Assembly (NCBI GenBank): GCA_905181965.1
Contig: CAJIZY010000009.1
Span: 434,001 to 498,000 of the forward strand
Direction: 5' to 3'
Origin: Akkermansiaceae bacterium
GTDB taxonomy: Bacteria; Verrucomicrobiota; Verrucomicrobiia; Verrucomicrobiales; Akkermansiaceae
Length of the DNA: 64,000 bases
The notes below the pieces were generated by a model. That model saw nothing but the letters and a program-made list of their open reading frames with translations. It was not told where the DNA came from and made no database searches. Made by a program: the position numbers and the translations under genes. Below are positions 1 to 64,000 of the stretch, in pieces (within the stretch, counting starts at the first letter, position 1; the number at the start of each line of letters is the position of its first letter).

Positions 1-545
1 ACCAAAGCGGTCTCTTCCAACATGTCAGCAACAGTTCCTGCGGCTGCTCTCTCAACTGGCAAGGTGAACCAAAGAAACGCAGTCGCAAACCCAAGAGATG
101 CGGCGACGATTCCCAAGCACAAGGTTGGAGACAGTCGGCCTATCACCATCGCAAAAGCCATCACAATCATCGTGAACGCCGGCATTGCCGACCCAAATTT
201 CACGGCCCACTTTCGCCAGTTTACGACCTTTTCTTGTCGACGGGCCATTAGGACAAGGCCGGCCAAAATACCTGCTTCGGCGACATCACGAGCTTTTCTG
301 GACTGTGAAAGCGATGGCGAAACAACTAAACGAGTGGGCCCCAAAACCATAAAAAGACGCTTTTTGACCTGAATCTCGACATCTCCGGCCCTTCCCTTTT
401 TTAGAATCCGCTCAATCATCTCATGACCGGAGATCGACACTTCAGTCCCTCCCTCTTTCCGAACGATCCTGTCGCTCAGAAATTTCCTGGCTACAAATGA
501 AACAAAAACGGGGATCAGCCCCATGAGAAGAAGAAGTTTAGCCAT
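1..545 (-). CDS. YugP-like membrane protein lacking the zinc-peptidase motif (partial)
   Basis: Read leftward from an ATG at 545; 181 codons are visible and the C-terminus lies outside the window. The layout follows the YugP family of membrane zinc peptidases (Zn_peptidase_2): an N-terminal membrane segment (about residues 3-19), a helix beginning SGHEMIERILKK, a VVSPSLSQS strand, two further hydrophobic segments, then FTLPVERAAA, which matches the family's VTLPVE-NAS element. Where the family has HEVGH, this protein reads EAGILAG, so the metal site appears lost. It is probably a catalytically dead paralogue in the membrane. No neighbour helps to define a role. The family call rests on recalled motif order only. 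Confidence 0.5.
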   Translation of the reverse strand, partial: MAKLLLLMGLIPVFVSFVARKFLSDRIVRKEGGTEVSISGHEMIERILKKGRAGDVEIQVKKRLFMVLGPTRLVVSPSLSQSRKARDVAEAGILAGLVLMARRQEKVVNWRKWAVKFGSAMPAFTMIVMAFAMVIGRLSPTLCLGIVAASLGFATAFLWFTLPVERAAAGTVADMLEETAL

Positions 546-645
546 CTCGTGTGAGTAGATACCTTCACCTTATATTTGCGAATTTTGAATTTCATTTTTC
601 ACCTTTTCCTCCAGACTCCGCTCTCATTCCTAAAAACACTAAGTT

Positions 646-1224
646 ATGGCAGAAGATACAGAAGGACCAGAGATCGAAGTCGCACCCCCTTCATCCTCAA
701 ACCAAAATACCGTAATGGGGATTGTAATGGGCGCAGCCGTCTTATTTCTCCTCGTTTTGGTGATCACCAAAAAATTTAATACTAGTGGAAATAACGTGAC
801 AGATCCTGCAGTTGCCGAACTCCGCAAAGAACTCGATGCCCAAAAGAAAAAAAGCGATCAGCTACGCTTCGCCAGAGTCTCAGAAGACCCACAGGCTCTC
901 GTTTTTCAGATCAAGAGTGATACCGATTCCCTAGCTCGCCTGGTGAACTCGAGTGCCAGTGATGCGGCAGCTCTCCGCGCAGCCCAAGCTGATGCTTCGG
1001 TTCTTGCTGCTACGAATGCTGAGCTTCGTATAGAAAGGGATCAATACCGCATCAATGCTAATCGCGCAGTGGAACTTCAGAATCAACTTGAACTGGCCCG
1101 TCAAGAATCCACCGGAATGATTAGCAAAAGTGAATATGACCAACTTAGGACCAAGCTAGAGGCCACAATGGCCGAAAACAAGAATCTGCATAATCAGATA
1201 TCTGAAATGCAAAATGGCAAATAA
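646..1224 (+). CDS. single-pass membrane protein with coiled coil
   Basis: 192 residues. An acidic, Pro/Ser-rich N-terminus of about 20 residues precedes one transmembrane helix (about 22-41, VMGIVMGAAVLFLLVLVI). The rest is Ala/Glu/Gln/Leu-rich with heptad-like spacing (about 58-75 and 105-190), as in a coiled coil. There is no signal peptidase site or enzyme motif. The topology suggests an anchored helical rod, perhaps a scaffold, but I do not recognise a family. It is divergent from the YugP-like gene, with 100 bp between the two starts. No strong Shine-Dalgarno site precedes the ATG, which is common in this sequence. Confidence 0.6.
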   Translation: MAEDTEGPEIEVAPPSSSNQNTVMGIVMGAAVLFLLVLVITKKFNTSGNNVTDPAVAELRKELDAQKKKSDQLRFARVSEDPQALVFQIKSDTDSLARLVNSSASDAAALRAAQADASVLAATNAELRIERDQYRINANRAVELQNQLELARQESTGMISKSEYDQLRTKLEATMAENKNLHNQISEMQNGK

Positions 1225-1400
1225 GGAACCACGCATTCCTCCAGCAGAAAATAGCCTGAAAAGGAAAAACCGCGCAGTTGAACCTGTCCACCCAGAAAAG
1301 GCTCACGCTAGAATCGCTCAGACAAATTTAATCTAGTCCCTTCAAGCTTCAAAATTTAAGCCTGACCAAGAGGTTTGACTCATAGAGGTCATCATTTTCT

Positions 1401-1443
1401 GAAAAAAAGCCGTCCGAGTGCAAGAGATCGCACACGAACGGCT
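1401..1443 (-). terminator. Rho-independent terminator of the lipoprotein pair
   Basis: On the minus strand AGCCGT (1443-1438) pairs with ACGGCT (1413-1408). An inner near-perfect stem (CGTGTGC with GCACTCG, one mismatch) lies between them, and a run of seven T follows at 1407-1401. It lies 28 nt after the stop of the 39-residue lipoprotein gene. Confidence 0.8.
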
Positions 1444-1470
1444 TGGCTATTTCAAGGCGTTTTCCAAACG

Positions 1471-1590
1471 CTATTTTTCAATAACGACGGGACCTTCCGG
1501 AATAACAGAGAGCGCTGTTTCAGTTGAACAGCAGCTAGCCAATCCGAGAACAATGAATCCCAGTGCGAGGGTAGTTATCAGTTTTTTCAT
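1471..1590 (-). CDS. 39-residue lipoprotein
   Basis: Small ORF of 39 residues with a classical lipoprotein signal: MKK, a hydrophobic core and the lipobox LASC with Cys at residue 20, followed by a short tail ending PEGPVVIEK. It starts 11 bp after the stop of the larger lipoprotein gene and is followed by a clear terminator, so the two probably form one transcript. The size and lipobox resemble entericidin-type peptides, but the mature part has no diagnostic motif. Function unknown; it is likely anchored in the outer or inner membrane. Confidence 0.6.
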   Translation of the reverse strand: MKKLITTLALGFIVLGLASCCSTETALSVIPEGPVVIEK

Positions 1591-1601
1591 AAGAGTTGTT
1601 T

Positions 1602-2426
1602 TTAGTCACGCGCCCGAATCATGGGAGCCTCTGCAAATGTTCGCGCTCCTTGCCGCGCCCGAATTTCAGTCCCAGGCTCTTTTCCTTTTTCCGTGAAAAG
1701 GGCTAAACCAACAACCCCAACATTGCGAGTTCGTCCATGACGAAGATTAGCATAAGATGAATTCACTGATGAGAAGCGGAAAGCAGCCACTTTTTCATGG
1801 CTGATTCGAAAACCTTTCACTTCAAGAATTTCACCAGCGCCAATGATGTAACCACGTTTTTTTGTTGATCCAGCCTTCCCGTCAATAACGTCAAGACCAT
1901 CGACCGTAAGAACGACTTCCAAGCGAGCGTCACTGAGATTTTTAACCCTAAGTCTATAGTCTCGGCCCTTCTTTCCGATGACAAAACGGGCCCCACGCCA
2001 CCAATAATTATCCAGCATCGACCACCCGCTATGTAATCCCCATTCCAGCATCCCTCCGGCCGTCTTTTGCATCCCACCTCCGCTCGTCCGTCGATCCACC
2101 CCCATTTCACGAGAACCATCGCTATCATTATAGCGAATCAAAGAAACATATTTCGGCTTAGCCATTGACCTCTTAAAATCTGTGTAACCAATCGATGATT
2201 CAATTTCTTTTCCCCAACCCGTCGCAATCCCAGTGCGCTCTTTGTTGTTACTAGTCTCCTCCGAAGAAACACCAGTCGTATGGGGAGAATAAGCTGGTGA
2301 GACATTCTCAGCTACAGGCAGAGGTAGGTCAGCGTTTGGCATTTCAGTTGAAACAGAACAACTCGAAAGAAACCCCATCAACAATAGCGCGTAGGAGATA
2401 ACACGGACAGCGACCTTCAAATTCAT
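1602..2426 (-). CDS. lipoprotein of unknown function
   Basis: 274 residues with an N-terminal hydrophobic stretch and lipobox FLSSC (Cys near 23), so probably a lipid-anchored envelope protein. After a Pro/Ser/Thr-rich linker (about 30-65) comes a folded region of about 200 residues rich in beta-type patterns: LRVKNLSDARLEVVLTVDG, then VVGLALFTEKG near the end. The alternating hydrophobics suggest a beta-sandwich. The Arg-rich tail (EIRARQGARTF) is unusual. No enzyme motif is recognised. It shares a transcript with the 39-residue lipoprotein just downstream. Confidence 0.6.
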   Translation of the reverse strand: MNLKVAVRVISYALLLMGFLSSCSVSTEMPNADLPLPVAENVSPAYSPHTTGVSSEETSNNKERTGIATGWGKEIESSIGYTDFKRSMAKPKYVSLIRYNDSDGSREMGVDRRTSGGGMQKTAGGMLEWGLHSGWSMLDNYWWRGARFVIGKKGRDYRLRVKNLSDARLEVVLTVDGLDVIDGKAGSTKKRGYIIGAGEILEVKGFRISHEKVAAFRFSSVNSSYANLRHGRTRNVGVVGLALFTEKGKEPGTEIRARQGARTFAEAPMIRARD

Positions 2427-2601
2427 TGCGGTGCTAGAAAAACAGCAAATCGGCTATCCGTCAACTCAAATGCAGTTTTTTTAACATTTTTATTTACTAG
2501 TAAACAAAGAAAAACGCCTCCCGAACAGAAAATCAGAAGCCACCGCAACCCCGAATTTTTAAAGATGTGATCTCTCCCCGAGATTTTAAGTTTCTCTGGG
2601 C

Positions 2602-4281
2602 TTACCGGAGCAGATTCCAAGCACAAACCAGTGCTTTCACCCCAGCCATTTCAATGGATGGATCACAACCTACTCCCCAGAGAATGGTGCCATCATTCTT
2701 ACGCAGTTGCACATACGCTGCTGCATCAGAGCTCGAGCCTCCTCTTACCGCATGAGAACGATAATCAGTCAACGTGAAATCTTTAAGTCCAGTTTCTTCA
2801 AACCCTTGTACAAAAGCATTGATGGGACCATTTCCAACACCCTCTACGATCTTACTCTCGCCATCAATTTCAATGACCGCCTTACAGGCCAATTCAAAAA
2901 GAAAACACCAGGATATCTTTGCTCTATACCTTCAGCATTAAATGGGAATCCATGATCTGCATTCATTCCATCAACTATGCTTGCGCCGATTGGTACCATA
3001 GACATCACTTCAACACCGCCAGCGATAACAATGTCTTGAGTTCCTGACATGCATCGTCTTTGGAAGATCATAACCATGCTCCTGATCAAGAATATAGGCT
3101 ACTCCACCTTTTCCAGACTGAGAATTAATTCTAACGATCGCCTCGTAGCTCCGTCCAATATCGTGCGGATCGATCGTCAAATAAGGCACGCCCCATTTTT
3201 CAGACTCTTCCTTCGCACGCCGATCTAAGCCTTTCTTAATAGCATCCTGATGACTTCCCGAAAAGGCGGTGAAAACCAACTCCCCCGCATAAGGCTGCCG
3301 ATCAGGAACAGTCATTCGAGTAGTCCGCTCGTAGACTTCACGGAGGCTCGAAAGATTTGAGAAGTCCAATCCAGTCTCGATTCCATGGCTGTTCATATTC
3401 AAGGCCACGATCACGATATCAAGATTACCAGTTCTCTCACCATTCCCAAAAAGTGTCCCTTCGACTCGATCTGCTCCAGCCATCAGGCCAAGCTCGGTCG
3501 AGGCCACACCTGTGCCTCGATCGTTATGAGTATGGAGAGAAATAATCACCGACTCACGTTTTGAAACCTTGCGGCACATCCACTCAATCTGGTCAGCATG
3601 GACATTCGGAGTTGCCCATTCAACCGTCGCCGGGAGGTTTAAGATAAGTTTCCTTTCCGGAGTTGGCTGCCAGACTTCGATCACTGCTTCACAGCACTCA
3701 AGCGCGAAATCGAGTTCGGTGTCAGAAAAGCTTTCTGGCGAATATTGCAGAACAATCTCAGTAGTAGGAAGGGTCGGCACGAGTTCTTTAACCACTTCTG
3801 CTCCATTAACGGCGATCGCTTTAATATCTTCTCGCGAAGCATCACCAAAAGTAACTCGACGCTGGAGAGTGCTCGTAGAATTATAAATGTGGACTATAAC
3901 ACGACGAGCTCCCTTGATGGCTTCGAAAGTCCGTTCGATTAAATGTCGACGAGTTTGCACTAAAACCTGGACCGTCACATCCTCCGGGATTCGATCTTCT
4001 TCGATCAATCGGCGCATGAAGCAAAACTCAGTATCACTTGCTGACGGGAACCCGATCTCGATTTCCTTGAACCCCACCTTCACGAGGAGATCAAACATCT
4101 CCAGCTTCTCCTCCACACTCATAGGGATGGGAAGAGCCTGATTCCCGTCGCGCAAGTCGACGGAACACCAGGTTGGTGCCTCGGTAATAAGACGATCAGG
4201 CCAAGTCCGGTCGGCAAGGGCCACTGCCGGGAACGGACGATATTTGCTAATGGATTCAGATTTCATTTTCTCGTTGTTCAA
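2602..4281 (-). CDS. leuA: 2-isopropylmalate synthase, interrupted by a foreign segment
   Basis: First step of leucine synthesis: condensation of acetyl-CoA with 2-oxoisovalerate. The N-terminal TIM barrel is clear: DLRDGNQAL near residue 42-50, [12 protein letters not shown], and the metal site HTHNDRGTG. The pattern is the longer, yeast/actinobacterial LeuA type of about 550-560 residues. Reading is continuous from 4281 to about 3051 (LPKTMH, residue 411), then hits a TGA at 3010. The LeuA frame resumes near 2898 with [13 protein letters not shown] and continues through the C-terminal leucine-sensing domain ([18 protein letters not shown]) to a TAA at 2602. Roughly 50 codons in the middle are replaced by thiolase-coding DNA. 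A leader hairpin lies upstream. Confidence 0.88.
2900..3050 (-). other. thiolase gene fragment embedded in leuA
   Basis: In the frame one base off leuA the minus strand reads [20 protein letters not shown], then [21 protein letters not shown]. This is the stretch of acetyl-CoA acetyltransferases just after the active-site cysteine region (family pattern SG-x-QD-x-x-x-AGG-x-E-x-MS). Neither the start, the catalytic Cys nor the C-terminus of a thiolase is present. The piece is about 150 bp and visibly more AT-rich than the flanking leuA. It could be a local assembly or read-correction error, or a real recombination event. Confidence 0.8.
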
Positions 4282-4373
4282 TCAACAAGGAAACGCACGG
4301 ACTCCGCTAGGAGGAAAATGTCTGCCCTTGGAAAAGTCCGATCAATTGACGGGTGATGGAAAATGGCCCAAAG

Positions 4374-4415
4374 AAAAACAGCGACCTCAGACTCAATTTA
4401 GAGTCCAAGTCGCAT
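4374..4415 (-). promoter_or_regulatory. attenuator-like terminator with Leu-codon mini-ORF before leuA
   Basis: About 95 nt before the leuA start the minus strand forms GCGAC-GACTC/GAGTC-GTCGC (4413-4381), followed by TGTTTTTC. No minus-strand gene lies upstream for it to terminate, so it sits in the leuA leader. Overlapping its 5' arm is a five-codon ORF, ATG CGA CTT GGA CTC TAA (4415-4398), with two Leu codons. A ribosome stalled on them would cover the 5' arm and block the terminator. The mini-ORF's Shine-Dalgarno spacing is poor (AGGA directly abuts ATG), so the mechanism is inference. Confidence 0.45.
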
Positions 4416-4723
4416 TCCTAAAAGAAGAGCCGGGGTGAGCTTCACAGCCCTAGAAAAACTTAGCGGATCAAGTTTGTCACCACTAAAAGTCGACTCCAAA
4501 GGTCTTAATTTGGCCTAACTGTTAAGTTGATCATCAAATTTCAACAGCCCGATTCCCAATCGAAAATCATCATTTCCGTTCATTCGCTCCTACGCCCAGA
4601 TCACACGTCTCGGCTTTTGGGAAGCCTTTCACCAAGGTCCAATAACAAACCACCTCCCAAAAATTTCTCTTTGATCTACAAATTTCTTCCCATTCCCTCG
4701 CGCCCCTTCCATCTTCGCCGCAC

Positions 4724-5245
4724 ATGGCAATATCCAGACAACTTCACTCGGTCATCGACGCCTTCGGCAAACAGGGGTGGCATTGTGAACAGATCGAAAA
4801 CCGCGAGGTCGTCACATCAGCATTTGAGGCCCATCACACTCATATTCATCTCCACGCCCAGGCCTTCCCAAACCTGAATTCCCTCGCCGTTGTTGCCGAA
4901 TCCCCCATGACATTCGATGAGGAGCGGATGCCAATAGCACTAGAGCTTATCATGAGGGCTAACAAGCAATTGACTCTCGGTAACTTCGAATACGATTTCG
5001 ATCGGAATCTTGTCGTCTTTCGCATCACCAATCTTTTTGACAAAGAAGTCTACGATGCAGATATCATTTCATCGATGGTTCATTGCACGATTGCCGAACT
5101 TGACCGCATTATTCCACTGGTAGGAGTCATAAACCGAACCTCCAATGATCTTCTCGACGACCTCTCCATTCCACTTCTTCTCGAGCGGGAAGACCTCTTA
5201 CCTCCTGTTCCAGAAGGGGCCGAAGGAGAGGAAGAGGAACTTTAG
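4724..5245 (+). CDS. YbjN-domain protein
   Basis: 173 residues without a signal peptide. The sequence matches the YbjN fold, which resembles type III secretion chaperones: an N-terminal amphipathic helix (LHSVIDAFGKQGW), a beta-sheet region, a central helix (ERMPIALELIMRANKQLTLGNFEYD), a strand (LVVFRITNLF) and a long C-terminal helix (ISSMVHCTIAELDRIIPLV). The tail is strongly acidic (EGAEGEEEEL). YbjN proteins are linked to stress and motility phenotypes in enterobacteria, but no enzymatic activity is known. The gene is monocistronic and divergent from leuA. Confidence 0.7.
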   Translation: MAISRQLHSVIDAFGKQGWHCEQIENREVVTSAFEAHHTHIHLHAQAFPNLNSLAVVAESPMTFDEERMPIALELIMRANKQLTLGNFEYDFDRNLVVFRITNLFDKEVYDADIISSMVHCTIAELDRIIPLVGVINRTSNDLLDDLSIPLLLEREDLLPPVPEGAEGEEEEL

Positions 5246-5374
5246 CCGCCCTTTTCCCCACAACTCGGAGACTGAAAAACCCGCGAGTCACTAAATTCAT
5301 GAAGTCCGTGGCTTGACGGAACCCATTTCACGTCCTAAGTCCAATCCACGGATCAAAAGATCCAACCCACTACC

Positions 5375-6004
5375 ATGTCTGTCTTGATTGGAAAAAAAGC
5401 CCCGACCTTCACAGCGAAAGCCGTGCAAGGTGATAACATCATCGATTCCTTCTCTTTGGAACAATATCTAGGTGAAAAGTATGTCGTCTTGTTCTTTTAC
5501 CCGTTGGATTTCACTTTCGTCTGCCCGACTGAAATCACCGCCTTTAGCGACCGATACGAGGAGTTCTCTAAATTGGACTGCGAAATCATCGGGTGCTCGG
5601 TCGATTCCAAGTTCTCTCACTTGGCGTGGCTCAATACCCCCAAGAATAAGGGTGGCATTCAGGGAGTCACCTACCCACTTGTTGCTGATATCAACAAGAC
5701 GATATCCGAAGCTTACGACGTCCTTGCAGGCGAAGAAATGATCGATGAAGAAGGTAATATTGCCGTCGAAGGTGAACTCGTAGCCTACCGCGGACTTTTC
5801 CTCATAGATCTGGACGGGAAAGTTCGCCACCAAGTCGTCAACGATATGCCCCTTGGTCGTTCTATCGCGGAATGCCTTCGGACCATTGATGCTTTACAGC
5901 ACTTTGAAGAACACGGCGAGGTTTGCCCCATGGATTGGCAAAAAGGTGAGGAAGCAATGACCGCAGACCATCAGGGTGTTTCCGACTACCTTGGAAGCAA
6001 GTAA
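5375..6004 (+). CDS. 2-Cys peroxiredoxin (AhpC/Prx1 type)
   Basis: 209 residues, a usual length for typical 2-Cys peroxiredoxins. The peroxidatic Cys lies in FTFVCPTE (about residue 50), the resolving Cys in EVCPMDW (about 188), and the Prx motif CSVDSKFSHLAW is present. It reduces hydrogen peroxide and organic hydroperoxides in the cytosol, recycled by thioredoxin or AhpF; neither partner is nearby. The C-terminus lacks the YF extension of hyperoxidation-sensitive enzymes. The gene stands alone with its own terminator 17 bp downstream. Confidence 0.92.
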   Translation: MSVLIGKKAPTFTAKAVQGDNIIDSFSLEQYLGEKYVVLFFYPLDFTFVCPTEITAFSDRYEEFSKLDCEIIGCSVDSKFSHLAWLNTPKNKGGIQGVTYPLVADINKTISEAYDVLAGEEMIDEEGNIAVEGELVAYRGLFLIDLDGKVRHQVVNDMPLGRSIAECLRTIDALQHFEEHGEVCPMDWQKGEEAMTADHQGVSDYLGSK

Positions 6005-6021
6005 TCTTAATCTTATCTCAG

Positions 6022-6059
6022 ATCCGGCCTATCCCAAGGGATGAGGCCGGATTTTTTTT
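6022..6059 (+). terminator. Rho-independent terminator after peroxiredoxin
   Basis: ATCCGGCCT pairs with AGGCCGGAT around a short loop, followed by a run of seven or more T. It is placed directly after the peroxiredoxin stop. Confidence 0.9.
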
Positions 6060-6209
6060 GGCATCAAACCTTGGGAATTAGATTTTATTTTTTGACGCTT
6101 CACCCTCGAATTCTAGGGATTCAATTGATCTCCATCGATTAGTTAATGACCGTAAGAGTAGCCATCAAAATCCACAGATAAGATTTTGCCCTTCCATTCA
6201 ATCAGCCCT

Positions 6210-7463
6210 ATGTATCAACCCATGACTTTAAAAAACAAAGCCGCCGCCCAAAGAACAGCACCATGGGCTAAGCCAATGCCTAAAACGCAATTTGACTTTA
6301 TGCGTGAAATTCTTGCCGCTCCAAGTCCCATTGGACTTGAGGGAGCAATGAGCTATGGCGTAATAAAACCGACCTTCGATAAAATCAAACCGAAGTCCTG
6401 GGCAGTCCAACAATTCAAAGGAAATGCTGGTATCGTTCTAGATACTCACCCAGGCGATGATGAAAAACTATCAGTCATGTTTATCGGGCACGCCGACAAG
6501 ATCCGCCTTCAGGTCCGCAGCATCGGCAGCGACGGAAAAATATGGGTGAACAGTGACTCGTTTCTCCCCTGCACGCTCATTGGCCACGAAGTAAAACTTT
6601 TCTCTCAAAAGCCAAAGAAACCTGGCCAATATCGCGTCATCGAAGGAGGCACAATCGAGGCTCTAGGCGCCATCCACTTCTCCGAACCCGCTCAAAGAAC
6701 TGGAGACAAGGGAATTAAGGGAGACATGCTTTTTCTCGAACTCCAACTGCATGGCGAAAAATGTAAGGAACGCGTCGAAGCTCTCGGAATCCGTCCTGGC
6801 GACCCCATCATTTTGAATCGCCCTATCCGCAAGGGCTTCACCGAGGATACTTTTTACGGTGCTTACCTAGACAACGGACTCGGCTGCTTCATGGTTGCAG
6901 AGCTTGCAAAGCTTCTTGCCAAAAAACCTCTCAAAAACATTCGAGTTCTTCACACCATCGCCACGCACGAAGAAATCGGACGCATGGGAGCCGCTGCCAT
7001 TGCCGGGGAAATGAAGCCAGATATCCTTATCGGAGCCGACGTCAATCACGACTATGACGCGGCGCCCGGCCTTTCGGCAAAGCGAATGAACAATCTCAGT
7101 ATGGGAAAAGGATTCAGCCTCACCAACGGCTCCATCACTAGTGCCTATATCAACAGCATTATTGAAAAGGCCTGCCGAAAAGCAAACATCCCCTATCAGA
7201 TTGACTTCGCTGGTCGCGACACAGGGACCGACGCAATGGCTGCTTCCCTTGCTGGAGTTGACAGTGCTGCCACCTCTATCGGGTTCCCAATTCGTAATAT
7301 GCACACGATTTCCGAAACCGGCCATACTCTTGACGTCCTCGCCGCCGTTCACGGGATGGAAGCCACGCTACGTGAAATGGATAAAATGAACCGAGGCAAA
7401 GGGCTCAACCGGAAAGATCTTCTCAACGAACACCCTCGTCTCGATGAAGCGAAAGAAGCTTAA
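6210..7463 (+). CDS. M42-family metallopeptidase
   Basis: About 417 residues from the ATG at 6210; 6222 is an equally possible start. The peptidase M42 family comprises dinuclear aminopeptidases and endoglucanase-like proteins. The ligands are visible in order: GHAD, YLDN, THEEIG with the catalytic Glu pair, GADVNHD and NMHT. The inserted beta-barrel domain lies between about residues 105 and 215 (TLIGHEVKLF, RPGDPI). Slight deviations from the common motif are GHADKI for HMDEI and YLDNGLG for LDNR. It is probably a cytosolic aminopeptidase assembling into a large oligomer, as the family does. Convergent with the next gene; no operon partner. Confidence 0.85.
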   Translation: MYQPMTLKNKAAAQRTAPWAKPMPKTQFDFMREILAAPSPIGLEGAMSYGVIKPTFDKIKPKSWAVQQFKGNAGIVLDTHPGDDEKLSVMFIGHADKIRLQVRSIGSDGKIWVNSDSFLPCTLIGHEVKLFSQKPKKPGQYRVIEGGTIEALGAIHFSEPAQRTGDKGIKGDMLFLELQLHGEKCKERVEALGIRPGDPIILNRPIRKGFTEDTFYGAYLDNGLGCFMVAELAKLLAKKPLKNIRVLHTIATHEEIGRMGAAAIAGEMKPDILIGADVNHDYDAAPGLSAKRMNNLSMGKGFSLTNGSITSAYINSIIEKACRKANIPYQIDFAGRDTGTDAMAASLAGVDSAATSIGFPIRNMHTISETGHTLDVLAAVHGMEATLREMDKMNRGKGLNRKDLLNEHPRLDEAKEA

Positions 7464-7516
7464 TATTTTGACTCCGTGAAACACCTATCAAAGTTCGGCT
7501 AACTAGCTTTTATGGG

Positions 7517-7906
7517 TTAAGAATCAGATTCCATAGCCGACAGCCAATCTCCTGAATGGACGACCTCGTAATCTTCGATTCCTTTCAACCATTCATAAAT
7601 CCAAACTTTTGTAGGCCTCTGGTTTAACAAAACGTCAGTTCGGATTCGGTGATACTCATCTTCCACCTCATTTTGAGAACCCATCCCCTCAAATTTATCG
7701 AGTTTCTTGAGTAAATCCGCCCCAACTTCGTAAACCTCACCCTTCACTCGGGTGTCCCCTTTTAAAACAAGCCCCGGATACCAATCAATCTTTACCAGCG
7801 TTCCTGGCACTTCAACCGATCCCAAACAGAGGGCGCCCTCCATCCGCCAGTCGTTCGAAGCTCCTTTCCGCAGGGCTCCATAAACGAAAAGCAGATCACT
7901 CATCAC
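7517..7906 (-). CDS. gamma-glutamylcyclotransferase-like (AIG2/GGCT) protein
   Basis: 129 residues. It begins LLFVYGALRKG, the substrate-binding YGxLR/K loop of the GGCT fold, followed by a short beta-barrel (VPGTLVKIDWYPGLVL, VKGEVYEV) and the helix around LLKKLDKFEGMG, where the FEG element includes the conserved acidic catalytic position. These proteins cyclise gamma-glutamyl or related amines, though many bacterial members have undefined substrates. It overlaps the 3' end of obgE by 11 bp and is the last gene of the holB-obgE operon. Confidence 0.75.
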   Translation of the reverse strand: MMSDLLFVYGALRKGASNDWRMEGALCLGSVEVPGTLVKIDWYPGLVLKGDTRVKGEVYEVGADLLKKLDKFEGMGSQNEVEDEYHRIRTDVLLNQRPTKVWIYEWLKGIEDYEVVHSGDWLSAMESDS

Positions 7907-8960
7907 TCGAATCGAGAATCCGAGACATCTCTACCTTCAGCTCATCTAGCCCCTCACCTTCCATTGCTGAAATCGGAACGATTGGAATCTTAGGAAACCG
8001 ATTCTTAAAGATCCCAAGGTTCTCTTCGGCACCCTCAAGATCCATCTTGTTGGCAACAACCATCCATGGGAATTTTGCTAGATCTTCGTCGTACAGTTTG
8101 ATCTCGGTTCGCAAGGTTTGGATATCCTCGATCGGATCACGGAGCTCGCTTCCCGGAATATCGACCACAAAAAGCAACACCCGACAGCGAGTAATGTGGC
8201 GCAAAAATTCATGACCAAGTCCACGATTGTCATGGGCCCCCTCAATCAACCCTGGAATATCAGCAACTGTACACCGCTTCTGACCATCGAGAGTCACGAC
8301 ACCGATTTGGGGAGTTAATGTCGTGAATGGATACGATGCAACCTTAGGCTGTTTCGCTGAAATCTTTCCCAGGAGAGTCGATTTTCCAGCGTTTGGAAAT
8401 CCAACCAAACCAACATCTGCGATTCTCCGAAGTTCGAAGTAAAAGACTCCCTGATCTCCTTCGGTTCCGAGCTCTCGCTCCTGTGGGACCTGATTCGTAG
8501 CGCTCCGAAAATGAAAGTTTCCTCGTCCGCCCTTCCCCGGCTCCAGCAAAACAAACTCCTGCCCTTCCTCAGTCAAATCGCATACCGGAACAAGATCAAC
8601 CCCTTCCTCGCTCCGCTCCATCTCAACCGCTTCCTGAACATCAAAGGCTGGGCTACGATAAATAACCGTTCCAGGAGGAACCCGCCCAATCTTAGTTTTC
8701 CCGTCTCGTCCATGCCGCTTCCAACTTTGCCCATGGGCTCCATCTTCTGCATACAGCTTCGGGTCGTAATGGAAATTACGAAGATTGTCGGTGTTCCCAT
8801 CGACTATCAACTTCACTTTGCCACCATTCCCACCATCACCACCATCGGGGCCTCCTCGGGGGACAAATTTTTCTTTACGAAAACTTACCGCTCCGTGTCC
8901 ACCATTCCCGGCACGACAGTGAACGCGGATATGGTCGACAAATGACTTATCTCTTTTCAT
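7896..8960 (-). CDS. obgE: GTPase Obg
   Basis: 354 residues. The Gly-rich Obg fold occupies the N-terminus (GGNGGHGAVSFRKEKF, GGPDGGDGGNGG). The G domain follows with P-loop GFPNAGKST, switch II DIPGLIEGAH, NKMD and a terminal SAMEG loop. Obg is an essential ribosome-associated GTPase acting in large-subunit maturation and stress response. The C-terminal domain is short, as in many non-firmicute Obg proteins. Its start codon overlaps the holB stop (ATGA), indicating translational coupling. Confidence 0.95.
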   Translation of the reverse strand: MKRDKSFVDHIRVHCRAGNGGHGAVSFRKEKFVPRGGPDGGDGGNGGKVKLIVDGNTDNLRNFHYDPKLYAEDGAHGQSWKRHGRDGKTKIGRVPPGTVIYRSPAFDVQEAVEMERSEEGVDLVPVCDLTEEGQEFVLLEPGKGGRGNFHFRSATNQVPQERELGTEGDQGVFYFELRRIADVGLVGFPNAGKSTLLGKISAKQPKVASYPFTTLTPQIGVVTLDGQKRCTVADIPGLIEGAHDNRGLGHEFLRHITRCRVLLFVVDIPGSELRDPIEDIQTLRTEIKLYDEDLAKFPWMVVANKMDLEGAEENLGIFKNRFPKIPIVPISAMEGEGLDELKVEMSRILDSSDE

Positions 8961-9979
8961 GCGGTAATCTTTCCAAAGGTATTCATCAAGGAAACCTCAA
9001 GTGCGAGCGCTTCCACGACATTTGTTTCCAATAAGCGTCGCAGCTCTTCCATGGCCGCAACCCGTCGCAAAAGCACGTCTAAATCTTCATCCTCCACCGC
9101 TTTTTTCATCACCTCTTCATGCTCAGGAAACTCCAGACCTTCGCCACCGGCCTTCAAACGGAGTAAATCACCAACCCAAGCATGGATAGTCTCAATCATC
9201 AGAGCCCGCTCTCCCAAGTAATCTGCAGAAGCTTGCGCTAAATACATTTTTTCCCGATCGTCTATCCACTTCGAATCAACAATCTTTTGATATTTCACCT
9301 TGTCTTCCTTCAACAAGGCGGCATATCCCCTTTCGATTGCAACCTTGCGGTCGCGGAGCAGATTTTCGAGCCCTGCTTTGACGGCTAAGCCTGTTTCTAA
9401 TTCACCAATCCCGTCCCGGGTAACACTTTCCAGAAGTGGCAAGATCCGCTCTACCTGCTCCGGCCTTTCGGCCCCCGGTGTCGCCACCAATGCAATATGA
9501 ACACAACGCGACCAAATAGTGGCAAGTAACTTCTCAGGTTCGCTTGAGAGTAAAAGTAGAATAACATGAGGTGGAGGCTCTTCTAAGGTCTTTAAAAAAG
9601 CGTTGGCTGCTGAGTCGCCCATCCTATCGGCGTCTACAATCACCCCAATCTTCCATGTCCCCTCAGGGGATGATTGGTTCATCATCTTTTCAAGAGCACG
9701 AATATCATCCACCGCAATCTTTCGGGACTTGGACCGAGGACGGACCACGCGGATATATTCTCCTTCTTGTTCAGCAAGTAGAGGAGCCTCAACCTCAACA
9801 GGATCTCCCCAAAGATCATCTCCCTCATCCTGCTTACCATTGAGAAGGTGCGCCATCTTTGCGGCCAAATCTTCCTTCCCGCCGCCCTTAGCGCCTGTCA
9901 CCAAAAAGGCATGCGCAAGTCGTCCACGCTCGTGAGCCACCGAAATAAGGTCAAATGCTTTGGCCACCGTGAATGCCAT
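8957..9979 (-). CDS. holB: DNA polymerase III delta' subunit
   Basis: 340 residues. This clamp-loader subunit is an AAA+ protein of the DnaX/HolB type. A Walker A-like loop (GAKGGGKED) follows the opening helix HERGRLAHAFLVTG. The conserved DADRMGDSAANAFLKTLEEPP stretch (Walker B region and sensor helix) leads to the SRC motif (ATIWSRC). The zinc-binding cysteines of the E. coli protein are not evident. It probably works in the replisome clamp loader. First gene of an operon with obgE (4-bp overlap) and the GGCT-like gene; divergent from the phosphatase gene. Confidence 0.85.
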   Translation of the reverse strand: MAFTVAKAFDLISVAHERGRLAHAFLVTGAKGGGKEDLAAKMAHLLNGKQDEGDDLWGDPVEVEAPLLAEQEGEYIRVVRPRSKSRKIAVDDIRALEKMMNQSSPEGTWKIGVIVDADRMGDSAANAFLKTLEEPPPHVILLLLSSEPEKLLATIWSRCVHIALVATPGAERPEQVERILPLLESVTRDGIGELETGLAVKAGLENLLRDRKVAIERGYAALLKEDKVKYQKIVDSKWIDDREKMYLAQASADYLGERALMIETIHAWVGDLLRLKAGGEGLEFPEHEEVMKKAVEDEDLDVLLRRVAAMEELRRLLETNVVEALALEVSLMNTFGKITA

Positions 9980-10072
9980 ATCGCAAAACTACCCGTCTCC
10001 CGTGCAACGGGCAAGATTATGTCGACATCGAAATCTCGGTGCATTCTGTCCTTAATCTGTCACCCTATCGAC

Positions 10073-11893
10073 ATGTTGAAACTCGTTTCACTTCTTACCA
10101 TCACTCTATTTCTGCAAGCTCAAGCCTATCGAGACCCCATCAGGCTCACCCACGGCCCGATGCTGGGGAAGCCAACCAGTAGCTCAGTCGCCGTTTGGGG
10201 CCGGACTTCTGAACCCGGCGAGTTTATTGTGAAATTTGGAACGGAGCCGTCTCAATTGGCTCATTCTACCCTTCCCGCAAAAACCGAGATCGATCGAGAC
10301 AACACTGGCGTTGCAAATTTGATAGGTCTCAAAGGAGATACCCGCTACCACTACCAGGTTTTCGTAAAAGACAATCCTCACGGCCTTCCTGGGACTTTCT
10401 TAACCTTGCCCTCGGCGGAAGAAAGCCGAAACCCCAAACATAATCCAAAAGGCCTCTTCAACTTCCGATTTGAAGTCGGATCCTGTGCAAACCAAAACCC
10501 GCTTCACGGAATCGGCCACCGCTCACCAGTCTACGAAAACCTCAATCAAGACTGGGCTGATAAAACTCACTTCCACATTATGAATGGTGACTGGCTTTAC
10601 GAGGAGCTCCGCACATACCCATCCGAAGCGTGGCGCCTCATTCAAGGACAAGATGCCCTGCCACCCACCGTGAAAACTATGCCCTCAATCGTCGGGGTCT
10701 GGGAAAACTACAAACTCTACCTCAGTCGGGGAAATGAACTAGCTCAGTGGCATCGTAACGTTCCCAGCTATTTCACCTTCGATGATCACGAGCTCGTAAA
10801 CGATATTTGGGGCTCAGCCGAAATTGGCAAACGTCACCGCCGAACCGTATTTCGCGATATCGGAACCCGGGCTTGGTTCGACTACCTTGGCTGGGCCAAC
10901 CCCGTAGAACATTCCCGCAGGGTCCACGCTGCCCGTGGAAAAATGACCGCGGGCAGTAAGCTCCTCGTCGATTCTTCCACCGATTTCACGAAACTCCCAA
11001 TTGATAGGATGGGGACGCTTCACGTTCACTGGGGCACTCCCGAAGCTGGTGTCAACAACCTTAAGTTTGACAACGACGATGGGCATAAGAATTCCTATGT
11101 TTACCAAATAACCAAAGTCATCGACGCCCACACCCTGGAGCTCCACATGCCAGCAAAGGTAAGCGATGAAGTCACTTACTCAATCGGACGAAGTTCCTTT
11201 GGGAAATTTCGCGTCGCCAATTGCGAATTCTTTCTCCTCGACACCCGGGGCTCAAGAGACATGCACGACGTAGCAAATCGCGGTAAGGAAGGAGTCTCCA
11301 TGCTTGGAAAGACACAACGCGAGTGGCTACTCAAATCGATGAAGGAAAGTGATGCTGATTTCTTTTTCCTCACCTCCACTGTCCCCTTTATGATTCCTCA
11401 CAGTGGCGCGGGTGGCTTTGAAGCCGCTAAAAACAAAGAAGAAGCGTGGACCGGCTTTCTGGATGAACGCGAACAATTGATTAACGAGTGGGACAAGCTC
11501 GGGAAAAAAGTTTTTGTTATGACCGGAGACCTCCACAATAGCTTCGCCATCAAAATTACTGACAATGTATGGGAGTTCTGTTGTGGCCCGCACAATAGTG
11601 TGAATCACGTCCCCAAGAATGACGAAATGAATCGGCCCGCTACTGGCATCTTCGACTGGGGTCCGCGCAAATGCGACATCCGCTGGAGCTCTTACATCCT
11701 TCCCGACCTCGAAAGACTCCAGCGGCTTTACCCCTACTTCTGTGTCGTCCAAGTGAACAATGTCTTTAATATGCCTCAAAAACTGGGAAATAAACGCTTG
11801 GTCGCCTACCCCCACCCACAAATAATTTTTCAATATTATAATGGCAGAACTGGTGAACTCGCTTACGCCGAAGCGATCTCACTGGATCGGTAA
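10073..11893 (+). CDS. PhoD-like alkaline phosphatase/phosphodiesterase, secreted
   Basis: About 606 residues from the ATG at 10073, chosen because it begins a clean signal peptide (MLKLVSLLTITLFLQAQA). A fibronectin-like PhoD_N domain (GPMLGKPTSSSVAVWGRTSE) is followed by the metallophosphoesterase domain: SCANQNP, NGDWLYEE (metal Asp), FTFDDHELVND, LDTRGSRD and TGDLHNSF (metal His). PhoD enzymes are exported, often Ca/Fe-dependent, phosphomonoesterases or diesterases. The insert of about 90 residues between DDHE and LDTRGS is longer than usual. It likely scavenges phosphate in the periplasm. Convergent with the CotH gene, leaving 3 bp. Confidence 0.82.
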   Translation: MLKLVSLLTITLFLQAQAYRDPIRLTHGPMLGKPTSSSVAVWGRTSEPGEFIVKFGTEPSQLAHSTLPAKTEIDRDNTGVANLIGLKGDTRYHYQVFVKDNPHGLPGTFLTLPSAEESRNPKHNPKGLFNFRFEVGSCANQNPLHGIGHRSPVYENLNQDWADKTHFHIMNGDWLYEELRTYPSEAWRLIQGQDALPPTVKTMPSIVGVWENYKLYLSRGNELAQWHRNVPSYFTFDDHELVNDIWGSAEIGKRHRRTVFRDIGTRAWFDYLGWANPVEHSRRVHAARGKMTAGSKLLVDSSTDFTKLPIDRMGTLHVHWGTPEAGVNNLKFDNDDGHKNSYVYQITKVIDAHTLELHMPAKVSDEVTYSIGRSSFGKFRVANCEFFLLDTRGSRDMHDVANRGKEGVSMLGKTQREWLLKSMKESDADFFFLTSTVPFMIPHSGAGGFEAAKNKEEAWTGFLDEREQLINEWDKLGKKVFVMTGDLHNSFAIKITDNVWEFCCGPHNSVNHVPKNDEMNRPATGIFDWGPRKCDIRWSSYILPDLERLQRLYPYFCVVQVNNVFNMPQKLGNKRLVAYPHPQIIFQYYNGRTGELAYAEAISLDR

Positions 11894-11896
11894 CAC

Positions 11897-14800
11897 CTAC
11901 TCCGAAATCGCCTTGAGTCGGAGGTAAGCATCGCCCTTCCCAATCGATAGCGGGTGACGATAGGTAGAAGTCACTGAGCCGTCTTCAGAAATTAACTCGG
12001 GAAGCACTAAGACCCCTTCATCGGTCCAACTAGAAAGATCGCCACTTACTTGTGCGGCCACCCTAGCCGCTCTCTCTCCGGGGGCACGAGTAATAGTCAC
12101 GGTGAGGTAGCTCTCACCATCGATCTCCCTGATTTCACTGGCTAGCTTCCCAGGCGAGCTGGCTGAATCACGAGGAAGTGAACCTAAGGCAAACTCAAAG
12201 AAATTACTCCAACCATCACCGTCAGGGTCGGAATTCTCACTAGAAATTGTAGGATTCAGCAAATCTGCCCCCGAAAAGACAGCGGCCTGCCATGAAGAAA
12301 AATCCAGCCGCCCACCGGGAGAGCCACCTTGAGAACCCGAAATCTTCCAGTTAGCTGGTTCACCATGATCGCCCCCTCGATCAATGATCTGAATGGAATA
12401 TCCATCGAGATTAGAAAGATCAGGCCACGGCGAAGAATTATTATAGGAAAACTCATGAATGACAGAATCCTCCTGCCCAATTATCCTCAGCTGTTCTCCA
12501 CCATTCGAAAGCTGGCCCGAATATTCACCGGCAATCAGTCCATCAAAATCAGTTCCGAAACGGATACGGAAGGCGTCGATGCTCTTAACCAGAAGAAGTT
12601 TCTCTCCCGGGCCAAGAACACGAATAAGGGACTCAGAAAAATCAAAAATAATACCATCAGTGAGGCGGACCGAACTCAGATCAATATTTTCCTGTGAGAA
12701 ATTCACCAAGCGATTGAATCTCAAAAAAATCACCATCATCAAAACCAGCATTAGCCTCGGCCTGATTTGCTCCGACCGGATTATAGAGCATCTCAGAAAC
12801 TGCTAAATTCTGAGAGGTCGCTGGCACCGAATCGACTGTAAAGCGAGATGAAGTGACCGCGCTCCATTTACCATTTTTAAAACTACGAGCCTTCACCGTA
12901 ATTGGCTCATTCACGAAAAATGGCAGATTCCCATTGGCAGCGCGCTCACCTCTCAACCCAATATCCAAGGCCATGTCACTATTGCCTGGGGAATTATGGA
13001 GTTCGATCACGATTATATTTGAGCCGCTCACTAGAAGATTTGGGTCAATTGGATAGGCTCGATAATCAGCCTCATTCCCATCATCCGTATCAGACGTCGG
13101 GACGGTCGAATAATCCGTTTGAGTGGGCAAATTAGATCCACGAAAGGCCTCTATACCGTTCACAAAAATCACGATTCCCCCGTCCACTAGAAGGTTCGCC
13201 GAAAGAGAAAGGTATGCCGCAGGATCATCAATTTTAAAAGCTTTACTACAACTAGGACAAATAATATCTCGCACTATTCACCTCAGTTTCAATTTTAATC
13301 GTCACACCACCACTTGAAATCCCGCCATATCCGAGAGGAGCCGCACCACTTTGCCATTCACTATCATCGTAGTTTAACAAGCGCCACTCTGTTCCCAAAT
13401 TTCCATTTGTGGCGTTGTGTTTCCAAATCGATCCTTCCTCAATCAACACCTCTTCCTGTAGACCCCCAGTTTGCGAGATTGCATTCGGATTGGGAGTGCC
13501 TCCTAGCATCCTCGGATCCGATCCATCAGTGGTATAGTAGAGCTTAGTATCGTCATTAGTAATAAGCAGCGGATATCCTCCGGACACTGTTCCTCCAAAC
13601 TGACTAAAGGTAGGTGGCGCAATTTCAGGCCATAGATTATTATCGCGGAAATCTTGACGCACTGGACCAAAAAGGTATCGACGCCGACCGATCGAAGGAT
13701 TGATCCACCGAAGAACTTTACCCGTATCAACAGCCTGATTTTCGATCAAGCGAAGTAAGCTCTCAAATTCACCTTTCAACCCGTCAAAGCGTTTTCGGAT
13801 ATGAGAATTCGACTGATCCCTATCATCCAAAATCCCACCATTAAAAAGGTGTTTCTGAATCTGGTCAGCAAACAATAATCGAAATTCCTCCCATCGATTG
13901 AGACCCCGCCATAGATCACGCAGTTCCCCTCGCGTTCCAGTCTGACCATTCTGACCTGTGGAAGTGCCCACGATATAATTACGAATCATCTCCTGAGAAA
14001 CCGGGCGATTCCCGGCATTATTCATAGCGCCTTCGGCATCCCAAACATAAAGCCGATACCGACCTCGCGCACACAGTTAGCAATAACTATTATGGGGCCA
14101 ATCCCATGTGGCTCCGTAAATATTAAGAAGGTAGTAATTCGCCATATTTTCGACGTCCGCCACCTCAAGCACCTTTTCCCAGTTCTGGGTAGTTATGGCT
14201 GCATTTAAACGACTAATCATATCGTCCCAAACCGTCTTATCACCTTCCGCAATATTATCATTTCCTTCGTACTGGAGAACATCCCATTGAGCGTTGGAAT
14301 CGGTGCTGTGGAGCGATTGAAAGAATGGTTCCCGGAGGCGCTCGACCATGTTGTAGAAGCCTTTGAGTTCGCCATTGACGTAAAGGCTATTGATAACGCC
14401 CAAGCTAGCGCCATTTCCCATTTTGTGACTGAGGCGACGAAACAACTCATCGATAATGAAGGGATTACGAATATCATTTTTTCCTGCCCGAATCCGAAAT
14501 CTTTCATATCCGCTAAAGGTCCGCGCTGGACCGTTCAAAGGAAGACTTACCGATGGGTTCCCATAGTCATCGCGGAAGTATAGGTTGAACGAAGGCTTCT
14601 GAACCCCTGAATCAGGCCAAGGTGAAGCTGATGTCTGGGTCAACTGCATCCTAGGGCGAGAATACGAACTAGCGGCAATTCTCAGCCCTACGTCTGATCG
14701 GAAACCTGCAGTCCCATCTTGAAAATAATATTCAGCATGAATCGGGCGCTCATAGGCACGCCCGCGATTTATGACATTATTATAATCAGTCTTACCAGAG

Positions 14801-16277
14801 GGTCGCCATTGCCTATTAGGATATGATCCCCCATTAATCGCCAACACCCCGAATGGATCATAAAGAGCACGCTCAGGATCACCTGCATAAACTAAAGCCG
14901 GACCAGTCCGACACTCAAAGACCTATTAATCAAGAAGGTATTGGTTTTGATATTTGAAGCGATGAAACCATCGCGAAATGAACGAGCTCGAATGACGTGT
15001 CCACGTCGTGAATTGATCGGACTGAGCAAAAGCGGCAGGGTATAGTCACTCCCATTCTCAAGCGTCGGCTCACTCCCATCAGTGGTGTAGCGGATTGTCG
15101 CCCCTGGCGTCATCGAGCTAAGCGTCACCGCAAGCGCGCTATCATAAAAACCACCCTTTTGACTAAAATTAGGAGCATCAGCTTGCCCAACAAACTCATC
15201 TCCAAAATTTGACTGTCCCGGACTAGGAGTCTGAAAATATCGCCATTGCCCATCTCCTGTAAGACCGAAACTATAATTTGGAAACTGTTTTGGATACTTG
15301 GGCAAAATCTCAGAAACTGGGTTTCCCTCACTATCATAAAGGCCCAAATACTCGCCTCCTGAGGCCAACTTAAAATTCGTGTGCAGAAAATCTCCTCCCT
15401 CGATCGGAGTATCCGGATCATCCGCCAAAACGACTAAATACTCTCCCGCTGGGATTGTCGTCCCTACCGGAAAACTCCACTTAAGTGGCTCCAGCAATTC
15501 ATCACTTAGACTCCACCCCCCGAGGTCCACTGACTCCTCCCCATTATTATAAAGCTCGATCCAATCCGAAGGATCATCCGGGGAAGTGACAGGGTCAACC
15601 AAGCCTGAGCTAGGTTCACGCAACCCAGGAAGATAAGTCACAGCACCACCCGAAGAAAAAAGCTGAGGATCAGCCCCAGAGGGTTCATCGATCCGGAGCG
15701 ACATCTCAAGACGCATATTACTCGTCAGCGTGTAATTGTTAACCTGAACCGCGATAACATTTTTACCTCGGATCAATAATTCCGAAGCGATCGGCAAAGT
15801 AATCGATTCACTATTCGTCCCCAACGTGCTCCCCCGATGAGATAACTGGTCATGGTAAATGTGAGCCTTTGCCGCTCCCATATTCCCTCGAGCTACCTCC
15901 ACCCCATTGATCCACGCAATAAAACCATCGTTGTAATTAATTTCAAGAACCATGGGGGCCGACGATACCGCCTCAGAAGTCGATACTTCAAAATCCTTCC
16001 GCACGTAGAATGATGGTGAAATACTTCTCAGCCCCGACCCCAGATCGGTGGCAATACTACCAAGCGAATATCCCATTGGTAGCTTACCCGACTGCCATCT
16101 TGAGTCATCGAAAGATTCGGACCACCATGCTGGGCCCGATCCTGGATACGCTTGATCATTTTCATCCCATCGTAAATTCCGGGGTATGTGAGACGTAGAG
16201 ATTTCGTTGATGACAACGTCACCAAACGCTTGAACTGATAAAATTATCCCTAGAACGATTGCGAGTGTGCGGCTCAT
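11897..16277 (-). CDS. CotH-kinase / lamin-tail surface protein, broken by several frameshifts
   Basis: One gene of about 1,460 codons read in pieces: 16277-14892, 14847-14077, 14025-13252, 13274-12681 and 12751-11897. Order of parts: a signal peptide; a carbohydrate-binding-like segment (FYVRKDFEV); a lamin-tail domain (DWIELYNNGEESVDLGGWSLSD); a chitobiase/FN3-like segment (RYTTDGSEPT); the CotH kinase domain (RMQLTQTSASPW, WDWPHNSY, YVWDAEGAM); a second RYYTTDGSDP-type and LTD region; and a DPDGDGWSNFFEFALGS C-terminus typical of secreted PVC proteins. Breaks lie near 14910, 14077 (in-frame TAA), 13265 and 12700. CotH kinases phosphorylate proteins or peptides outside the cytosol. Likely surface-exposed if intact. 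Confidence 0.8.
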
Positions 16278-16347
16278 ACCCGCGTAAAATGCCTTAAAAT
16301 CTGCAGTCTGACAGTACGAAAGATCAAAAGCCCAATGGAATTTGAAG

Positions 16348-17553
16348 CTATAAAAGAAGCCCGGCTAAAGCTGCGCTCATCAAATTGGCGAGGGTTGCGG
16401 CGAAAACTGCTTTCAAACCAAGCTGGGCAATTTCCTTTCTTCGCCCTGGAGCCATTACCCCCAACCCACCCAGTAAGATAGCGATCGAGGAAAGATTAGC
16501 GAACCCACATAAGGCAAAGGTCACAATACCTTGAGTTTTCACACTTAATCCTTCCTTTATTTCCGAAAACCTCGCGAAGGCAATGAACTCATTCATCACC
16601 AACTTCTGGCCGATGAGACTTCCAGCCTGCTGGATTTCACTACCATTCACTCCGAGCAAATAGGCGACTGGCGCAAAAAACCATCCGAGTAATTTTTCAA
16701 GACTGAATTGAGGATCGCCAAACCAACCACCTACTTCTCCAAAAAAGAGATTCGCCAGCGCAATTAACCCCACGAACGCGAGAAGCATTGCCCCCACGTT
16801 TAGAGCGAGCTTCAATCCACTCGAAGCTCCCAGAGCCGCTGCGTCGATAACATTGACCGGCTGATCCTCGCCTTCCGCCAATTCGATTCTGCTGTCATCC
16901 ACCTCCTCCGTCTCCGGCATAATGAGCTTCGCAAAAAGCAAGCCTCCCGGCGCTGCCATGAAGCAGGCTGCGATCAAATGATCCATCCTTGCTCCCAAAC
17001 CAGCATAACCAGCCAAAACCGAACCCGCAATACTTGCTAGACCACCCACCATCACCGCGAATAATTCCGAACTCGTCATTTTCGGAAGATAAGGACGAAT
17101 CACTAAAGGAGCCTCAGTCTGCCCTACAAAAATATTTGCCGCAGCCGAAAACGATTCTGCCCGACTCGTTCCTAGCACCTTTCGCAAGCCGCCACCCACC
17201 AAAAGAATCACCATCTGCATAATCCTCAGGTGATAGAGAACAGCAATTAGAGAGGAGAAAAAGATAATCACCGGCAAAACCTTAAAAGCAAAGATCCAAC
17301 CAACTCCCCCGCCACCATCGGATAGCGGTCCAAACAAAAAAGAAATCCCTTTCTCACCCGCTCCAATCAGGTCACTCACCCGCATCGTTAGCCATTGCAG
17401 AGCCTTAACACCCCAAGGTGTCGCCAAGACAAACACCGCTAAAATCACCTGAATCAAAAATGCCCCGCCCACCGTCCGCCAAGAAATTGCCTTACGATTC
17501 GAAGAACAGAGATATCCGAGAGCCAAAAGAAAAATTACTCCAATGATGCTCAT
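16348..17553 (-). CDS. nupC: concentrative nucleoside transporter (NupC/CNT)
   Basis: 401 residues, the usual CNT length. The N-terminal Nucleos_tra2_N part, with multiple membrane helices, is followed by the gate and core motifs: [30 protein letters not shown], then [16 protein letters not shown] and the final [23 protein letters not shown] carriers import nucleosides with Na+ or H+. The QTEAP signature and the SS-IAI element of the inner repeat are intact. The gene is monocistronic, separated by 70 bp from the CotH gene and divergent from fba. Confidence 0.9.
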
Positions 17554-17660
17554 GCCAGAAGCCTAGTGAGACCTTCTTAAAAGCACCAGCTTAGGGTTTA
17601 GTGGATGGCACAAGACCATCCTTGCCAGTTTCACCGATCTAGGGTAACTCCCTCGCAGTA

Positions 17661-18689
17661 ATGCCAGTCGCGACCCCAGAACAGTACGCCCAGATGCTCG
17701 ATGCCGCCCAAAAGGGTGGATATGCCTATCCTGCCATCAACATCACCTCTCTCACAACTGCCAACGGAGCTCTCAAAGCCTTTGCCGAGGCCAAGTCTGA
17801 TGGGATCATTCAAGTTTCGACCGGAGGTGGCCAATTCGCAGCCGGCACCGCCGTTGGAGACGCCGCTTTTGGAGCAATCGTCCTTGCCGAAGCCGTCCAC
17901 ACTCTCGCTGAGAAATACGATGTGCTCATTGCCCTCCACACGGACCATTGCCACCCCGAAAAGGTCGACTCCTTCCTTCGCCCTCTCCTTGACGCCTCTC
18001 GCAAGCGGATTGCTGAAGGTAGAGGTCCACTCTTCCAATCCCACATGTTCGATGGATCGGTCGTAGATCTCGACGAGAACATGAAGATTTCCGCCGAACT
18101 CCTAAAGGAGTGCGTCGAGCTTAATATCATCCTTGAGATCGAAGCAGGCTGCGTTGGTGGCGAAGAAGATGGTCACGACACCTCGGGCCTCCCCGCCGAG
18201 AAACTTTATACGACGCCTGAGGATATGATGCAGGTTTATGAAACTCTCAGTCCGATCGGCCGCTTCATGTTTGCTGCTACTTTTGGTAATGTTCATGGCG
18301 CATACAAACCCGGGGCCGTTAAGCTCAAGCCTACTATTCTCCGTGACGGACAAAAAGTCGTCATGGACAAGTATGGTGAAGAGGCCGAGATGGACCTCGT
18401 CTTCCATGGTGGTTCCGGAACCTCTCCTCAGGACCTCCAAGAAACCCTCGACTACGGTGTGATCAAAATGAATATCGATACTGACACACAGTATGCGTTC
18501 ACACGCCCCGTCGTGACACACATCTGTGCAAACATCGAAGGTGTGCTCAAGATCGACGGCGAAGTCGGCAACAAGAAGACATACGACCCACGCAGCTACC
18601 TCAAGAAAGCCGAGCAGTCTCTTTGCGACCGCATGAAGCAGGCTTGCGACGAGCTCCGCTCCACCGGAAACACGATCTACAAAGCCTAA
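17661..18689 (+). CDS. fba: class II fructose-bisphosphate aldolase
   Basis: 342 residues. Glycolytic and gluconeogenic cleavage of fructose-1,6-bisphosphate by a Zn-dependent enzyme. Zinc and catalytic motifs are LHTDHCHPEK (Asp/His), EIEAGCVGGEEDG, TFGNVHG (second zinc His), FHGGSGTSPQD and KMNIDTDTQYA. The length and EAGCVGGEEDGHD insert match the actinobacterial/FbaA-like class IIA type. Start chosen at 17661 (MPVATPEQY), consistent with homologues. A strong terminator follows. Confidence 0.95.
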   Translation: MPVATPEQYAQMLDAAQKGGYAYPAINITSLTTANGALKAFAEAKSDGIIQVSTGGGQFAAGTAVGDAAFGAIVLAEAVHTLAEKYDVLIALHTDHCHPEKVDSFLRPLLDASRKRIAEGRGPLFQSHMFDGSVVDLDENMKISAELLKECVELNIILEIEAGCVGGEEDGHDTSGLPAEKLYTTPEDMMQVYETLSPIGRFMFAATFGNVHGAYKPGAVKLKPTILRDGQKVVMDKYGEEAEMDLVFHGGSGTSPQDLQETLDYGVIKMNIDTDTQYAFTRPVVTHICANIEGVLKIDGEVGNKKTYDPRSYLKKAEQSLCDRMKQACDELRSTGNTIYKA

Positions 18690-18709
18690 CCGGCTCCTGA
18701 AATTCCAAC

Positions 18710-18739
18710 AAAGGCCCGCCTCACTTGGCGGGCCTTTTA
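18710..18739 (+). terminator. Rho-independent terminator after fba
   Basis: AAGGCCCGCC pairs with GGCGGGCCTT around the loop TCACTT, followed by TT at the end of the arm and a short AT-rich tail. It separates fba from the membrane protein gene starting at 18767. Confidence 0.85.
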
Positions 18740-18766
18740 TTTACGCTTTTATCGCCATGTCTGGCA

Positions 18767-19540
18767 ATGACCGACTCCCAAGAAGCACAGTCTCCCGCCT
18801 CAAAAAAGCAGGACAATCCACTGACCGATATCATCGTCAACGTCATTCTCCCTGTGCTTATCCTCAGTCATTGCAGTAAAGATGGTGAAAAAGCCTGGCA
18901 TCTTGGCCCTTATGTCGCGATGGGACTCGCCATTGCCATCCCGCTTGCTTATGGGGTATGGCACTTTATTCAGCACAAAAAACTCAACACTTTTTCAGCA
19001 GTCGGTGTTTTTAACGTTCTTCTCACCGGACTCATTACCATCTATCTCTTTTCCGATAATGATCCCGGGACCCGTAAAAACGCCCCTCTTCTCTTCGGAA
19101 TTAAAGAAGCTGTTCAACCTCTGATCCTCGGCTCTCTTTTCCTAATCACACATCGGTCCACCACGCCGCTTTTTAACGCCTTCGTCTACAATGACGCAAT
19201 CTTCGACCACGGACGGATCAACCAGAAGGTTAAGGAAAACGGTAAGAAGACCCAACTAGAAAAACTTCTCTGGTCCTCCACTATCCTTTTTTTTGGTTCC
19301 TTCTGCCTCTCAGCCGCTATGAACCTTGGACTCGCTTATTACTTTCTTAATGATCTAGACCCTACCGCTGAAAACTGGAAGGAACTTTACAATAAAGACG
19401 TTGGGCGCATCACCGGTTGGGGCTTTCTAGTCATCGGTGTTCCCCTTCTCGTAATCGGCGGATTCATCCTTGGCCGAATGATTAAGGGCCTCAAAGCCCT
19501 CACGGGACTCGAGACCGATAAAATCCTACAAACACGATAG
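18767..19540 (+). CDS. VC0807-type multi-spanning membrane protein
   Basis: 257 residues from the ATG at 18767; an upstream in-frame TTG lies inside the fba terminator and is unlikely. About six hydrophobic helices are visible: LPVLIL; YVAMGLAIAIPLAYGVW; FSAVGVFNVLLTGLITIYLF; AVQPLILGSLFLITH; SSTILFFGSFCLSAAMNLGLAYYF; and GWGFLVIGVPLLVIGGFI. The pattern GPYVAMGLAIAIPLAYG...FSA-GVFNVLLTG...FGIKEA-QPLILG follows the VC0807 family, related to intracellular-septation-type proteins. No biochemical function is established for the family. Confidence 0.6.
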   Translation: MTDSQEAQSPASKKQDNPLTDIIVNVILPVLILSHCSKDGEKAWHLGPYVAMGLAIAIPLAYGVWHFIQHKKLNTFSAVGVFNVLLTGLITIYLFSDNDPGTRKNAPLLFGIKEAVQPLILGSLFLITHRSTTPLFNAFVYNDAIFDHGRINQKVKENGKKTQLEKLLWSSTILFFGSFCLSAAMNLGLAYYFLNDLDPTAENWKELYNKDVGRITGWGFLVIGVPLLVIGGFILGRMIKGLKALTGLETDKILQTR

Positions 19541-19549
19541 CACAGCCTC

Positions 19550-21266
19550 TCATTCGATCCTCCTCAAGGTTAGGAGGCGGAATTCCATCGCTTCATTACC
19601 CGGAATCTTGAGTGCCTCCAGGACAAGCTCGCCTTCGCCTTTGGTAAGCTCTATCCGACCCACCTTCAAACGCGCCCAATCTTTTGTGTAAGATTCATTT
19701 CGGGGAGAACGGTCTTCTCCAGCCCCCAATTTTGGAACATCATGGGCGTTCGGAATAACAAAATCTAGCTCGCGCCCTTTAAACGAGAGCCGATACTTTG
19801 CCCCTCCACTCTTGGTGGCATAAAAGATCTCCACCTCAAAGGCACCGGACTCCCCTGCTTCCGCCTTCCAAGTGATCCGATCATCGATTGAGTTCCAGCT
19901 CTCAAAGTAGGAATCGTTTGGAAACCGATTTGATCGCTTCAAACCACCCGTTGCCACGGCATCCCGAGCCGGTAGCTGAGTCAGATTTGAACCCGGATGA
20001 GCAATCACAAAATCCCGATCATCTTTCCCCCCTCCATATTCTGGGAGCACCTCCATCTTATACTTGCCTAGAGCTTTCCTTAACTTGCGGGAAACTTTTT
20101 CATTTTTAATTGGCTTAAGCTGCTCTGGATCTGAGGCCATATCAAAAAGCTCTCCTTTCTCACCCAGCCGATAATTCTGAGATCGAACTCCAAACTTATT
20201 TTTCGCATTTATGAAGCAAAATAGAGCAACTATTAAAACAAAACTAGAAAATGATTGCCACTAAACTCTTTCCATCTAGAGGATTTGGCGGCAAGGCTTT
20301 GATTCCCGCCAACTCACAGAGGGTTGGCAGCAAATCGCGCACTGATACGATTTTCTCAATCTGCCGTCCCTTCTTTATCCCACCCGGCCATTTAATGAAT
20401 AAAGGACTGCGACAACCACCTTCTTCAACTGATCCTTTCCGTCCCTTCATTCCTCCATTCCAGCGTTTTCCATTCGGACCATTATCATGAAACCATACAA
20501 TGATCGTATTTTCAGCCACCTTAAGTTGATCCAACTTCGCAAGAACACGGCCAACGTTATAATCCAGATTTTCGCACATTGCTAAAGCACTCCGAAGATG
20601 TCGGTCTCCAGCTTTCATCTTAAGATTTTTGTGAGCAAATTTTTCCCAGTATTCATCAGGGACTTGCATCGGTGAATGTGGCGTATTGTATGGGAGATAG
20701 GTGAAAAACGGCTGACTCTTAGCCTTGGATTTTTCCATGAATTTCAACGCCTGGGTCGTGAAATCATCAATACAAAATCCCTTTCCTTCTACAATTTCTC
20801 CGTTTCGCTCAAGCATTGGTGAAAAATAATTCCCCCAATGGCCGCTACAAAAACCGTAAAACTCATCGAAACCTCTGCCGTTAGGATGGTATGGAGCTTG
20901 CATTCCATTATGCCATTTCCCAAAAGCTCCGAACGAATAACCTGATTTTTTAAAAAGTAACTCCACTGCTCGCCTTCCTTTTTCTCCTAAGGAAATTGAA
21001 TAAACATTCGAACGCGGATGGTATCGTCCAGTTAAGAATTCTGCCCGAGTTGGAGAACAGACCGGACATACAAAAAAGCGATCAAAACTCACTCCATCAC
21101 GAGCCAACGAATCAATATTCGAAGTCTTGAGATCCTTGTTCCCCGAATGACTTAAATCACCCCAACCCTGGTCGTCGGAGAGAAAGACAACGATATTGGG
21201 GCGTGAGTCGGCACTCAGAGCACCCAGTATGGAAAAAAGTAAGGATATCACACTCAGCCGTTTCAT
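19550..21266 (-). CDS. formylglycine-dependent sulfatase, interrupted
   Basis: Start at 21266 gives a signal peptide ([19 protein letters not shown]), followed by [16 protein letters not shown] (metal Asp pair) and [12 protein letters not shown], the CxPxR sulfatase signature whose Cys becomes formylglycine. GKWHNG, HNTPHSP-like and WFHDNGPNG motifs follow. Reading ends at a TAG at 20244 after DGKSLVAI; the sulfatase frame reappears one register off from [21 protein letters not shown] (about 20200) and runs to 19550 with a beta-rich C-terminal extension. The linking 50-60 bp is AT-rich and unrelated. Such enzymes release sulfate from algal polysaccharides, typical for marine Verrucomicrobiota. 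Its maturase is not in the window. Confidence 0.82.
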
Positions 21267-21352
21267 TCGCAAATGATATCTTACCTTCCCCGCCAAAAAG
21301 AATACAAACTCTGGAATTTCCTTCTCGGCCAATTCTCTTTAGTCTCTTGTTC

Positions 21353-21916
21353 ATGCAGCGAGCACTTCCTGTCATCGTCTTTGCCTTAGTTCTGATCTCA
21401 GCCCGTATCATCGGCGCCTTGAATTCAGAATCTCTTGGAAACCTTCAACCGTTTGGCTCCCTCTTCTTTTGCGGAATGGCGCTCTTTGGATTACGTGGAG
21501 TCATTCTCGCTAGCGCAACCTGGCTTCTCAGTTATCCAATCACCAGCATGATCCAAGGTTACCCTGTAGGATTGGAAGTTTTGGTCCCCATAATCGGGTT
21601 TTCCGCAATGTTAGGCCTCGCTAATTTTTTCAAGAGTAGCTCTCCACTGAAAACCTTTACCGGTTCACTTTTAGGAGCTGTTATTTTTTATCTGATCACC
21701 AACGCCCTGAGCTGGGCCTTGGATCCACTCTACGCAACAAAGTCTCTCACAACGCTGGGGCAGGCTCTCTGGACAGGGCTTCCTGGATATGCTCCCACTT
21801 GGCTCTTCTTCCGAAATGCGATGATCGCACAAGTAGTCTTTAGTGGCGTGTTTTTGGTGGCGACCCAAAGAATTTCTTCCTATTCAGAAAAAAAGGCCGC
21901 CAACGCTTACTCCTGA
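21353..21916 (+). CDS. DUF6580-type membrane protein
   Basis: 187 residues from the ATG at 21353, which starts a hydrophobic N-terminus (QRALPVIVFALVLISARI). Five or six membrane helices are visible, with a NLQPFGSLFFCGMALFG motif near residue 30 and ITNALSWALDP...GLPGYAPTWLFFRNAMIAQVVFSGVF at the end. This matches DUF6580, a family resembling the membrane S-components of ECF-type vitamin transporters. A substrate cannot be inferred. Divergent from the sulfatase, with 86 bp between the starts. Confidence 0.6.
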   Translation: MQRALPVIVFALVLISARIIGALNSESLGNLQPFGSLFFCGMALFGLRGVILASATWLLSYPITSMIQGYPVGLEVLVPIIGFSAMLGLANFFKSSSPLKTFTGSLLGAVIFYLITNALSWALDPLYATKSLTTLGQALWTGLPGYAPTWLFFRNAMIAQVVFSGVFLVATQRISSYSEKKAANAYS

Positions 21917-22039
21917 AGTTGGTTCACCCTCCACCCGAGATTTGCTAAAAAATCGACCTGTCATTTGTGCCTTATCGCTCACTCTTCGCAGGACGTAAAA
22001 CTCAGAACTGTATTAGCCCCTTGGCGATCATGTTTTTGA

Positions 22040-22654
22040 CTAGTTATGGGCAACAAAATCAGTGGCCTTTTTTTGCCATAGCATACAGAGCTCTCTCCCC
22101 TCGCCCTCACGGGAACTAAAAGTTTTGGCCGGAGGCTCGGACCAAACCAATTCAAACTCGGAGCCAAAAAGATCACGAAGTTTTTCCATAGTTATCCCAA
22201 AAGGTGGACCCTCCTCGCCTTCATGGTCTGGATTGAGGAAAAAAATTCCAAGAAGATGTCCACCTAATGGAATCAAAGACGCCATTACTGAGACATAATC
22301 CTGACGCCGGTCAATCGGGATAGCACAAAAACAAGTGTGCTCAAAAACCAAGTCATACTTCCCTTTCCAATCAAAGAGATCACCAACGCCCCAAGTCGTT
22401 TTATCTCGAAGAGATCTTTCTCTCGCCTTCCGAATTGCTTCCTCCGCGATATCCAAACCAAAGATCTCACTAGATGTGAGCTCTCCGATCAAGTCGGCAT
22501 CATACCCAAACCCACAACCTGGCACTAAGACCCTCGTTGCCTTCTCAACCACCCCCAGATGAGCGGCTAATAAAAAAGGAAGCCCCGGATGATGCTCCCC
22601 TTTCTCCCATGGAGTATCGCCAGTCGTATATCGCTCGTTCCAGTCAACCGACAT
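22040..22654 (-). CDS. TPMT-family SAM-dependent methyltransferase
   Basis: 204 residues. It opens WNERYTTGDTPWEKGEHHP, the substrate-lid pattern of thiopurine-methyltransferase-like proteins, then the SAM-binding loop VLVPGCGFGYDA, the acidic LDIAEEA and motif IV-like DLVFEHTCFCAIP. Bacterial members methylate thiols, tellurite/selenite or halides. A detoxification role is plausible but unproven. It follows the amidase gene by 16 bp on the same strand and may be cotranscribed. Confidence 0.82.
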   Translation of the reverse strand: MSVDWNERYTTGDTPWEKGEHHPGLPFLLAAHLGVVEKATRVLVPGCGFGYDADLIGELTSSEIFGLDIAEEAIRKARERSLRDKTTWGVGDLFDWKGKYDLVFEHTCFCAIPIDRRQDYVSVMASLIPLGGHLLGIFFLNPDHEGEEGPPFGITMEKLRDLFGSEFELVWSEPPAKTFSSREGEGRELCMLWQKKATDFVAHN

Positions 22655-22670
22655 CGTTTAATTAGACGTC

Positions 22671-23285
22671 TTAGTGAGCTTTCCCTCCGCGTCGGAGGCT
22701 CTGGTAATCTGAAATTCCTTTCACAATCCCATTCGCGATGGCTTCTCGATAACTGCCTTCTTTCGTGCGCCCGCGCTCTTTCGAATTTGAGACAAATCCA
22801 CCCTCTACTAGAATGGCCGGATTTTGGGCATGACGGACCACGTAGTATCGAGCGTACTTGGCCCCACGATTTACTGACTTGACCTCGCCAAGCATCCCTC
22901 TCTGAACGGCTTCTGCGAGCGGCTTGGAGCGCGCCGAACAGTAAAAAGTTTCAAGTCCCGATACATCTCGTTTCCAAGTAAAATTGTAGTGAATACTCAC
23001 GAAGATCGAATTTGGAAAACGATTCCCAATTTTGGCCCTACCAGGAAGGGTGATAAAATTATCACTGCGGCGGGTCATAACTGTGCGGAAACCTTGAGCC
23101 TTAAGCTTTTTTTCAACACGAATGGCGGTATCGAGAGCGAGCCACTTTTCGTAAACTTTCCCATAGCTACCTCCATTGTCACGCCCGCCATGACCAGCGT
23201 CGATCACCACCGTGTCAAAGGATCCAGCCGATGCCTGAAGTATGGAAATTGATAATAAGATAAGTGAACAAAAGGGAAATCTCAT
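22671..23285 (-). CDS. N-acetylmuramoyl-L-alanine amidase (Amidase_3)
   Basis: 204 residues with a signal peptide of about 20 residues (MRFPFCSLILLSISILQASA). The zinc amidase fold is seen in VVIDAGHGGRDNGG (first His), the Glu in YEKWLALD, SIHYN (second His) and the catalytic Glu in LVEGGFVSN. It hydrolyses the bond between MurNAc and the stem peptide in the periplasm, for cell separation or recycling. It is a single-domain AmiC-like core without a targeting AMIN domain. The TPMT-type gene lies 16 bp downstream. Confidence 0.88.
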   Translation of the reverse strand: MRFPFCSLILLSISILQASAGSFDTVVIDAGHGGRDNGGSYGKVYEKWLALDTAIRVEKKLKAQGFRTVMTRRSDNFITLPGRAKIGNRFPNSIFVSIHYNFTWKRDVSGLETFYCSARSKPLAEAVQRGMLGEVKSVNRGAKYARYYVVRHAQNPAILVEGGFVSNSKERGRTKEGSYREAIANGIVKGISDYQSLRRGGKAH

Positions 23286-23363
23286 GTAGTAAAAGCTTTA
23301 ACTGAGTTAAATTTTAAAAATTATTAATGATTTTGACAACCTATTTTTGCAGGTTTTCTCATA

Positions 23364-24230
23364 CTATTCAGGACGTTCGGATGCTCTTCGAGCTTTTGAA
23401 GCCAATTTGGCTTCTTCCTCGGGATCGTATTTAATGGCCCCAGCGACAACCACTTCGCCGTCCGTAAACTCTACAAACCTTGGTTTGCGGCCTGCAACCC
23501 TCTTAAAATACTCAGTTGAGGCGTGTTGCCCGTCTTGATTAACTGTTGCGTGAACGAAGACCTCGGGACCAGCTAAGTAAAGGACATGAAGTTGATTTTG
23601 CCGGTCCAATGCCATCAATGGCTTCACGAATCCAAGATATTCGCTAAGGCGGTAAGTCGACAGTGAGAGCCCCGTATTCGTGTCCATCACCTGACTGTAA
23701 ATAGCCGTCTTATTACCATCGTTAAATGTCACAATGTTGTACTTCCGCTTTGGATAAGGGCTATCGGGGACCCCAAAGGGAACGCTGTGGAGAGTGCTTC
23801 CCCCGCCCACCGTAAAGTGACCAGAATTAGAGGTATAGCTAACTTCTTCCACCCCAGGACGCCGAACATGCGCAGTCACCGCGAAGTTACCAACCTTAGC
23901 CACCCCAAACATACCGCTCAAGTTCACCCGGCGAGACATGCTACGGCCAGCGGGAATTACCGCTCTCTGAAACACTTTGTTGTGGCGCTTCTGCATGGCT
24001 CGCCCCCCTGAATCCCGCATGCTGAAATCGAGCCAGCTATGAGCGATCGTACCCTCAAGTTTACTCGTGAAATCGAGCTCTCGTCCACTTCGATTTGTAA
24101 TGGTCACAATCGCTGTAACAGGCTCATACTTAAGATATTGCCTCCGATCAACCTTCAGGGAAATACTTACCTGCCCTACTGCGACGAAAGTCGAAAGTGC
24201 TGTTAGCAGAAGAATCAAAAGGTTTTTCAT
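23364..24230 (-). CDS. secreted protein with immunoglobulin-like N-terminal domain
   Basis: 288 residues with a Sec signal (MKNLLILLLTALSTFVAVGQ). Residues 21-140 are beta-rich (LKVDRRQYLKYEPVTAIVTITNRSGRELDF), like the BsuPI-type or macroglobulin-like Ig folds that open many secreted proteins of this phylum. The middle (about 150-240) has YNIVTF, TAIYSQV and LHVLYLAGPEVFVHATV repeats suggesting a small beta-propeller. The last 20 residues are charged (YDPEEEAKLASKARRASERPE). No enzyme motif; role unknown, periplasmic. Confidence 0.55.
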   Translation of the reverse strand: MKNLLILLLTALSTFVAVGQVSISLKVDRRQYLKYEPVTAIVTITNRSGRELDFTSKLEGTIAHSWLDFSMRDSGGRAMQKRHNKVFQRAVIPAGRSMSRRVNLSGMFGVAKVGNFAVTAHVRRPGVEEVSYTSNSGHFTVGGGSTLHSVPFGVPDSPYPKRKYNIVTFNDGNKTAIYSQVMDTNTGLSLSTYRLSEYLGFVKPLMALDRQNQLHVLYLAGPEVFVHATVNQDGQHASTEYFKRVAGRKPRFVEFTDGEVVVAGAIKYDPEEEAKLASKARRASERPE

Positions 24231-24312
24231 TTAAGCGGTAGTAGAAGTGAAGCGGTTACTGTGCCACGAGCAAAGGAAAAACTCCTCGGATTGCCTGCCT
24301 TAGGGGAAAGAA

Positions 24313-25353
24313 TCAAAGGGCCCCTTTCTCCTTCTTGAGGCGAAGTTGTCCACACGCAGCATCGATATCATGGCCTTTTTCGAGACGCAAAGTTGCTGAA
24401 ACTCCGCCCTGAGAAAGGACTTTTTGGAAGTTGCGGCAAGCGGTATCTGATGGCCTCACCCATTCCAGCCCCTCGACCGTATTGTAAGGTATCAGATTAA
24501 CCTTCGCTTTGATCGAGGCTGCCCGCTTCGCTAGAATTGCGGCATGCTCCGGACCAGCATTAACCCCATCAATAAGGATGTATTCGAGGGTGATCTTTTG
24601 GTTTTTCTGAAGATTCCAGACTCGAAGGGCTTCAAAAAGTTCACTGACCGGGAATTTGCGATTCACCGGCATGATTTTGTCGCGCGTCTCATCATCAGGG
24701 CCATGGAGAGAAATCGCGAGCCGGATCTGCTGAGGTAATTTAGCCAATTTTTTGATCTGCGGCACCAAACCAGAAGTTGAAACCGTGATACGACGCGCTC
24801 CAATATTAAGCCCCCAATCCGAAGTGATCATTTCAAGGGCCAGGCAGAGATTTTCAAAATTCGCAAGAGGCTCGCCCATTCCCATAAAAACGAGATTATT
24901 TACTTTCTCACCCGACATTTCTTCGGCCAAAATTATTTGAGAAACGATTTCTGCAGCAGAAAGATTGCGTGTGAAACCATCGAGCCCGGAGGCGCAGAAC
25001 TTGCATCCGTAAGCACAACCAACCTGCGAGGAAACACAAAGTGTGTGTCGGTCCGCTCGCTCTCCATAAAGTGCTGGCGAGGCCGGAATCAAAACGGTCT
25101 CAACATACCTGCCATCGGCCAACTCCATGAGAAATTTTCTCGTGGTGTCTTCTGAACCTTTCGTCAACGCGTGCTTAAGCGGGCGGAGGGGATAATGTTC
25201 CGCCAAGTCTACCCGGAGTGATTCCGGGAGGTTCGTCATTTCATCCCATGACTTCGCTCGTTTCTTATAAATCCAATCGAGAATCTGGATCGCCCGATAT
25301 GACGGCTGACCATGATCGACGAGGCGTTCGGAAAGTTGTGACTGGGTAAGCAT
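24313..25353 (-). CDS. rlmN: 23S rRNA (adenine-C2)-methyltransferase RlmN
   Basis: 346 residues from the ATG at 25353 (MLTQSQLSERLVDHG). A longer in-frame upstream start would overlap the DUF2288 gene and is rejected. Radical-SAM motif CAYGCKFCASG with the CxxxCxxC ligands, the MGMGEPLANF element and C-terminal RxxLxxGCxAAC-like features (SQGGVSATLRLEKGHDIDAACGQL) identify RlmN. It methylates A2503 of 23S rRNA and A37 of some tRNAs. It is last in a tight MOSC-DUF2288-rlmN cluster with 1-3 bp gaps. Confidence 0.93.
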   Translation of the reverse strand: MLTQSQLSERLVDHGQPSYRAIQILDWIYKKRAKSWDEMTNLPESLRVDLAEHYPLRPLKHALTKGSEDTTRKFLMELADGRYVETVLIPASPALYGERADRHTLCVSSQVGCAYGCKFCASGLDGFTRNLSAAEIVSQIILAEEMSGEKVNNLVFMGMGEPLANFENLCLALEMITSDWGLNIGARRITVSTSGLVPQIKKLAKLPQQIRLAISLHGPDDETRDKIMPVNRKFPVSELFEALRVWNLQKNQKITLEYILIDGVNAGPEHAAILAKRAASIKAKVNLIPYNTVEGLEWVRPSDTACRNFQKVLSQGGVSATLRLEKGHDIDAACGQLRLKKEKGAL

Positions 25354-25354
25354 A

Positions 25355-25684
25355 TTAGAAAATTGGTCGACAAAGAACAAAAGGAGAAACCACCAGAGCC
25401 TCAAATTGCTGCTCTTTATTCTCCCATTGCATGGCATGGAGCTTTTCGATCTTAACAAGGTCAGCCAATTTCAACCAAGTAGTTACCTTCGCGGTTTCGT
25501 CTGCCGAAATAGCCGCACCCACTTCCTCAAGCGTTAGCTCTTCATCCACAAAAAATAGGACCCCATTCTGAAAGTGCTCCTTTAAATAATCCCACCCTAC
25601 CTCGCCGGAATACTTGGCAAGCTTATCTTCCATGGATGCATTATCATCACCCAACATTCCGTAGCGCATTTTTTCCGAGGCCAT
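25355..25684 (-). CDS. DUF2288 domain protein
   Basis: 109 residues with the pattern EVGWDYLKEHFQNGVLFFVDEELTLEEVGAAISADETAKVTTWL followed by VVSPFVLCRP. This fits DUF2288, short cytosolic proteins of unknown function that begin with a Trp/Leu helix and an acidic helix. It sits 3 bp after the MOSC gene and 1 bp before rlmN, so all three are likely translated from one message. The gene order alone gives no function. Confidence 0.7.
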   Translation of the reverse strand: MASEKMRYGMLGDDNASMEDKLAKYSGEVGWDYLKEHFQNGVLFFVDEELTLEEVGAAISADETAKVTTWLKLADLVKIEKLHAMQWENKEQQFEALVVSPFVLCRPIF

Positions 25685-25687
25685 CTC

Positions 25688-26179
25688 TTAAAGGATTCTG
25701 AGGGGCTGGATTCCCTTGGTCAAACTGCCACTGGTTTTGATTCGGCATCGCAATCCGCCAAACCCGCGCAAGAACTTCTCCACCCCAGGTGCACAAGCCT
25801 CATCCATCCAGTAGCAAGGCTTCGCCTCTTCACTGCCAGATAATTCAATCACACCCAAGGTGAAATCTTTTCCAATTAATTCGTTCAAATCAGCTCCTTT
25901 AACGACGACATTTCGCCGAAAGGCGCTCGGTTGTAAATCGGGGAGAGCAAATTCGCGCATCACCCGTTCATAAGTAGAATAGTCAAAAAGAGTAATCTGC
26001 CCCTTGTAGTCCTCTTTATAATCAAAAAACCGATCATCTAAGAGACCCCGTCCCGCCACACACTCGATTTTTTCCCGGCCTAAGATCTCATGATTCTCAG
26101 AACCTTTCCCATGGCGGCCATAATAATTGTGGCCGGGAGAAATAAACAGGTGGGTTAATTCCACCGATGACGTGCTCAT
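25688..26179 (-). CDS. MOSC-domain protein
   Basis: 163 residues. It opens with ELTHLFISPGHNYYGRHG, followed by CVAGRGLLDDRFF, ITLFDYSTYERV, then FRRNVVVKGADLNELIGKDFTLGVIELSG and a Cys in AKPCYWMDE. This is the MOSC beta-barrel pattern, with the conserved Cys near the C-terminus expected to carry sulfur or bind the molybdenum cofactor. Stand-alone MOSC proteins act in sulfur transfer or N-hydroxylated-base reduction (YiiM-like). First gene of a three-gene minus-strand cluster. Confidence 0.8.
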   Translation of the reverse strand: MSTSSVELTHLFISPGHNYYGRHGKGSENHEILGREKIECVAGRGLLDDRFFDYKEDYKGQITLFDYSTYERVMREFALPDLQPSAFRRNVVVKGADLNELIGKDFTLGVIELSGSEEAKPCYWMDEACAPGVEKFLRGFGGLRCRIKTSGSLTKGIQPLRIL

Positions 26180-26434
26180 GGGAGGAGGCTAACAAAAATC
26201 GAGCCTGCGCGCAAACGTCCCGATCCTATCCTACAAAACCTTTAAATTGCTAACCCGTATGGAGATAATGAAAGTACTTCTCCACAAGTTCAAGTGGTAG
26301 GAAGACCCGATCGTAAAACAGATCCTGATGACGCCTCTGATCATCCAGCCAGCGCAAGACCAATCACCTTCCGTCAAAATGCAGTAGGTGAATGATCGCT
26401 TTTCAAATGATACCAAAATGACATATTGAGGTTC

Positions 26435-27205
26435 ATGGTCCATTCTCTTCTCCTCACAGCCGCACTTCTCCTCCCTCTCCAAGCCTCAGATTGGGTCACC
26501 CTCTTCAATGGCAAAGATCTCAGTGGCTGGACCCCAAAGATCGCCAAATATCCGCTCGGAGAAAACGCCTTCAATACTTTCCGAGTCGAAGACGGAATTC
26601 TCAAATGTGAATACGAGGAATACCCTAAGTTCGACCGTAAATTTGGTCACCTTTACACTCATCTTTCATACTCACACTACATGCTACGCATGGAGTATAA
26701 GTTTGCCGGTGAGATGATGCCAGACGCCCCCAGTTATGTGAATCTAAACAGCGGCATCATGGTTCACTCCCAACCCCCCCAAAGCATGGGCCTCGACCAA
26801 GGCTTCCCAGTCAGCCTTGAGTTCCAGTTCCTCGCCGACGAAGGGAAAGGCAGGCGCTCCACCGGCAACGTCTGCACCCCAGGCACAAATCTAGAAATGG
26901 ACGGTAAACTCATCACTCAGCATATCGTCCAGTCTTCTGCCCCCACTATTCCAGCCGACCAATGGGTAAAGATCGAGATCGAGGTGCGAGGAAATAAAGA
27001 AATTATCCACAGGGTGAACGGGAAGGAAGTTCTTCGCTATCAAAAACCACAGCTCGACCCCAAAGGTGCGGTCGTCCCAACCAAGGCGCTCTTTGCCGCC
27101 GGCTCCCCGCTACTCCTATCCCATGGTCACATCGCCCTCCAGGCCGAAGGCCAACCCGTTTGGTTTCGAAATATCGAGCTCAAACAGCTTGAGGCTAACG
27201 AGTAA
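26435..27205 (+). CDS. DUF1080 (3-keto-disaccharide hydrolase-like) secreted protein
   Basis: 256 residues. The ATG at 26435 is preserved by a GAGG Shine-Dalgarno element four bases upstream; an in-frame TTG nine bases earlier is less likely. After a signal peptide (LLLTAALLLPLQAS) comes the hallmark WVTLFNGKDLSGW, then EDGILKCEY, FGHLYTHLSYSHY, GIMVHSQ, SLEFQFLADEGKG, WVKIEIEVRG and the closing GHIALQAEGQPVWFRNIELK. The family has a concanavalin-like fold; members hydrolyse 3-keto-glycosides. Very common in PVC genomes. The GNAT gene follows by 12 bp. Confidence 0.88.
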   Translation: MVHSLLLTAALLLPLQASDWVTLFNGKDLSGWTPKIAKYPLGENAFNTFRVEDGILKCEYEEYPKFDRKFGHLYTHLSYSHYMLRMEYKFAGEMMPDAPSYVNLNSGIMVHSQPPQSMGLDQGFPVSLEFQFLADEGKGRRSTGNVCTPGTNLEMDGKLITQHIVQSSAPTIPADQWVKIEIEVRGNKEIIHRVNGKEVLRYQKPQLDPKGAVVPTKALFAAGSPLLLSHGHIALQAEGQPVWFRNIELKQLEANE

Positions 27206-27217
27206 CCAATAGCAGAA

Positions 27218-27745
27218 ATGACCGGAGAGTTCCAACTCCGCGCCCCAAAGGCCGAAGACACCCAAAAACTCGCTTCCCTTGGAAGGGATACGTTCATCGA
27301 AACTTTTGGGCCGCTTTATCGTAAAGAAGACCTCGATCATTTTCTCGAGAAATCCTATTCCGATACCGTCATTGCGGCTGACCTTGCCGACCCAAGACTA
27401 GCCCATCGGGTCATCGAATTTCAAAACGAACTCATCGCCTTTATTAAAGTGGGTCCGGTTCACGTCCCCGCCAAATCTCCATCACCCGGTGCCGCCGAGA
27501 TTTGGCAAATCTACGTTCGACAATCTTTCCTCGGAAAAGGACTCGGTAAGCGCCTTATAAACTGGGCTTTGGATTATTTTGAATCAATCGAAGCCTCTGA
27601 AATTTATGTGAGCGTCTTTAGCGAAAACCCCAAAGCGATCCGTTTCTACGAGAAATACGGCTTCAAAAAAATCGACGAATACGACTTTTGGGTTGGCGAC
27701 CAGATCGACCTTGAATGGATCATGTGCAAATCTCCCATTGGGTAG
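27218..27745 (+). CDS. GNAT-family N-acetyltransferase
   Basis: 175 residues. Motif A, which binds the pyrophosphate of acetyl-CoA, reads IYVRQSFLGKGLGKRLINWA. The following FSENPKAIRFYEKYGFKKI is the typical motif B. The N-terminal part (DTFIETFGPLYRKEDLDHFLEKSY) resembles the spermidine/PaiA-like subgroup. Substrate is not predictable. It lies 12 bp after the DUF1080 gene on the same strand and may be cotranscribed. Confidence 0.85.
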   Translation: MTGEFQLRAPKAEDTQKLASLGRDTFIETFGPLYRKEDLDHFLEKSYSDTVIAADLADPRLAHRVIEFQNELIAFIKVGPVHVPAKSPSPGAAEIWQIYVRQSFLGKGLGKRLINWALDYFESIEASEIYVSVFSENPKAIRFYEKYGFKKIDEYDFWVGDQIDLEWIMCKSPIG

Positions 27746-28043
27746 AATGACTAAGAAACCTTCATTGTTTGAATTCTCCGCTCGCTGGATTGACGCGTGA
27801 AAAGCCAATTCTACTAATCCTCCTGCCAAAGGCAGAGATGATTTTTCGCGTTCCAGAGCAGGATCTTACTGTTTTTTTTAGGAGAAGACTGTTTTTGCAG
27901 ACCCCCATTTCGAAATCAATTTTGGCCCCGGAGAAGTTCGTTAAAATTTTCGGGAATAAATTACCTTTAGTAAAATCACCTTTTTTGTGTTTACCTCCTT
28001 ACTGCACGGAAGAAATTTTCCTCTGGGCAAAAAACCAACTAAA

Positions 28044-28367
28044 ATGAAAACCATTATTACCACGATTGCTGCAGTAGCAGCACTCACCGCTGGTGCCTTT
28101 GCGGCTCCTGTAGTCGTTGCTGCTGATGAACAGACCGTCACGCTCGATGTGACAGGCCTTAAATGAGCGGCTGGATGTCCTAAAAAAGTGCAGGCTGCAC
28201 TTAAGAGCGTCAAAGGAGTCACGAAAGCAACTGTCGGAAAAAAAGTTGGCACGAAAGCTGATACCGTCGTAACTGCTGCGAAATCAGTCAAAACCACTGA
28301 TCTGATTAAGGCCCTTAAAAAGAAAGGCTACACAGCTACCGAAAAAACCCAAAAGAAGAGCGCCTAG
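28044..28367 (+). CDS. secreted heavy-metal-associated (HMA) protein with in-frame TGA; candidate selenoprotein
   Basis: 107 codons including a TGA at codon 41 (28164-28166). It has a Sec signal peptide (about residues 1-21, ending AGAFAA), then TVTLDVTGLK, the TGA, AAGCPKKVQAALKSVKGVTKATV, and a C-terminal half with TTDLIKALKKKGYTATE. This is the beta-alpha-beta HMA fold, and the TGA stands at the first Cys of the metal motif (x-AAG-C). The frame is open and HMA-like on both sides, so the TGA is either selenocysteine, a nonsense mutation or a base-call error. A 7-bp hairpin follows at bacterial SECIS distance. The gene has its own terminator, and protein-like reading continues to the TAG. 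Confidence 0.65.
28186..28202 (+). promoter_or_regulatory. SECIS-like hairpin inside the HMA gene
   Basis: AAGTGCA pairs perfectly with TGCACTT around a GGC loop. The loop begins 26 nt after the TGA. Known bacterial SECIS elements have an apical loop roughly 16-37 nt downstream of UGA, a stem of at least four pairs and a G in the first two loop bases; all three hold. The hairpin could be coincidental because the codons also encode KVQAALK. Confidence 0.4.
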
Positions 28368-28392
28368 GTCGCGCCTCCAATTTTAAAATCAT

Positions 28393-28433
28393 GAAACCCC
28401 GCAACGGCATCCCGCCGTGCGGGGTTTCTTTTG
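28393..28433 (+). terminator. Rho-independent terminator after the HMA gene
   Basis: GAAACCCCGCA pairs with TGCGGGGTTTC, with CGGC/GCCG forming the upper stem, then TTTTG. It ends the HMA gene transcript before leuB. Confidence 0.9.
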
Positions 28434-28497
28434 TCAAGAAAACCGATTTTACTAACTTTAGAGTTTAGCATTTTCGATCTTCAACCTAGACAAGCCC

Positions 28498-29602
28498 ATG
28501 TCTCACACCATCACAGTTCTCCCCGGCGACGGGATCGGCCCCGAAGTCATGGACGTCGCCCTCGAAGTCCTCGATGCCGCTTCCGCCAAATTTGATTTTG
28601 AAATCTCGCGGTCCACTCATCTCGTGGGCGGAGCAGCTCTCGACGCTACTAATAATGAGACTCCCCTCCCAAAGGACACCATCGAAGCCAGCGAAAAGGC
28701 CGATGCGATTCTCTTCGGTTCAGTAGGCGGCCCTAAGTGGGAAGATCTTCCACCTCATATTCAGCCCGAACGCGGCGCCCTTCTTCCCTTACGGAAACAC
28801 TTTGGCCTCTTCGCCAATCTTCGCCCCGGCTCCTGCCTTCCCGCTTTGACCCACGCCTCGCCCGTAAAGAACGAGCTTATCCCCAATGGGTTCGACGTCC
28901 TCTGTGTTCGCGAGCTCACCGGTGGTATCTATTTCGGTGAACCAAAAGGGCGTGAAGAACGCGATGGCGAAGCTGTTGCCTTTGACACTATGGTCTACAA
29001 AAAATCAGAGATCGAAAACATCCTGCACGTCGCTTTTAAGGCCGCGATGGGGCGTGACAAACGGCTCACCTCGGTCGACAAAGCTAACGTCCTCGCAACT
29101 TCCGTCCTCTGGCGAGAGACTGCGAACGAAATTGCTACGCAGTATCCCGAGGTCACCCTGGATCATCTCTACGTAGATAATGCCGCAATGCAGATGGTAA
29201 AGCGCCCCGATTCCTTCGACGTCCTTGTCACCGAGAACCTCTTCGGCGACATCCTCTCCGACGCCGCCTCGGTGCTGCCGGGCTCGCTCGGCCTGATGCC
29301 CTCCGCCAGCCTCGGCAGAAGTAAAAGACAATGGGCTTTACTTCGGAATGTATGAACCGTCAGGTGGCTCTGCTCCAGATATCGCGGGCCAGGGAATCGC
29401 TAATCCCATCGCACAAATTCTCTCGGTTTCGATGATGCTTCGCTACTCGCTTGGCGAAACTATTGCAGCCGATGCCATCGATACCGCTGCGCAAAACGCC
29501 ATCGATTTGGGTCTTCGCACTGGTGATCTTTTTACCGAAAAAAATGGTGAAACCAGGGTGAACACCATTGAGATGGGTAACGCTATTCTTAAGGCACTTT
29601 AA
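28498..29602 (+). CDS. leuB: 3-isopropylmalate dehydrogenase, frameshifted
   Basis: Third step of leucine synthesis, NAD-dependent oxidation and decarboxylation. The first part (28498 to about 29319) has [58 protein letters not shown] and the metal Asp region [25 protein letters not shown]. After that the frame changes by +1 and continues [33 protein letters not shown] to 29602. A missing GC in GGCGCAGAA would explain it. If repaired, the length is about 368 residues, normal for LeuB. It is not linked to leuA, which lies 24 kb away. Confidence 0.92.
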
Positions 29603-30070
29603 TCTAAAAAATCCTTATTCTTTGCAGCACACCCTTATTCTCCTGCGACGAGAAAAGAAGGTTCTTGTTCACCCATTCAGGATCACCCTCCCTTCTCCGT
29701 CCCCCCACAAAAAGCCCCAATTTAAACCATTGCGACCACTCAGCATCAAAATTAGATTTTGAGATAAATTCAGGCCAAAAAAGCTTAGCCTGAATGGGGA
29801 TGGTTCTCACAAACCTTTCCTCGACCATAACTTCAATTGAAGGTCCAACCTAGCAGCTGAGCTCTCGGAGTGCGCCCATCCTTCAAACTCCTCAGCATTT
29901 TCGCTACCGGAAGATCCCGACCAAATCACTCTGAAATTGCCTCCAAATTTTAAAATTATTTGTGAAGCCAACGGCTAGTAAATTGGGACCTTTGAGTTTG
30001 AAAACCTGCACGCAATTCTTGCGTATTCCAAACTCCGCGCCATCATTTTGAATCCACGACCCCACTTCCT
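29603..30070. other. 468-bp stretch without a recognised gene
   Basis: Between leuB and the dehydrogenase gene. A 74-codon minus-strand reading frame (29828-29604) has a protein-like composition (AEWSQWFKLGLFVGGRRREG) and ends next to the leuB stop. It has no clear ribosome site and no recognised homologue, so I do not call it. No terminator or RNA motif was seen. The last 100 bp presumably hold the promoter of the dehydrogenase. Confidence 0.4.
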
Positions 30071-33000
30071 ATGCGAAATTTACTCCTTCTCGTATTTCTG
30101 GCACTTCCTGCCACTGCAACCGATTTAATCTTCGACACCTTTGAATCTGACGGATTTGGCGAATGGCTCGTTGAAGGCGATGCATTCGGCAAAGCACCCA
30201 CCGCAGTCACCCCGGAGGGAGTTAACGGTAAAATTACCGGCTATTCTGGCCAATACTTCGTCAGCTCGGGTCACGGCGGTGACAAGCCCACCGGTTCCCT
30301 GACCTCCCCCGATTTTAAAATCTCTCAACCCTTCCTTGGCTTCATGATCGCCGGTGGAGGCCATAAGGGTAGAACGGCAGTTCAACTTCTCATCGGGGAT
30401 AAGATCGCTTTCGAGGCAACCGGACAGAACGACCTCAAAATGAAAAAAGTAGTTTGGTTACTTAGAGAAAATGGTGAAAATGGTAGACAAGAACCCGCAT
30501 TAAAGACGGACACCGCGGCGCTTGGGGCATCATCAATGCCGACCACTTCGTATTTTCAGACAACCAAAAGCCGTTTTTTCCAAAGCCCAAATATCGCGAA
30601 TCAAAGGCAAACAAAGATGGGCTGATCGCTTCTGGCATTCTTCCCGGCTTGACCATTCCAGAAGGCGCAGTTGCTAAACTCTTTGCTACAAATAAAACCC
30701 TTGGCGTCTTCTCTCCTACGGCCCTAACTGTTGACGAAAAAGGTCGCGTTTTTCTGGCTGAAACACACCGCTTCCGTTTCGGTGTTGAAGATAATCGGAG
30801 TCATCTTTACTGGCTCATGGATGATATTTCAGCGCAGACCACTGACGACCGAATCGCGATGCACGAAAAGTGGCAGGAGAAACTACCGCTCGAGAAACTC
30901 ACAACAGTTTCGGAAAAGATTCGTGTTCTCATCGACACCGATGGTGACGGCGTCGCTGATAAGTCTGAAATTTTCGCCGAGAAATTCAACGATCTTCTCG
31001 ATGGAACTGCTGCAGGAATCATGGCTTTCGAGGGGAAAATTTACTTCGCCTGTATTCCCAATATTTGGATGATTGAAGATGAAGATGGCGATTTGAAATC
31101 TGACAAGCGCCGTGTCCTCCAAGATGGTTTTGGAGTTCGTGTCTCCTTCTCAGGTCATGACTTAAATGGCTTCGCCCTTGGTCCCGACGGCCGTCTTTAT
31201 ACCACCATCGGGGATCGAGGATTTTCATTCACGACAAAAGAAGGGCTAGAATACAAATATCCTAACCAAGGTGCTATCCTGCGCTTCGAACCAGATGGTT
31301 CAAATATGGAAGTCGTCCACACCGGCCTTCGTAATCCCAAGGAAATTGCCTTATATCAATTTGGTACCGGCATCACGGTGGACAATAATTCTGATCAGGG
31401 TGACCGCGCTCGCGTCGTATTTATGCTCGAAGGAGCCGACTCTGGGTGGCGCATGGGTCACCAAGTTCTCCACTCTTTTCACGAAACCGCCGGAATCCCC
31501 AACAAACCCATCAACCAATGGATGGAGGAAAAAATGTGGGAACCTAAGAACGACAGCCAGCCTGGACACATTGTTCCTCCCATGCTCAACTTAACCTCCG
31601 GTCCTTCCGGCCTCGCGTTCTACCCAGGAACAGGATTCGGCCTTGGCTGTAAGAATCAATTTCTAATCTGCGACTATAAGGGTGGCGCCGCGGCCTCCGG
31701 AATCTGGAAATTCAGCATCAAAGATGAGGGTGCGGGATTTGCAGTCGATAATTCAGGTAAGTTCAACTGGGGCGTTGCCGCAACCGACATCGAGTGGGGC
31801 TACGATGGCAAACTCTATGTTTCGGATTTTGTCAGCGGCTGGCAGTCGCACAACGCTGGACGTGTTTACACACTTGAGGAACAGAATCCTGGAAAAACCG
31901 TTGCTGAATTCCTTGCCGAATTCGACTTCGCCACCGCTACTCCACGGAGCTTAAGTGGGCTTCTCGGACACGCAGACCAACGGATTAGACTTCGCGCCCA
32001 ACTTCAGCTTGCTTCCCTCCCAGAAGGACTGCCAATTCTCACCGCTGCTTCCAACCAAAAGATCAACTACCTTGAACGTCTTCATGGAATTTGGGGGCTT
32101 GGAATCATGGCTCGCAAAGGAAACACCATGGCGGCCAACATCCTCGCTCGGCAACTTCCCAATGACGATCCCCGCATAAGAGCACAAGTCACACAAATAC
32201 TAGGCGAAGCTCCCCTCGAGACTGCGGATATCCTGCTTCCAGTCCTGACGGATGGTTCCCCCCGAGTTCGTGCTCTCGCCGCAATTGCGGTCGGCCGCAT
32301 TGGAGATTCAGCCGCCCTCCCCAGCATTCTAGAAATGATCCAGTTTAATGGTAATAACGATCCGGTCTTGCGCCACTCAGGAGTCATGGCACTCGTCGGA
32401 ATAGCCAATGAACAGGAAATCGCTAATCTCATTAGCCATGAATCGGAAGCCGTGAGACATGCTGCGGTCATTGCTTTGAGAAGGAAGGGTAGCCCAAAGG
32501 TGATCTCTTTCCTCGGCGACACTAGCCTTCAGGTATCAAACGACGCGATCCGCGCTATCCATGACACCCAAATTGAAAAAGCTCGCCCGGTTCTTGCAGC
32601 ATTCCTTGATGACGAATCAATCGGCACTCCTCAACGGCCGGTCAGCCGTATGATTTTGCGCAGGCTGATTCACACCGCTTACCGTATTCCAAACGAGCAG
32701 AACCTTCTCAGAGTCATCAAAGCCGCGGTAAATCCACTCTTCCCGATTGAAGAGCGGAAAGAGGCGATGCGACTCCTTTCGATGTGGGAAAATCCTCATG
32801 TTGTTGACCAGTCCCTCGGATATCACTCACCTCTCTCTCCCCGCGATCCAGCCATCATGAAGAAGGTCCTAGGCAAGCACATCAGCCTCCTCTTAGATGG
32901 TGGCCAAGAAATCTTTGGGGACGCCATGAAGTTGGCTCTCAGATATGGTATCCAGCACGAAGGACTCGACTCCGGAAGTCTCACTCGCATTATTCGCGAT

Positions 33001-34578
33001 CACCAAACTGACGGAAAGACTCGAGCCGGTGCCCTTGATCTTTTCCTCAAGGGTAATCCTGAAAACGCCGAAGAAATCCTCAGTGAAGCTGCGCGTTCTA
33101 AAAATGAGGAACTGGCTGCAAAAGCTCTTCAGCTCGGCTCCGAACGAAACCCAGCCTCTACCCTCGCGGCTCTCAAAGGGGCCCTTAAGTCGGACCGCAT
33201 CTCCATGCGTCAAATGGCTTGGGGAATTATTGGCGAATTACCATCCGAGCATGCCGTTCCGTTAATTCGGGAAGGCCTTCTCGATCTCAGAGACGGAAAA
33301 GGCAATCGCGCAACTGGACTCGACCTTTTAATAGCTGCTCGGAAGCGTGAAGAGCAGTCCATCAAATCAGCTCTGAGCGATTATGAGGCATCACTGCCCA
33401 AAGACGATCCCCTCGCAGTCTGGCAGACTTCGCTCGCAGGAGGAGATGCCGGCCGTGGCTTCAAAGTCTTCCAAACACATGCCGCTGCCCAGTGTATGCG
33501 TTGTCATCGACACGAACCTGGCCACTCGGAGGGCGGAGAAGCCGGTCCTAACCTTATGGGAGTGGCTCTAAGGCAAGACGCCAATGGACTTCTTGAATCT
33601 CTCATCCTTCCTCACGCCGAAATTGCTGACGGCTTTGGAGTCGCCGAAGTGAAACTCAAAAATGGAACTAGCAAGAGCGGGACGATTGCAGCCCGCACCG
33701 ACGAATACCTTGATCTGAAGGAAAGTGAATCTGCGATCTGGCGAATTAAGTTATCAGACCTTGCTGAGAAGCCACGACCCGTCTCTGCCATGCCTGCCAT
33801 GGGGCAGATCCTTAATCCGTATGAGACCCGTGACATAATCGCCTGGCTTTTAACCCTGACCAAGCCCAACTCTCAAAAGCCTACAACTTATGAAGCCAAG
33901 GAACTTTCACTTGCCGACTCCAAAAAGATGGACGAAGAGACAAAAAAGGCCGAGTCTCCCGCCGATCTCAAAACCCAAACTGATCAAACTGTGAGCGAAA
34001 GTAACGAAATTGACCCCGCCGTAATGGAACTTGGCAAAGCACAATACAACCTGTGCCTTGGTTGCCACGGGCCGACTGGTCAAGGAATGGCCAATGTTGG
34101 CCCTCCTCTTGCAAAATCTGAATGGGTCGCGGGCCCTGTGGAAAACCTGATCGGAATTCAGCTTCGTGGGCTTCAGGGAGCAATCACCGTGAATGGCCAA
34201 GACTACCAGTTCGCCGCACCCATGGTTGCCATGGGGGCAGGACAGCCGGACGAAAACATTGCCGCGGTTCTGACCTATGTTCGTAATTCCTTCGGAAATA
34301 GCGCACCAGCAGTCACTCCAGAAATGGTTGTCCAATATAAGGAAAACAACAAAGACATCCTAAGCAAAGTTCCCCCACCGATGCTCAATGTCAAAGATCT
34401 TATTGATCCTCTTACTAAGCCAATCGGCGTGATCAGTGATGCCCCCGCTCCTGCGCTTCCTGAGATTCCTTCAAGTAGTCTCGGTGTATCGACGACTGGG
34501 ATGGTTATCTTCCTTCTTATCGCAGGTCTTACGGGTATCGGTCTCCTTCGTATGAAGACCATTAATAGGGAGGTTTAA
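30071..34578 (+). CDS. PVC-type membrane-bound dehydrogenase with HEAT repeats and two haem c sites, frameshifted
   Basis: About 1,500 codons. Signal peptide, then a GH32-C-like beta-sandwich (DTFESDGFGEWLVEGDAFG ... VSSGHGGDKPTGSLTSPDF) to about 30450. A short scrambled stretch (30450-30505) follows, after which the next frame continues GAWGIINADHFVFSD into the beta-propeller dehydrogenase domain (LAETHRFRFG, HTGLRNPKEIALYQFG). HEAT-like repeats run from about 31960 to 33370. Two cytochrome c motifs are CMRCH (near 33500) and CLGCH (near 34060). A C-terminal helix (VIFLLIAGLTGIGLLR) anchors it. The propeller probably oxidises a sugar or alcohol and passes electrons to the haems; the substrate is unknown. 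Start at 30071 gives the signal peptide. Confidence 0.85.
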
Positions 34579-34597
34579 ATCCACTTATCATACTTTC

Positions 34598-34633
34598 AAA
34601 AGAACGTTTTGGGAGACCAAAGCGTTCTTTTAC
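34598..34633. terminator. bidirectional terminator after the dehydrogenase
   Basis: AAAAGAACG pairs with CGTTCTTTT (with TTT/AAA inside), flanked by an A-run on the left and a T-run on the right, so it can act on either strand. It lies 20 bp after the dehydrogenase stop. Confidence 0.8.
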
Positions 34634-34941
34634 TTTAGGTCAATCATTCTGTAAGTGGATCTCGTCCGCCTCATCTGTCATCTGGTCCACAAAAAAAACT
34701 TGTAGGCCACAGACAAAGGCAAATGAAGATGATTCCAAGACCCAATGCTATTCCAGCTCAAAAGTTCGGGTCTAATAACGAGGCGATCCTCTCCCTCAAA
34801 CCTTAAAGAACCAAGCAATTATCCTTAAACCTAAGAGCAAAAATAGCAACCACAGAGCTCTCTACCAAACGCCCTTAATCTTTAAAAATCTCTTCTCTTC
34901 CCGATACTCGACATTTGCTTCTCAAATGTTAAGAGCGATCC
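34634..34941. other. 308-bp intergenic region
   Basis: No gene is recognised. The minus strand carries a short hydrophobic reading frame (GLGIIFICLCLWPT, stop near 34671) facing the bidirectional terminator, but it lacks a normal start and is preceded by in-frame stops. The right half is AT-rich and likely holds the promoter of the repeat protein gene at 34942. Confidence 0.3.
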
Positions 34942-36114
34942 ATGAATAAACGTTTAACAACTCTAGCTCTATCCACCCTATTAGTTTTATCGCTTTTTGC
35001 TCAGGAACGAGATCGCCGGCCCGATCCCAAAAAAGCAGCTCAGCCGAAAATTGAAAAAGTTAACTGGGATCAGGTTAAAGAGCGCATCGAAGGCGCCGTA
35101 AAACGCGGCGACATGACCCGTAAAGAGGCTGACCAAAAATACACTGAACTTAAAAAGTCGCTTGAAGCCAAATCTCAAGGAAATAGAAATCAATCAGATC
35201 GAGCACGCCCTGGGAGCTCACCCCAAATATCTAGACAACGACGGCCGGATGCTTTGGGCCGGCTCGTTGGTGAGCTGGTCGCCCAAGGGGAAATTAATCG
35301 TGACGATGCTCGTCGAATTATTGAAGCCGCCAATGCAAGCAGGCCTCCAATGCAAAACCGACCAAACACTCACGGCCAAATTTCCGGCGAGTTGCGCGAT
35401 ATCCTCGATCAAGCCAGAAATGAGCTTGCTGAGCTTCAAGAGGCACGGGAAGAGATGCACAGAGAACACGAGGAGTGGGAGCACCACAGAGACGAGCACG
35501 CACAACACGAAGAGCGAGATCACCACAGAAACGAGCACGCAGAACACGAAGAGCGAGATCACCACAGAGACGAGCACGCACAACACGAAGAGCGAGAGCA
35601 CCACAGAAACGAGCACGCGGAACACGAAGAACGAGATCGCCACAGAGACGAGCACGCACAACACGAAGAGCGAGATCACCACAGAGACGAGCACGCACAA
35701 CACGAAGAGCGAGAGCACCACAGAAACGAGCACGCAGAACACGAAGAGCGAGATCACCACAGAGACGAGCACGCGCAACACGAAGAGCGAGAGCACGACA
35801 GAAACGAGCACGCAGAACACGAAGAACGAGATCACCACAGAGACGAGCACGCACAACACGAAGAGCGAGAGCACCACAGAAATGAGCGCGCAGAGCGGGA
35901 AAACGCTGAACGCAGAGAACAGGCTGAGATTATGCGCAAACTTGCAGCGGAAGAAAAAGACGAGCGACTAATCGAAACCAAGAAACGTCAACTCGAGCGA
36001 TATGAACTTGAACTAAAAAAGCGGGCTGAAAATCTCGATGAAAAGCGCCGCCAGTTCGAAAAAGAAAAAAGAGAAAACGAAAAAGAGAAAAAAGAATTCG
36101 AAAAAGAGAGGTGA
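34942..36114 (+). CDS. exported His/Glu/Arg-rich protein with 13-residue tandem repeats
   Basis: 390 residues. Signal peptide (about 1-20, LSTLLVLSLFAQ), a charged region with two related helices (VKERIEGAVKRGDMTRKEADQKY and VAQGEINRDDARRIIEAA), then ten 13-residue repeats at residues 183-312. Two repeat forms alternate, RDEHAQHEERDHH and RNEHAEHEEREHH. A degenerate unit and a Lys/Glu-rich helical tail (EKEKRENEKEKKEFEKER) follow. The opposing charges at i,i+4 suggest a long single alpha-helix. The roughly 50 His in repeats could bind Ni, Zn or Cu in the periplasm. I know no family for it. A stem-loop lies just after the stop. Confidence 0.7.
   Translation: MNKRLTTLALSTLLVLSLFAQERDRRPDPKKAAQPKIEKVNWDQVKERIEGAVKRGDMTRKEADQKYTELKKSLEAKSQGNRNQSDRARPGSSPQISRQRRPDALGRLVGELVAQGEINRDDARRIIEAANASRPPMQNRPNTHGQISGELRDILDQARNELAELQEAREEMHREHEEWEHHRDEHAQHEERDHHRNEHAEHEERDHHRDEHAQHEEREHHRNEHAEHEERDRHRDEHAQHEERDHHRDEHAQHEEREHHRNEHAEHEERDHHRDEHAQHEEREHDRNEHAEHEERDHHRDEHAQHEEREHHRNERAERENAERREQAEIMRKLAAEEKDERLIETKKRQLERYELELKKRAENLDEKRRQFEKEKRENEKEKKEFEKER
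35488..35877 (+). repeat. ten 39-bp coding tandem repeats
   Basis: Ten near-identical 39-bp units in frame, each 13 codons. The two protein variants (RDEHAQHEE = A, RNEHAEHEE = B) follow the order A B A B A A B A B A, so the basic duplicated block is a 78-bp dimer with one irregularity at units 5-6. A partly degenerate eleventh unit follows to about 35916. Because 39 is divisible by three, several shadow frames on both strands are also open. Confidence 0.95.
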
Positions 36115-36126
36115 GTCCAAGAAGTA

Positions 36127-36168
36127 GCCTCCATCTTCTGACGTATAAAGTCAGAAGCAACAGGAGGC
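36127..36168 (+). other. strong stem-loop after the repeat-protein gene
   Basis: CTTCTGAC pairs with GTCAGAAG around GTATAAA, and outside it GCCTCC pairs with GGAGGC across small internal loops. It lies 13 bp after the stop of the repeat protein. No T-run follows, so it may be a 3'-end stabiliser or RNA-protein site rather than a normal terminator. Confidence 0.5.
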
Positions 36169-36258
36169 CACCAGTTTGATGTTAGCAGCAAAGGATTTTG
36201 CCCTACGCCGAGCCACGCCGAAGCCCAATTTCTCGTCCGAGCTAGGAGGTGAACTTCG

Positions 36259-36426
36259 ATGAGCTCAAATGCACTAAAGCGCTATCCCCATAAAGATAAA
36301 CGGTGCAAAGCGAAAGAGACGCTACTGGAGAATCATATCAACCTATTTGTTTTCCTGATCCTTCTCAGCTTTTTTTTCGCTCCCGACCGGAAGCGTTGGC
36401 TTAGATTTACTTCATCCTCCACCTGA
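36259..36426 (+). CDS. small 55-residue membrane protein (candidate)
   Basis: An ORF of 55 residues preceded by AGGAGGTGAA, a near-perfect Shine-Dalgarno sequence seven bases before the ATG; this is rare here, where most genes lack one. The N-terminal half is basic (ALKRYPHKDKRCKAK), followed by one hydrophobic helix (INLFVFLILLSFFFA, about residues 28-41) and a short basic tail. Unknown function. It could be a chance ORF. Its 3' end overlaps by 15 bp the 3' end of a candidate gene on the opposite strand. Confidence 0.4.
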   Translation: MSSNALKRYPHKDKRCKAKETLLENHINLFVFLILLSFFFAPDRKRWLRFTSSST

Positions 36427-36534
36427 GGACATTCCCTTACTCGCTCAAGTCTGGACGCCCATCGAAGGCAAAATCCACATTTGCAGAGCAAGATACACCC
36501 CTACAACACCGGTTCCTATTAAAATTCCTTTCAT
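36412..36534 (-). CDS. tiny membrane protein with in-frame TGA; second candidate selenoprotein
   Basis: From an ATG at 36534 the minus strand reads MKGILIGTGVVGVYLALQ, then MWILPSMGVQT, an in-frame TGA (36447-36445) and ten more codons (ASKGMSSGGG) to a second TGA. Residues 4-22 form a transmembrane helix. Codon pattern and sequence look like a real short membrane protein rather than noise. A hairpin 20 nt after the first TGA fits SECIS geometry. Without selenocysteine insertion it would be a 29-residue peptide. The start lacks a good Shine-Dalgarno site. Confidence 0.4.
36415..36429 (-). promoter_or_regulatory. SECIS-like hairpin in the tiny membrane-protein gene
   Basis: TCCTC pairs with GAGGA around AGGTG, extendable by two G-T pairs. 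The loop begins 20 nt after the TGA and has G as its second base, within the known bacterial SECIS limits. The stem is short, so support is weaker than for the HMA gene. Confidence 0.3.
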
Positions 36535-36724
36535 AATATTTACGGAGTTTGAGCTCCTCTTCTCCCCTACTATTCCCGAGTCTTCGAAAAAGGCAACCCG
36601 CGGAATTGTAAATCCCTGACACTTCCGGGGGACATTCCTTTCACTGGCCTTTCAAAAAAACTTTCCCCTGCGGCGTTTCTCCTGTTTCCTCGCGCCCCAC
36701 GGGAAAAATTCTCGCCTTAATACT

Positions 36725-38306
36725 ATGGCCAATAAAGACCAGACCGATACCAACCGCATGGAAAAAATTGTTTCCCTGTGTAAACGCAAAGGATTCATTT
36801 TCCAATCCGCTGAAATCTACGGCGGACTGAACGGTTGCTGGGACTATGGCTCGCTTGGCGCTGAGGTTAAAAGGAACCTCAAAGATCTATGGTGGAGAAA
36901 GAACGTACAGGAACGCGATGACATCCTCGGACTCGATGGATCCATTCTCACTCATCAGGCCGTCCTGACTGCCTCAGGACACGTTGGCGGATTCTCTGAC
37001 CCGATGTGTGATTGCCTCCTCACAAAAGCACGCCTGCGCGCTGACCAAATCGAACCACAATCTGGCATCGCTTACCACTTTACCGGCGCTTCTCATGAAG
37101 AGTCCGGATGGTCCGTCGATCGTGACTACTCGGTCCTTCTGAACCAACCAAACCAGGATGAAAACAATGCGCGGAAAACCGCGAGGGAGTTTTACGCCCA
37201 GTTCCTCACAGATAAGCAAATTCCTGCCAAGAAACTCACCCTGCTGGGAGAATCCACATCCGAGGAAAAAGAAGTCACACATTACAATCCGGAAAATGGT
37301 TCGCTCCTCACCGAGCCCCGGGACTTCGAACTCATGTTCAAAACGCAAATGGGAGCTTCAGCTGACGAAAACGACCCCAACGCGACGGCCTATCTTCGTC
37401 CCGAAACCGCGCAATCGATCTTCGTTCAGTATAAAAACGTCGTCGATTTTAGAAATGACCTTTGGAATTGCGCAGATTGGAAAAGCGTTTCGCAACGAAA
37501 TCAACCCCCGAAACTTCACCTTCCGCTCGCGCGAATTCGAGCAAATGGAAATTGAGTATTTCTGTCGGCCAGAAGATGGTCTTCGCCTCACCGATGAGTG
37601 GCTCGCAAAGCGCCTGGCATTCTATGACGAGATCGGTCTTCAAAAAGAGAAACTCCACGTGCTCGACATCCCCGACGGAGAGCGAGCGCATTATTCACAA
37701 AAAACCTACGACATTGAGTACGACTTCCCCTTCGGACAACAGGAACTGGAAGGTGTCGCCTATCGTGGTGATTACGATCTCGGAAAGCATAAAGAGCACT
37801 CCGGGAAGCCTCTGGAATATTTCGACGAGCAAACCAAAGAGCGCTTCATTCCCCATGTCGTCGAACCATCAGCAGGTTGCGATCGTACAATCCTAGCCCT
37901 GATTTGCGAAGCATTCGACGAGGAGGATCTCACCAAAGAAGGGGGAAAGCAGGACATTCGCACCGTAATGCGCTTCAAACCAACCATTGCTCCTATCAAA
38001 GCTGCGATCCTTCCGCTTTTGAAGAACAAACCTGAGCTCGTTGAAAAGGCCAAAGAAGTAAAAACCCTCCTCCAACCCTTTATGAATGTGTTCTACGACG
38101 AGACCGCGGCGATTGGTCGACGCTACCGTCGTCAGGATGAAATCGGAACCCCCTACTGCATCGCCATTGACTTCGAGACAATGGGCCTCGAGGAAGGCAA
38201 GGAGGATCTTAAAGATACCGTCACCATCCGCCACCGCGACTCCATGGAACAAGAGCGAGTCGCTATCAGTGACCTTCTTCCATGGCTCCTCGAGCGGATC
38301 CACTAA
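36725..38306 (+). CDS. glyS: glycyl-tRNA synthetase (dimeric type), frameshifted
   Basis: About 526 residues when repaired. The alpha2-type class II enzyme is shown by GFIFQSAEIYGGLNGCWDYGSLG, the zinc-like Cys pair MCDC, the class II motif TAYLRPETAQSIFV, and after the break GIAQIGKAFRNEINPRNFTFRSREFEQMEIE, then VVEPSAGCDRTI and the anticodon domain (KPTIAPIKAAILPL, IGRRYRRQDEIGTPYCIAID). The frame shifts by +1 near 37450 (VVDF / FGIAQIG), apparently with a few bases lost. It charges tRNA-Gly; a tRNA-Gly gene lies 6 kb away. Essential, so the break is most likely a sequence error. Confidence 0.93.
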
Positions 38307-38416
38307 GTGAACGACACGACAGGACTCTCTTACGTTTCGGTTCGGAAGATATGTTCCCTGTTGTCTAATTGCTTTTCCGAAATCTAGAAAAATAAACGAG
38401 GCCTACTTCCCGTGAC

Positions 38417-38594
38417 TTAATAAAGTGGCCAATGAGGGGAGTCGTTATATTCGCAAGTTTCAAGCAATTCAAAATCAACCCATCCATGGCGCCAGTTCTC
38501 GCTGTAAAGCGACATTATTTTTACGCGCCATACGTTCTCAGGGTAGCTCCATGGTTACGCGCGATTTCCCGATCCACTTTGGATAGTGCATCAT
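38417..38594 (-). CDS. small protein translationally coupled to dnaE, frameshifted
   Basis: The reconstructed dnaE stop TGA (38593-38591) overlaps an ATG-ATG at 38594-38589. From there the minus strand reads MHYPKWIGKSRVTMELP, and after a one-base shift near 38530 ENVWRVKIMSLYSENWRHG, then WVDFELLETCEYNDSPHWPLY to a TAA. Composition (four or five Trp, mixed charges) is protein-like and the overlap suggests coupled translation. About 57 residues if repaired. I do not recognise the family. Confidence 0.35.
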
Positions 38595-41500
38595 GAACGG
38601 GAGTCTTTCCCGGGATACTCCGCCAGGATATTCTTTAATTTTTTGAAGATCATCACCGGGGTGCTCCGACCCGTCCAGAGGGTCAGCTCCACGATCCCAC
38701 TGGTCTTTTTACGTCGGGTTTCTTTCAGCTCTTCGAATCTGAGCGCCGGTCAGGCGGCGCTGCTCGGTGCGATCGTCGATTGAGATCTGCGCCTGGAAGC
38801 GGATGACCTGACCAGCGGCCATGAGCCCGGCATCGCGAGCCGGGAGATAACTCTCACTCCAGCAAACCATTTCCCGGTCTCCCGTAAAATCCTGCACCAC
38901 AACAACCCCGAACGGCTTCCCCGCCTTCGTCACCTTATGTTCAATGCTTCTAATCATTCCCGCAAAAGGAAAGCGTGCCCGCTTATCACGTAAATCAACT
39001 TCATCAAGGAGTCCCAGCTTAATAAAACGTTCCGAATCAACTACCCCTCGGAATTTATCGAGCGGGTGACCCGTGACATAAAAGCCTAACAATTCCTTCT
39101 CATGCTCCAATCGTTCATCCTTAGGCCATTCCTCGGGGGCCGGAGAATCGGCCGTCACCGGAGGCGGCGCCGCGAATTCCATGGCATCAAATAAGCCTCC
39201 CTGTCCCGATGCCCTATCTTTCTGTGCACTGCTCGCACTAGCCACGACTTTTTCAATCCTCTCGGCCATTCCCGCACGGGTTTCACCAGTCCAATCCATT
39301 GCCCCTGCTTTCACGAGATTTTCAAGGATCCGCTTATTGATAACTTTCGAATCAAGCCGATCGCAAAAATCATCTAGAGATTCATATTCACCATTCTCTT
39401 CGCGCTCATTGATGGCCATTGCCATCGCGGCAGTTCCAACATTTTTAATCGCCGAAAGACCGTAACGAATCCCTCTCTTTCCCTCCAAGAATCTCCTCAG
39501 GTGCGAAGCGCAACATCGACTTATTTAGGTTAGGCGGAAGTATCTCGAACCCCATTCGGAAGCACTCATTCACAAAAACACTGATCTTATCAGTGTTCGT
39601 AATCTCATTTGAGAGAAGAGCCGACATGAACTCAATCGGGTGATTCGCCTTTAGAAACCCAGTCCAATAAGAAATCACAGCATATGCAGCCGAATGAGAT
39701 TTATTAAATCCATAGCCCGCAAAGCCCGCGATCTTATCGAAAATCAAATTGGCATTCCGTTCGTCGATTTGATTCGTTTTGAAGGCCCCTTCCACAAAGA
39801 TCAAACGCTGCTTGGCCATTTCCTCGGGCTTTTTCTTACCCATTGCCCGCCGCAAAATATCCGCACCACCCAACGTGTAGCCTGCCAGCATCTTAGCTGC
39901 ATTCTGGACCTGCTCCTGATAGATCATAACACCATAGGTATCTCCGCAAATTTCCTCAAGAAGTGGATGTTCATAAACCGGGTTCTTACGACCTTCTTTA
40001 ACCTCAATCATCTGATCGATGTACTGCATCGCACCAGGACGATAGAGCGCCAAAAGATCAATAATATCTTCAATCCGGTTAATCCCGTATTTTCGACAAG
40101 TCTCCACCATTCCTCCACTCTCAAGTTGAAAAACCCCCATCGTCTCACCAGCATTAAGCATTTCAAAAGTTGGTTCGTCTTTTAGTGAGATTTCGTAGAT
40201 ATCAAAATCAGAAGTGTGCTTATGAATATGATCAACTGCCTCTTGAATCACAGTCATGTTCTTCAGCCCCAAGAAGTCCATCTTCAGTAGTCCTACATCG
40301 GTGATGGCACCCATATCATACTGAGTTACGACCTCTCCCTCGTTACCACGGGTGAGCGGCACATGTTCATCGAGTGGACGATCTCCAATCACCACTCCAG
40401 CGGCGTGCACCCCCACATTTCGGCTCATTCCTTCCAACTTAAGAGCATATTCCCAAAGCTCCTGATAGGTTGCACTGCTCTCAATTCTTTCCCGCAACTC
40501 TGCCTTCTCCTCAAACTCCTTCTCCTTCACCCCAGGCTTTGCCTCGATCATCTTCGCGATTTGATCCGCCTCACCGTAGCTGATTCCCATAACCCGTGCC
40601 ACATCACGAATAACAGACTTAGCGCCCATCGTTCCATAGGTAATGATATGGGAAACATTCCGCTCCCCATATTTCCGGCGGACGTATTCAATCACCTCGG
40701 GTCGCCGAGTCTGGCAGAAATCAATATCCACATCGGGAGGAGAAACACGCTCCGGATTTAGGAATCGCTCGAAGAGGAGACCGAATCGCATCGGACAAAT
40801 ATCAGTGATTCCCATTGTATAAGCCACCAATGATCCCGCTGCCGAACCCCGCCCCGGACCCACTGGGATATTCTGATCTTTTGCCCAATTAATGAAATCT
40901 GCTGTGATCAAGAAATATGAAGCAAACTTGAGCTGAATAATAATCTCTATTTCATACTCGAGCCGATCGACTAGCTCCTTGTCCTTTGCCTTTTCTTTTC
41001 CATAACGAGTTTCTAGCCCTTCGAAACAGAGCGTTCGAAAATGATCATTAGGGGTAGAGCCATCGTCCGGCTGATACTCCGGATATTTTTCGGAAGACGT
41101 GGGATCCAATATAAATTCAACATTACAACGATCCGCAATTTCAAGAGTGGCATCGCAAGCCCCCGGATATTCGACAAAGAGCTCGCGCATCTCCTCGGCG
41201 GTTTTAAAATAAACCTCGGGAGTGTAACGCATTCGATTTTCGTCAATTAACAATCGGCTCGTCCCAATGCAGATCATTACGTCGTGAGCCTCATGATCTT
41301 CTTTATGAAGAAAGTGGACATCATTAGCTGCGACCAACTTCAGATCCATTTTTTCGGCAAAATTTGCGAGGCTATCCCGGATCTTAGCCTGCTGTTCCAT
41401 TCCGTGATTGTGAATCTCAAGGTAGAGGTTTTCCTTCCCGTAAATATCGAGTAACTCTTGCGCTGTTTCCCAAGCATGATCCTCTTGGTCTTGCAGAATC

Positions 41501-41946
41501 CACTCGTTAATCGGGCCCGAAATACACCCGGACAAGCAGATGATCCCTTCCGAGTGCTCGCGCAAAATCTCACGATCCACCCGTGGTTTTCCATACCACA
41601 TTCCCTCAAGGTGACCCTTTGAGACAAGCTTCTGTAAGTTCACCCAACCCACATTGTTCTCAGCCAATAAAGTCATATGACAAGCACGCTTTCGCCCTGG
41701 AATCTCCTCCCTCTTTTCAATTGATTCCGGAGCCAAGTAGATCTCACACCCCATAATGGGCTTCACACCAGCTGCGTGACACGCCTTGTAAAAACTAATC
41801 GCCCCATAGAGGTTGCCGTGATCGGTCATCGCAACCGCCGGCATTCCTAGCTCTTTAGCACGCTCTGCAACATCCTTGGTTCGGCACGCTCCGTCTAAAG
41901 TAGAATACTCAGTATGCAAATGAAGGTGAACAAAGGAATCAGGCAT
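38591..41946 (-). CDS. dnaE: DNA polymerase III alpha subunit, frameshifted
   Basis: Replicative polymerase, about 1,115 residues when repaired. It has an N-terminal PHP domain (FVHLHLHTEYSTLDGA, MTDHGNLYG) and the polymerase core with GPGRGSAAGSLVAY, the catalytic PPDVDIDFC and YGTMGAKSVIRDVARV. The tail holds the helix-hairpin-helix and OB domain (FPFAGMIRSIEHKVTKAGKPFGVVVVQDFTGDREM). An extra G near 39480 shifts the frame (EEIL / EGKRGIRYGLSAIKNVG). A second shift near 38725 hides the last 40-odd residues (SGIVELTLWTGRSTP, ILAEYPGK). A small ORF overlaps its stop. Confidence 0.95.
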
Positions 41947-42162
41947 CGGGAGTATGGTGGACTCCGGAACGACATCTTTGAATCCATAATTAGGCCTTTC
42001 GGTGATTTTGTGAATAAACTCTAAGGATCTTAAAATTTGAGCAGCTTAAATTCGAACTTTTATAACCTTGGGCCCGGCGATTTGAGACAACCTCATCTTG
42101 GTGAAGAAGTTAACCGCTATCGTGTTAACTCGACCTCAACAAACTGTTCACCACTGATGGCA

Positions 42163-43581
42163 TTAGGCTGCTACCATGCAGTAAATTGAGATGACAACGA
42201 CTCCGATAAGATTCAACACGAGACCTTCCCTTATCATGAGTGGGACCGTCAAGTGGCCAGAACCAAAAACCACTGCATTCGGAGCAGTTGCAACCGGAAG
42301 CATGAATGCGCAACTCGCACTTAGCGCAGCCGGCAGCATCACAACCAATGGATCAATTTCATTCGACGATGCAACCGATGCCAGAATTGGCATGATCAAA
42401 ATCGTGCTCGCCGTATTACTGGTAATCTCAGTGAGAAAAGTCATTAAAAGGCAAACTAGAATAACGAGCGCGAAAACAGGAAGAGTCCCTACCCCGTTGA
42501 GAACCTCTGCTATTTCCCCACTCAGCCCAGAAATATCTATCCCTTTCGCCAAACAGATACCGCCGCTAAAAAGTAACAGAACGCCCCAAGGAAGATTCCT
42601 ACAACTCTCCCAATCCAGCAGCCGACCTTCTTGCCCGTCCCGCCCACTTCCATCAGGAATCAGAAATAAACTTATCACCCCGACAAAGGCCACCGAAGCG
42701 TCGTTAGCACCTTGCAGGCCTAGCCACTCGCTCCATCCGCCAAAGGGCTCGACCCGCGTCATCCACGCTAATGAAGTCAGTCCAAAGACGATTAAGGTTC
42801 GCCTCTCCGCAGGGCGCCACGGCCCTACTTCAGGTAGGGAGAGCCTAATTACCCCACTCTGTTTTCGACCCAACCATAACCACATCAAAGGAAGCATAAT
42901 TATGACAACAGGAACTCCGTAAGACATCCATTGACTAAAAGTCATTTCTAATCCTGTTGCCTCCTTATATTGCTCAATAAACACCAGATTAGGAGGGGTT
43001 CCGATAGGCGACCCCAATCCGCCCACACTTGCAGCATAAGCGATAGCCATCATCAAGGGCGCTGCAAGACGCTTTACTCCTTCCGATTGCTGATCCCCAC
43101 TTAGGACAGCCAGAGCAATGGGTAAGAGCATTAGAGTGGTAGCAGTATTTGAAATCCACATGCTCAAAACCGCAGCGGCTAACATGAAACCTAGTATAAG
43201 AAATCTAGGCCGGACTTGGTCTCCTCCCCTCGCACTACACATCCTAACCATCCCGATTGCCAAGCGTCGATGGACGCCGCACCGCTCCACTCCTTTCGAA
43301 AGAAAAAAGCCTCCCAACAAAAGCAAAATCAATGGGTGCCCATAACTCTGAGCAACTGCCGTTTTGGCGTTAAGAATTCCAAAAAGCGGAAGAAGAGCAA
43401 TAGGGGCCAAAGAAGCAATTGGAATCGGGATCGCTTCAAACATCCACCAAAGGGCGGTCAAAATAGTAATCCCTAATGCGACCGAGGCATCAGAAGCCAT
43501 CCCCAGAGAATTTGCTAAATATCCGCCCAGAATCCCCAGAAGAGGGCCCAGCCATCGCATCATTACCTTCAATCGTGTCAT
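42163..43581 (-). CDS. DASS/SLC13-family sodium-coupled anion transporter
   Basis: 472 residues from the ATG at 43581, chosen because the longer frame would run into the rhodanese gene. About 11-12 membrane helices are visible. Two inverted repeats each carry the substrate and sodium motif: WISNTATTLMLLP and LTEITSNTASTILIMP. The pattern GLGSPIGTPPNLVF and the ending MLPVATAPNAVVFGSG are diagnostic. Members import di- or tricarboxylates or sulfate; which one cannot be read from the motif. It follows the rhodanese lipoprotein by 25 bp. Confidence 0.88.
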   Translation of the reverse strand: MTRLKVMMRWLGPLLGILGGYLANSLGMASDASVALGITILTALWWMFEAIPIPIASLAPIALLPLFGILNAKTAVAQSYGHPLILLLLGGFFLSKGVERCGVHRRLAIGMVRMCSARGGDQVRPRFLILGFMLAAAVLSMWISNTATTLMLLPIALAVLSGDQQSEGVKRLAAPLMMAIAYAASVGGLGSPIGTPPNLVFIEQYKEATGLEMTFSQWMSYGVPVVIIMLPLMWLWLGRKQSGVIRLSLPEVGPWRPAERRTLIVFGLTSLAWMTRVEPFGGWSEWLGLQGANDASVAFVGVISLFLIPDGSGRDGQEGRLLDWESCRNLPWGVLLLFSGGICLAKGIDISGLSGEIAEVLNGVGTLPVFALVILVCLLMTFLTEITSNTASTILIMPILASVASSNEIDPLVVMLPAALSASCAFMLPVATAPNAVVFGSGHLTVPLMIREGLVLNLIGVVVISIYCMVAA

Positions 43582-43606
43582 CGCCCGACGGGGAAAGATT
43601 TGGGGC

Positions 43607-43996
43607 TTACTTTTTCTTAGAAACCACCAAAGGTTGTCCAGCCTTGACCCAGCCAAGAGTCCCGCCCGAAAGGTGAAGGACATTTTTGAATCCGAGCCGG
43701 TTCCAAACTGGAAGCGAAGCCGTGCTTCGCCCACCACTGCGGCAGTGCATCAAGTATGTCTTTTCCCGGTCAAGCTTGGCCAACTTCTTGGCAAAATCCT
43801 TGTCGTTCATATCGATATTGATGGCCTTTTCTATGTGACCCTTTGCAAACTCCCCGGGAGTTCGAATATCAACTACAATGATTTCAGATGACTTTTTCAT
43901 CCTCTCAACTGCCTGTTTTACGGGAACCGGAGTCACATCGGCGCATCCCAGACTACAAATTAAAAATCCCAAAAGCCCAAGTTTCAATCTCGCCAT
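43607..43996 (-). CDS. rhodanese-domain lipoprotein
   Basis: 129 residues from the ATG at 43996, which begins a lipoprotein signal (LGLLGFLICSLGC, Cys near 17). The rhodanese domain shows VDIRTPGEFAKGHIEKAINIDM, the active loop LMHCRSGGRS with the catalytic Cys, and GGTLGWVKAG. Periplasmic single-domain rhodaneses handle sulfane sulfur or cyanide; the exact donor is unknown. It lies 25 bp before the DASS transporter and downstream of tRNA-Gly on the same strand. Confidence 0.85.
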   Translation of the reverse strand: MARLKLGLLGFLICSLGCADVTPVPVKQAVERMKKSSEIIVVDIRTPGEFAKGHIEKAINIDMNDKDFAKKLAKLDREKTYLMHCRSGGRSTASLPVWNRLGFKNVLHLSGGTLGWVKAGQPLVVSKKK

Positions 43997-44079
43997 TTCA
44001 GAGGGATAACATTTCATACGATCGGCGAAAGCTGCAAATAACAAAGGCCTGAAATTCCTTCCAGCCCCTTGAAAAAGAA

Positions 44080-44154
44080 TGGAGCGGGTGAAGAGATTCG
44101 AACTCTCGACATCGACCTTGGCAAGGTCGCGCTCTACCACTGAGCTACACCCGC
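44080..44154 (-). tRNA. tRNA-Gly (GCC)
   Basis: The minus strand gives GCGGGTG at 44154, D-arm AGCTCAGTGGTAGAGC, anticodon stem-loop CGACCTTGCCAAGGTCG with anticodon GCC, T-arm GAGAGTTCGAATCTC, acceptor CACCCGC, T discriminator and an encoded CCA. All arms pair and TTCGAAT is intact. The element TAAAAT seven bases upstream could be its -10 box. Confidence 0.95.
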
Positions 44155-44503
44155 GACCTCTATTTTAAAGAGGCACTGCGTGCGGGCAGTCTTTGCCATC
44201 AGAATCGAATCGGGACAAGAGTTTTTCAAAAGAATTTTTAGAATCATTTTTGAAAGTTCCTTCACTGATCTTAAAATTAACCCTCTATTGTCTAGACTAC
44301 TCGACTGTGTGTTGTTGAAGATATTTTTTAAAGAGTAATCGCCCAACGCCTAACTATTTGAATAGTTTTTTAGTCTTTTTGGTCGTCTCACCCTTCTAAA
44401 ACCCATTTGTGTGTAGCCCGAAGAACACAAGTTAGGTTTTTTCTTCCCGGACCTTCCAGCGCATCCAAATCTTTGCAAGTTCCCAAGCGCGGAACGATTT
44501 GCC
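44155..44503. other. 349-bp intergenic region
   Basis: No gene is called. It carries the likely tRNA-Gly promoter on the minus strand (TAAAAT near 44167) and the upstream region of nrdR. An AT-rich hairpin with T-run (AACTATTTGAATAGTTTTTT, near 44355-44375) could be a weak plus-strand terminator without an obvious gene before it. Both strands otherwise show only short spurious frames. Confidence 0.35.
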
Positions 44504-44992
44504 ATGCGTTGTATTCAGTGCGGAAACCATCAGGACAAAGTCATCGACTCCCGTTCCTCAAAGGACGGGACCTCGATCCGGCGGCGACGTGAGTGCCTGA
44601 ATTGCGGATCCCGCTTTACAACATACGAGCAGGTCGAGCGCACCGAACTCCGCGTCATTAAGCGGGATGGGACCCGCGAGGCTATTAACCGGGAGAAGCT
44701 TTTCCGTGGACTCGTCAAAGCCTGCGAGAAGCGCAAAGTCTCGATGGATGTGATTGGTCGATCAGTCGATGAAATCCTCAGCGAGCTGCACAGAGATCAT
44801 CACAACGAAGTTCCGTCCGCCAGTATCGGGGCCAAGGTCATGGACAAACTCCACAACATCGATCCAGTTGCCTACGTTCGCTACGTATCAGTTTACCGAC
44901 AATTTGATAACGTGAGTGAATTTATTCGCGAAATTCAGGCCCTCGAGAACCGGTCCCGCCAAGACACAATGCAACGAAAACTCTTCAAATAA
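44504..44992 (+). CDS. nrdR: transcriptional repressor NrdR
   Basis: 162 residues. An N-terminal zinc ribbon (MRCIQCG ... CLNCGSRFTTYE) binds DNA. The ATP-cone (RVIKRDGTREAINREKLFRGL ... YVRYVSVYRQF) senses ATP/dATP. NrdR represses ribonucleotide reductase genes through NrdR boxes; no reductase gene is in the window. It is followed within 10 bp by a protein with a similar helical region and then a HIT protein, probably one operon. Confidence 0.96.
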   Translation: MRCIQCGNHQDKVIDSRSSKDGTSIRRRRECLNCGSRFTTYEQVERTELRVIKRDGTREAINREKLFRGLVKACEKRKVSMDVIGRSVDEILSELHRDHHNEVPSASIGAKVMDKLHNIDPVAYVRYVSVYRQFDNVSEFIREIQALENRSRQDTMQRKLFK

Positions 44993-45002
44993 CTAAGTAA
45001 TC

Positions 45003-45569
45003 ATGATCTGCCTCTCAGGAAACCTCCCAGCTTTGAAAATCGGTCATCATCATGTGGTTGGCTATAAAACAGATTGGATCGAAGAAGCATTGAGTCGCGC
45101 TGCCGCAGCCTCAAATCGGACAGATTGCCCGTTTATTGCCGACATTCGAGATGGAATCCTCCACTACCTTGAGAAACGCTGCTCCCTCCGAGTTTTCGCG
45201 ATTGAGGATCTTTACTCTCGAATGCGCGCTATGTTGCGAAAGATTGGCTGCGACGATATTGCACAACACCTATCTGCTCTCGCCCCCCCAATCACGGTTT
45301 CACTCATTGGCCCCGCAAGGAGGGCCGGCCGCGGATCCGAATCAGACTTTTTCCAATCGCTCGGTAAGGAGATCCGACTCCTCCAAGATGCTGGTGCTGA
45401 GTCCATCCGCCTTTGTAATATCGACGAGAGCGTGACCTTACTTCGCGGCCCGGATGCCAGCGTTGGGTCACGAGCCCAACTCAGAATCCAGATCACCTTA
45501 TTTGTGGAAAGCTACCAACGCCGTCACAGCGCTCCCGAACTGGAACTCGATCTCACCTTTGATTCATGA
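45003..45569 (+). CDS. hypothetical protein, ATP-cone-like N-terminal part
   Basis: 188 residues. Residues 20-85 (YKTDWIEEALSRAAAAS, DIRDGILHYLEKRC, IEDLYSRMRAMLRKIGC-DDIAQHL) repeat the helix spacing of the ATP-cone seen in the preceding NrdR, without the N-terminal KRDG loop. The C-terminal half (FFQSLGKEIRLLQDAGAESIRLCNI ... LRIQITLFVESY) is alpha/beta and unrecognised. Ten bp after nrdR and overlapping the HIT gene by 4 bp (ATGA). A nucleotide-sensing partner of NrdR is a guess from context. Confidence 0.6.
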   Translation: MICLSGNLPALKIGHHHVVGYKTDWIEEALSRAAAASNRTDCPFIADIRDGILHYLEKRCSLRVFAIEDLYSRMRAMLRKIGCDDIAQHLSALAPPITVSLIGPARRAGRGSESDFFQSLGKEIRLLQDAGAESIRLCNIDESVTLLRGPDASVGSRAQLRIQITLFVESYQRRHSAPELELDLTFDS

Positions 45570-45916
45570 GCCAAGAAGCGACTCTCTTTGAAAAAATCAT
45601 CGCCCGGGAAATCCCTGCGGAAATCGTTTATGAAGACGATCTCTGCCTCTGCTTTCGCGACATTTCCCCACAAGCCCCCGTTCACCTTCTCCTAATCCCC
45701 AAAAAACCCATTGCCCGGATTGGTGTTGCGAAACCTGATGATCGTGATCTCCTCGGTCACCTGATGATAACAGTTGGCGAGATTGCCCGTCAGGAAGGAT
45801 ACTCCGAAGACGGATTCCGGGTCATCATCAATAACGGCTCAAATGGAGGAGAAGCAGTTCCTCACCTTCACTTACATCTCTTAGCCGGTCGCCAACTCAA
45901 GTGGCCCCCGGGTTAG
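45566..45916 (+). CDS. HIT-family (HINT-type) nucleotide hydrolase
   Basis: 116 residues, typical for HINT. It begins TLFEKIIAREIPAEIVYEDD, has FRDISPQAPVHLLLIPKKPI, and ends with the histidine triad HLHLHLLAGRQLKWPPG, where the middle His attacks the alpha-phosphate. HINT proteins hydrolyse adenosine phosphoramidates and acyl-AMPs. It overlaps the preceding gene by 4 bp (ATGA), so expression is coupled to the nrdR operon. Confidence 0.95.
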   Translation: MSQEATLFEKIIAREIPAEIVYEDDLCLCFRDISPQAPVHLLLIPKKPIARIGVAKPDDRDLLGHLMITVGEIARQEGYSEDGFRVIINNGSNGGEAVPHLHLHLLAGRQLKWPPG

Positions 45917-46018
45917 GACATTCAAAGATTTCATGAAATCTAATCCTCCAGCCAATTTAGCGTAATTAGCATTTTTAGGTGCCTGGTTCCTCAAGAGGCA
46001 AGGCGAGCCCTTAAAAAT

Positions 46019-47068
46019 TCACCCTTTTGGATGGAGGAGCCGGTATTGAATAGCTTCAACACCCAGTGCAGCAGCCGTTCCCAGAATCATCTCCTCAGTA
46101 GCAGTTCGCGGGACTTGCGCCGCCGGACGAGTTAGACCGCGGATCAATTTTCCATAGCATTTGGCTCCGCCGAGGTGACGTAGAATTTTTGAACTGATGT
46201 GCGCAGCATCCAATGAAGGGAACACAAGGACATCAGCACGTTCACTTCTTGAGATCGCAGGCAGCTTGCGGGGCCCTACTTCAGGATCGAGGGCCACATC
46301 AAGCTGGATCTCGCCATCGATGACACATTCATCCAACGAGACCTTTTCTCTTGCAGAAGCGGTAGCTGCGACCATTCGAAGTGCGGAATCACTGCGTGAG
46401 CTCCCATGATTGGAGTGGCTCAGCATCGCAACCCGAACTCTGCGACCCATGTGGTGGTATGCCAGCATCCCAGTCTCTGCAGCAATACTTGCAAGATCAT
46501 CGACTTCCGGATCGGGAATTAGACCGGTGTCAGCAAGAAACAAGACGCCATCACGCCCAAAATTTGCGAGGCTATCGGAAGTCATCGCGGTGACCGCAAA
46601 AACCTTGGAAACCTTTGGATCAGGCGCTATTAAATGAAGAAGCGGCCGGAAAACACCAGCTGGCTCGGTCAGATTTCCTCCGAGGCAGGCGTCTGCTTGA
46701 CCATATTGAACCATCATAGCCGCAAAATAATGTGGTTTAGCAACAACTCCCTCAGCATCAACACCAACAATTCCACGATAACGCTCGATTCTTTCAAGTC
46801 GGTTACTGAAAAGTTGGAAATCTGACGACTTCACAGGATCAATTACCCGAACAAAGTCCATGGAAACACCAAGATTCTTTCCCAACGCAGAAATCTTATC
46901 GCGATCACCAAGCAAGATAGGAACTCCCAGCCCCAACTCCACAAAGCGAGCGGCAACGCGCAACACCCTTTCATCCTCACCTTCCGGGAAAACGATCCGC
47001 TTAGGATGACGTTTCAGTTGGTCAAAAAGAGGTTTGGTAAACGAATTGGGCTCGGAAAAATGAGACAT
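46019..47068 (-). CDS. pta: phosphate acetyltransferase
   Basis: 349 residues from the ATG at 47068. A PTA_PTB domain alone (the long DRTGG N-terminal part of E. coli Pta is missing): RIVFPEGEDERVLRVA, ADACLGGN, VTAMTSDSL, FLADTGLIPDP, AMLSHSNHGSS, VDGEIQLDVALDPE-type DGEIQ, and VFPSLDAAHISSKIL. It interconverts acetyl-CoA and acetyl phosphate. The related phosphotransbutyrylase cannot be fully excluded, but the FPSLD-A-I motif favours Pta. No ackA is adjacent. Divergent from the PHP phosphatase gene. Confidence 0.87.
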   Translation of the reverse strand: MSHFSEPNSFTKPLFDQLKRHPKRIVFPEGEDERVLRVAARFVELGLGVPILLGDRDKISALGKNLGVSMDFVRVIDPVKSSDFQLFSNRLERIERYRGIVGVDAEGVVAKPHYFAAMMVQYGQADACLGGNLTEPAGVFRPLLHLIAPDPKVSKVFAVTAMTSDSLANFGRDGVLFLADTGLIPDPEVDDLASIAAETGMLAYHHMGRRVRVAMLSHSNHGSSRSDSALRMVAATASAREKVSLDECVIDGEIQLDVALDPEVGPRKLPAISRSERADVLVFPSLDAAHISSKILRHLGGAKCYGKLIRGLTRPAAQVPRTATEEMILGTAAALGVEAIQYRLLHPKG

Positions 47069-47139
47069 GGCGTGTGAGGCTTTGCGCCCGTGGAAGAAAC
47101 CTAGTAAGAGAAAGCCCAACCGACAACGCCAAAGCATCC

Positions 47140-47940
47140 ATGCTCGCAGATTACCACACTCATACTCCTCTTTGCCAGCATGCCGAAGGCAATCCGGAAG
47201 ACTATATCGACCAAGCTATCGCTGCAAACCTCGCTGAATACGGAATTTCCGATCATGCTCCGCAAGCTCCCGAGCCTTTTGATGATTGGCGCATGTTAGA
47301 GGAACACCTTCCTCAATACTTCGACTGGATTGCCCGCGCCCAAAAGCATGCGCGAAAGAAACTGCCCGTTCGTGCCGGACTCGAATGTGACTGGCTCCCC
47401 AATTGTGGAGACTGGATCGAACACCTAGCCTCACTATACGATTGGGATTACCTTATCGGATCCATCCACTACCTCGGAGCAAAGTGGGACTTTGATAATC
47501 CTAAATGGCTAGGTCGTTGGGCCGAAACCGATGTTGATGAGGTCTGGACAAGCTACTGGGACGAATACACCAAAATGGCTCGCTCTGGACTCTTCGACTT
47601 TCTCGGCCACACTGATCTCATTAAAAAATTCTCTTATCGGCCCGGTGGAGATCTTCGCCGATTTTACGACCCGGTGATCGAAGCCCTTTCCGATGAAAAA
47701 ATTGCCATTGAACTCAATACCGCCGGGTTCCACAAACCCTGCGCAGAGCAGTACCCTTCGGAGGAATTTCTTTTGTTGGCTGCCGAGGCGAAGGTGCCCA
47801 TCACTCTCTCTTCAGACGCTCACCACCCGTCTGAAGTAGCCCGTGATTTTGACAAAGGTCTTCGGTTAATCAAAGAAGCCGGATTTACCCATCTTTGCCG
47901 TTTCAACAAACGCAAACGAAGTCTGGTGAGTCTACCATAA
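47140..47940 (+). CDS. histidinol-phosphatase, PHP type
   Basis: 266 residues from the ATG at 47140. PHP motifs with metal ligands: DYHTHTPLCQHAEG, YGISDHAPQ, GLECDWLP, IGSIHYLG, FLGHTDLIKKF and SSDAHHPSEVA. The HisJ/HisK length and the GSIHYLG element point to histidinol-phosphate phosphatase of histidine synthesis. Other PHP sugar phosphatases are possible. It is a lone gene away from any his operon. Confidence 0.83.
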   Translation: MLADYHTHTPLCQHAEGNPEDYIDQAIAANLAEYGISDHAPQAPEPFDDWRMLEEHLPQYFDWIARAQKHARKKLPVRAGLECDWLPNCGDWIEHLASLYDWDYLIGSIHYLGAKWDFDNPKWLGRWAETDVDEVWTSYWDEYTKMARSGLFDFLGHTDLIKKFSYRPGGDLRRFYDPVIEALSDEKIAIELNTAGFHKPCAEQYPSEEFLLLAAEAKVPITLSSDAHHPSEVARDFDKGLRLIKEAGFTHLCRFNKRKRSLVSLP

Positions 47941-48042
47941 AGGGACACTTATTTAGAATGAGTTCCATCTAAAATGGTGAAGTGTGCCTGATGGAGGGCG
48001 TGATGGTGGTTGCGTATCACCCCGCTTGCACGAAGGTCGCGT

Positions 48043-49530
48043 ATGTCACAATCAATCGCTCTTGTTTTCCCCCACCAACTTTTCCAAGACCATCCCGCTC
48101 TTGAACAAGATCGACCAATTCTGCTTATCGAAGATCCTCTTTTTTTCGGCACCGACTCGGAACAACCTCTTAAATTTCACGCGAAAAAGCTTATCCTCCA
48201 TCGCGCCAGCATGCGGCACTGGGCTCAAGGCAAGGAGGACCTCACCTATCTTGAACTTCCCGAGGTGAAAACCAGAACCGACCTTCTTCTCGAGGAACAT
48301 ACCCCACGGGAAACCGAAACCCTAGTTTACGTGGACACCGTCGACTTCCTAATTGAGCGGCGCCTAAAACGCTTTGCTGACAAAAGGGGCCTTACCTTAG
48401 AAAAACTCCCTTCTCCGATGTTCCTCTCCCCCGATGATTGGATAGAAGATGTCATGGGCGGCATGAAGAAGCCCTTCATGAAGACCTTTTACGAAGCCCA
48501 GCGAAAACGCATGAATATACTTCTTGAAAAGGATGGAAAACCCGTTGGAGGCAAGTGGTCTTTTGATGAAGATAAACCGCAAAAAACTTCCCAAAAAACA
48601 ACCCGTTCCTGAACCTTATTCAGCCCCGCTAGATCAGGTGGTATCTGCCGCTCAAAAGTGGACCGAGGAACGATTTCCTGATGCCCCCGGAATACGAGAA
48701 AATTTCAATTACCCCTCTACTCGTCAAGAAGCACTCCAAGCGATGTCCTTATTTTTTGAGAACCGCTTCGAGCTCTTCGGCGACTACGAGGACGCAATTT
48801 CGACACGGGTCCGTGTCATATTCCACTCGGTGCTCACGCCGCCACTTAACATAGGTCTTATCACTCCTCAGGAAATCATCGATGCTGCCCTCGATGCTGC
48901 TGAAAAAAACCCTGAAATCCCTTTGAATTCACTTGAAGGGTTCATCCGACAAATCATCGGGTGGCGGGAATTTATGCGCATCATTTACCTCCATCACGGT
49001 GTCATGGAACGGAAAGAAAACTTCTGGAATTTTACCCGAGAAATGCCACCTGCCTTTTACGATGGCACCACCGGAATTGAACCAATTGACCACACGATTC
49101 AGACCCTACTCGAAGATGGCTACACCCACCACATTGAGCGCCTTATGGTGCTTGGGAATTTCATGCTTCTTTGCCGGATCCACCCACCGCTGTTTACAAA
49201 TGGTTCATGGAGCTCTTCATCGATGCCTACGATTGGGTCATGGTTCCAAATGTTTACGGGATGTCACAATTCGCAGACGGCGGTATCTTTTCAACCAAAC
49301 CCTATATCTCCGGCTCCAACTACATCCGAAAGATGTCTGACTTCCCCAAGGGAGATTGGTGTAGGACATGGGATGGTCTCTACTGGACCTTCATCGCAGA
49401 CCACCGCGAATTTTTCGCCTCTCAGTATCGCCTATCTATGATGGTGCGCCTCCTCGATAAAATGCCTGATGAAAAAAGAGCAACTCATCGCGAAAATGCT
49501 GAAGATTTCATCAAGAAACATTTTGGTTAA
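48043..49530 (+). CDS. cryptochrome/photolyase of the (6-4) PhrB-like (DPRP) family, frameshifted
   Basis: About 495 codons. Start at 48043 (MSQSIALVFPHQLF). The N-terminal antenna-like domain reaches about 48575, where an extra A (GATAAACC) shifts the frame to NRKKLPKKQPVPEPYS. The FAD-binding helical domain follows (TRQEALQAMSLFFE, GWREFMRIIYLHHG). A second break near 49185 separates MVLGNFMLL from AVYKWFMELFIDAYDWVMVPNVYGMSQFADGG. PhrB-type enzymes repair (6-4) photoproducts. Their usual Fe-S cysteines before the C-terminal ALYW-like segment are absent; one Cys remains in DWCRTWDGLYW. If real, this is a cluster-less member. Confidence 0.8.
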
Positions 49531-49716
49531 AGAGAAAGTTCTCTAGGGAATATCGTAATCCCCCCCACAAGGGCTAATTCACCAACCCTTGAAGCTATCT
49601 TGGGTGAATTTTAAAAGTTCTAGGTCCCAGTCCCAATTGATCTTATTACCAGACTTGCCAAAGAAAACTGATTCGATATCACCAAGATGCCCGGGTTTCA
49701 AACTAGCTCATAGAAC

Positions 49717-50919
49717 ATGACCACTAAATTTCCAAAAAACGGGATCAGCTTTGCCGTCGCATTATCATCCCTCAGTATCTTTTCTCAGTATGCTCCAGCC
49801 GCAATTTTTGAATTTAACATAGCCAACGCCGGCGAAAGCGTAGGTAAGCCTACCGACGATGGACAGACCTTCCAACAACAATGGGGCACGGCAGCAAACT
49901 GGAAATTGGTAAGTGGAGAAGACGATGGCAATAACGGCTATCCCGATGGGGCAGACACAGCCATCATCAATCGTTCCGCTTTGGCCAATAACTCCACTCG
50001 CCTCACCGAGGAAAGTTCTCCAGTCTCCCTCGTTTCAGTTGGGAAAGTTATTGGAACGGGAACTGGCAACCAAGATATTGTTCTAAAAATGAGAGCGTTC
50101 ACCTTCGGCGAAGTGGAATGCCTTGAATCACCCGAGCCCTTTCATATTCGAGCCGAAAGAGATCGCTCAATCACCATCAGCGGCGTAATCAGCGGCCCTG
50201 GGAGCCTTTTATTGTCACGAAGTGGTGGCTTCTCCGACGGTGTAGACGAGGACGAGCTCATTACCATTACCGGGGACACTCCCAACACAATCACTGGAAA
50301 AATCCGTCTCTTTAATCAAAATAACAAAGCTGACGAGCCACAGCCGAGTTACTGGGTTGCGGATAAAGAAGGAGCGTTCGGACAAGCTTCAATGTTGACA
50401 CTTGAGGGACGAGCCGGCGCAGGACGAGGAATCGCGTCGCTTCGGATCACCGGGAACGCTGCTTTTGGAGAAGGTGCGATCGACGATAATGCCACGACCG
50501 TCTTTATTGGAGCCAAGGGTGTTCTAAGTCTAGATCGCGGCGTCAACGAGGCGATTGGCGAAGGCTTGCTATTCACCGACTTAGAGGGAACAGGAATTTA
50601 CTCCGAAGTTCCTATCGGAACTTATGACAATAATGAAGCATGGATCATCGGTGAAGGAACGGTGACTGTTGGGGCTCCGTCGGCCGAACTAACGATCACC
50701 GCAGTTGACTATGCGACCAATGCTGAAGGCACAACGCTTAGCTTAACGTGGAACTCTCGCCCTGGACGGCTTTATGCAGTCCGCTTCTCCCCTGATTTGA
50801 AAGATTGGGACTTTGATCTTGATGATGGCGTCGTAGGCGACGACGGCGAGACCACCACGACTCAGTTTGATCTGACTAACTTTCCTGAAATTTCCGGTAG
50901 AACCCGCGCCTTGTTCTAA
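49717..50919 (+). CDS. secreted beta-helix-like protein with C-terminal verrucomicrobial domain
   Basis: 400 residues with an N-terminal export signal (FAVALSSLSIFSQYAPAA). The first 300 residues (AANWKLVSGEDDGNNGYPDGADTAIINRS, ITISGVISGPGSLLLSRSGG, LSLDRGVNEAIGEG) show the short, Gly/Asp-rich strands of passenger-type beta-helices. The last 75 residues (TLSLTWNSRPGRLYAVRFSPDLKDW) match a small C-terminal domain frequent in exported proteins of this phylum. The end RTRALF-stop is abrupt; homologues usually continue FFRV, so a late frameshift is possible. Role unknown, extracellular or surface. Confidence 0.6.
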   Translation: MTTKFPKNGISFAVALSSLSIFSQYAPAAIFEFNIANAGESVGKPTDDGQTFQQQWGTAANWKLVSGEDDGNNGYPDGADTAIINRSALANNSTRLTEESSPVSLVSVGKVIGTGTGNQDIVLKMRAFTFGEVECLESPEPFHIRAERDRSITISGVISGPGSLLLSRSGGFSDGVDEDELITITGDTPNTITGKIRLFNQNNKADEPQPSYWVADKEGAFGQASMLTLEGRAGAGRGIASLRITGNAAFGEGAIDDNATTVFIGAKGVLSLDRGVNEAIGEGLLFTDLEGTGIYSEVPIGTYDNNEAWIIGEGTVTVGAPSAELTITAVDYATNAEGTTLSLTWNSRPGRLYAVRFSPDLKDWDFDLDDGVVGDDGETTTTQFDLTNFPEISGRTRALF

Positions 50920-50978
50920 AATTGCTTCACGACTAATATCTTCATCATGCCCTATCTCTTCCTTAGTAGTTGGAGTAA

Positions 50979-51644
50979 TTAACGGAGTATTAAATTTTTG
51001 ATTTTCATTATTATCCAGTCAATCCAATCGGCATCGGTCAGCACCTCTCCAATAATAGGCACCGGACACAATTCTTCTAGTATCGTCCGATTTGTTGTCG
51101 CCGCGACATCGCGCTCAGCTTCAAGGTGATTTAAAATAACACCAATGCAGTCCAAGCCAGCGGCTTGTATCGCTTTTACCGTCAAAAGAGTGTGATTGAT
51201 CGTTCCCAGCCAGTTAGCGGCAACCACCATTACAGGAAAGCCCAAAGCCCTTGCATAGTCCTCAAAAGAGAACCCTTCGCCCATCGGAACCTCCCATCCA
51301 CCCACCCCTTCAACGAGAGTGAAATCGTGGGCGCCTTGTATTTTGTGAATGTATTCCACCATGGGCTCAACTTCCAAAGGCGAACCTTCGATCCTAGAAG
51401 CCACGAGAGGGGCTGCCGGTGTTTGATACCACCAAGGATTAATAACATCGAGATCCAGCGTCCCCCCGCTCGCTTCCCAAAGTCGCTCAGCGTCCTCACG
51501 TGACCCGCTCAGCACCGGCTTCAAGCCAACTGCCTCCACTCCTTTCTTTCGCAACTCTTCAATAATGAGAGCCGACACCCAAGTCTTACCAATTCCGGTG
51601 TCAGTTCCTGTCACAAGTAGCCCACTCCACTGATCCAGCTTCAT
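50979..51644 (-). CDS. bioD: dethiobiotin synthetase
   Basis: 221 residues. P-loop LLVTGTDTGIGKTWVSA, AVGLKPVLSGSREDA (LKPV switch), LVEGVGGWEVPMGEG and VVAANWLGTINHTLLTV. ATP-dependent ureido-ring closure of DAPA, the penultimate step of biotin synthesis. No other bio gene is in the window. It follows cdaA by 60 bp on the same strand. Confidence 0.93.
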   Translation of the reverse strand: MKLDQWSGLLVTGTDTGIGKTWVSALIIEELRKKGVEAVGLKPVLSGSREDAERLWEASGGTLDLDVINPWWYQTPAAPLVASRIEGSPLEVEPMVEYIHKIQGAHDFTLVEGVGGWEVPMGEGFSFEDYARALGFPVMVVAANWLGTINHTLLTVKAIQAAGLDCIGVILNHLEAERDVAATTNRTILEELCPVPIIGEVLTDADWIDWIIMKIKNLILR

Positions 51645-51704
51645 CGGGCTGATTGCTCGGTGCTGGTTTTATTAAAGGCGTCTATGTTACTTTGGAGGTG
51701 GAGA

Positions 51705-52550
51705 TCAATCAGATATCTGATCGCGATCGCCAGAGTCAGAGCGGCGATCTTCACCGTCCAATTCCTCAGCAGCCATTTCTTTATGTACTTCTCCATGGAT
51801 TAGAAAAATTTCTTCTAGTTTTTCGCGGAATTCGTCTTCGGAAAGGTTTCGGTAGATTTTTTCTTCCACTACAATCGAAATCGCGCCTGTCTCTTCACTC
51901 ACAATCACCGCGACCGCATCTGTCTCTTCGGTGATGCCAAATCCGGCACGATGACGAAGCCCTAGCGAACGATCAGAAAGCTGCTTCTGACTCACCGGAA
52001 AGATACACGCTGCTGAAGCGATCCTTTCTTTCTTTAAAATCATTCCACCGTCGTGCAGTGCGGTCTTAGGATGAAAAACAGTAGCCACTAACTCCACTGA
52101 GATGGCACTATCAATCACAACCCCCGTTCTCTCATATTCGCTGAGTTCAATCCCTCTCTCGATCGCAAAAAGAGCTCCAAAACGCTTTTTGGAAAGCTTC
52201 ATCACGGCCTCGGTGAGAGCATCCAAAAAGATTTTCTGCTGGCTCGTCGAAAACGAAAACAGATTCGTGCTTCCCAATCTAGCGAGGCCGTTTCTAAGTT
52301 CGGGTTGAAAAATAATTAAAAGGGCAAAAGCCAAAACTGCGGCAGCGCTTTTGATAATCCATTCGATCACCTTTAGATCAAGGATCTGAGAAGCTAGCGT
52401 CATCAAAATAATCACCACAGTCAGACCAACCAGGATTCGCGCGCCGCGAGTAGCCCGGAAAACACGGTATGTTTGATAGATTAGAATCCAGAGCACTAGG
52501 ACCTCCACCCCAGCACGCCAGTTTTCCATTATAATTCCTATCAAATTCAC
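51705..52550 (-). CDS. cdaA: membrane diadenylate cyclase (CdaA/DacA)
   Basis: 281 residues. Three N-terminal membrane helices (VLVLWILIYQTYRVF, ILVGLTVVIILMTLA, AAAVLAFALLIIF), a linker QPELRNGLARLG, then the DisA_N domain with GALFAIERG, LHDGGMIL (DGG catalytic Asp) and GLRHRAGFG. It makes cyclic di-AMP, controlling osmolyte transport and cell-wall stress. The tail (EIFLIHGEVHKEMAAEELDGED) is acidic. The regulator CdaR is not adjacent; instead an unknown exported protein lies 18 bp upstream and bioD downstream. Confidence 0.93.
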   Translation of the reverse strand: MNLIGIIMENWRAGVEVLVLWILIYQTYRVFRATRGARILVGLTVVIILMTLASQILDLKVIEWIIKSAAAVLAFALLIIFQPELRNGLARLGSTNLFSFSTSQQKIFLDALTEAVMKLSKKRFGALFAIERGIELSEYERTGVVIDSAISVELVATVFHPKTALHDGGMILKKERIASAACIFPVSQKQLSDRSLGLRHRAGFGITEETDAVAVIVSEETGAISIVVEEKIYRNLSEDEFREKLEEIFLIHGEVHKEMAAEELDGEDRRSDSGDRDQISD

Positions 52551-52568
52551 AGCGATATTTTTTTCAAC

Positions 52569-53477
52569 CTAGCGGCCTTTGAGCTTCTTAACCATTTCAG
52601 GGCTAAGATTAAAGTTTAGAGTGCCGGACCCTTTTGGTCTTTTTTCCCCTTCAGCTTGCTCCTCGTCAATTTGATATTCAAGAGGCTTCAATGGTTTCAC
52701 ACCATTTACTTCCGACATCAGATAAACACGAATTGAAATGGGAGCCTTCGCGTTCCCGCCCGGAAGGTCTTTAATGGAGAACTGCAACTCGTTCATTCCA
52801 TCAATCGCTCCACCAACAACGACATCCGCCCTCTTGGTATTTTGGAAGATGTGCCTCGACTTCCTGTTGATCAAAAGTTTCACCTCGCGGCCGGGACAAA
52901 AGACATAGGCCTTGGCGATATATTTGACAGGTCCTCGAATCGCAAACGGCGTAGCCTCTGGAACTCCGTTTGGAAAGAAATCTTCCCCATCAAGGAACTC
53001 CTTATTACCCACCGCAAGTTGTTGCCGGACTGTCGGGAGCGCTCCCAGGTTCACAAACTCGCCACCATGGTATTTCCACCCGTCTCCTTCGCGAACATAC
53101 GAAATAACAAAAAGATTGTCGGTGGGTTCCCCTCCAATTCCAAAATCGACCTTACCAAAGTAAGTGGACTTGGCGGTGCGACCTTGCGCCCGCACTCTCA
53201 TCGCTTGGAGCTTCCCAATGTCCGGGGGCGCAATCGGCGAGGCGAAAACTGTCTGAGGAAACGGACGGCGTTCGCTCCAGATCCGGTTGCGCACCTTAAT
53301 CTGCTTCGTCGTCGAAGTGTAGCGCTTCCATAAGCCAGCATCTTTGCGCACCATGGAGGCACGCCAGTTATTATAAACATCCCGCAATTCCCCCGCAGTT
53401 TGGGCGCCATTTACCGCCTGAGCATGCGCCGGGGCAGCCACAGTGAGCAATCCGAGTATCAAAATCAGTGGTTTCAT
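52569..53477 (-). CDS. exported protein of unknown function upstream of cdaA
   Basis: 302 residues from the ATG at 53477, which starts a signal peptide (PLILILGLLTVAAPAHAQA). Then comes an alpha-helical region LRDVYNNWRASMVRKDAGLWKRYTSTTKQ, resembling NTF2-like export-associated folds, and a beta-rich second half (ISYVREGDGWKYHGGEF, LQFSIKDLPGG, ISIRVYLMSEV). The last 30 residues are hydrophilic. No enzyme motif. It ends 18 bp before cdaA on the same strand, so the two may be cotranscribed. Probably periplasmic. Confidence 0.55.
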   Translation of the reverse strand: MKPLILILGLLTVAAPAHAQAVNGAQTAGELRDVYNNWRASMVRKDAGLWKRYTSTTKQIKVRNRIWSERRPFPQTVFASPIAPPDIGKLQAMRVRAQGRTAKSTYFGKVDFGIGGEPTDNLFVISYVREGDGWKYHGGEFVNLGALPTVRQQLAVGNKEFLDGEDFFPNGVPEATPFAIRGPVKYIAKAYVFCPGREVKLLINRKSRHIFQNTKRADVVVGGAIDGMNELQFSIKDLPGGNAKAPISIRVYLMSEVNGVKPLKPLEYQIDEEQAEGEKRPKGSGTLNFNLSPEMVKKLKGR

Positions 53478-53553
53478 AGAGAAACTATGGACAATTGCAC
53501 ATACATTTGGAAAAGCTTTTCTACGGTGACTTTGGTTACCGGCCAAAACAACC

Positions 53554-54402
53554 ATGAAAAATCTCCCCAAGTCGCCCATGATCGGTGAAGCCCGGAACAA
53601 AGAGCTACTCTCCTCCGCGACCACTTATATCTATCGGGAAACCCCAAGCGGTGACTTGCATGCCCACTTTTTCTTCCCTCACAATTTCGATTACCAACGC
53701 GATCGTTGCCCTGCCATCATTTTCTTTCACGGAGGACTCTGGGATATTTCTGCACCCACTCAATTCGTTCCTCATTGCCATCACTTCGCGTTACGCGGAA
53801 TGGTCGCGGTGACTGTCGAGTATCGAACGAAAGTGCTTTTTGACGGCACACCCGAAGACGCCATCTCCGATGCGAAAGAAGCCCTTTTATTTTTTAAAAT
53901 GCATGCGGCCGACATGGGTATCGATGCCAATCGAATTGTCGCGGTTGGTGCCAGTGCCGGAGGAAATGCGGTTCTCTCTGCGGCACTTCATCCTCAGGAA
54001 GCCCCCCTTGGACCGTCGCCAAAGCCATGTGCTATGATTCTCTTCGGACCAATCAGCGACACAACGCGAAAGGGAATTGGCAATGATCGCTTCGCCTCCC
54101 CGAAAGACGGCAAACTTTACAGCCCCTCCTATCACCTCCCCCAAAAAGCTCTGCCACCCTGTCTCATTTTCCACGCCAAAGCTGACCGAGTGGTTCCCTT
54201 CGAGCAGTCGGCACGCTTTGCCAAACGCTACCGTAAAAAGCGTAATCGCTGCGATCTCATGGAGTTCGAAAATGCCGGGCACACCTTTTTTAATTTCAAT
54301 TCCGACGAGAAAAATTACGAGATTACACTGCGATCAGCTGATCATTTCCTTGTCGACCTAGGCGTCATCGAGCCCGACCCCCTCGCGGATGTCTTGCACT
54401 GA
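53554..54402 (+). CDS. alpha/beta hydrolase (esterase-like)
   Basis: 282 residues without a signal peptide. Oxyanion hole IIFFHGGLWD, nucleophile elbow GASAGGNA, acid in HAKADRVVP and catalytic His in NAGHTFF. The whole triad is present and the fold matches BD-FAE/HSL-type carboxylesterases. Short acyl or acetyl groups on sugars are likely substrates, but this is inferred. It precedes ribBA by 38 bp on the same strand; whether they share a promoter is unclear. Confidence 0.82.
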   Translation: MKNLPKSPMIGEARNKELLSSATTYIYRETPSGDLHAHFFFPHNFDYQRDRCPAIIFFHGGLWDISAPTQFVPHCHHFALRGMVAVTVEYRTKVLFDGTPEDAISDAKEALLFFKMHAADMGIDANRIVAVGASAGGNAVLSAALHPQEAPLGPSPKPCAMILFGPISDTTRKGIGNDRFASPKDGKLYSPSYHLPQKALPPCLIFHAKADRVVPFEQSARFAKRYRKKRNRCDLMEFENAGHTFFNFNSDEKNYEITLRSADHFLVDLGVIEPDPLADVLH

Positions 54403-54440
54403 TCTTGCACCAAACCATTTTGCTGTCATCATTGCCTACC

Positions 54441-55640
54441 ATGAGACAATTGAAATTTTCACCCGTCGATGAGATCATCGCTGATCTTAAGGCAGGAAAG
54501 CTTGTCATCGTCGCTGATGATCCCGGTCGAGAGAACGAAGCGGATCTCGTGGGTGCGGCCTCTCTCATTACTTCAGAATCGATCGCATTCATGGCGAATC
54601 ATGGCCGTGGGCTTATTTGCACTCCAATAACTCCGGAACGGGCAAAGGCTCTCGATCTTTCTCCGATGACCCCCAAAAACCGTGAAGCTCACAAAACAGC
54701 CTTCACCATTTCCATTGATGCTGCTGAAGGCATCACTACTGGGATCTCCGCCGCTGATCGCGCCCACACTATCCAGCTTCTTGCCAACCCAGACACCGAC
54801 GCCACTGCTTTTGTTCAGCCGGGCCATATTTTTCCGCTCGAAGCTATCGAAGCTGGAGTCCTCCGCCGAGCTGGACACACTGAAGCTGCTGTTGACCTAG
54901 CCCGCCTCGCCGAGCTACCTCCGGCTGGTGTAATTTGTGAAATTATGCACGAAGACGGCACAATGGGGCGAGTAGGTGACCTCGGGGAATATCAGCAAAA
55001 ACACGGATTGAAATCCTGCACAATCTCCCAACTCATTGAATATCGGCGACGCTCCGAAAGATTGATCACGCGCGAGGAGATCATCTCCATGCCCACTGAA
55101 TTTGGCGACTTCGATTGCTACCTCTATAAAGTTAATACCGATGAGTCAGAACACCTTGCTCTCGTTCGTGGTGAAATTGACCCCGAAAAGCCAATCAGCG
55201 TGCGCGTTCATTCCGAGTGTCTCACCGGAGATGTTTTCGGCTCTCGTCGTTGCGACTGCGGCGGGCAACTCCATACTGCCCTCGGTCATATTGCCAAAGA
55301 GGGAGGTGTCCTTCTCTACCTTCGCCAAGAGGGCCGGGGAATAGGCCTCGGCGCCAAAATTCACGCCTACAAACTCCAAGAACAAGGATTCGACACAATA
55401 GAGGCCAACGAAAAGCTCGGTTACGGTTCCGACCTACGGGACTATGGTATGGGAGCTCAAATGCTCTACGACCTCGGTATTCGGAAAATCCGTCTCCTCA
55501 CCAACAATCCGAAGAAAGTCATTGGACTTGAGGGCTACGGTCTAGAAATTGTGGAACAAGTTCCTATCCGTCTTCCCTCCAATCCTCATAACGAAAAATA
55601 CCTTGAGACGAAGCGAACTCGCATGGGCCATCACCTCTGA
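54441..55640 (+). CDS. ribBA: bifunctional DHBP synthase / GTP cyclohydrolase II
   Basis: 399 residues from the ATG at 54441. RibB domain: VIVADDPGRENEADLVGAA, then HGRGLICTPIT and RRAGHTEAAVDL. RibA domain: HSECLTGDVFGSRRCDCGGQL (zinc Cys) and LRQEGRGIGL, ending with LTNNPKKVIGLEGYG. It makes both precursors of riboflavin. First gene of ribBA-ribH-nusB, with no FMN riboswitch recognised before it. Confidence 0.96.
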   Translation: MRQLKFSPVDEIIADLKAGKLVIVADDPGRENEADLVGAASLITSESIAFMANHGRGLICTPITPERAKALDLSPMTPKNREAHKTAFTISIDAAEGITTGISAADRAHTIQLLANPDTDATAFVQPGHIFPLEAIEAGVLRRAGHTEAAVDLARLAELPPAGVICEIMHEDGTMGRVGDLGEYQQKHGLKSCTISQLIEYRRRSERLITREEIISMPTEFGDFDCYLYKVNTDESEHLALVRGEIDPEKPISVRVHSECLTGDVFGSRRCDCGGQLHTALGHIAKEGGVLLYLRQEGRGIGLGAKIHAYKLQEQGFDTIEANEKLGYGSDLRDYGMGAQMLYDLGIRKIRLLTNNPKKVIGLEGYGLEIVEQVPIRLPSNPHNEKYLETKRTRMGHHL

Positions 55641-55681
55641 TTGACAATTCTGTCTACCAACCTATATCCCCTCGCACAGAC

Positions 55682-56194
55682 ATGTCGTCAATCATTCCTC
55701 CCAAACCACGGTTAAGCGCCGGGACCAAAGTCCGCATCTCCATTGTTGCAGCCAAATTCAATCAGGAATATACCGACGCCCTAGTTGAAAACGCTGTTCA
55801 GGAAATCGACTCCTATACGACTAACGCCCGCGTCGATCTGGTGCGCGTCCCTGGGGCTTTCGAAATTCCTGTGGTTTGCAAAGCACTCATTGAGGAAGAG
55901 CAACCAGATTGTGTAATTGCCCTTGGCTGTATTATCCGCGGAGGCACCGGCCACGCCGATCTCGTTGCCACCGCAGTCACTGACGCCCTGCAAAAACTTG
56001 CGCTCGATAAAACAACCCCGATCATTCATGAGGTCCTTCTCGTCGAAGATGAGAATCAGGCTTATGCTCGCTGTATTGGGAAGAAACTCAATCGGGGTCG
56101 CGAAGCAGCACGCAGCGCTCTCGAAATCATCGACATTATGAGCGAAGTCCGGCGCGCTAACCAATCCCTCCGACTGCACCCAAGCAATGGCTAG
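55682..56194 (+). CDS. ribH: 6,7-dimethyl-8-ribityllumazine synthase
   Basis: 170 residues. Motifs VRISIVAAKFNQEYTDAL, the substrate loop VPGAFEIPVVCKAL, ALGCIIRGGTGHADLVA and a GREAARSALEI helix. It condenses DHBP with the ribityl pyrimidine; the family forms pentamers or 60-mer capsids. The proton-donor His is in GTGHAD. It follows ribBA by 41 bp and overlaps nusB by 8 bp. Confidence 0.95.
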   Translation: MSSIIPPKPRLSAGTKVRISIVAAKFNQEYTDALVENAVQEIDSYTTNARVDLVRVPGAFEIPVVCKALIEEEQPDCVIALGCIIRGGTGHADLVATAVTDALQKLALDKTTPIIHEVLLVEDENQAYARCIGKKLNRGREAARSALEIIDIMSEVRRANQSLRLHPSNG

Positions 56195-57041
56195 CCGTCG
56201 CCTCGTCCGCCAAGCGGCCGTTCAGCTCCTTTATGCCCGCTTTGCATCTCCCAAAAATCAGGGAGGGCCGGAATTCTGGGACCTTGTCAACGACAAGGCC
56301 GCACTCGACTTCGATCGAGCACGCGTAAAGGTCCTATCTCACTTACAACAAGGACGGGAAGCTCTCACTGAAAAACTTCAGCGGCTTCTAATAGAATGCG
56401 TCACCCCCATTCTCGCAGCTGACCCGACCGAAAAACTAGCTCGCGACCTCAAAGCAGTCAGCGCTCGAGAGCACTTGTGGGCCGAAGACTGCGGCAACCT
56501 TCGCCGCTTGACTAACGCCGATACCGGTGGCTGGAGACAAGAGCTCCAAAAGCTTCTTCCAGAGGTTGGTGAACTTTGCCAAACCCGCGTGGAAATTCTC
56601 CAGCGGATCGAAGGATTTCCTCCAGCGCAATTTGAAAAGTTTACGGATATTTTTGAAAAGCTAGATAAATACGATGCCCGCGCTCGGATGGTTCACTTCC
56701 CAGAAAACTATCCAGAACAGCGGGACCTCGATCATCTCCACAGGCTCAGCAACGAAATGAAGGAGCTAGAAAAGGAGGCCATCAAATTGGCAGATCACGT
56801 TGAAGCAGAGGTAGCCACCATCGATAAAGCCATTGATACGGCCTCTGCCAATTTTGATATCGAGAGGATCTCAAAGGTCGATCTCGCTATTCTCCGTCTC
56901 GCAGGCTGGGAAATCATGAAGCTTCCGGAACTTGATGCCGCGATTTCGATCAACGAAGCTGTCGATTTAGCCCGCTCGTTTTCGGGCACAGAATCTGCAT
57001 CCTTTGTGAATGGAGTCCTCGATAAGATTTCTAAGACCTAG
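56187..57041 (+). CDS. nusB: NusB antitermination factor, extended form
   Basis: 284 residues, about twice the E. coli NusB. It opens with RRLVRQAAVQLLYARFAS and closes with the NusB core: VDLAILRLAGWEIMKLPELDAAISINEAVDLARSFSGTESASFVNGVLDKI. Between them is a long helical insert (about residues 30-190) containing LLPEVGELCQTRVEIL and KFTDIFEKLDKYDARARM. NusB with NusE/S10 binds boxA for rRNA antitermination. The ribH-nusB overlap matches the common ribH-nusB order in bacteria. The insert is unusual but in frame. Confidence 0.88.
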   Translation: MASRRLVRQAAVQLLYARFASPKNQGGPEFWDLVNDKAALDFDRARVKVLSHLQQGREALTEKLQRLLIECVTPILAADPTEKLARDLKAVSAREHLWAEDCGNLRRLTNADTGGWRQELQKLLPEVGELCQTRVEILQRIEGFPPAQFEKFTDIFEKLDKYDARARMVHFPENYPEQRDLDHLHRLSNEMKELEKEAIKLADHVEAEVATIDKAIDTASANFDIERISKVDLAILRLAGWEIMKLPELDAAISINEAVDLARSFSGTESASFVNGVLDKISKT

Positions 57042-57090
57042 AAACCTCATCTAAACTGCAACAAGTTTACCCTTCCCCAAGCGGTAGGAC

Positions 57091-58510
57091 TTGGGCATTT
57101 TATGCTTCGTGAAGGATGATAATACATTCCCCAGCGAATTTCAGAAGCGCACGCTTTGGAAGGCAGTCACCGGCCTCGCTATCCTTGTTTTGGCGGCGCT
57201 GCTCGTCGGCCTCATATGGCTCACGAGTAACATCCTCGGATACCTTCAACCAGTTTTGGTCCCCCTCGCCGTAGCGGGAATTGTTGCCTACCTACTCGAC
57301 CCTGTCGTCAAGCGACTCCAAAAAAAGGGCCTCTCACGGATCAAAGGTATCGTCACCGTCTTCTCAGGCTTTCTCATCTTTTTTGGAATTCTCTTTTACT
57401 TCGTGGGCGCCAAATTCTCTCAACAACTCCGTGATATGATCGCGGAAGACGCCACCACCTCAAGCTACTACATGAAAGCTGTTGATTTAGAGACCGCGAA
57501 ACAAAACAATTTCTATGGCTGGATCATACGGGCCTCATTCCGAAAGGACGTATCTGCCACTCGTAAACACCTCGAGAACGGTGGTTCTGTGGTCGGTCCA
57601 AATAAAACAAAATGGCGTTTGGATCTCAACACTGGTAAGTTCACTGATGGCAAAAACCCGCCATCATCTCCGCCTATTGAGATCGAGAATCTCATTGAAT
57701 CCGACTGGGCCAGCGATACTAAAATCAACGGAGTCACTCACCCTGAAGAATTGGTTTCGCTCTATAATTTTGACCTGACTCAAGGGGGGCAGTGGCTCTC
57801 CGGCCTGGGTCGATCAACGCTCGGCTGGATCTCTAATAGTGCTGGAAAAACTTCTAGGATTATTCGGGATTATTCTCGGCTTCGCGATGGTCCCAATTTA
57901 TCTCTACTACTTTCTCAAAGAGAGCGATGGTATCAAGATTGGGTGGACGAATTATATCCCCCTCAAAGCCTCCAAATTCAAAGACGAAGTCGTCGACACA
58001 CTGCGCGAAATCAATGGTTATCTCATTTCGTTCTTCCGCGGACAGGTCCTTGTGGCCTTTATCGACGGGATTCTTGTTGGAATTGCACTAACGATTTTCC
58101 AGCTGCCCTACGGCTTGCTGATTGGAGTCTTCATGGCATTCCTTGGCATCATCCCTTACATTGGGAACATTATCTGCCTCGTTCCTGCATGCATCATCGC
58201 CTACTTTAGAGGCTTTGACCATCCATACGGTCTATCCGAGTGGGGATACGTGATTGGAGTTCTCGCCATCTTCATCATTGTACAGCAGATCAACTCCCTA
58301 GTCACCGCACCGAAAATTGTAGGCGATTCGGTTGGACTCCACCCCATGACAGTTATCTTCTCGATGCTCTTCTGGTCACTTCTTCTTGGCGGATTCCTCG
58401 GTGCCCTCCTCGCGGTCCCTCTCACAGCTGCCGTTAAAGTTCTCTTCCGCCGTTACATCTGGGACCGCCAAACTCAGGAAGACGCAGAATCTAGCTCTTT
58501 ACTCGCGTAA
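57091..58510 (+). CDS. AI-2E-family transporter-like permease, frameshifted
   Basis: About 473 codons. N-terminal helices (AILVLAALLVGLIWLTSNIL, VLVPLAVAGIVAYLLDPVV) and the long soluble insert continue to about 57840. There GGAAAAACTT shifts the frame (one A too many), restoring SAGKLLGLFGIILGF and the C-terminal helices VLVAFIDGILVGIALTIF and GLLIGVFMAFLGIIPYIGN, with PKIVGDSVGLHPM. Family members export diverse small solutes or siderophores, and some act as Na+/H+ antiporters. The region from 150 to 240 is unusually long. The TTG or GTG near 57091-57109 could be the start; no ATG fits. Confidence 0.85.
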
Positions 58511-58740
58511 GATCCACATAGAATAGAAGGGATCTCAAACGGTTTAGCCCAACAGTCTCCGCCCCTCAGAACTCTTGGCTTACGGGGAATGATTTGCTCT
58601 CTATTCCAGCAATGACCACTAAAACTGTGAGGATTGAGGCAAAAATCTAACTCAGCTAAATTTTCTCTAAAGAACCTTCTCACTCTGGCATGGAGATGAC
58701 AAACTGCCCACCCACTTTAAACCGTGATTAAAGATCCCGA

Positions 58741-59838
58741 ATGAAGAATCTCATCGTCCAATTCTTGCTCGCTGCAGCCCTAAGCTTTGCCAGCTTTGCA
58801 GATCTCGTCGTTCCGGAAACTGTCGTAGATACCTTTCGCCAAAAATATCCGAATGCTCCTGAACCCACCTGGGAGGTCGATACCAACGGCTCTTACGAAG
58901 CCAACTATCGGATCGATGGCGTTAAATACCGAGCTGACTTTACCAAAGAAGGCATATGGACGGAGACAGAAAATAATATCGATTTCAACGAACTACCGCC
59001 GGATGTTCGTTCAGAATACCTCCTAAAATATAGCATCGAAGACTTTCGAGATGCCGAGGCGGTCGATAGCGCTACCCAAGGAATATTTTACGAAATCGAA
59101 ATCGTCAGCGGGACTTCAAAAATCGACGTAATGTTTGATGAAAAGGGCCAAATCATCACTCCAGGTGTTCCAACCTCGGAAAATGGCTTTTTTCAATTCT
59201 GGATGGATCAAGCCGCCAACGACACCCCTCTCATACGCCAAGGCTGGTCTCTTGTTTACAAGGTCGTTTTCAATCTTATCACGATCTACCTGTTCGCCTA
59301 CGTCATTTATTATCGAAGGCACCACGATCACAAGATGCTCTTCCTATTGCTGGCGTTCAATCTCTTCCTCTTCCCCATCTTTTTATCGAGCTCACTGGTG
59401 ACAGCCGGCTTCGGATTTACAATCTTCGCGCTTCTAGCTCTCGTCCGCCTCCGGAGTGAGGCCTTTGATAAGGCTGAAATAGCCTACCTCCTCGGAGCAA
59501 TCTCACTTACCTTCGTTAACACTATGATGCCCGCTGTTGCGGATGGCTTTTCAGCTGCCATCATCCTTCTCACGGCTCTCTTTGCAGATCGTCCGTCTGT
59601 CTGGCGTGATTCATTCCAGAAAATCGAAGTCGATTACAAAATCTCTGACAAGGGGCTGATGCTCGATCAGTCATACCTTCGCGAAAAGCTCGCTCAGGAG
59701 TATCAAGTCGACGTTCGCGAAATCACCATCAATCGTGTCTTCAAAAACGAAGTTCGGCTCACCCTGATGTATCGTGACGTCCCAGAACTCCGCGAAACCA
59801 TCCAGTCTGAAGTGAAGGAAAAACCTCCAAAAAAGTAA
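58741..59838 (+). CDS. PepSY-like / DUF4956 fusion membrane protein
   Basis: 365 residues. Signal peptide (about 1-20), a periplasmic PepSY-like (BLIP-fold) domain at about 22-140 (VVDTFRQKYPNAPEPTWEVDT, YEANYRIDGVKYRADFTKEG, FYEIEIVSGTSKIDVMFDEKG), then four membrane helices at about 180-285 with ALVRLRSEAFDKAEIAYLLGAISLTFVN, the DUF4956 core. A cytosolic domain follows (YQVDVREITINRVFKNEVRLTLMYR). DUF4956 proteins often neighbour VTC-type polyphosphate synthases; none is here. The fused sensor-like PepSY domain is uncommon. Function is unknown. Confidence 0.75.
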   Translation: MKNLIVQFLLAAALSFASFADLVVPETVVDTFRQKYPNAPEPTWEVDTNGSYEANYRIDGVKYRADFTKEGIWTETENNIDFNELPPDVRSEYLLKYSIEDFRDAEAVDSATQGIFYEIEIVSGTSKIDVMFDEKGQIITPGVPTSENGFFQFWMDQAANDTPLIRQGWSLVYKVVFNLITIYLFAYVIYYRRHHDHKMLFLLLAFNLFLFPIFLSSSLVTAGFGFTIFALLALVRLRSEAFDKAEIAYLLGAISLTFVNTMMPAVADGFSAAIILLTALFADRPSVWRDSFQKIEVDYKISDKGLMLDQSYLREKLAQEYQVDVREITINRVFKNEVRLTLMYRDVPELRETIQSEVKEKPPKK

Positions 59839-59875
59839 CCATTTTTCTACTAAGGATACGAGGAGGGATCGCGTT

Positions 59876-61143
59876 TCAGCCAGAAACCTTATCCCAAACT
59901 GTCAGAGCGGTCTTGACCGCTAGACTGCAGGCTACCACAAAACCAAGCCAGCACGTTCCGAGGATCCATTTTGGCACCTTCCTCTCCCCGACCAGCTCCT
60001 TCCGAGTTCCAAGGTAAATCAGCGCCGCAGCCAACATTGGTAGCCCTAAAACGGTTAAAGCCTGCGCAATCGTAATCAAGGTCACAGTTCCTGAACCACC
60101 TGAGAGCGACCACGAAGCGACTCCCATCCCGATCAGCAGAGCACAGCAAGTCAGCACCCTCGGCATGGTATCAGAAAGACGCCATCCCTTTCCTAGACTA
60201 TCCGAAAGGATGGTCCCTCCGATTACCGCATTGACCAAAAAAGAACTAAAAGCTCCAGCCATAATCCCTAAACTGAAAATCACTTTCGCTCCCTTTCCAA
60301 ATAAGGGCTCTAGTTGCTTCGCGACATCCCCAACACTCTTCAACTCAAATCCATCGGCGCGACCATGAAAGGTGAGAACCGAAGTAATCAAAATAAAAGA
60401 AGTCACGATTCCCAAAACACAAATCCCAAAAATCGAATCCCTTAACCCTTTTTTCCAATCGGCCAATTTCCAGCCCTTTTCACGAACAAGGTAGCCTTGG
60501 TAAAAGGCTCCTCCGATCGAGAAAGTCGTTCCAATCATTCCCAACAGAGGAATGAGATCACTCTTTCTGCTTGTCGTTTTTTGAACAGCTTCGGAGTCCA
60601 AGGCTCCGAAAATCACCACGATGAGATTACCGGTAAAAGCAAAGATCATCACCAACACGAGAATCTTCATCAACCTCTCGATTTGGGAATACAAACTCCG
60701 GACACGAAAGAGGCAAAAGGCTACAAAGAAATTGATAACCAAAAGAACCATAAGGCTCGTACACCGGTCCCCGCCAAGGGGCGCCCATCGCCGATATCTT
60801 CCACTAGCGGTTCAAGGCCTGCGATAATCGCCAAGTTGTTACTCGACTGAAACAAGGCCACAACCAGAAAGAGCACCAATCCCACAAACAAGGAAGCCCC
60901 ACGCCCCAACCGTGCCGCCAATTCCTCACACAAACTTCGCTCATAAGTCACCCCGAGACGGGCTGCCAGCGTCACCATTCCAATCATCAGAAATGTCGAT
61001 AGCGCCAAAACGAACCATGCCGGAAAACCAAAGTCAGCGCCCACTCGCGAGCTTGTTAGGATACTCCCCGGCCCCAGCACCACCGCCGCAACAATAATCG
61101 TAGGTCCTATTTTCCCAATTAATTCATTCAGCCGTCCAATCAT
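59876..61143 (-). CDS. Nramp-like transporter with altered metal-site motifs, frameshifted
   Basis: About 422 codons. It has the 11-helix Nramp pattern, but TM1 reads GPGSILTSSRVGADFGF instead of the usual DPGN-type motif, and TM6 reads GTTFSIGGAFYQGYLVREKGW where metal-selective Nramps have a conserved Met-Pro-His. So a Mn/Fe role is doubtful; a Mg-type or other substrate is possible. The break near 60735 (VRALWFF versus ALMVLLVINFFVAF) is explained by one missing C. Its ATG overlaps the nagA stop, so it belongs to the nag operon. Confidence 0.82.
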
Positions 61144-62052
61144 CTCGTTTCTCCAATTAATTTTCGCGGATTTTCTTCAATCACTTTTTGGATTTCACAT
61201 TTGAAAACCCCAACTCCCTTTCCAAATTCTCCGCCACTCGTGGCATCGTAATCGTCGAACCAATCAGGTGGCTCTTATCTGGCGATCTCGCCACCAAATC
61301 GTCTCCAATTCTCACATCTCTCCCCAGAAAATGATAATCACCAACCCCCATCCCGGCAGCGGCAATGGCATCTGTGACCATTACAACACGGTCAGTCCCA
61401 ACCAAATCGAGATAGTTCTTCAAGGTCACAAATGGAACGTGCGCCCCATCTGGAATAAAGCTGATCCATAAATCATGTCGTTGAGATAGCACACGCTGGA
61501 TGACGTTATCATGCCGATTCAACTCCATCGGGCATCCGTTTCCTAGGTGGGTGAACATTTTCAAGCCGGCTTCAATCGACTCCTGCAATTGTTTTATTGA
61601 AGGATCGCAATGACCGGCAGCGACACAAACACCCTGCTCCGTCAAAAATCGCGTCACCATAAATCCCTCATCCCGCTCCGGAGCTAGTGTCACAATTCTC
61701 GTTAGACCTCCGGCTGCTTCAAGAAGCCGCTTCATCTCCCCAAGGTCCGACCGCTTCGCATGCTTCACTGGGTGAGCTCCAATATACCCCTGGGTTTCGT
61801 TCAAAAATGGCCCTCAATATGGACTCCACAGATTAGCTTAGACCATTCCCGATTCTGATTCCGTAGTTGAACCAAGCGCTCCATCCGGGAACACATGACC
61901 CCAAGATCATCCGTAATGAAGGTTGCAAGAATCCCACCAACTCCATCCTTCTTTAAAGCCTCGCATACCTGATCAAGGTCTTCACCGCTGAGTAAGTCGC
62001 CATTAAAATCGACTCCCGCGTAGCCATTCACCTGTAAGTCGAATGCCCCCAT
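61140..62052 (-). CDS. nagA: N-acetylglucosamine-6-phosphate deacetylase, frameshifted
   Basis: Deacetylates GlcNAc-6-P in amino-sugar catabolism. It starts FDLQVNGYAGVDFN, so the short N-terminal beta-domain of other NagA proteins is missing. HIEG-PFLNETQGYIGAHP is split at 61803 by a lost base. The metal site GHCDPSIKQLQESIEAGLKMFTHLGNGCP, FIPDGAHVP and the catalytic Asp VTDAIAAAGM follow. A second lost base near 61188 hides EIQKVIEENPRKLIGETR, after which a TGA at 61140 overlaps the transporter ATG. It lies 2 bp after the oxidoreductase gene. Confidence 0.88.
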
Positions 62053-62054
62053 TC

Positions 62055-63196
62055 TTAGTTTTTCCCCTTAAAAAATTCCCGAGCCCGTTCTTCATCTAAA
62101 GGTAATTCAACTGGCATTCGTTCATGTGCCGAAATTTGTGCCGCCCATCCCAAATTCGCAACCGGAGATGAATTAGTAAAACTGAGATACGATTGGACGC
62201 CCTTCTGGATACATTCCAGAAAATGTGAAACACAAGCTCCTGTTTGATGTTTCATAACATCTCCACTATCCGGAGTAGTCGTATCAGCAGGCCATTGATG
62301 CTCTTCTACTCCCTCAGCTTTACAACGCTCCGCGTCGAGAGGATAAATCCATTTTCCATCGGTGGTTTTATCAGACCAAACACGAATTTTTTGTGGGCGA
62401 TCCAGCAATGAATCAAAAATTAAGCCCCCCTCCGTTCCGTGAATATGATGGTAGGCATCGTAACCATTTGCCTGATCAACATTACCAAAACAAAAACCAG
62501 TTGCCCCATTACTGAATTCAATCTGTAAGTTCCAGAGGCCAGGAATATCAAAGTCGCGGCGATGAACCATTGAGTTCGTCGCATAAACCCTCACTGGAGT
62601 CGCTCCTTGCTCGGCCATAATATTAAGCATTACAGAAAGCGAATGAATGATTCCCATCCCGATTGCATCTCCCATACGTTCACCGGAGAGCTTCCATTTT
62701 TTGTCCCCAGCAATATTGATCGGATGACGATAATTCACTTGAATCTGGGTAATCGTTCCAAAAACACCTTCGGACGTCATACGCCTAATACGATTCTCCA
62801 AAGCATCAAAATTCATAAGGTAATCCACGAAAGTCACTAATCCCGGATTTGCCGCCTCCAACTCAATCTGACGCAGAAATTCATGGTATTTAAAGCAAGT
62901 GGTTTTTCACAAAAGACATGCTTCCCCGCTTCCATAGCCGCGATAGACTGCTGTCCATGCGCCTCATTCGTGCTGCAAATGATGACTGCATCTAAATCAG
63001 GCATGCTCAACATTTTCTCAAAATCATCAAAGTAGAGATCTTCTCCAATGCCCAATTCGTTCATAACCTCAAGAGCCTTATCTCGCCGCCGCTGATGGAC
63101 CCCTATCACTTGGACCCCCTCATGCTCGGAAAAACGGCGCAATAAGGTCGCACCCATCCAACCCGCGCCCACCAACCCGATTCCAATCGAACTCAT
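62055..63196 (-). CDS. Gfo/Idh/MocA-family oxidoreductase, frameshifted
   Basis: About 380 codons. Rossmann start [35 protein letters not shown] and the EKPLA lysine motif are present. One base is missing near 62885, after which the C-terminal domain continues ([56 protein letters not shown]). These NAD-dependent enzymes oxidise or epimerise sugars. In a nag operon the substrate may be an N-acetylated or deacetylated hexosamine derivative. It overlaps nagB by 4 bp (ATGA) and precedes nagA by 2 bp. Confidence 0.87.
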
Positions 63197-63945
63197 TCCG
63201 CCCCCCCTTTACCCAACAAGCTCGCCGCCGGCTCATCGATATAGAGTCCACAGTCTTCATGCTGTTGCAGAATCGACGCGGGAACATCGAGAGACACCTC
63301 CCCCTCAACCGAGTTACGCACCGCTTCGGCCTTTCGTTCATCGGGGACCGTACAAATAATCGATCCGCTCTTCATGATCTGTCGAACTGACATCGAAATC
63401 GCCTTTTCAGGAACCGCCTCTAAACTCGGAAACCAGCCTTCCCCAAATTGCTGCTGACGACAGGCTTCATCTAAATTCACCACCAAATACGGGTTCTCCG
63501 TTTCAAAATCTGCCGGAGGATCATTGAAGGCCAAGTGCCCATTCTCCCCGATCCCGACAAAAGCAACATCAATCGGGGCCTCCACGATCAAAGCACCTAC
63601 GCGATCACACTCCGCGATCGGATTCTCCTCGGCATTAATATAGTGAAAAGCTTTCACCGGAGAAGGTAATTGATCCTCAAATCGTTCCTTCAAGTATTTC
63701 CGGAATGATGCCGGATGCTCGATCGAAAGGCCTACGTATTCATCGAGATGAAAAACCGTCACTTGGGACCAATCAATTCCCTCTTCCCCAATCAGAGCCG
63801 CAAGCATTTCAAACTGCGAAGCTCCCGTCGCAACAATAATATTCACCTCCCCCTTTTCCCCCTGAACCTTCCTCATCTTCTTCGCCCCATCCCTAGCTGC
63901 CGCCACACCCATTTCTTCCTTCGAATCAAACCGTTGACAATTCAT
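63193..63945 (-). CDS. nagB: glucosamine-6-phosphate deaminase
   Basis: 250 residues from the ATG at 63945. NagB motifs are [11 protein letters not shown] (catalytic Asp) and [15 protein letters not shown] (His and active-site loop), with the [11 protein letters not shown] helix. It converts glucosamine-6-P to fructose-6-P and ammonia. First gene seen in the operon nagB - oxidoreductase - nagA - Nramp-like; the oxidoreductase ATG overlaps its stop. No upstream regulatory gene is visible in the last 55 bp. Confidence 0.9.
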
Positions 63946-64000
63946 AGAAGCCCTATGATGGATCTCCACTCTCTCAGGTCAATCTCATTGCTTACGAAGA

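Follow-up and report, generated by a model that had tools for sequence, protein, structure and literature searches.

The explanation that best accounts for the observations as a whole, and one that we consider highly probable, is that a gene within the analyzed DNA of an Akkermansiaceae bacterium (64,000 nucleotides, hereafter referred to as the window) encodes a selenoprotein, in which a heavy-metal-associated (HMA) domain with a metal loop of the U-x-x-x-C type would play a metal-binding role. Residue 41 of this protein, specified by an in-frame TGA, is almost certainly selenocysteine (Sec), judging from the comparison of related sequences, and its incorporation would depend on SelB and on a hairpin located shortly downstream. 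The features of the region are as follows:

28044..28367, + strand: gene of a probable HMA-domain selenoprotein, product probably exported; 107 residues, with Sec as position 41 and a TAG stop
28044..28103, + strand: probable signal peptide, MKTIITTIAAVAALTAGAFA (read by eye; the orthologues have the same layout)
28140..28334, + strand: HMA domain (PF00403), residues 33-97, 24.5 bits; also indicated by the matches of alignment A1 and by the predicted fold
28164..28166, + strand: UGA, putative selenocysteine codon, in the metal motif (U-A-A-G-C) where the first Cys would otherwise stand; TGA in 20/20 distinct orthologous sequences
28176..28178, + strand: Cys45 codon, second residue of the metal motif, invariant in alignment A1
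28186..28202, + strand: putative bSECIS hairpin with a 7-bp stem and the triloop GGC (28193-28195), the loop lying 26 nt after the UGA
28409..28435, + strand: terminator-like hairpin with a T-rich tail (match to the consensus only; three in the region versus 1.1 expected)

When read from the ATG at 28044 through the TGA at 28164-28166 to the TAG at 28365-28367, the frame specifies 107 residues, which begin MKTIITTIAAVAALTAGAFAAPVVVAADEQTVTLDVTGLK-U-AAGCPKKVQAALKSVKG and continue to the stop. An earlier reading of this DNA, made from the letters alone (hereafter, the sequence-only reading), had placed the TGA exactly at the first Cys of the metal motif, where it indeed lies (U-A-A-G-C), and had recognized HMA-like sequence on both sides of it, which was borne out by the matches of alignment A1 and the predicted HMA fold, the PF00403 score of the window protein itself being just short of the gathering value (see below).

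A protein search of 58 related genomes returned a match in 31 of them. The TGA was present at the Cys position in all 20 full-length orthologues of the genus (the one from the window included), as well as in one orthologue from a sister genus; when identical stretches were removed, it was found in 20/20 distinct orthologous sequences, originating from 21 genomes. Full-length TGA orthologues occur in 20 of the 27 genomes of the genus, including the window genome, and a search of these 27 genomes revealed a family match in 24 (absent from G003, G007 and G011). Among the genus matches listed, 32 of 34 contained exactly one TGA: 28 of these were of the UxxxC type, one (G024) had a motif shorter by one codon (UAAC), two had no second Cys (L185 and L186), and one was a remnant with the TGA elsewhere (G022). 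The two that lacked a TGA (L187 and L188) correspond to longer proteins in which the Cys residues are arranged differently.

Across the order, 201 of 386 genomes gave a match; among the matches listed, TGA copies predominated at the top of the scores, and the weaker ones were for the most part stop-free, many of the latter being located in frames of 700-900 codons, as is the case for ATPases. Relatives from other genera and from a second family also have the TGA. In total, 56 U-x-x-x-C motifs, all of them followed at a constant distance by the hairpin core, were collected from 42 genomes (22 belonging to the genus and 20 to other genera), in a set whose loci were chosen for having the motif and whose locus-to-genome list was compiled by hand. 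In a sample of 387 genomes from across the phylum, of which 70 gave a match, a TGA was present at that place in none of the best 29 other loci. Homologues that carry C-x-x-x-C at the corresponding position were found in another class of the phylum (L163) and in G053 (L224), a genome in which the Cys homologue exists alongside Sec copies; the comparison of homologues proposed in the sequence-only reading therefore yielded the Cys/Sec pair, with UGA opposite Cys in L163 (aligned) and in L224. A scan of named genomes gave at least 11 loci, nine of them from Akkermansiaceae or Verrucomicrobiales records, and the relatives that bear names in GTDB are metagenome-assembled genomes of these same two groups. 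Two loci from the scan, L122 (Pseudorhodobacter) and L124 (Cypionkella), were read by eye as Cys-type ATPases and were rejected.

The comparison of the 20 same-genus orthologues indicates that the frame downstream of the TGA is under protein-level constraint. The dN/dS ratio amounted to 0.35 for the 36 nt that precede the TGA, 0.36 for the 66 nt immediately downstream of it and 0.46 for the 84 nt that follow the hairpin. The two other frames were interrupted by stops in 12/20 and 18/20 of these sequences, and the orthologues end with TAA or TAG.

The sequence-only reading had also described a hairpin with seven perfectly matched base pairs and the loop GGC, the latter starting 26 nt after the TGA, and this was found precisely as stated: AAGTGCA (28186-28192) and TGCACTT (28196-28202) enclose GGC (28193-28195). 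According to the rule given in PMC13188914, a bSECIS element has a loop of 3-9 nt, a stem of 4-16 bp and a G within the first two loop positions, the loop being placed 16-37 nt after the UGA; the window hairpin (a 3-nt loop with G in first position, 7 bp and 26 nt) falls within all of these limits. When both strands of the window are considered, 4 of the 2,493 TGA triplets are accompanied by a hairpin of such a shape (7 or more bp without mismatch, 3-nt loop, G at loop position 1 or 2, distance of 16-37 nt), one of the four being the same hairpin on the opposite strand. The 52-nt stretch folded no better than shuffled sequence (z -0.23). The significance of the hairpin derives from its conservation across relatives, since the shape in a single sequence is weak evidence. 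A search of Rfam with positions 27700-28600 gave three matches, all of them far under the gathering scores.

The hairpin codons (AAA GTG CAG GCT GCA CTT) showed zero synonymous variation in the 20 distinct orthologous sequences, in which a single change (GCT to GTT) was seen. Residues that never change were encoded by a single codon in 5/5 cases inside the hairpin, versus 1/8 outside (one-sided Fisher test, 6/1287 = 0.005, calculated by hand). In an alignment of 50 distinct sequences, which omits the shorter G024 copy, 96.6% of the cells were able to pair, a value reached by 0/500 shuffles. Compensatory double changes were observed in 14 cells at three pairs (shuffles 2.9 +/- 1.5; 14 cells reached in 0/500), and the covariation score was 0.196, versus 0.119 +/- 0.009 in the shuffles (0/500); the number of double-change pairs (3) was reached in 23/500 shuffles and that of further pair types (9) in 8/500. 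Because the rows of the alignment are related by descent, these shuffle numbers are not probabilities. The two outer stem pairs were open in 7 and 5 of the 50 sequences, the core and the loop were kept in 50/50, and the loop always had the form G, then G or T, then C, T or A (50/50). RNAalifold, given the alignment alone, returned exactly this stem and none other. Taken across the relatives, these sequence data indicate that the hairpin acts as a functional element of the RNA.

With regard to the decoding machinery, whose presence in the genome had been named in the sequence-only reading as a check, the window's own assembly contains selA (G000:C9:39365-40711; 486.3 bits, cut-off 267.9), selB (G000:C11:49838-51745; 309.6 bits, cut-off 242.25) and a Sec-type selD (G000:C22:7204-8130; 384.7 bits, cut-off 125). 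The remaining component, tRNA-Sec, was not found in this assembly (61.6% complete) by two family searches and one DNA search. The selD gene itself (L111:1531, + strand) contains a TGA in frame, downstream of which three hairpins were predicted, one of them comprising 8 pairs and the triloop GTT, with its loop 33 nt from the TGA; this gene is an internal positive control for Sec. Among the 58 relatives there are 25 carrier genomes, and in 19 of these a tRNA-Sec scored above the cut-off (60 candidates per genome were scored; none passed in G000, G001, G008, G014, G021 and G026). Each of the 19 was identified by ARAGORN as tRNA-SeC with the anticodon TCA, as were 30/30 of the loci tested from relatives. 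A selB above the cut-off was detected in 22/25 carriers (the exceptions being G005, G008 and G016), and in the 17 genus genomes searched for the other two genes, selA exceeded the cut-off in 16 and selD in 15.

The sequence-only reading had left room for a base error, i.e. a TGA produced by sequencing or assembly in place of TGT or TGC, and an apparent frameshift elsewhere in the window (in leuB) might be taken to favor it; however, independent assemblies share the TGA, which refutes this explanation and reduces its likelihood to practically nil: the codon is present in all of the distinct orthologous sequences, as well as in the other genera and the second family mentioned above. Only marginally less remote is the idea of a true stop, in which case the gene would be decayed or its product would be an exported peptide of 40 residues. 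Such decay is exemplified by G022, a member of the genus in which nothing but a degraded remnant is left at this position, but the constraint downstream of the TGA, the stops in the other frames, the TAA or TAG ends and the covarying hairpin all argue against it. The decoding of UGA as Cys or as another residue, by a suppressor tRNA or through a wider recoding of UGA, deserves slightly more weight, given that tRNA-Sec was not found in the window's own assembly, and is nevertheless improbable. Of the 25 open frames in the window that span 300 codons or more (not all of which need be genes), 10 terminate with UGA, which is therefore not reassigned wholesale; moreover, selA, selB and a Sec-type selD are present, the hairpin fits the bSECIS model, and the tRNA-SeC loci of the relatives carry the anticodon TCA. 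The selenocysteine proposed in the sequence-only reading is thus supported by the conservation of the TGA, the constraint following it, the covarying hairpin at a fixed distance and the presence of selA, selB and the Sec-type selD.

The Pfam HMA score of the window protein (24.5 bits) is just below the gathering value of PF00403 (24.8), and all 23 members of alignment A1 matched this profile at E <= 0.01 (best 1.2e-8). The nearest solved chains by sequence were CopA domains and MerP. An AlphaFold2 model of moderate quality, built from 10 sequences with Cys substituted for Sec, had a mean pLDDT of 68.6 (74-84 in the core blocks and low in the signal peptide) and showed the order strand-helix-strand-strand-helix-strand (beta-alpha-beta-beta-alpha-beta), which is that of HMA domains, with residue 41 located after strand 1 (29-37) and before helix 1 (45-54). 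Using this model, Foldseek retrieved 16 PDB chains at E <= 0.001; the top match was MerP 1osd (E 2.2e-5, TM 0.87 by target length, 38% identity), and those that followed included copper and zinc HMA domains. The predicted fold of the window protein is therefore that of an HMA domain, nearest to MerP. The metal loop, UxxxC, has one more residue than CxxC, the form seen in most relatives of the phylum-wide set.

Several variants of the gene were encountered among the relatives. In G022 (L164; contig G022:C27, - strand, between a GNAT gene and leuB) there is only a remnant of it in a genome with tRNA-Sec, and the selenoprotein has been lost there while at least part of the machinery has been retained. 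Two loci, L185 (G012:C191) and L186 (G026:C134, - strand), are HMA-like, with an in-frame UGA in GGGU and without the second Cys. Their 6-bp stems differ, yet both pair (AAGGCC/GGCCTT and AAAGCC/GGCTTT, with the loops CGTGC and CGTGT, respectively), and together they perhaps represent a further Sec branch. Members with two Sec residues were identified in G053 (L160; 3849 and 4047) and G637 (L228; 889 and 670, - strand), each containing two HMA domains with a UGA and a hairpin apiece. At L229 (516 and 870) and L232 (309 and 684), paired HMA-Sec copies lie close by and were read as adjacent genes. Several relatives appeared lipoprotein-like when inspected by eye, with a Cys after a hydrophobic start.

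The terminator-like site at 28409..28435, downstream of the gene, suggests that the transcript ends there. Among the 20 orthologue loci of the genus, 12 have leuB downstream of the HMA-Sec gene (about 1 kb away in L014); it was not seen in the other eight, for which the stretches examined were of up to approximately 1.5 kb (only 243 nt in the case of L016). In the window, leuB (28498-29602) is represented by two ORFs owing to an apparent frameshift at about 29300-29350, and the corresponding gene of a relative (L114) is a single ORF of 367 aa; the break is either an assembly error or real. Further downstream (30649-34578), the window encodes a 1309-aa protein that combines DUF7133 and HEAT repeats with a cytochrome c domain. 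When an operon role was sought among ten neighbors around four relatives, those that could be named were unrelated to metals, and there were no redox partners among the neighbors scanned; the genomic context yielded no sign of an operon. A plasmid search gave zero matches.

We propose the following mechanism. SelA would make Sec-tRNA using selenophosphate supplied by SelD, and SelB, positioned on the hairpin 26 nt after the UGA, would bring this Sec-tRNA to the UGA. The exported product would fold as a single HMA domain, in which the loop U-x-x-x-C replaces the usual C-x-x-C, and the selenolate of Sec41 together with Cys45 may serve as tight periplasmic ligands of a soft metal ion, for example Cu(I), Ag(I) or Hg(II). 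We lean, by a small degree, towards a periplasmic buffer or scavenger of soft metals over a chaperone for an HMA-type ATPase, because most carrier genomes show no such ATPase. In the genus, whose genomes are incomplete, a P1B ATPase (TIGR01525) exceeded the cut-off in 5/27 genomes, among them 3 of the 20 orthologue carriers (G004, G021 and G026; the match in G006 was a fragment), and of the 12 orthologue carriers with a completeness of 90% or more, 8 gave no match; in control genomes, the same search gave 14/14 matches, 13 of them over the cut-off. The role of a chaperone for a P1B ATPase is thus made unlikely by the occurrence of the ATPase in few carriers. Likewise, the role of MerP in a mer system is made unlikely by the result for MerT, which was detected in 0/27 genus genomes by a search that had no positive control.

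A selenoprotein engaged in thiol/selenol redox work, with a selenenylsulfide formed across U-x-x-x-C in place of metal binding, is the alternative to which we assign an appreciable, if minor, share of the probability. The spacing of this motif is unlike the CxxC of most HMA relatives, the HMA-type ATPase partner is missing from most carriers, and the selenoprotein families of the GOS set are, according to PMC2398784, mostly thiol oxidoreductase-like. On the other hand, both the sequence and the predicted fold are those of HMA metal domains, and the neighbors that were scanned are not redox partners. We therefore retain metal binding as the preferred role. A broader and distinctly speculative scenario, to which we attach somewhat less weight than to the redox alternative, is that a lineage of Verrucomicrobiales might have built from HMA domains an exported, selenium-based layer of metal (or selenium) handling that is independent of HMA-type ATPases and exists in secreted, lipoprotein, two-Sec tandem and partner-Cys-less versions, serving, through its selenolate ligands, as a periplasmic Hg(II)/Cu(I) trap or else as a selenium store of the periplasm.

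Many known bacterial selenoproteins are redox proteins. A widespread family of exported metal domains that keeps Sec where its relatives have Cys would allow the question of why selenium should be used as a metal ligand to be tested directly, on a mature protein of approximately 85 residues. Because TGA counts as a stop for standard gene callers, genes of this type are likely to be annotated as two short ORFs or missed. The uniform SECIS hairpin of the family could serve as a search pattern for more selenoproteins in Verrucomicrobiales.

Among the matches listed in our search of published titles and the starts of abstracts, this family was not described; supplements and most subscription papers lay outside the search, and an earlier description may exist there. 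The terms "UxxxC", "PF00403" and "HMA" are absent from the main text of PMC13188914, and "Verrucomicrob" is absent from the main texts of PMC13188914, PMC12013277, PMC9312934, PMC2398784 and PMC5029168. Selenoproteins of the HMA type are already known; of the probably exported UxxxC family of Verrucomicrobiales we found no description.

Mercuric transport and ATPase selenoproteins are listed in PMC9312934 and PMC2398784. The latter includes a "Mercuric transport protein MerP" among the selenoproteins (2 sequences, motif not given). MerP (TIGR02052) is, like the window protein, an exported single HMA domain, and it aligned with the latter over nearly its whole length (36.2 bits); however, this score is below the cut-off (92.55), and the window protein has UxxxC. 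A table in PMC13188914 contains a cation-transporting ATPase E1-E2 selenoprotein with UxxC, whose Sec is probably situated in an HMA metal motif; this is a large membrane ATPase, in contrast to the free domain with UxxxC found in the window. The same table gives NF041115 as a "putative mercuric reductase". This UxxU metal-binding (seleno)protein, which was the second NCBIfam match by E-value, is likewise HMA-like with Sec in the metal motif, but the window protein scored far under its cut-off (38.8 bits versus 95), has one Sec in UxxxC where NF041115 has two in UxxU, and carries a signal peptide part that is absent from the 74 positions of the profile. The MerT/CopZ fusion-like heavy metal transport selenoprotein (NF045683) shares with the window protein a CopZ-like HMA part in a selenoprotein, whereas the window protein (24.3 bits, cut-off 375) is a free domain of 107 residues. 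Finally, the CopZ family metallochaperone NF047957 was matched above its cut-off of 85 by the two-domain relative L160 of G053 (103 bits, summed over two domains), whereas the window protein, which scored 36.2 bits, differs in being probably exported and Sec-bearing.
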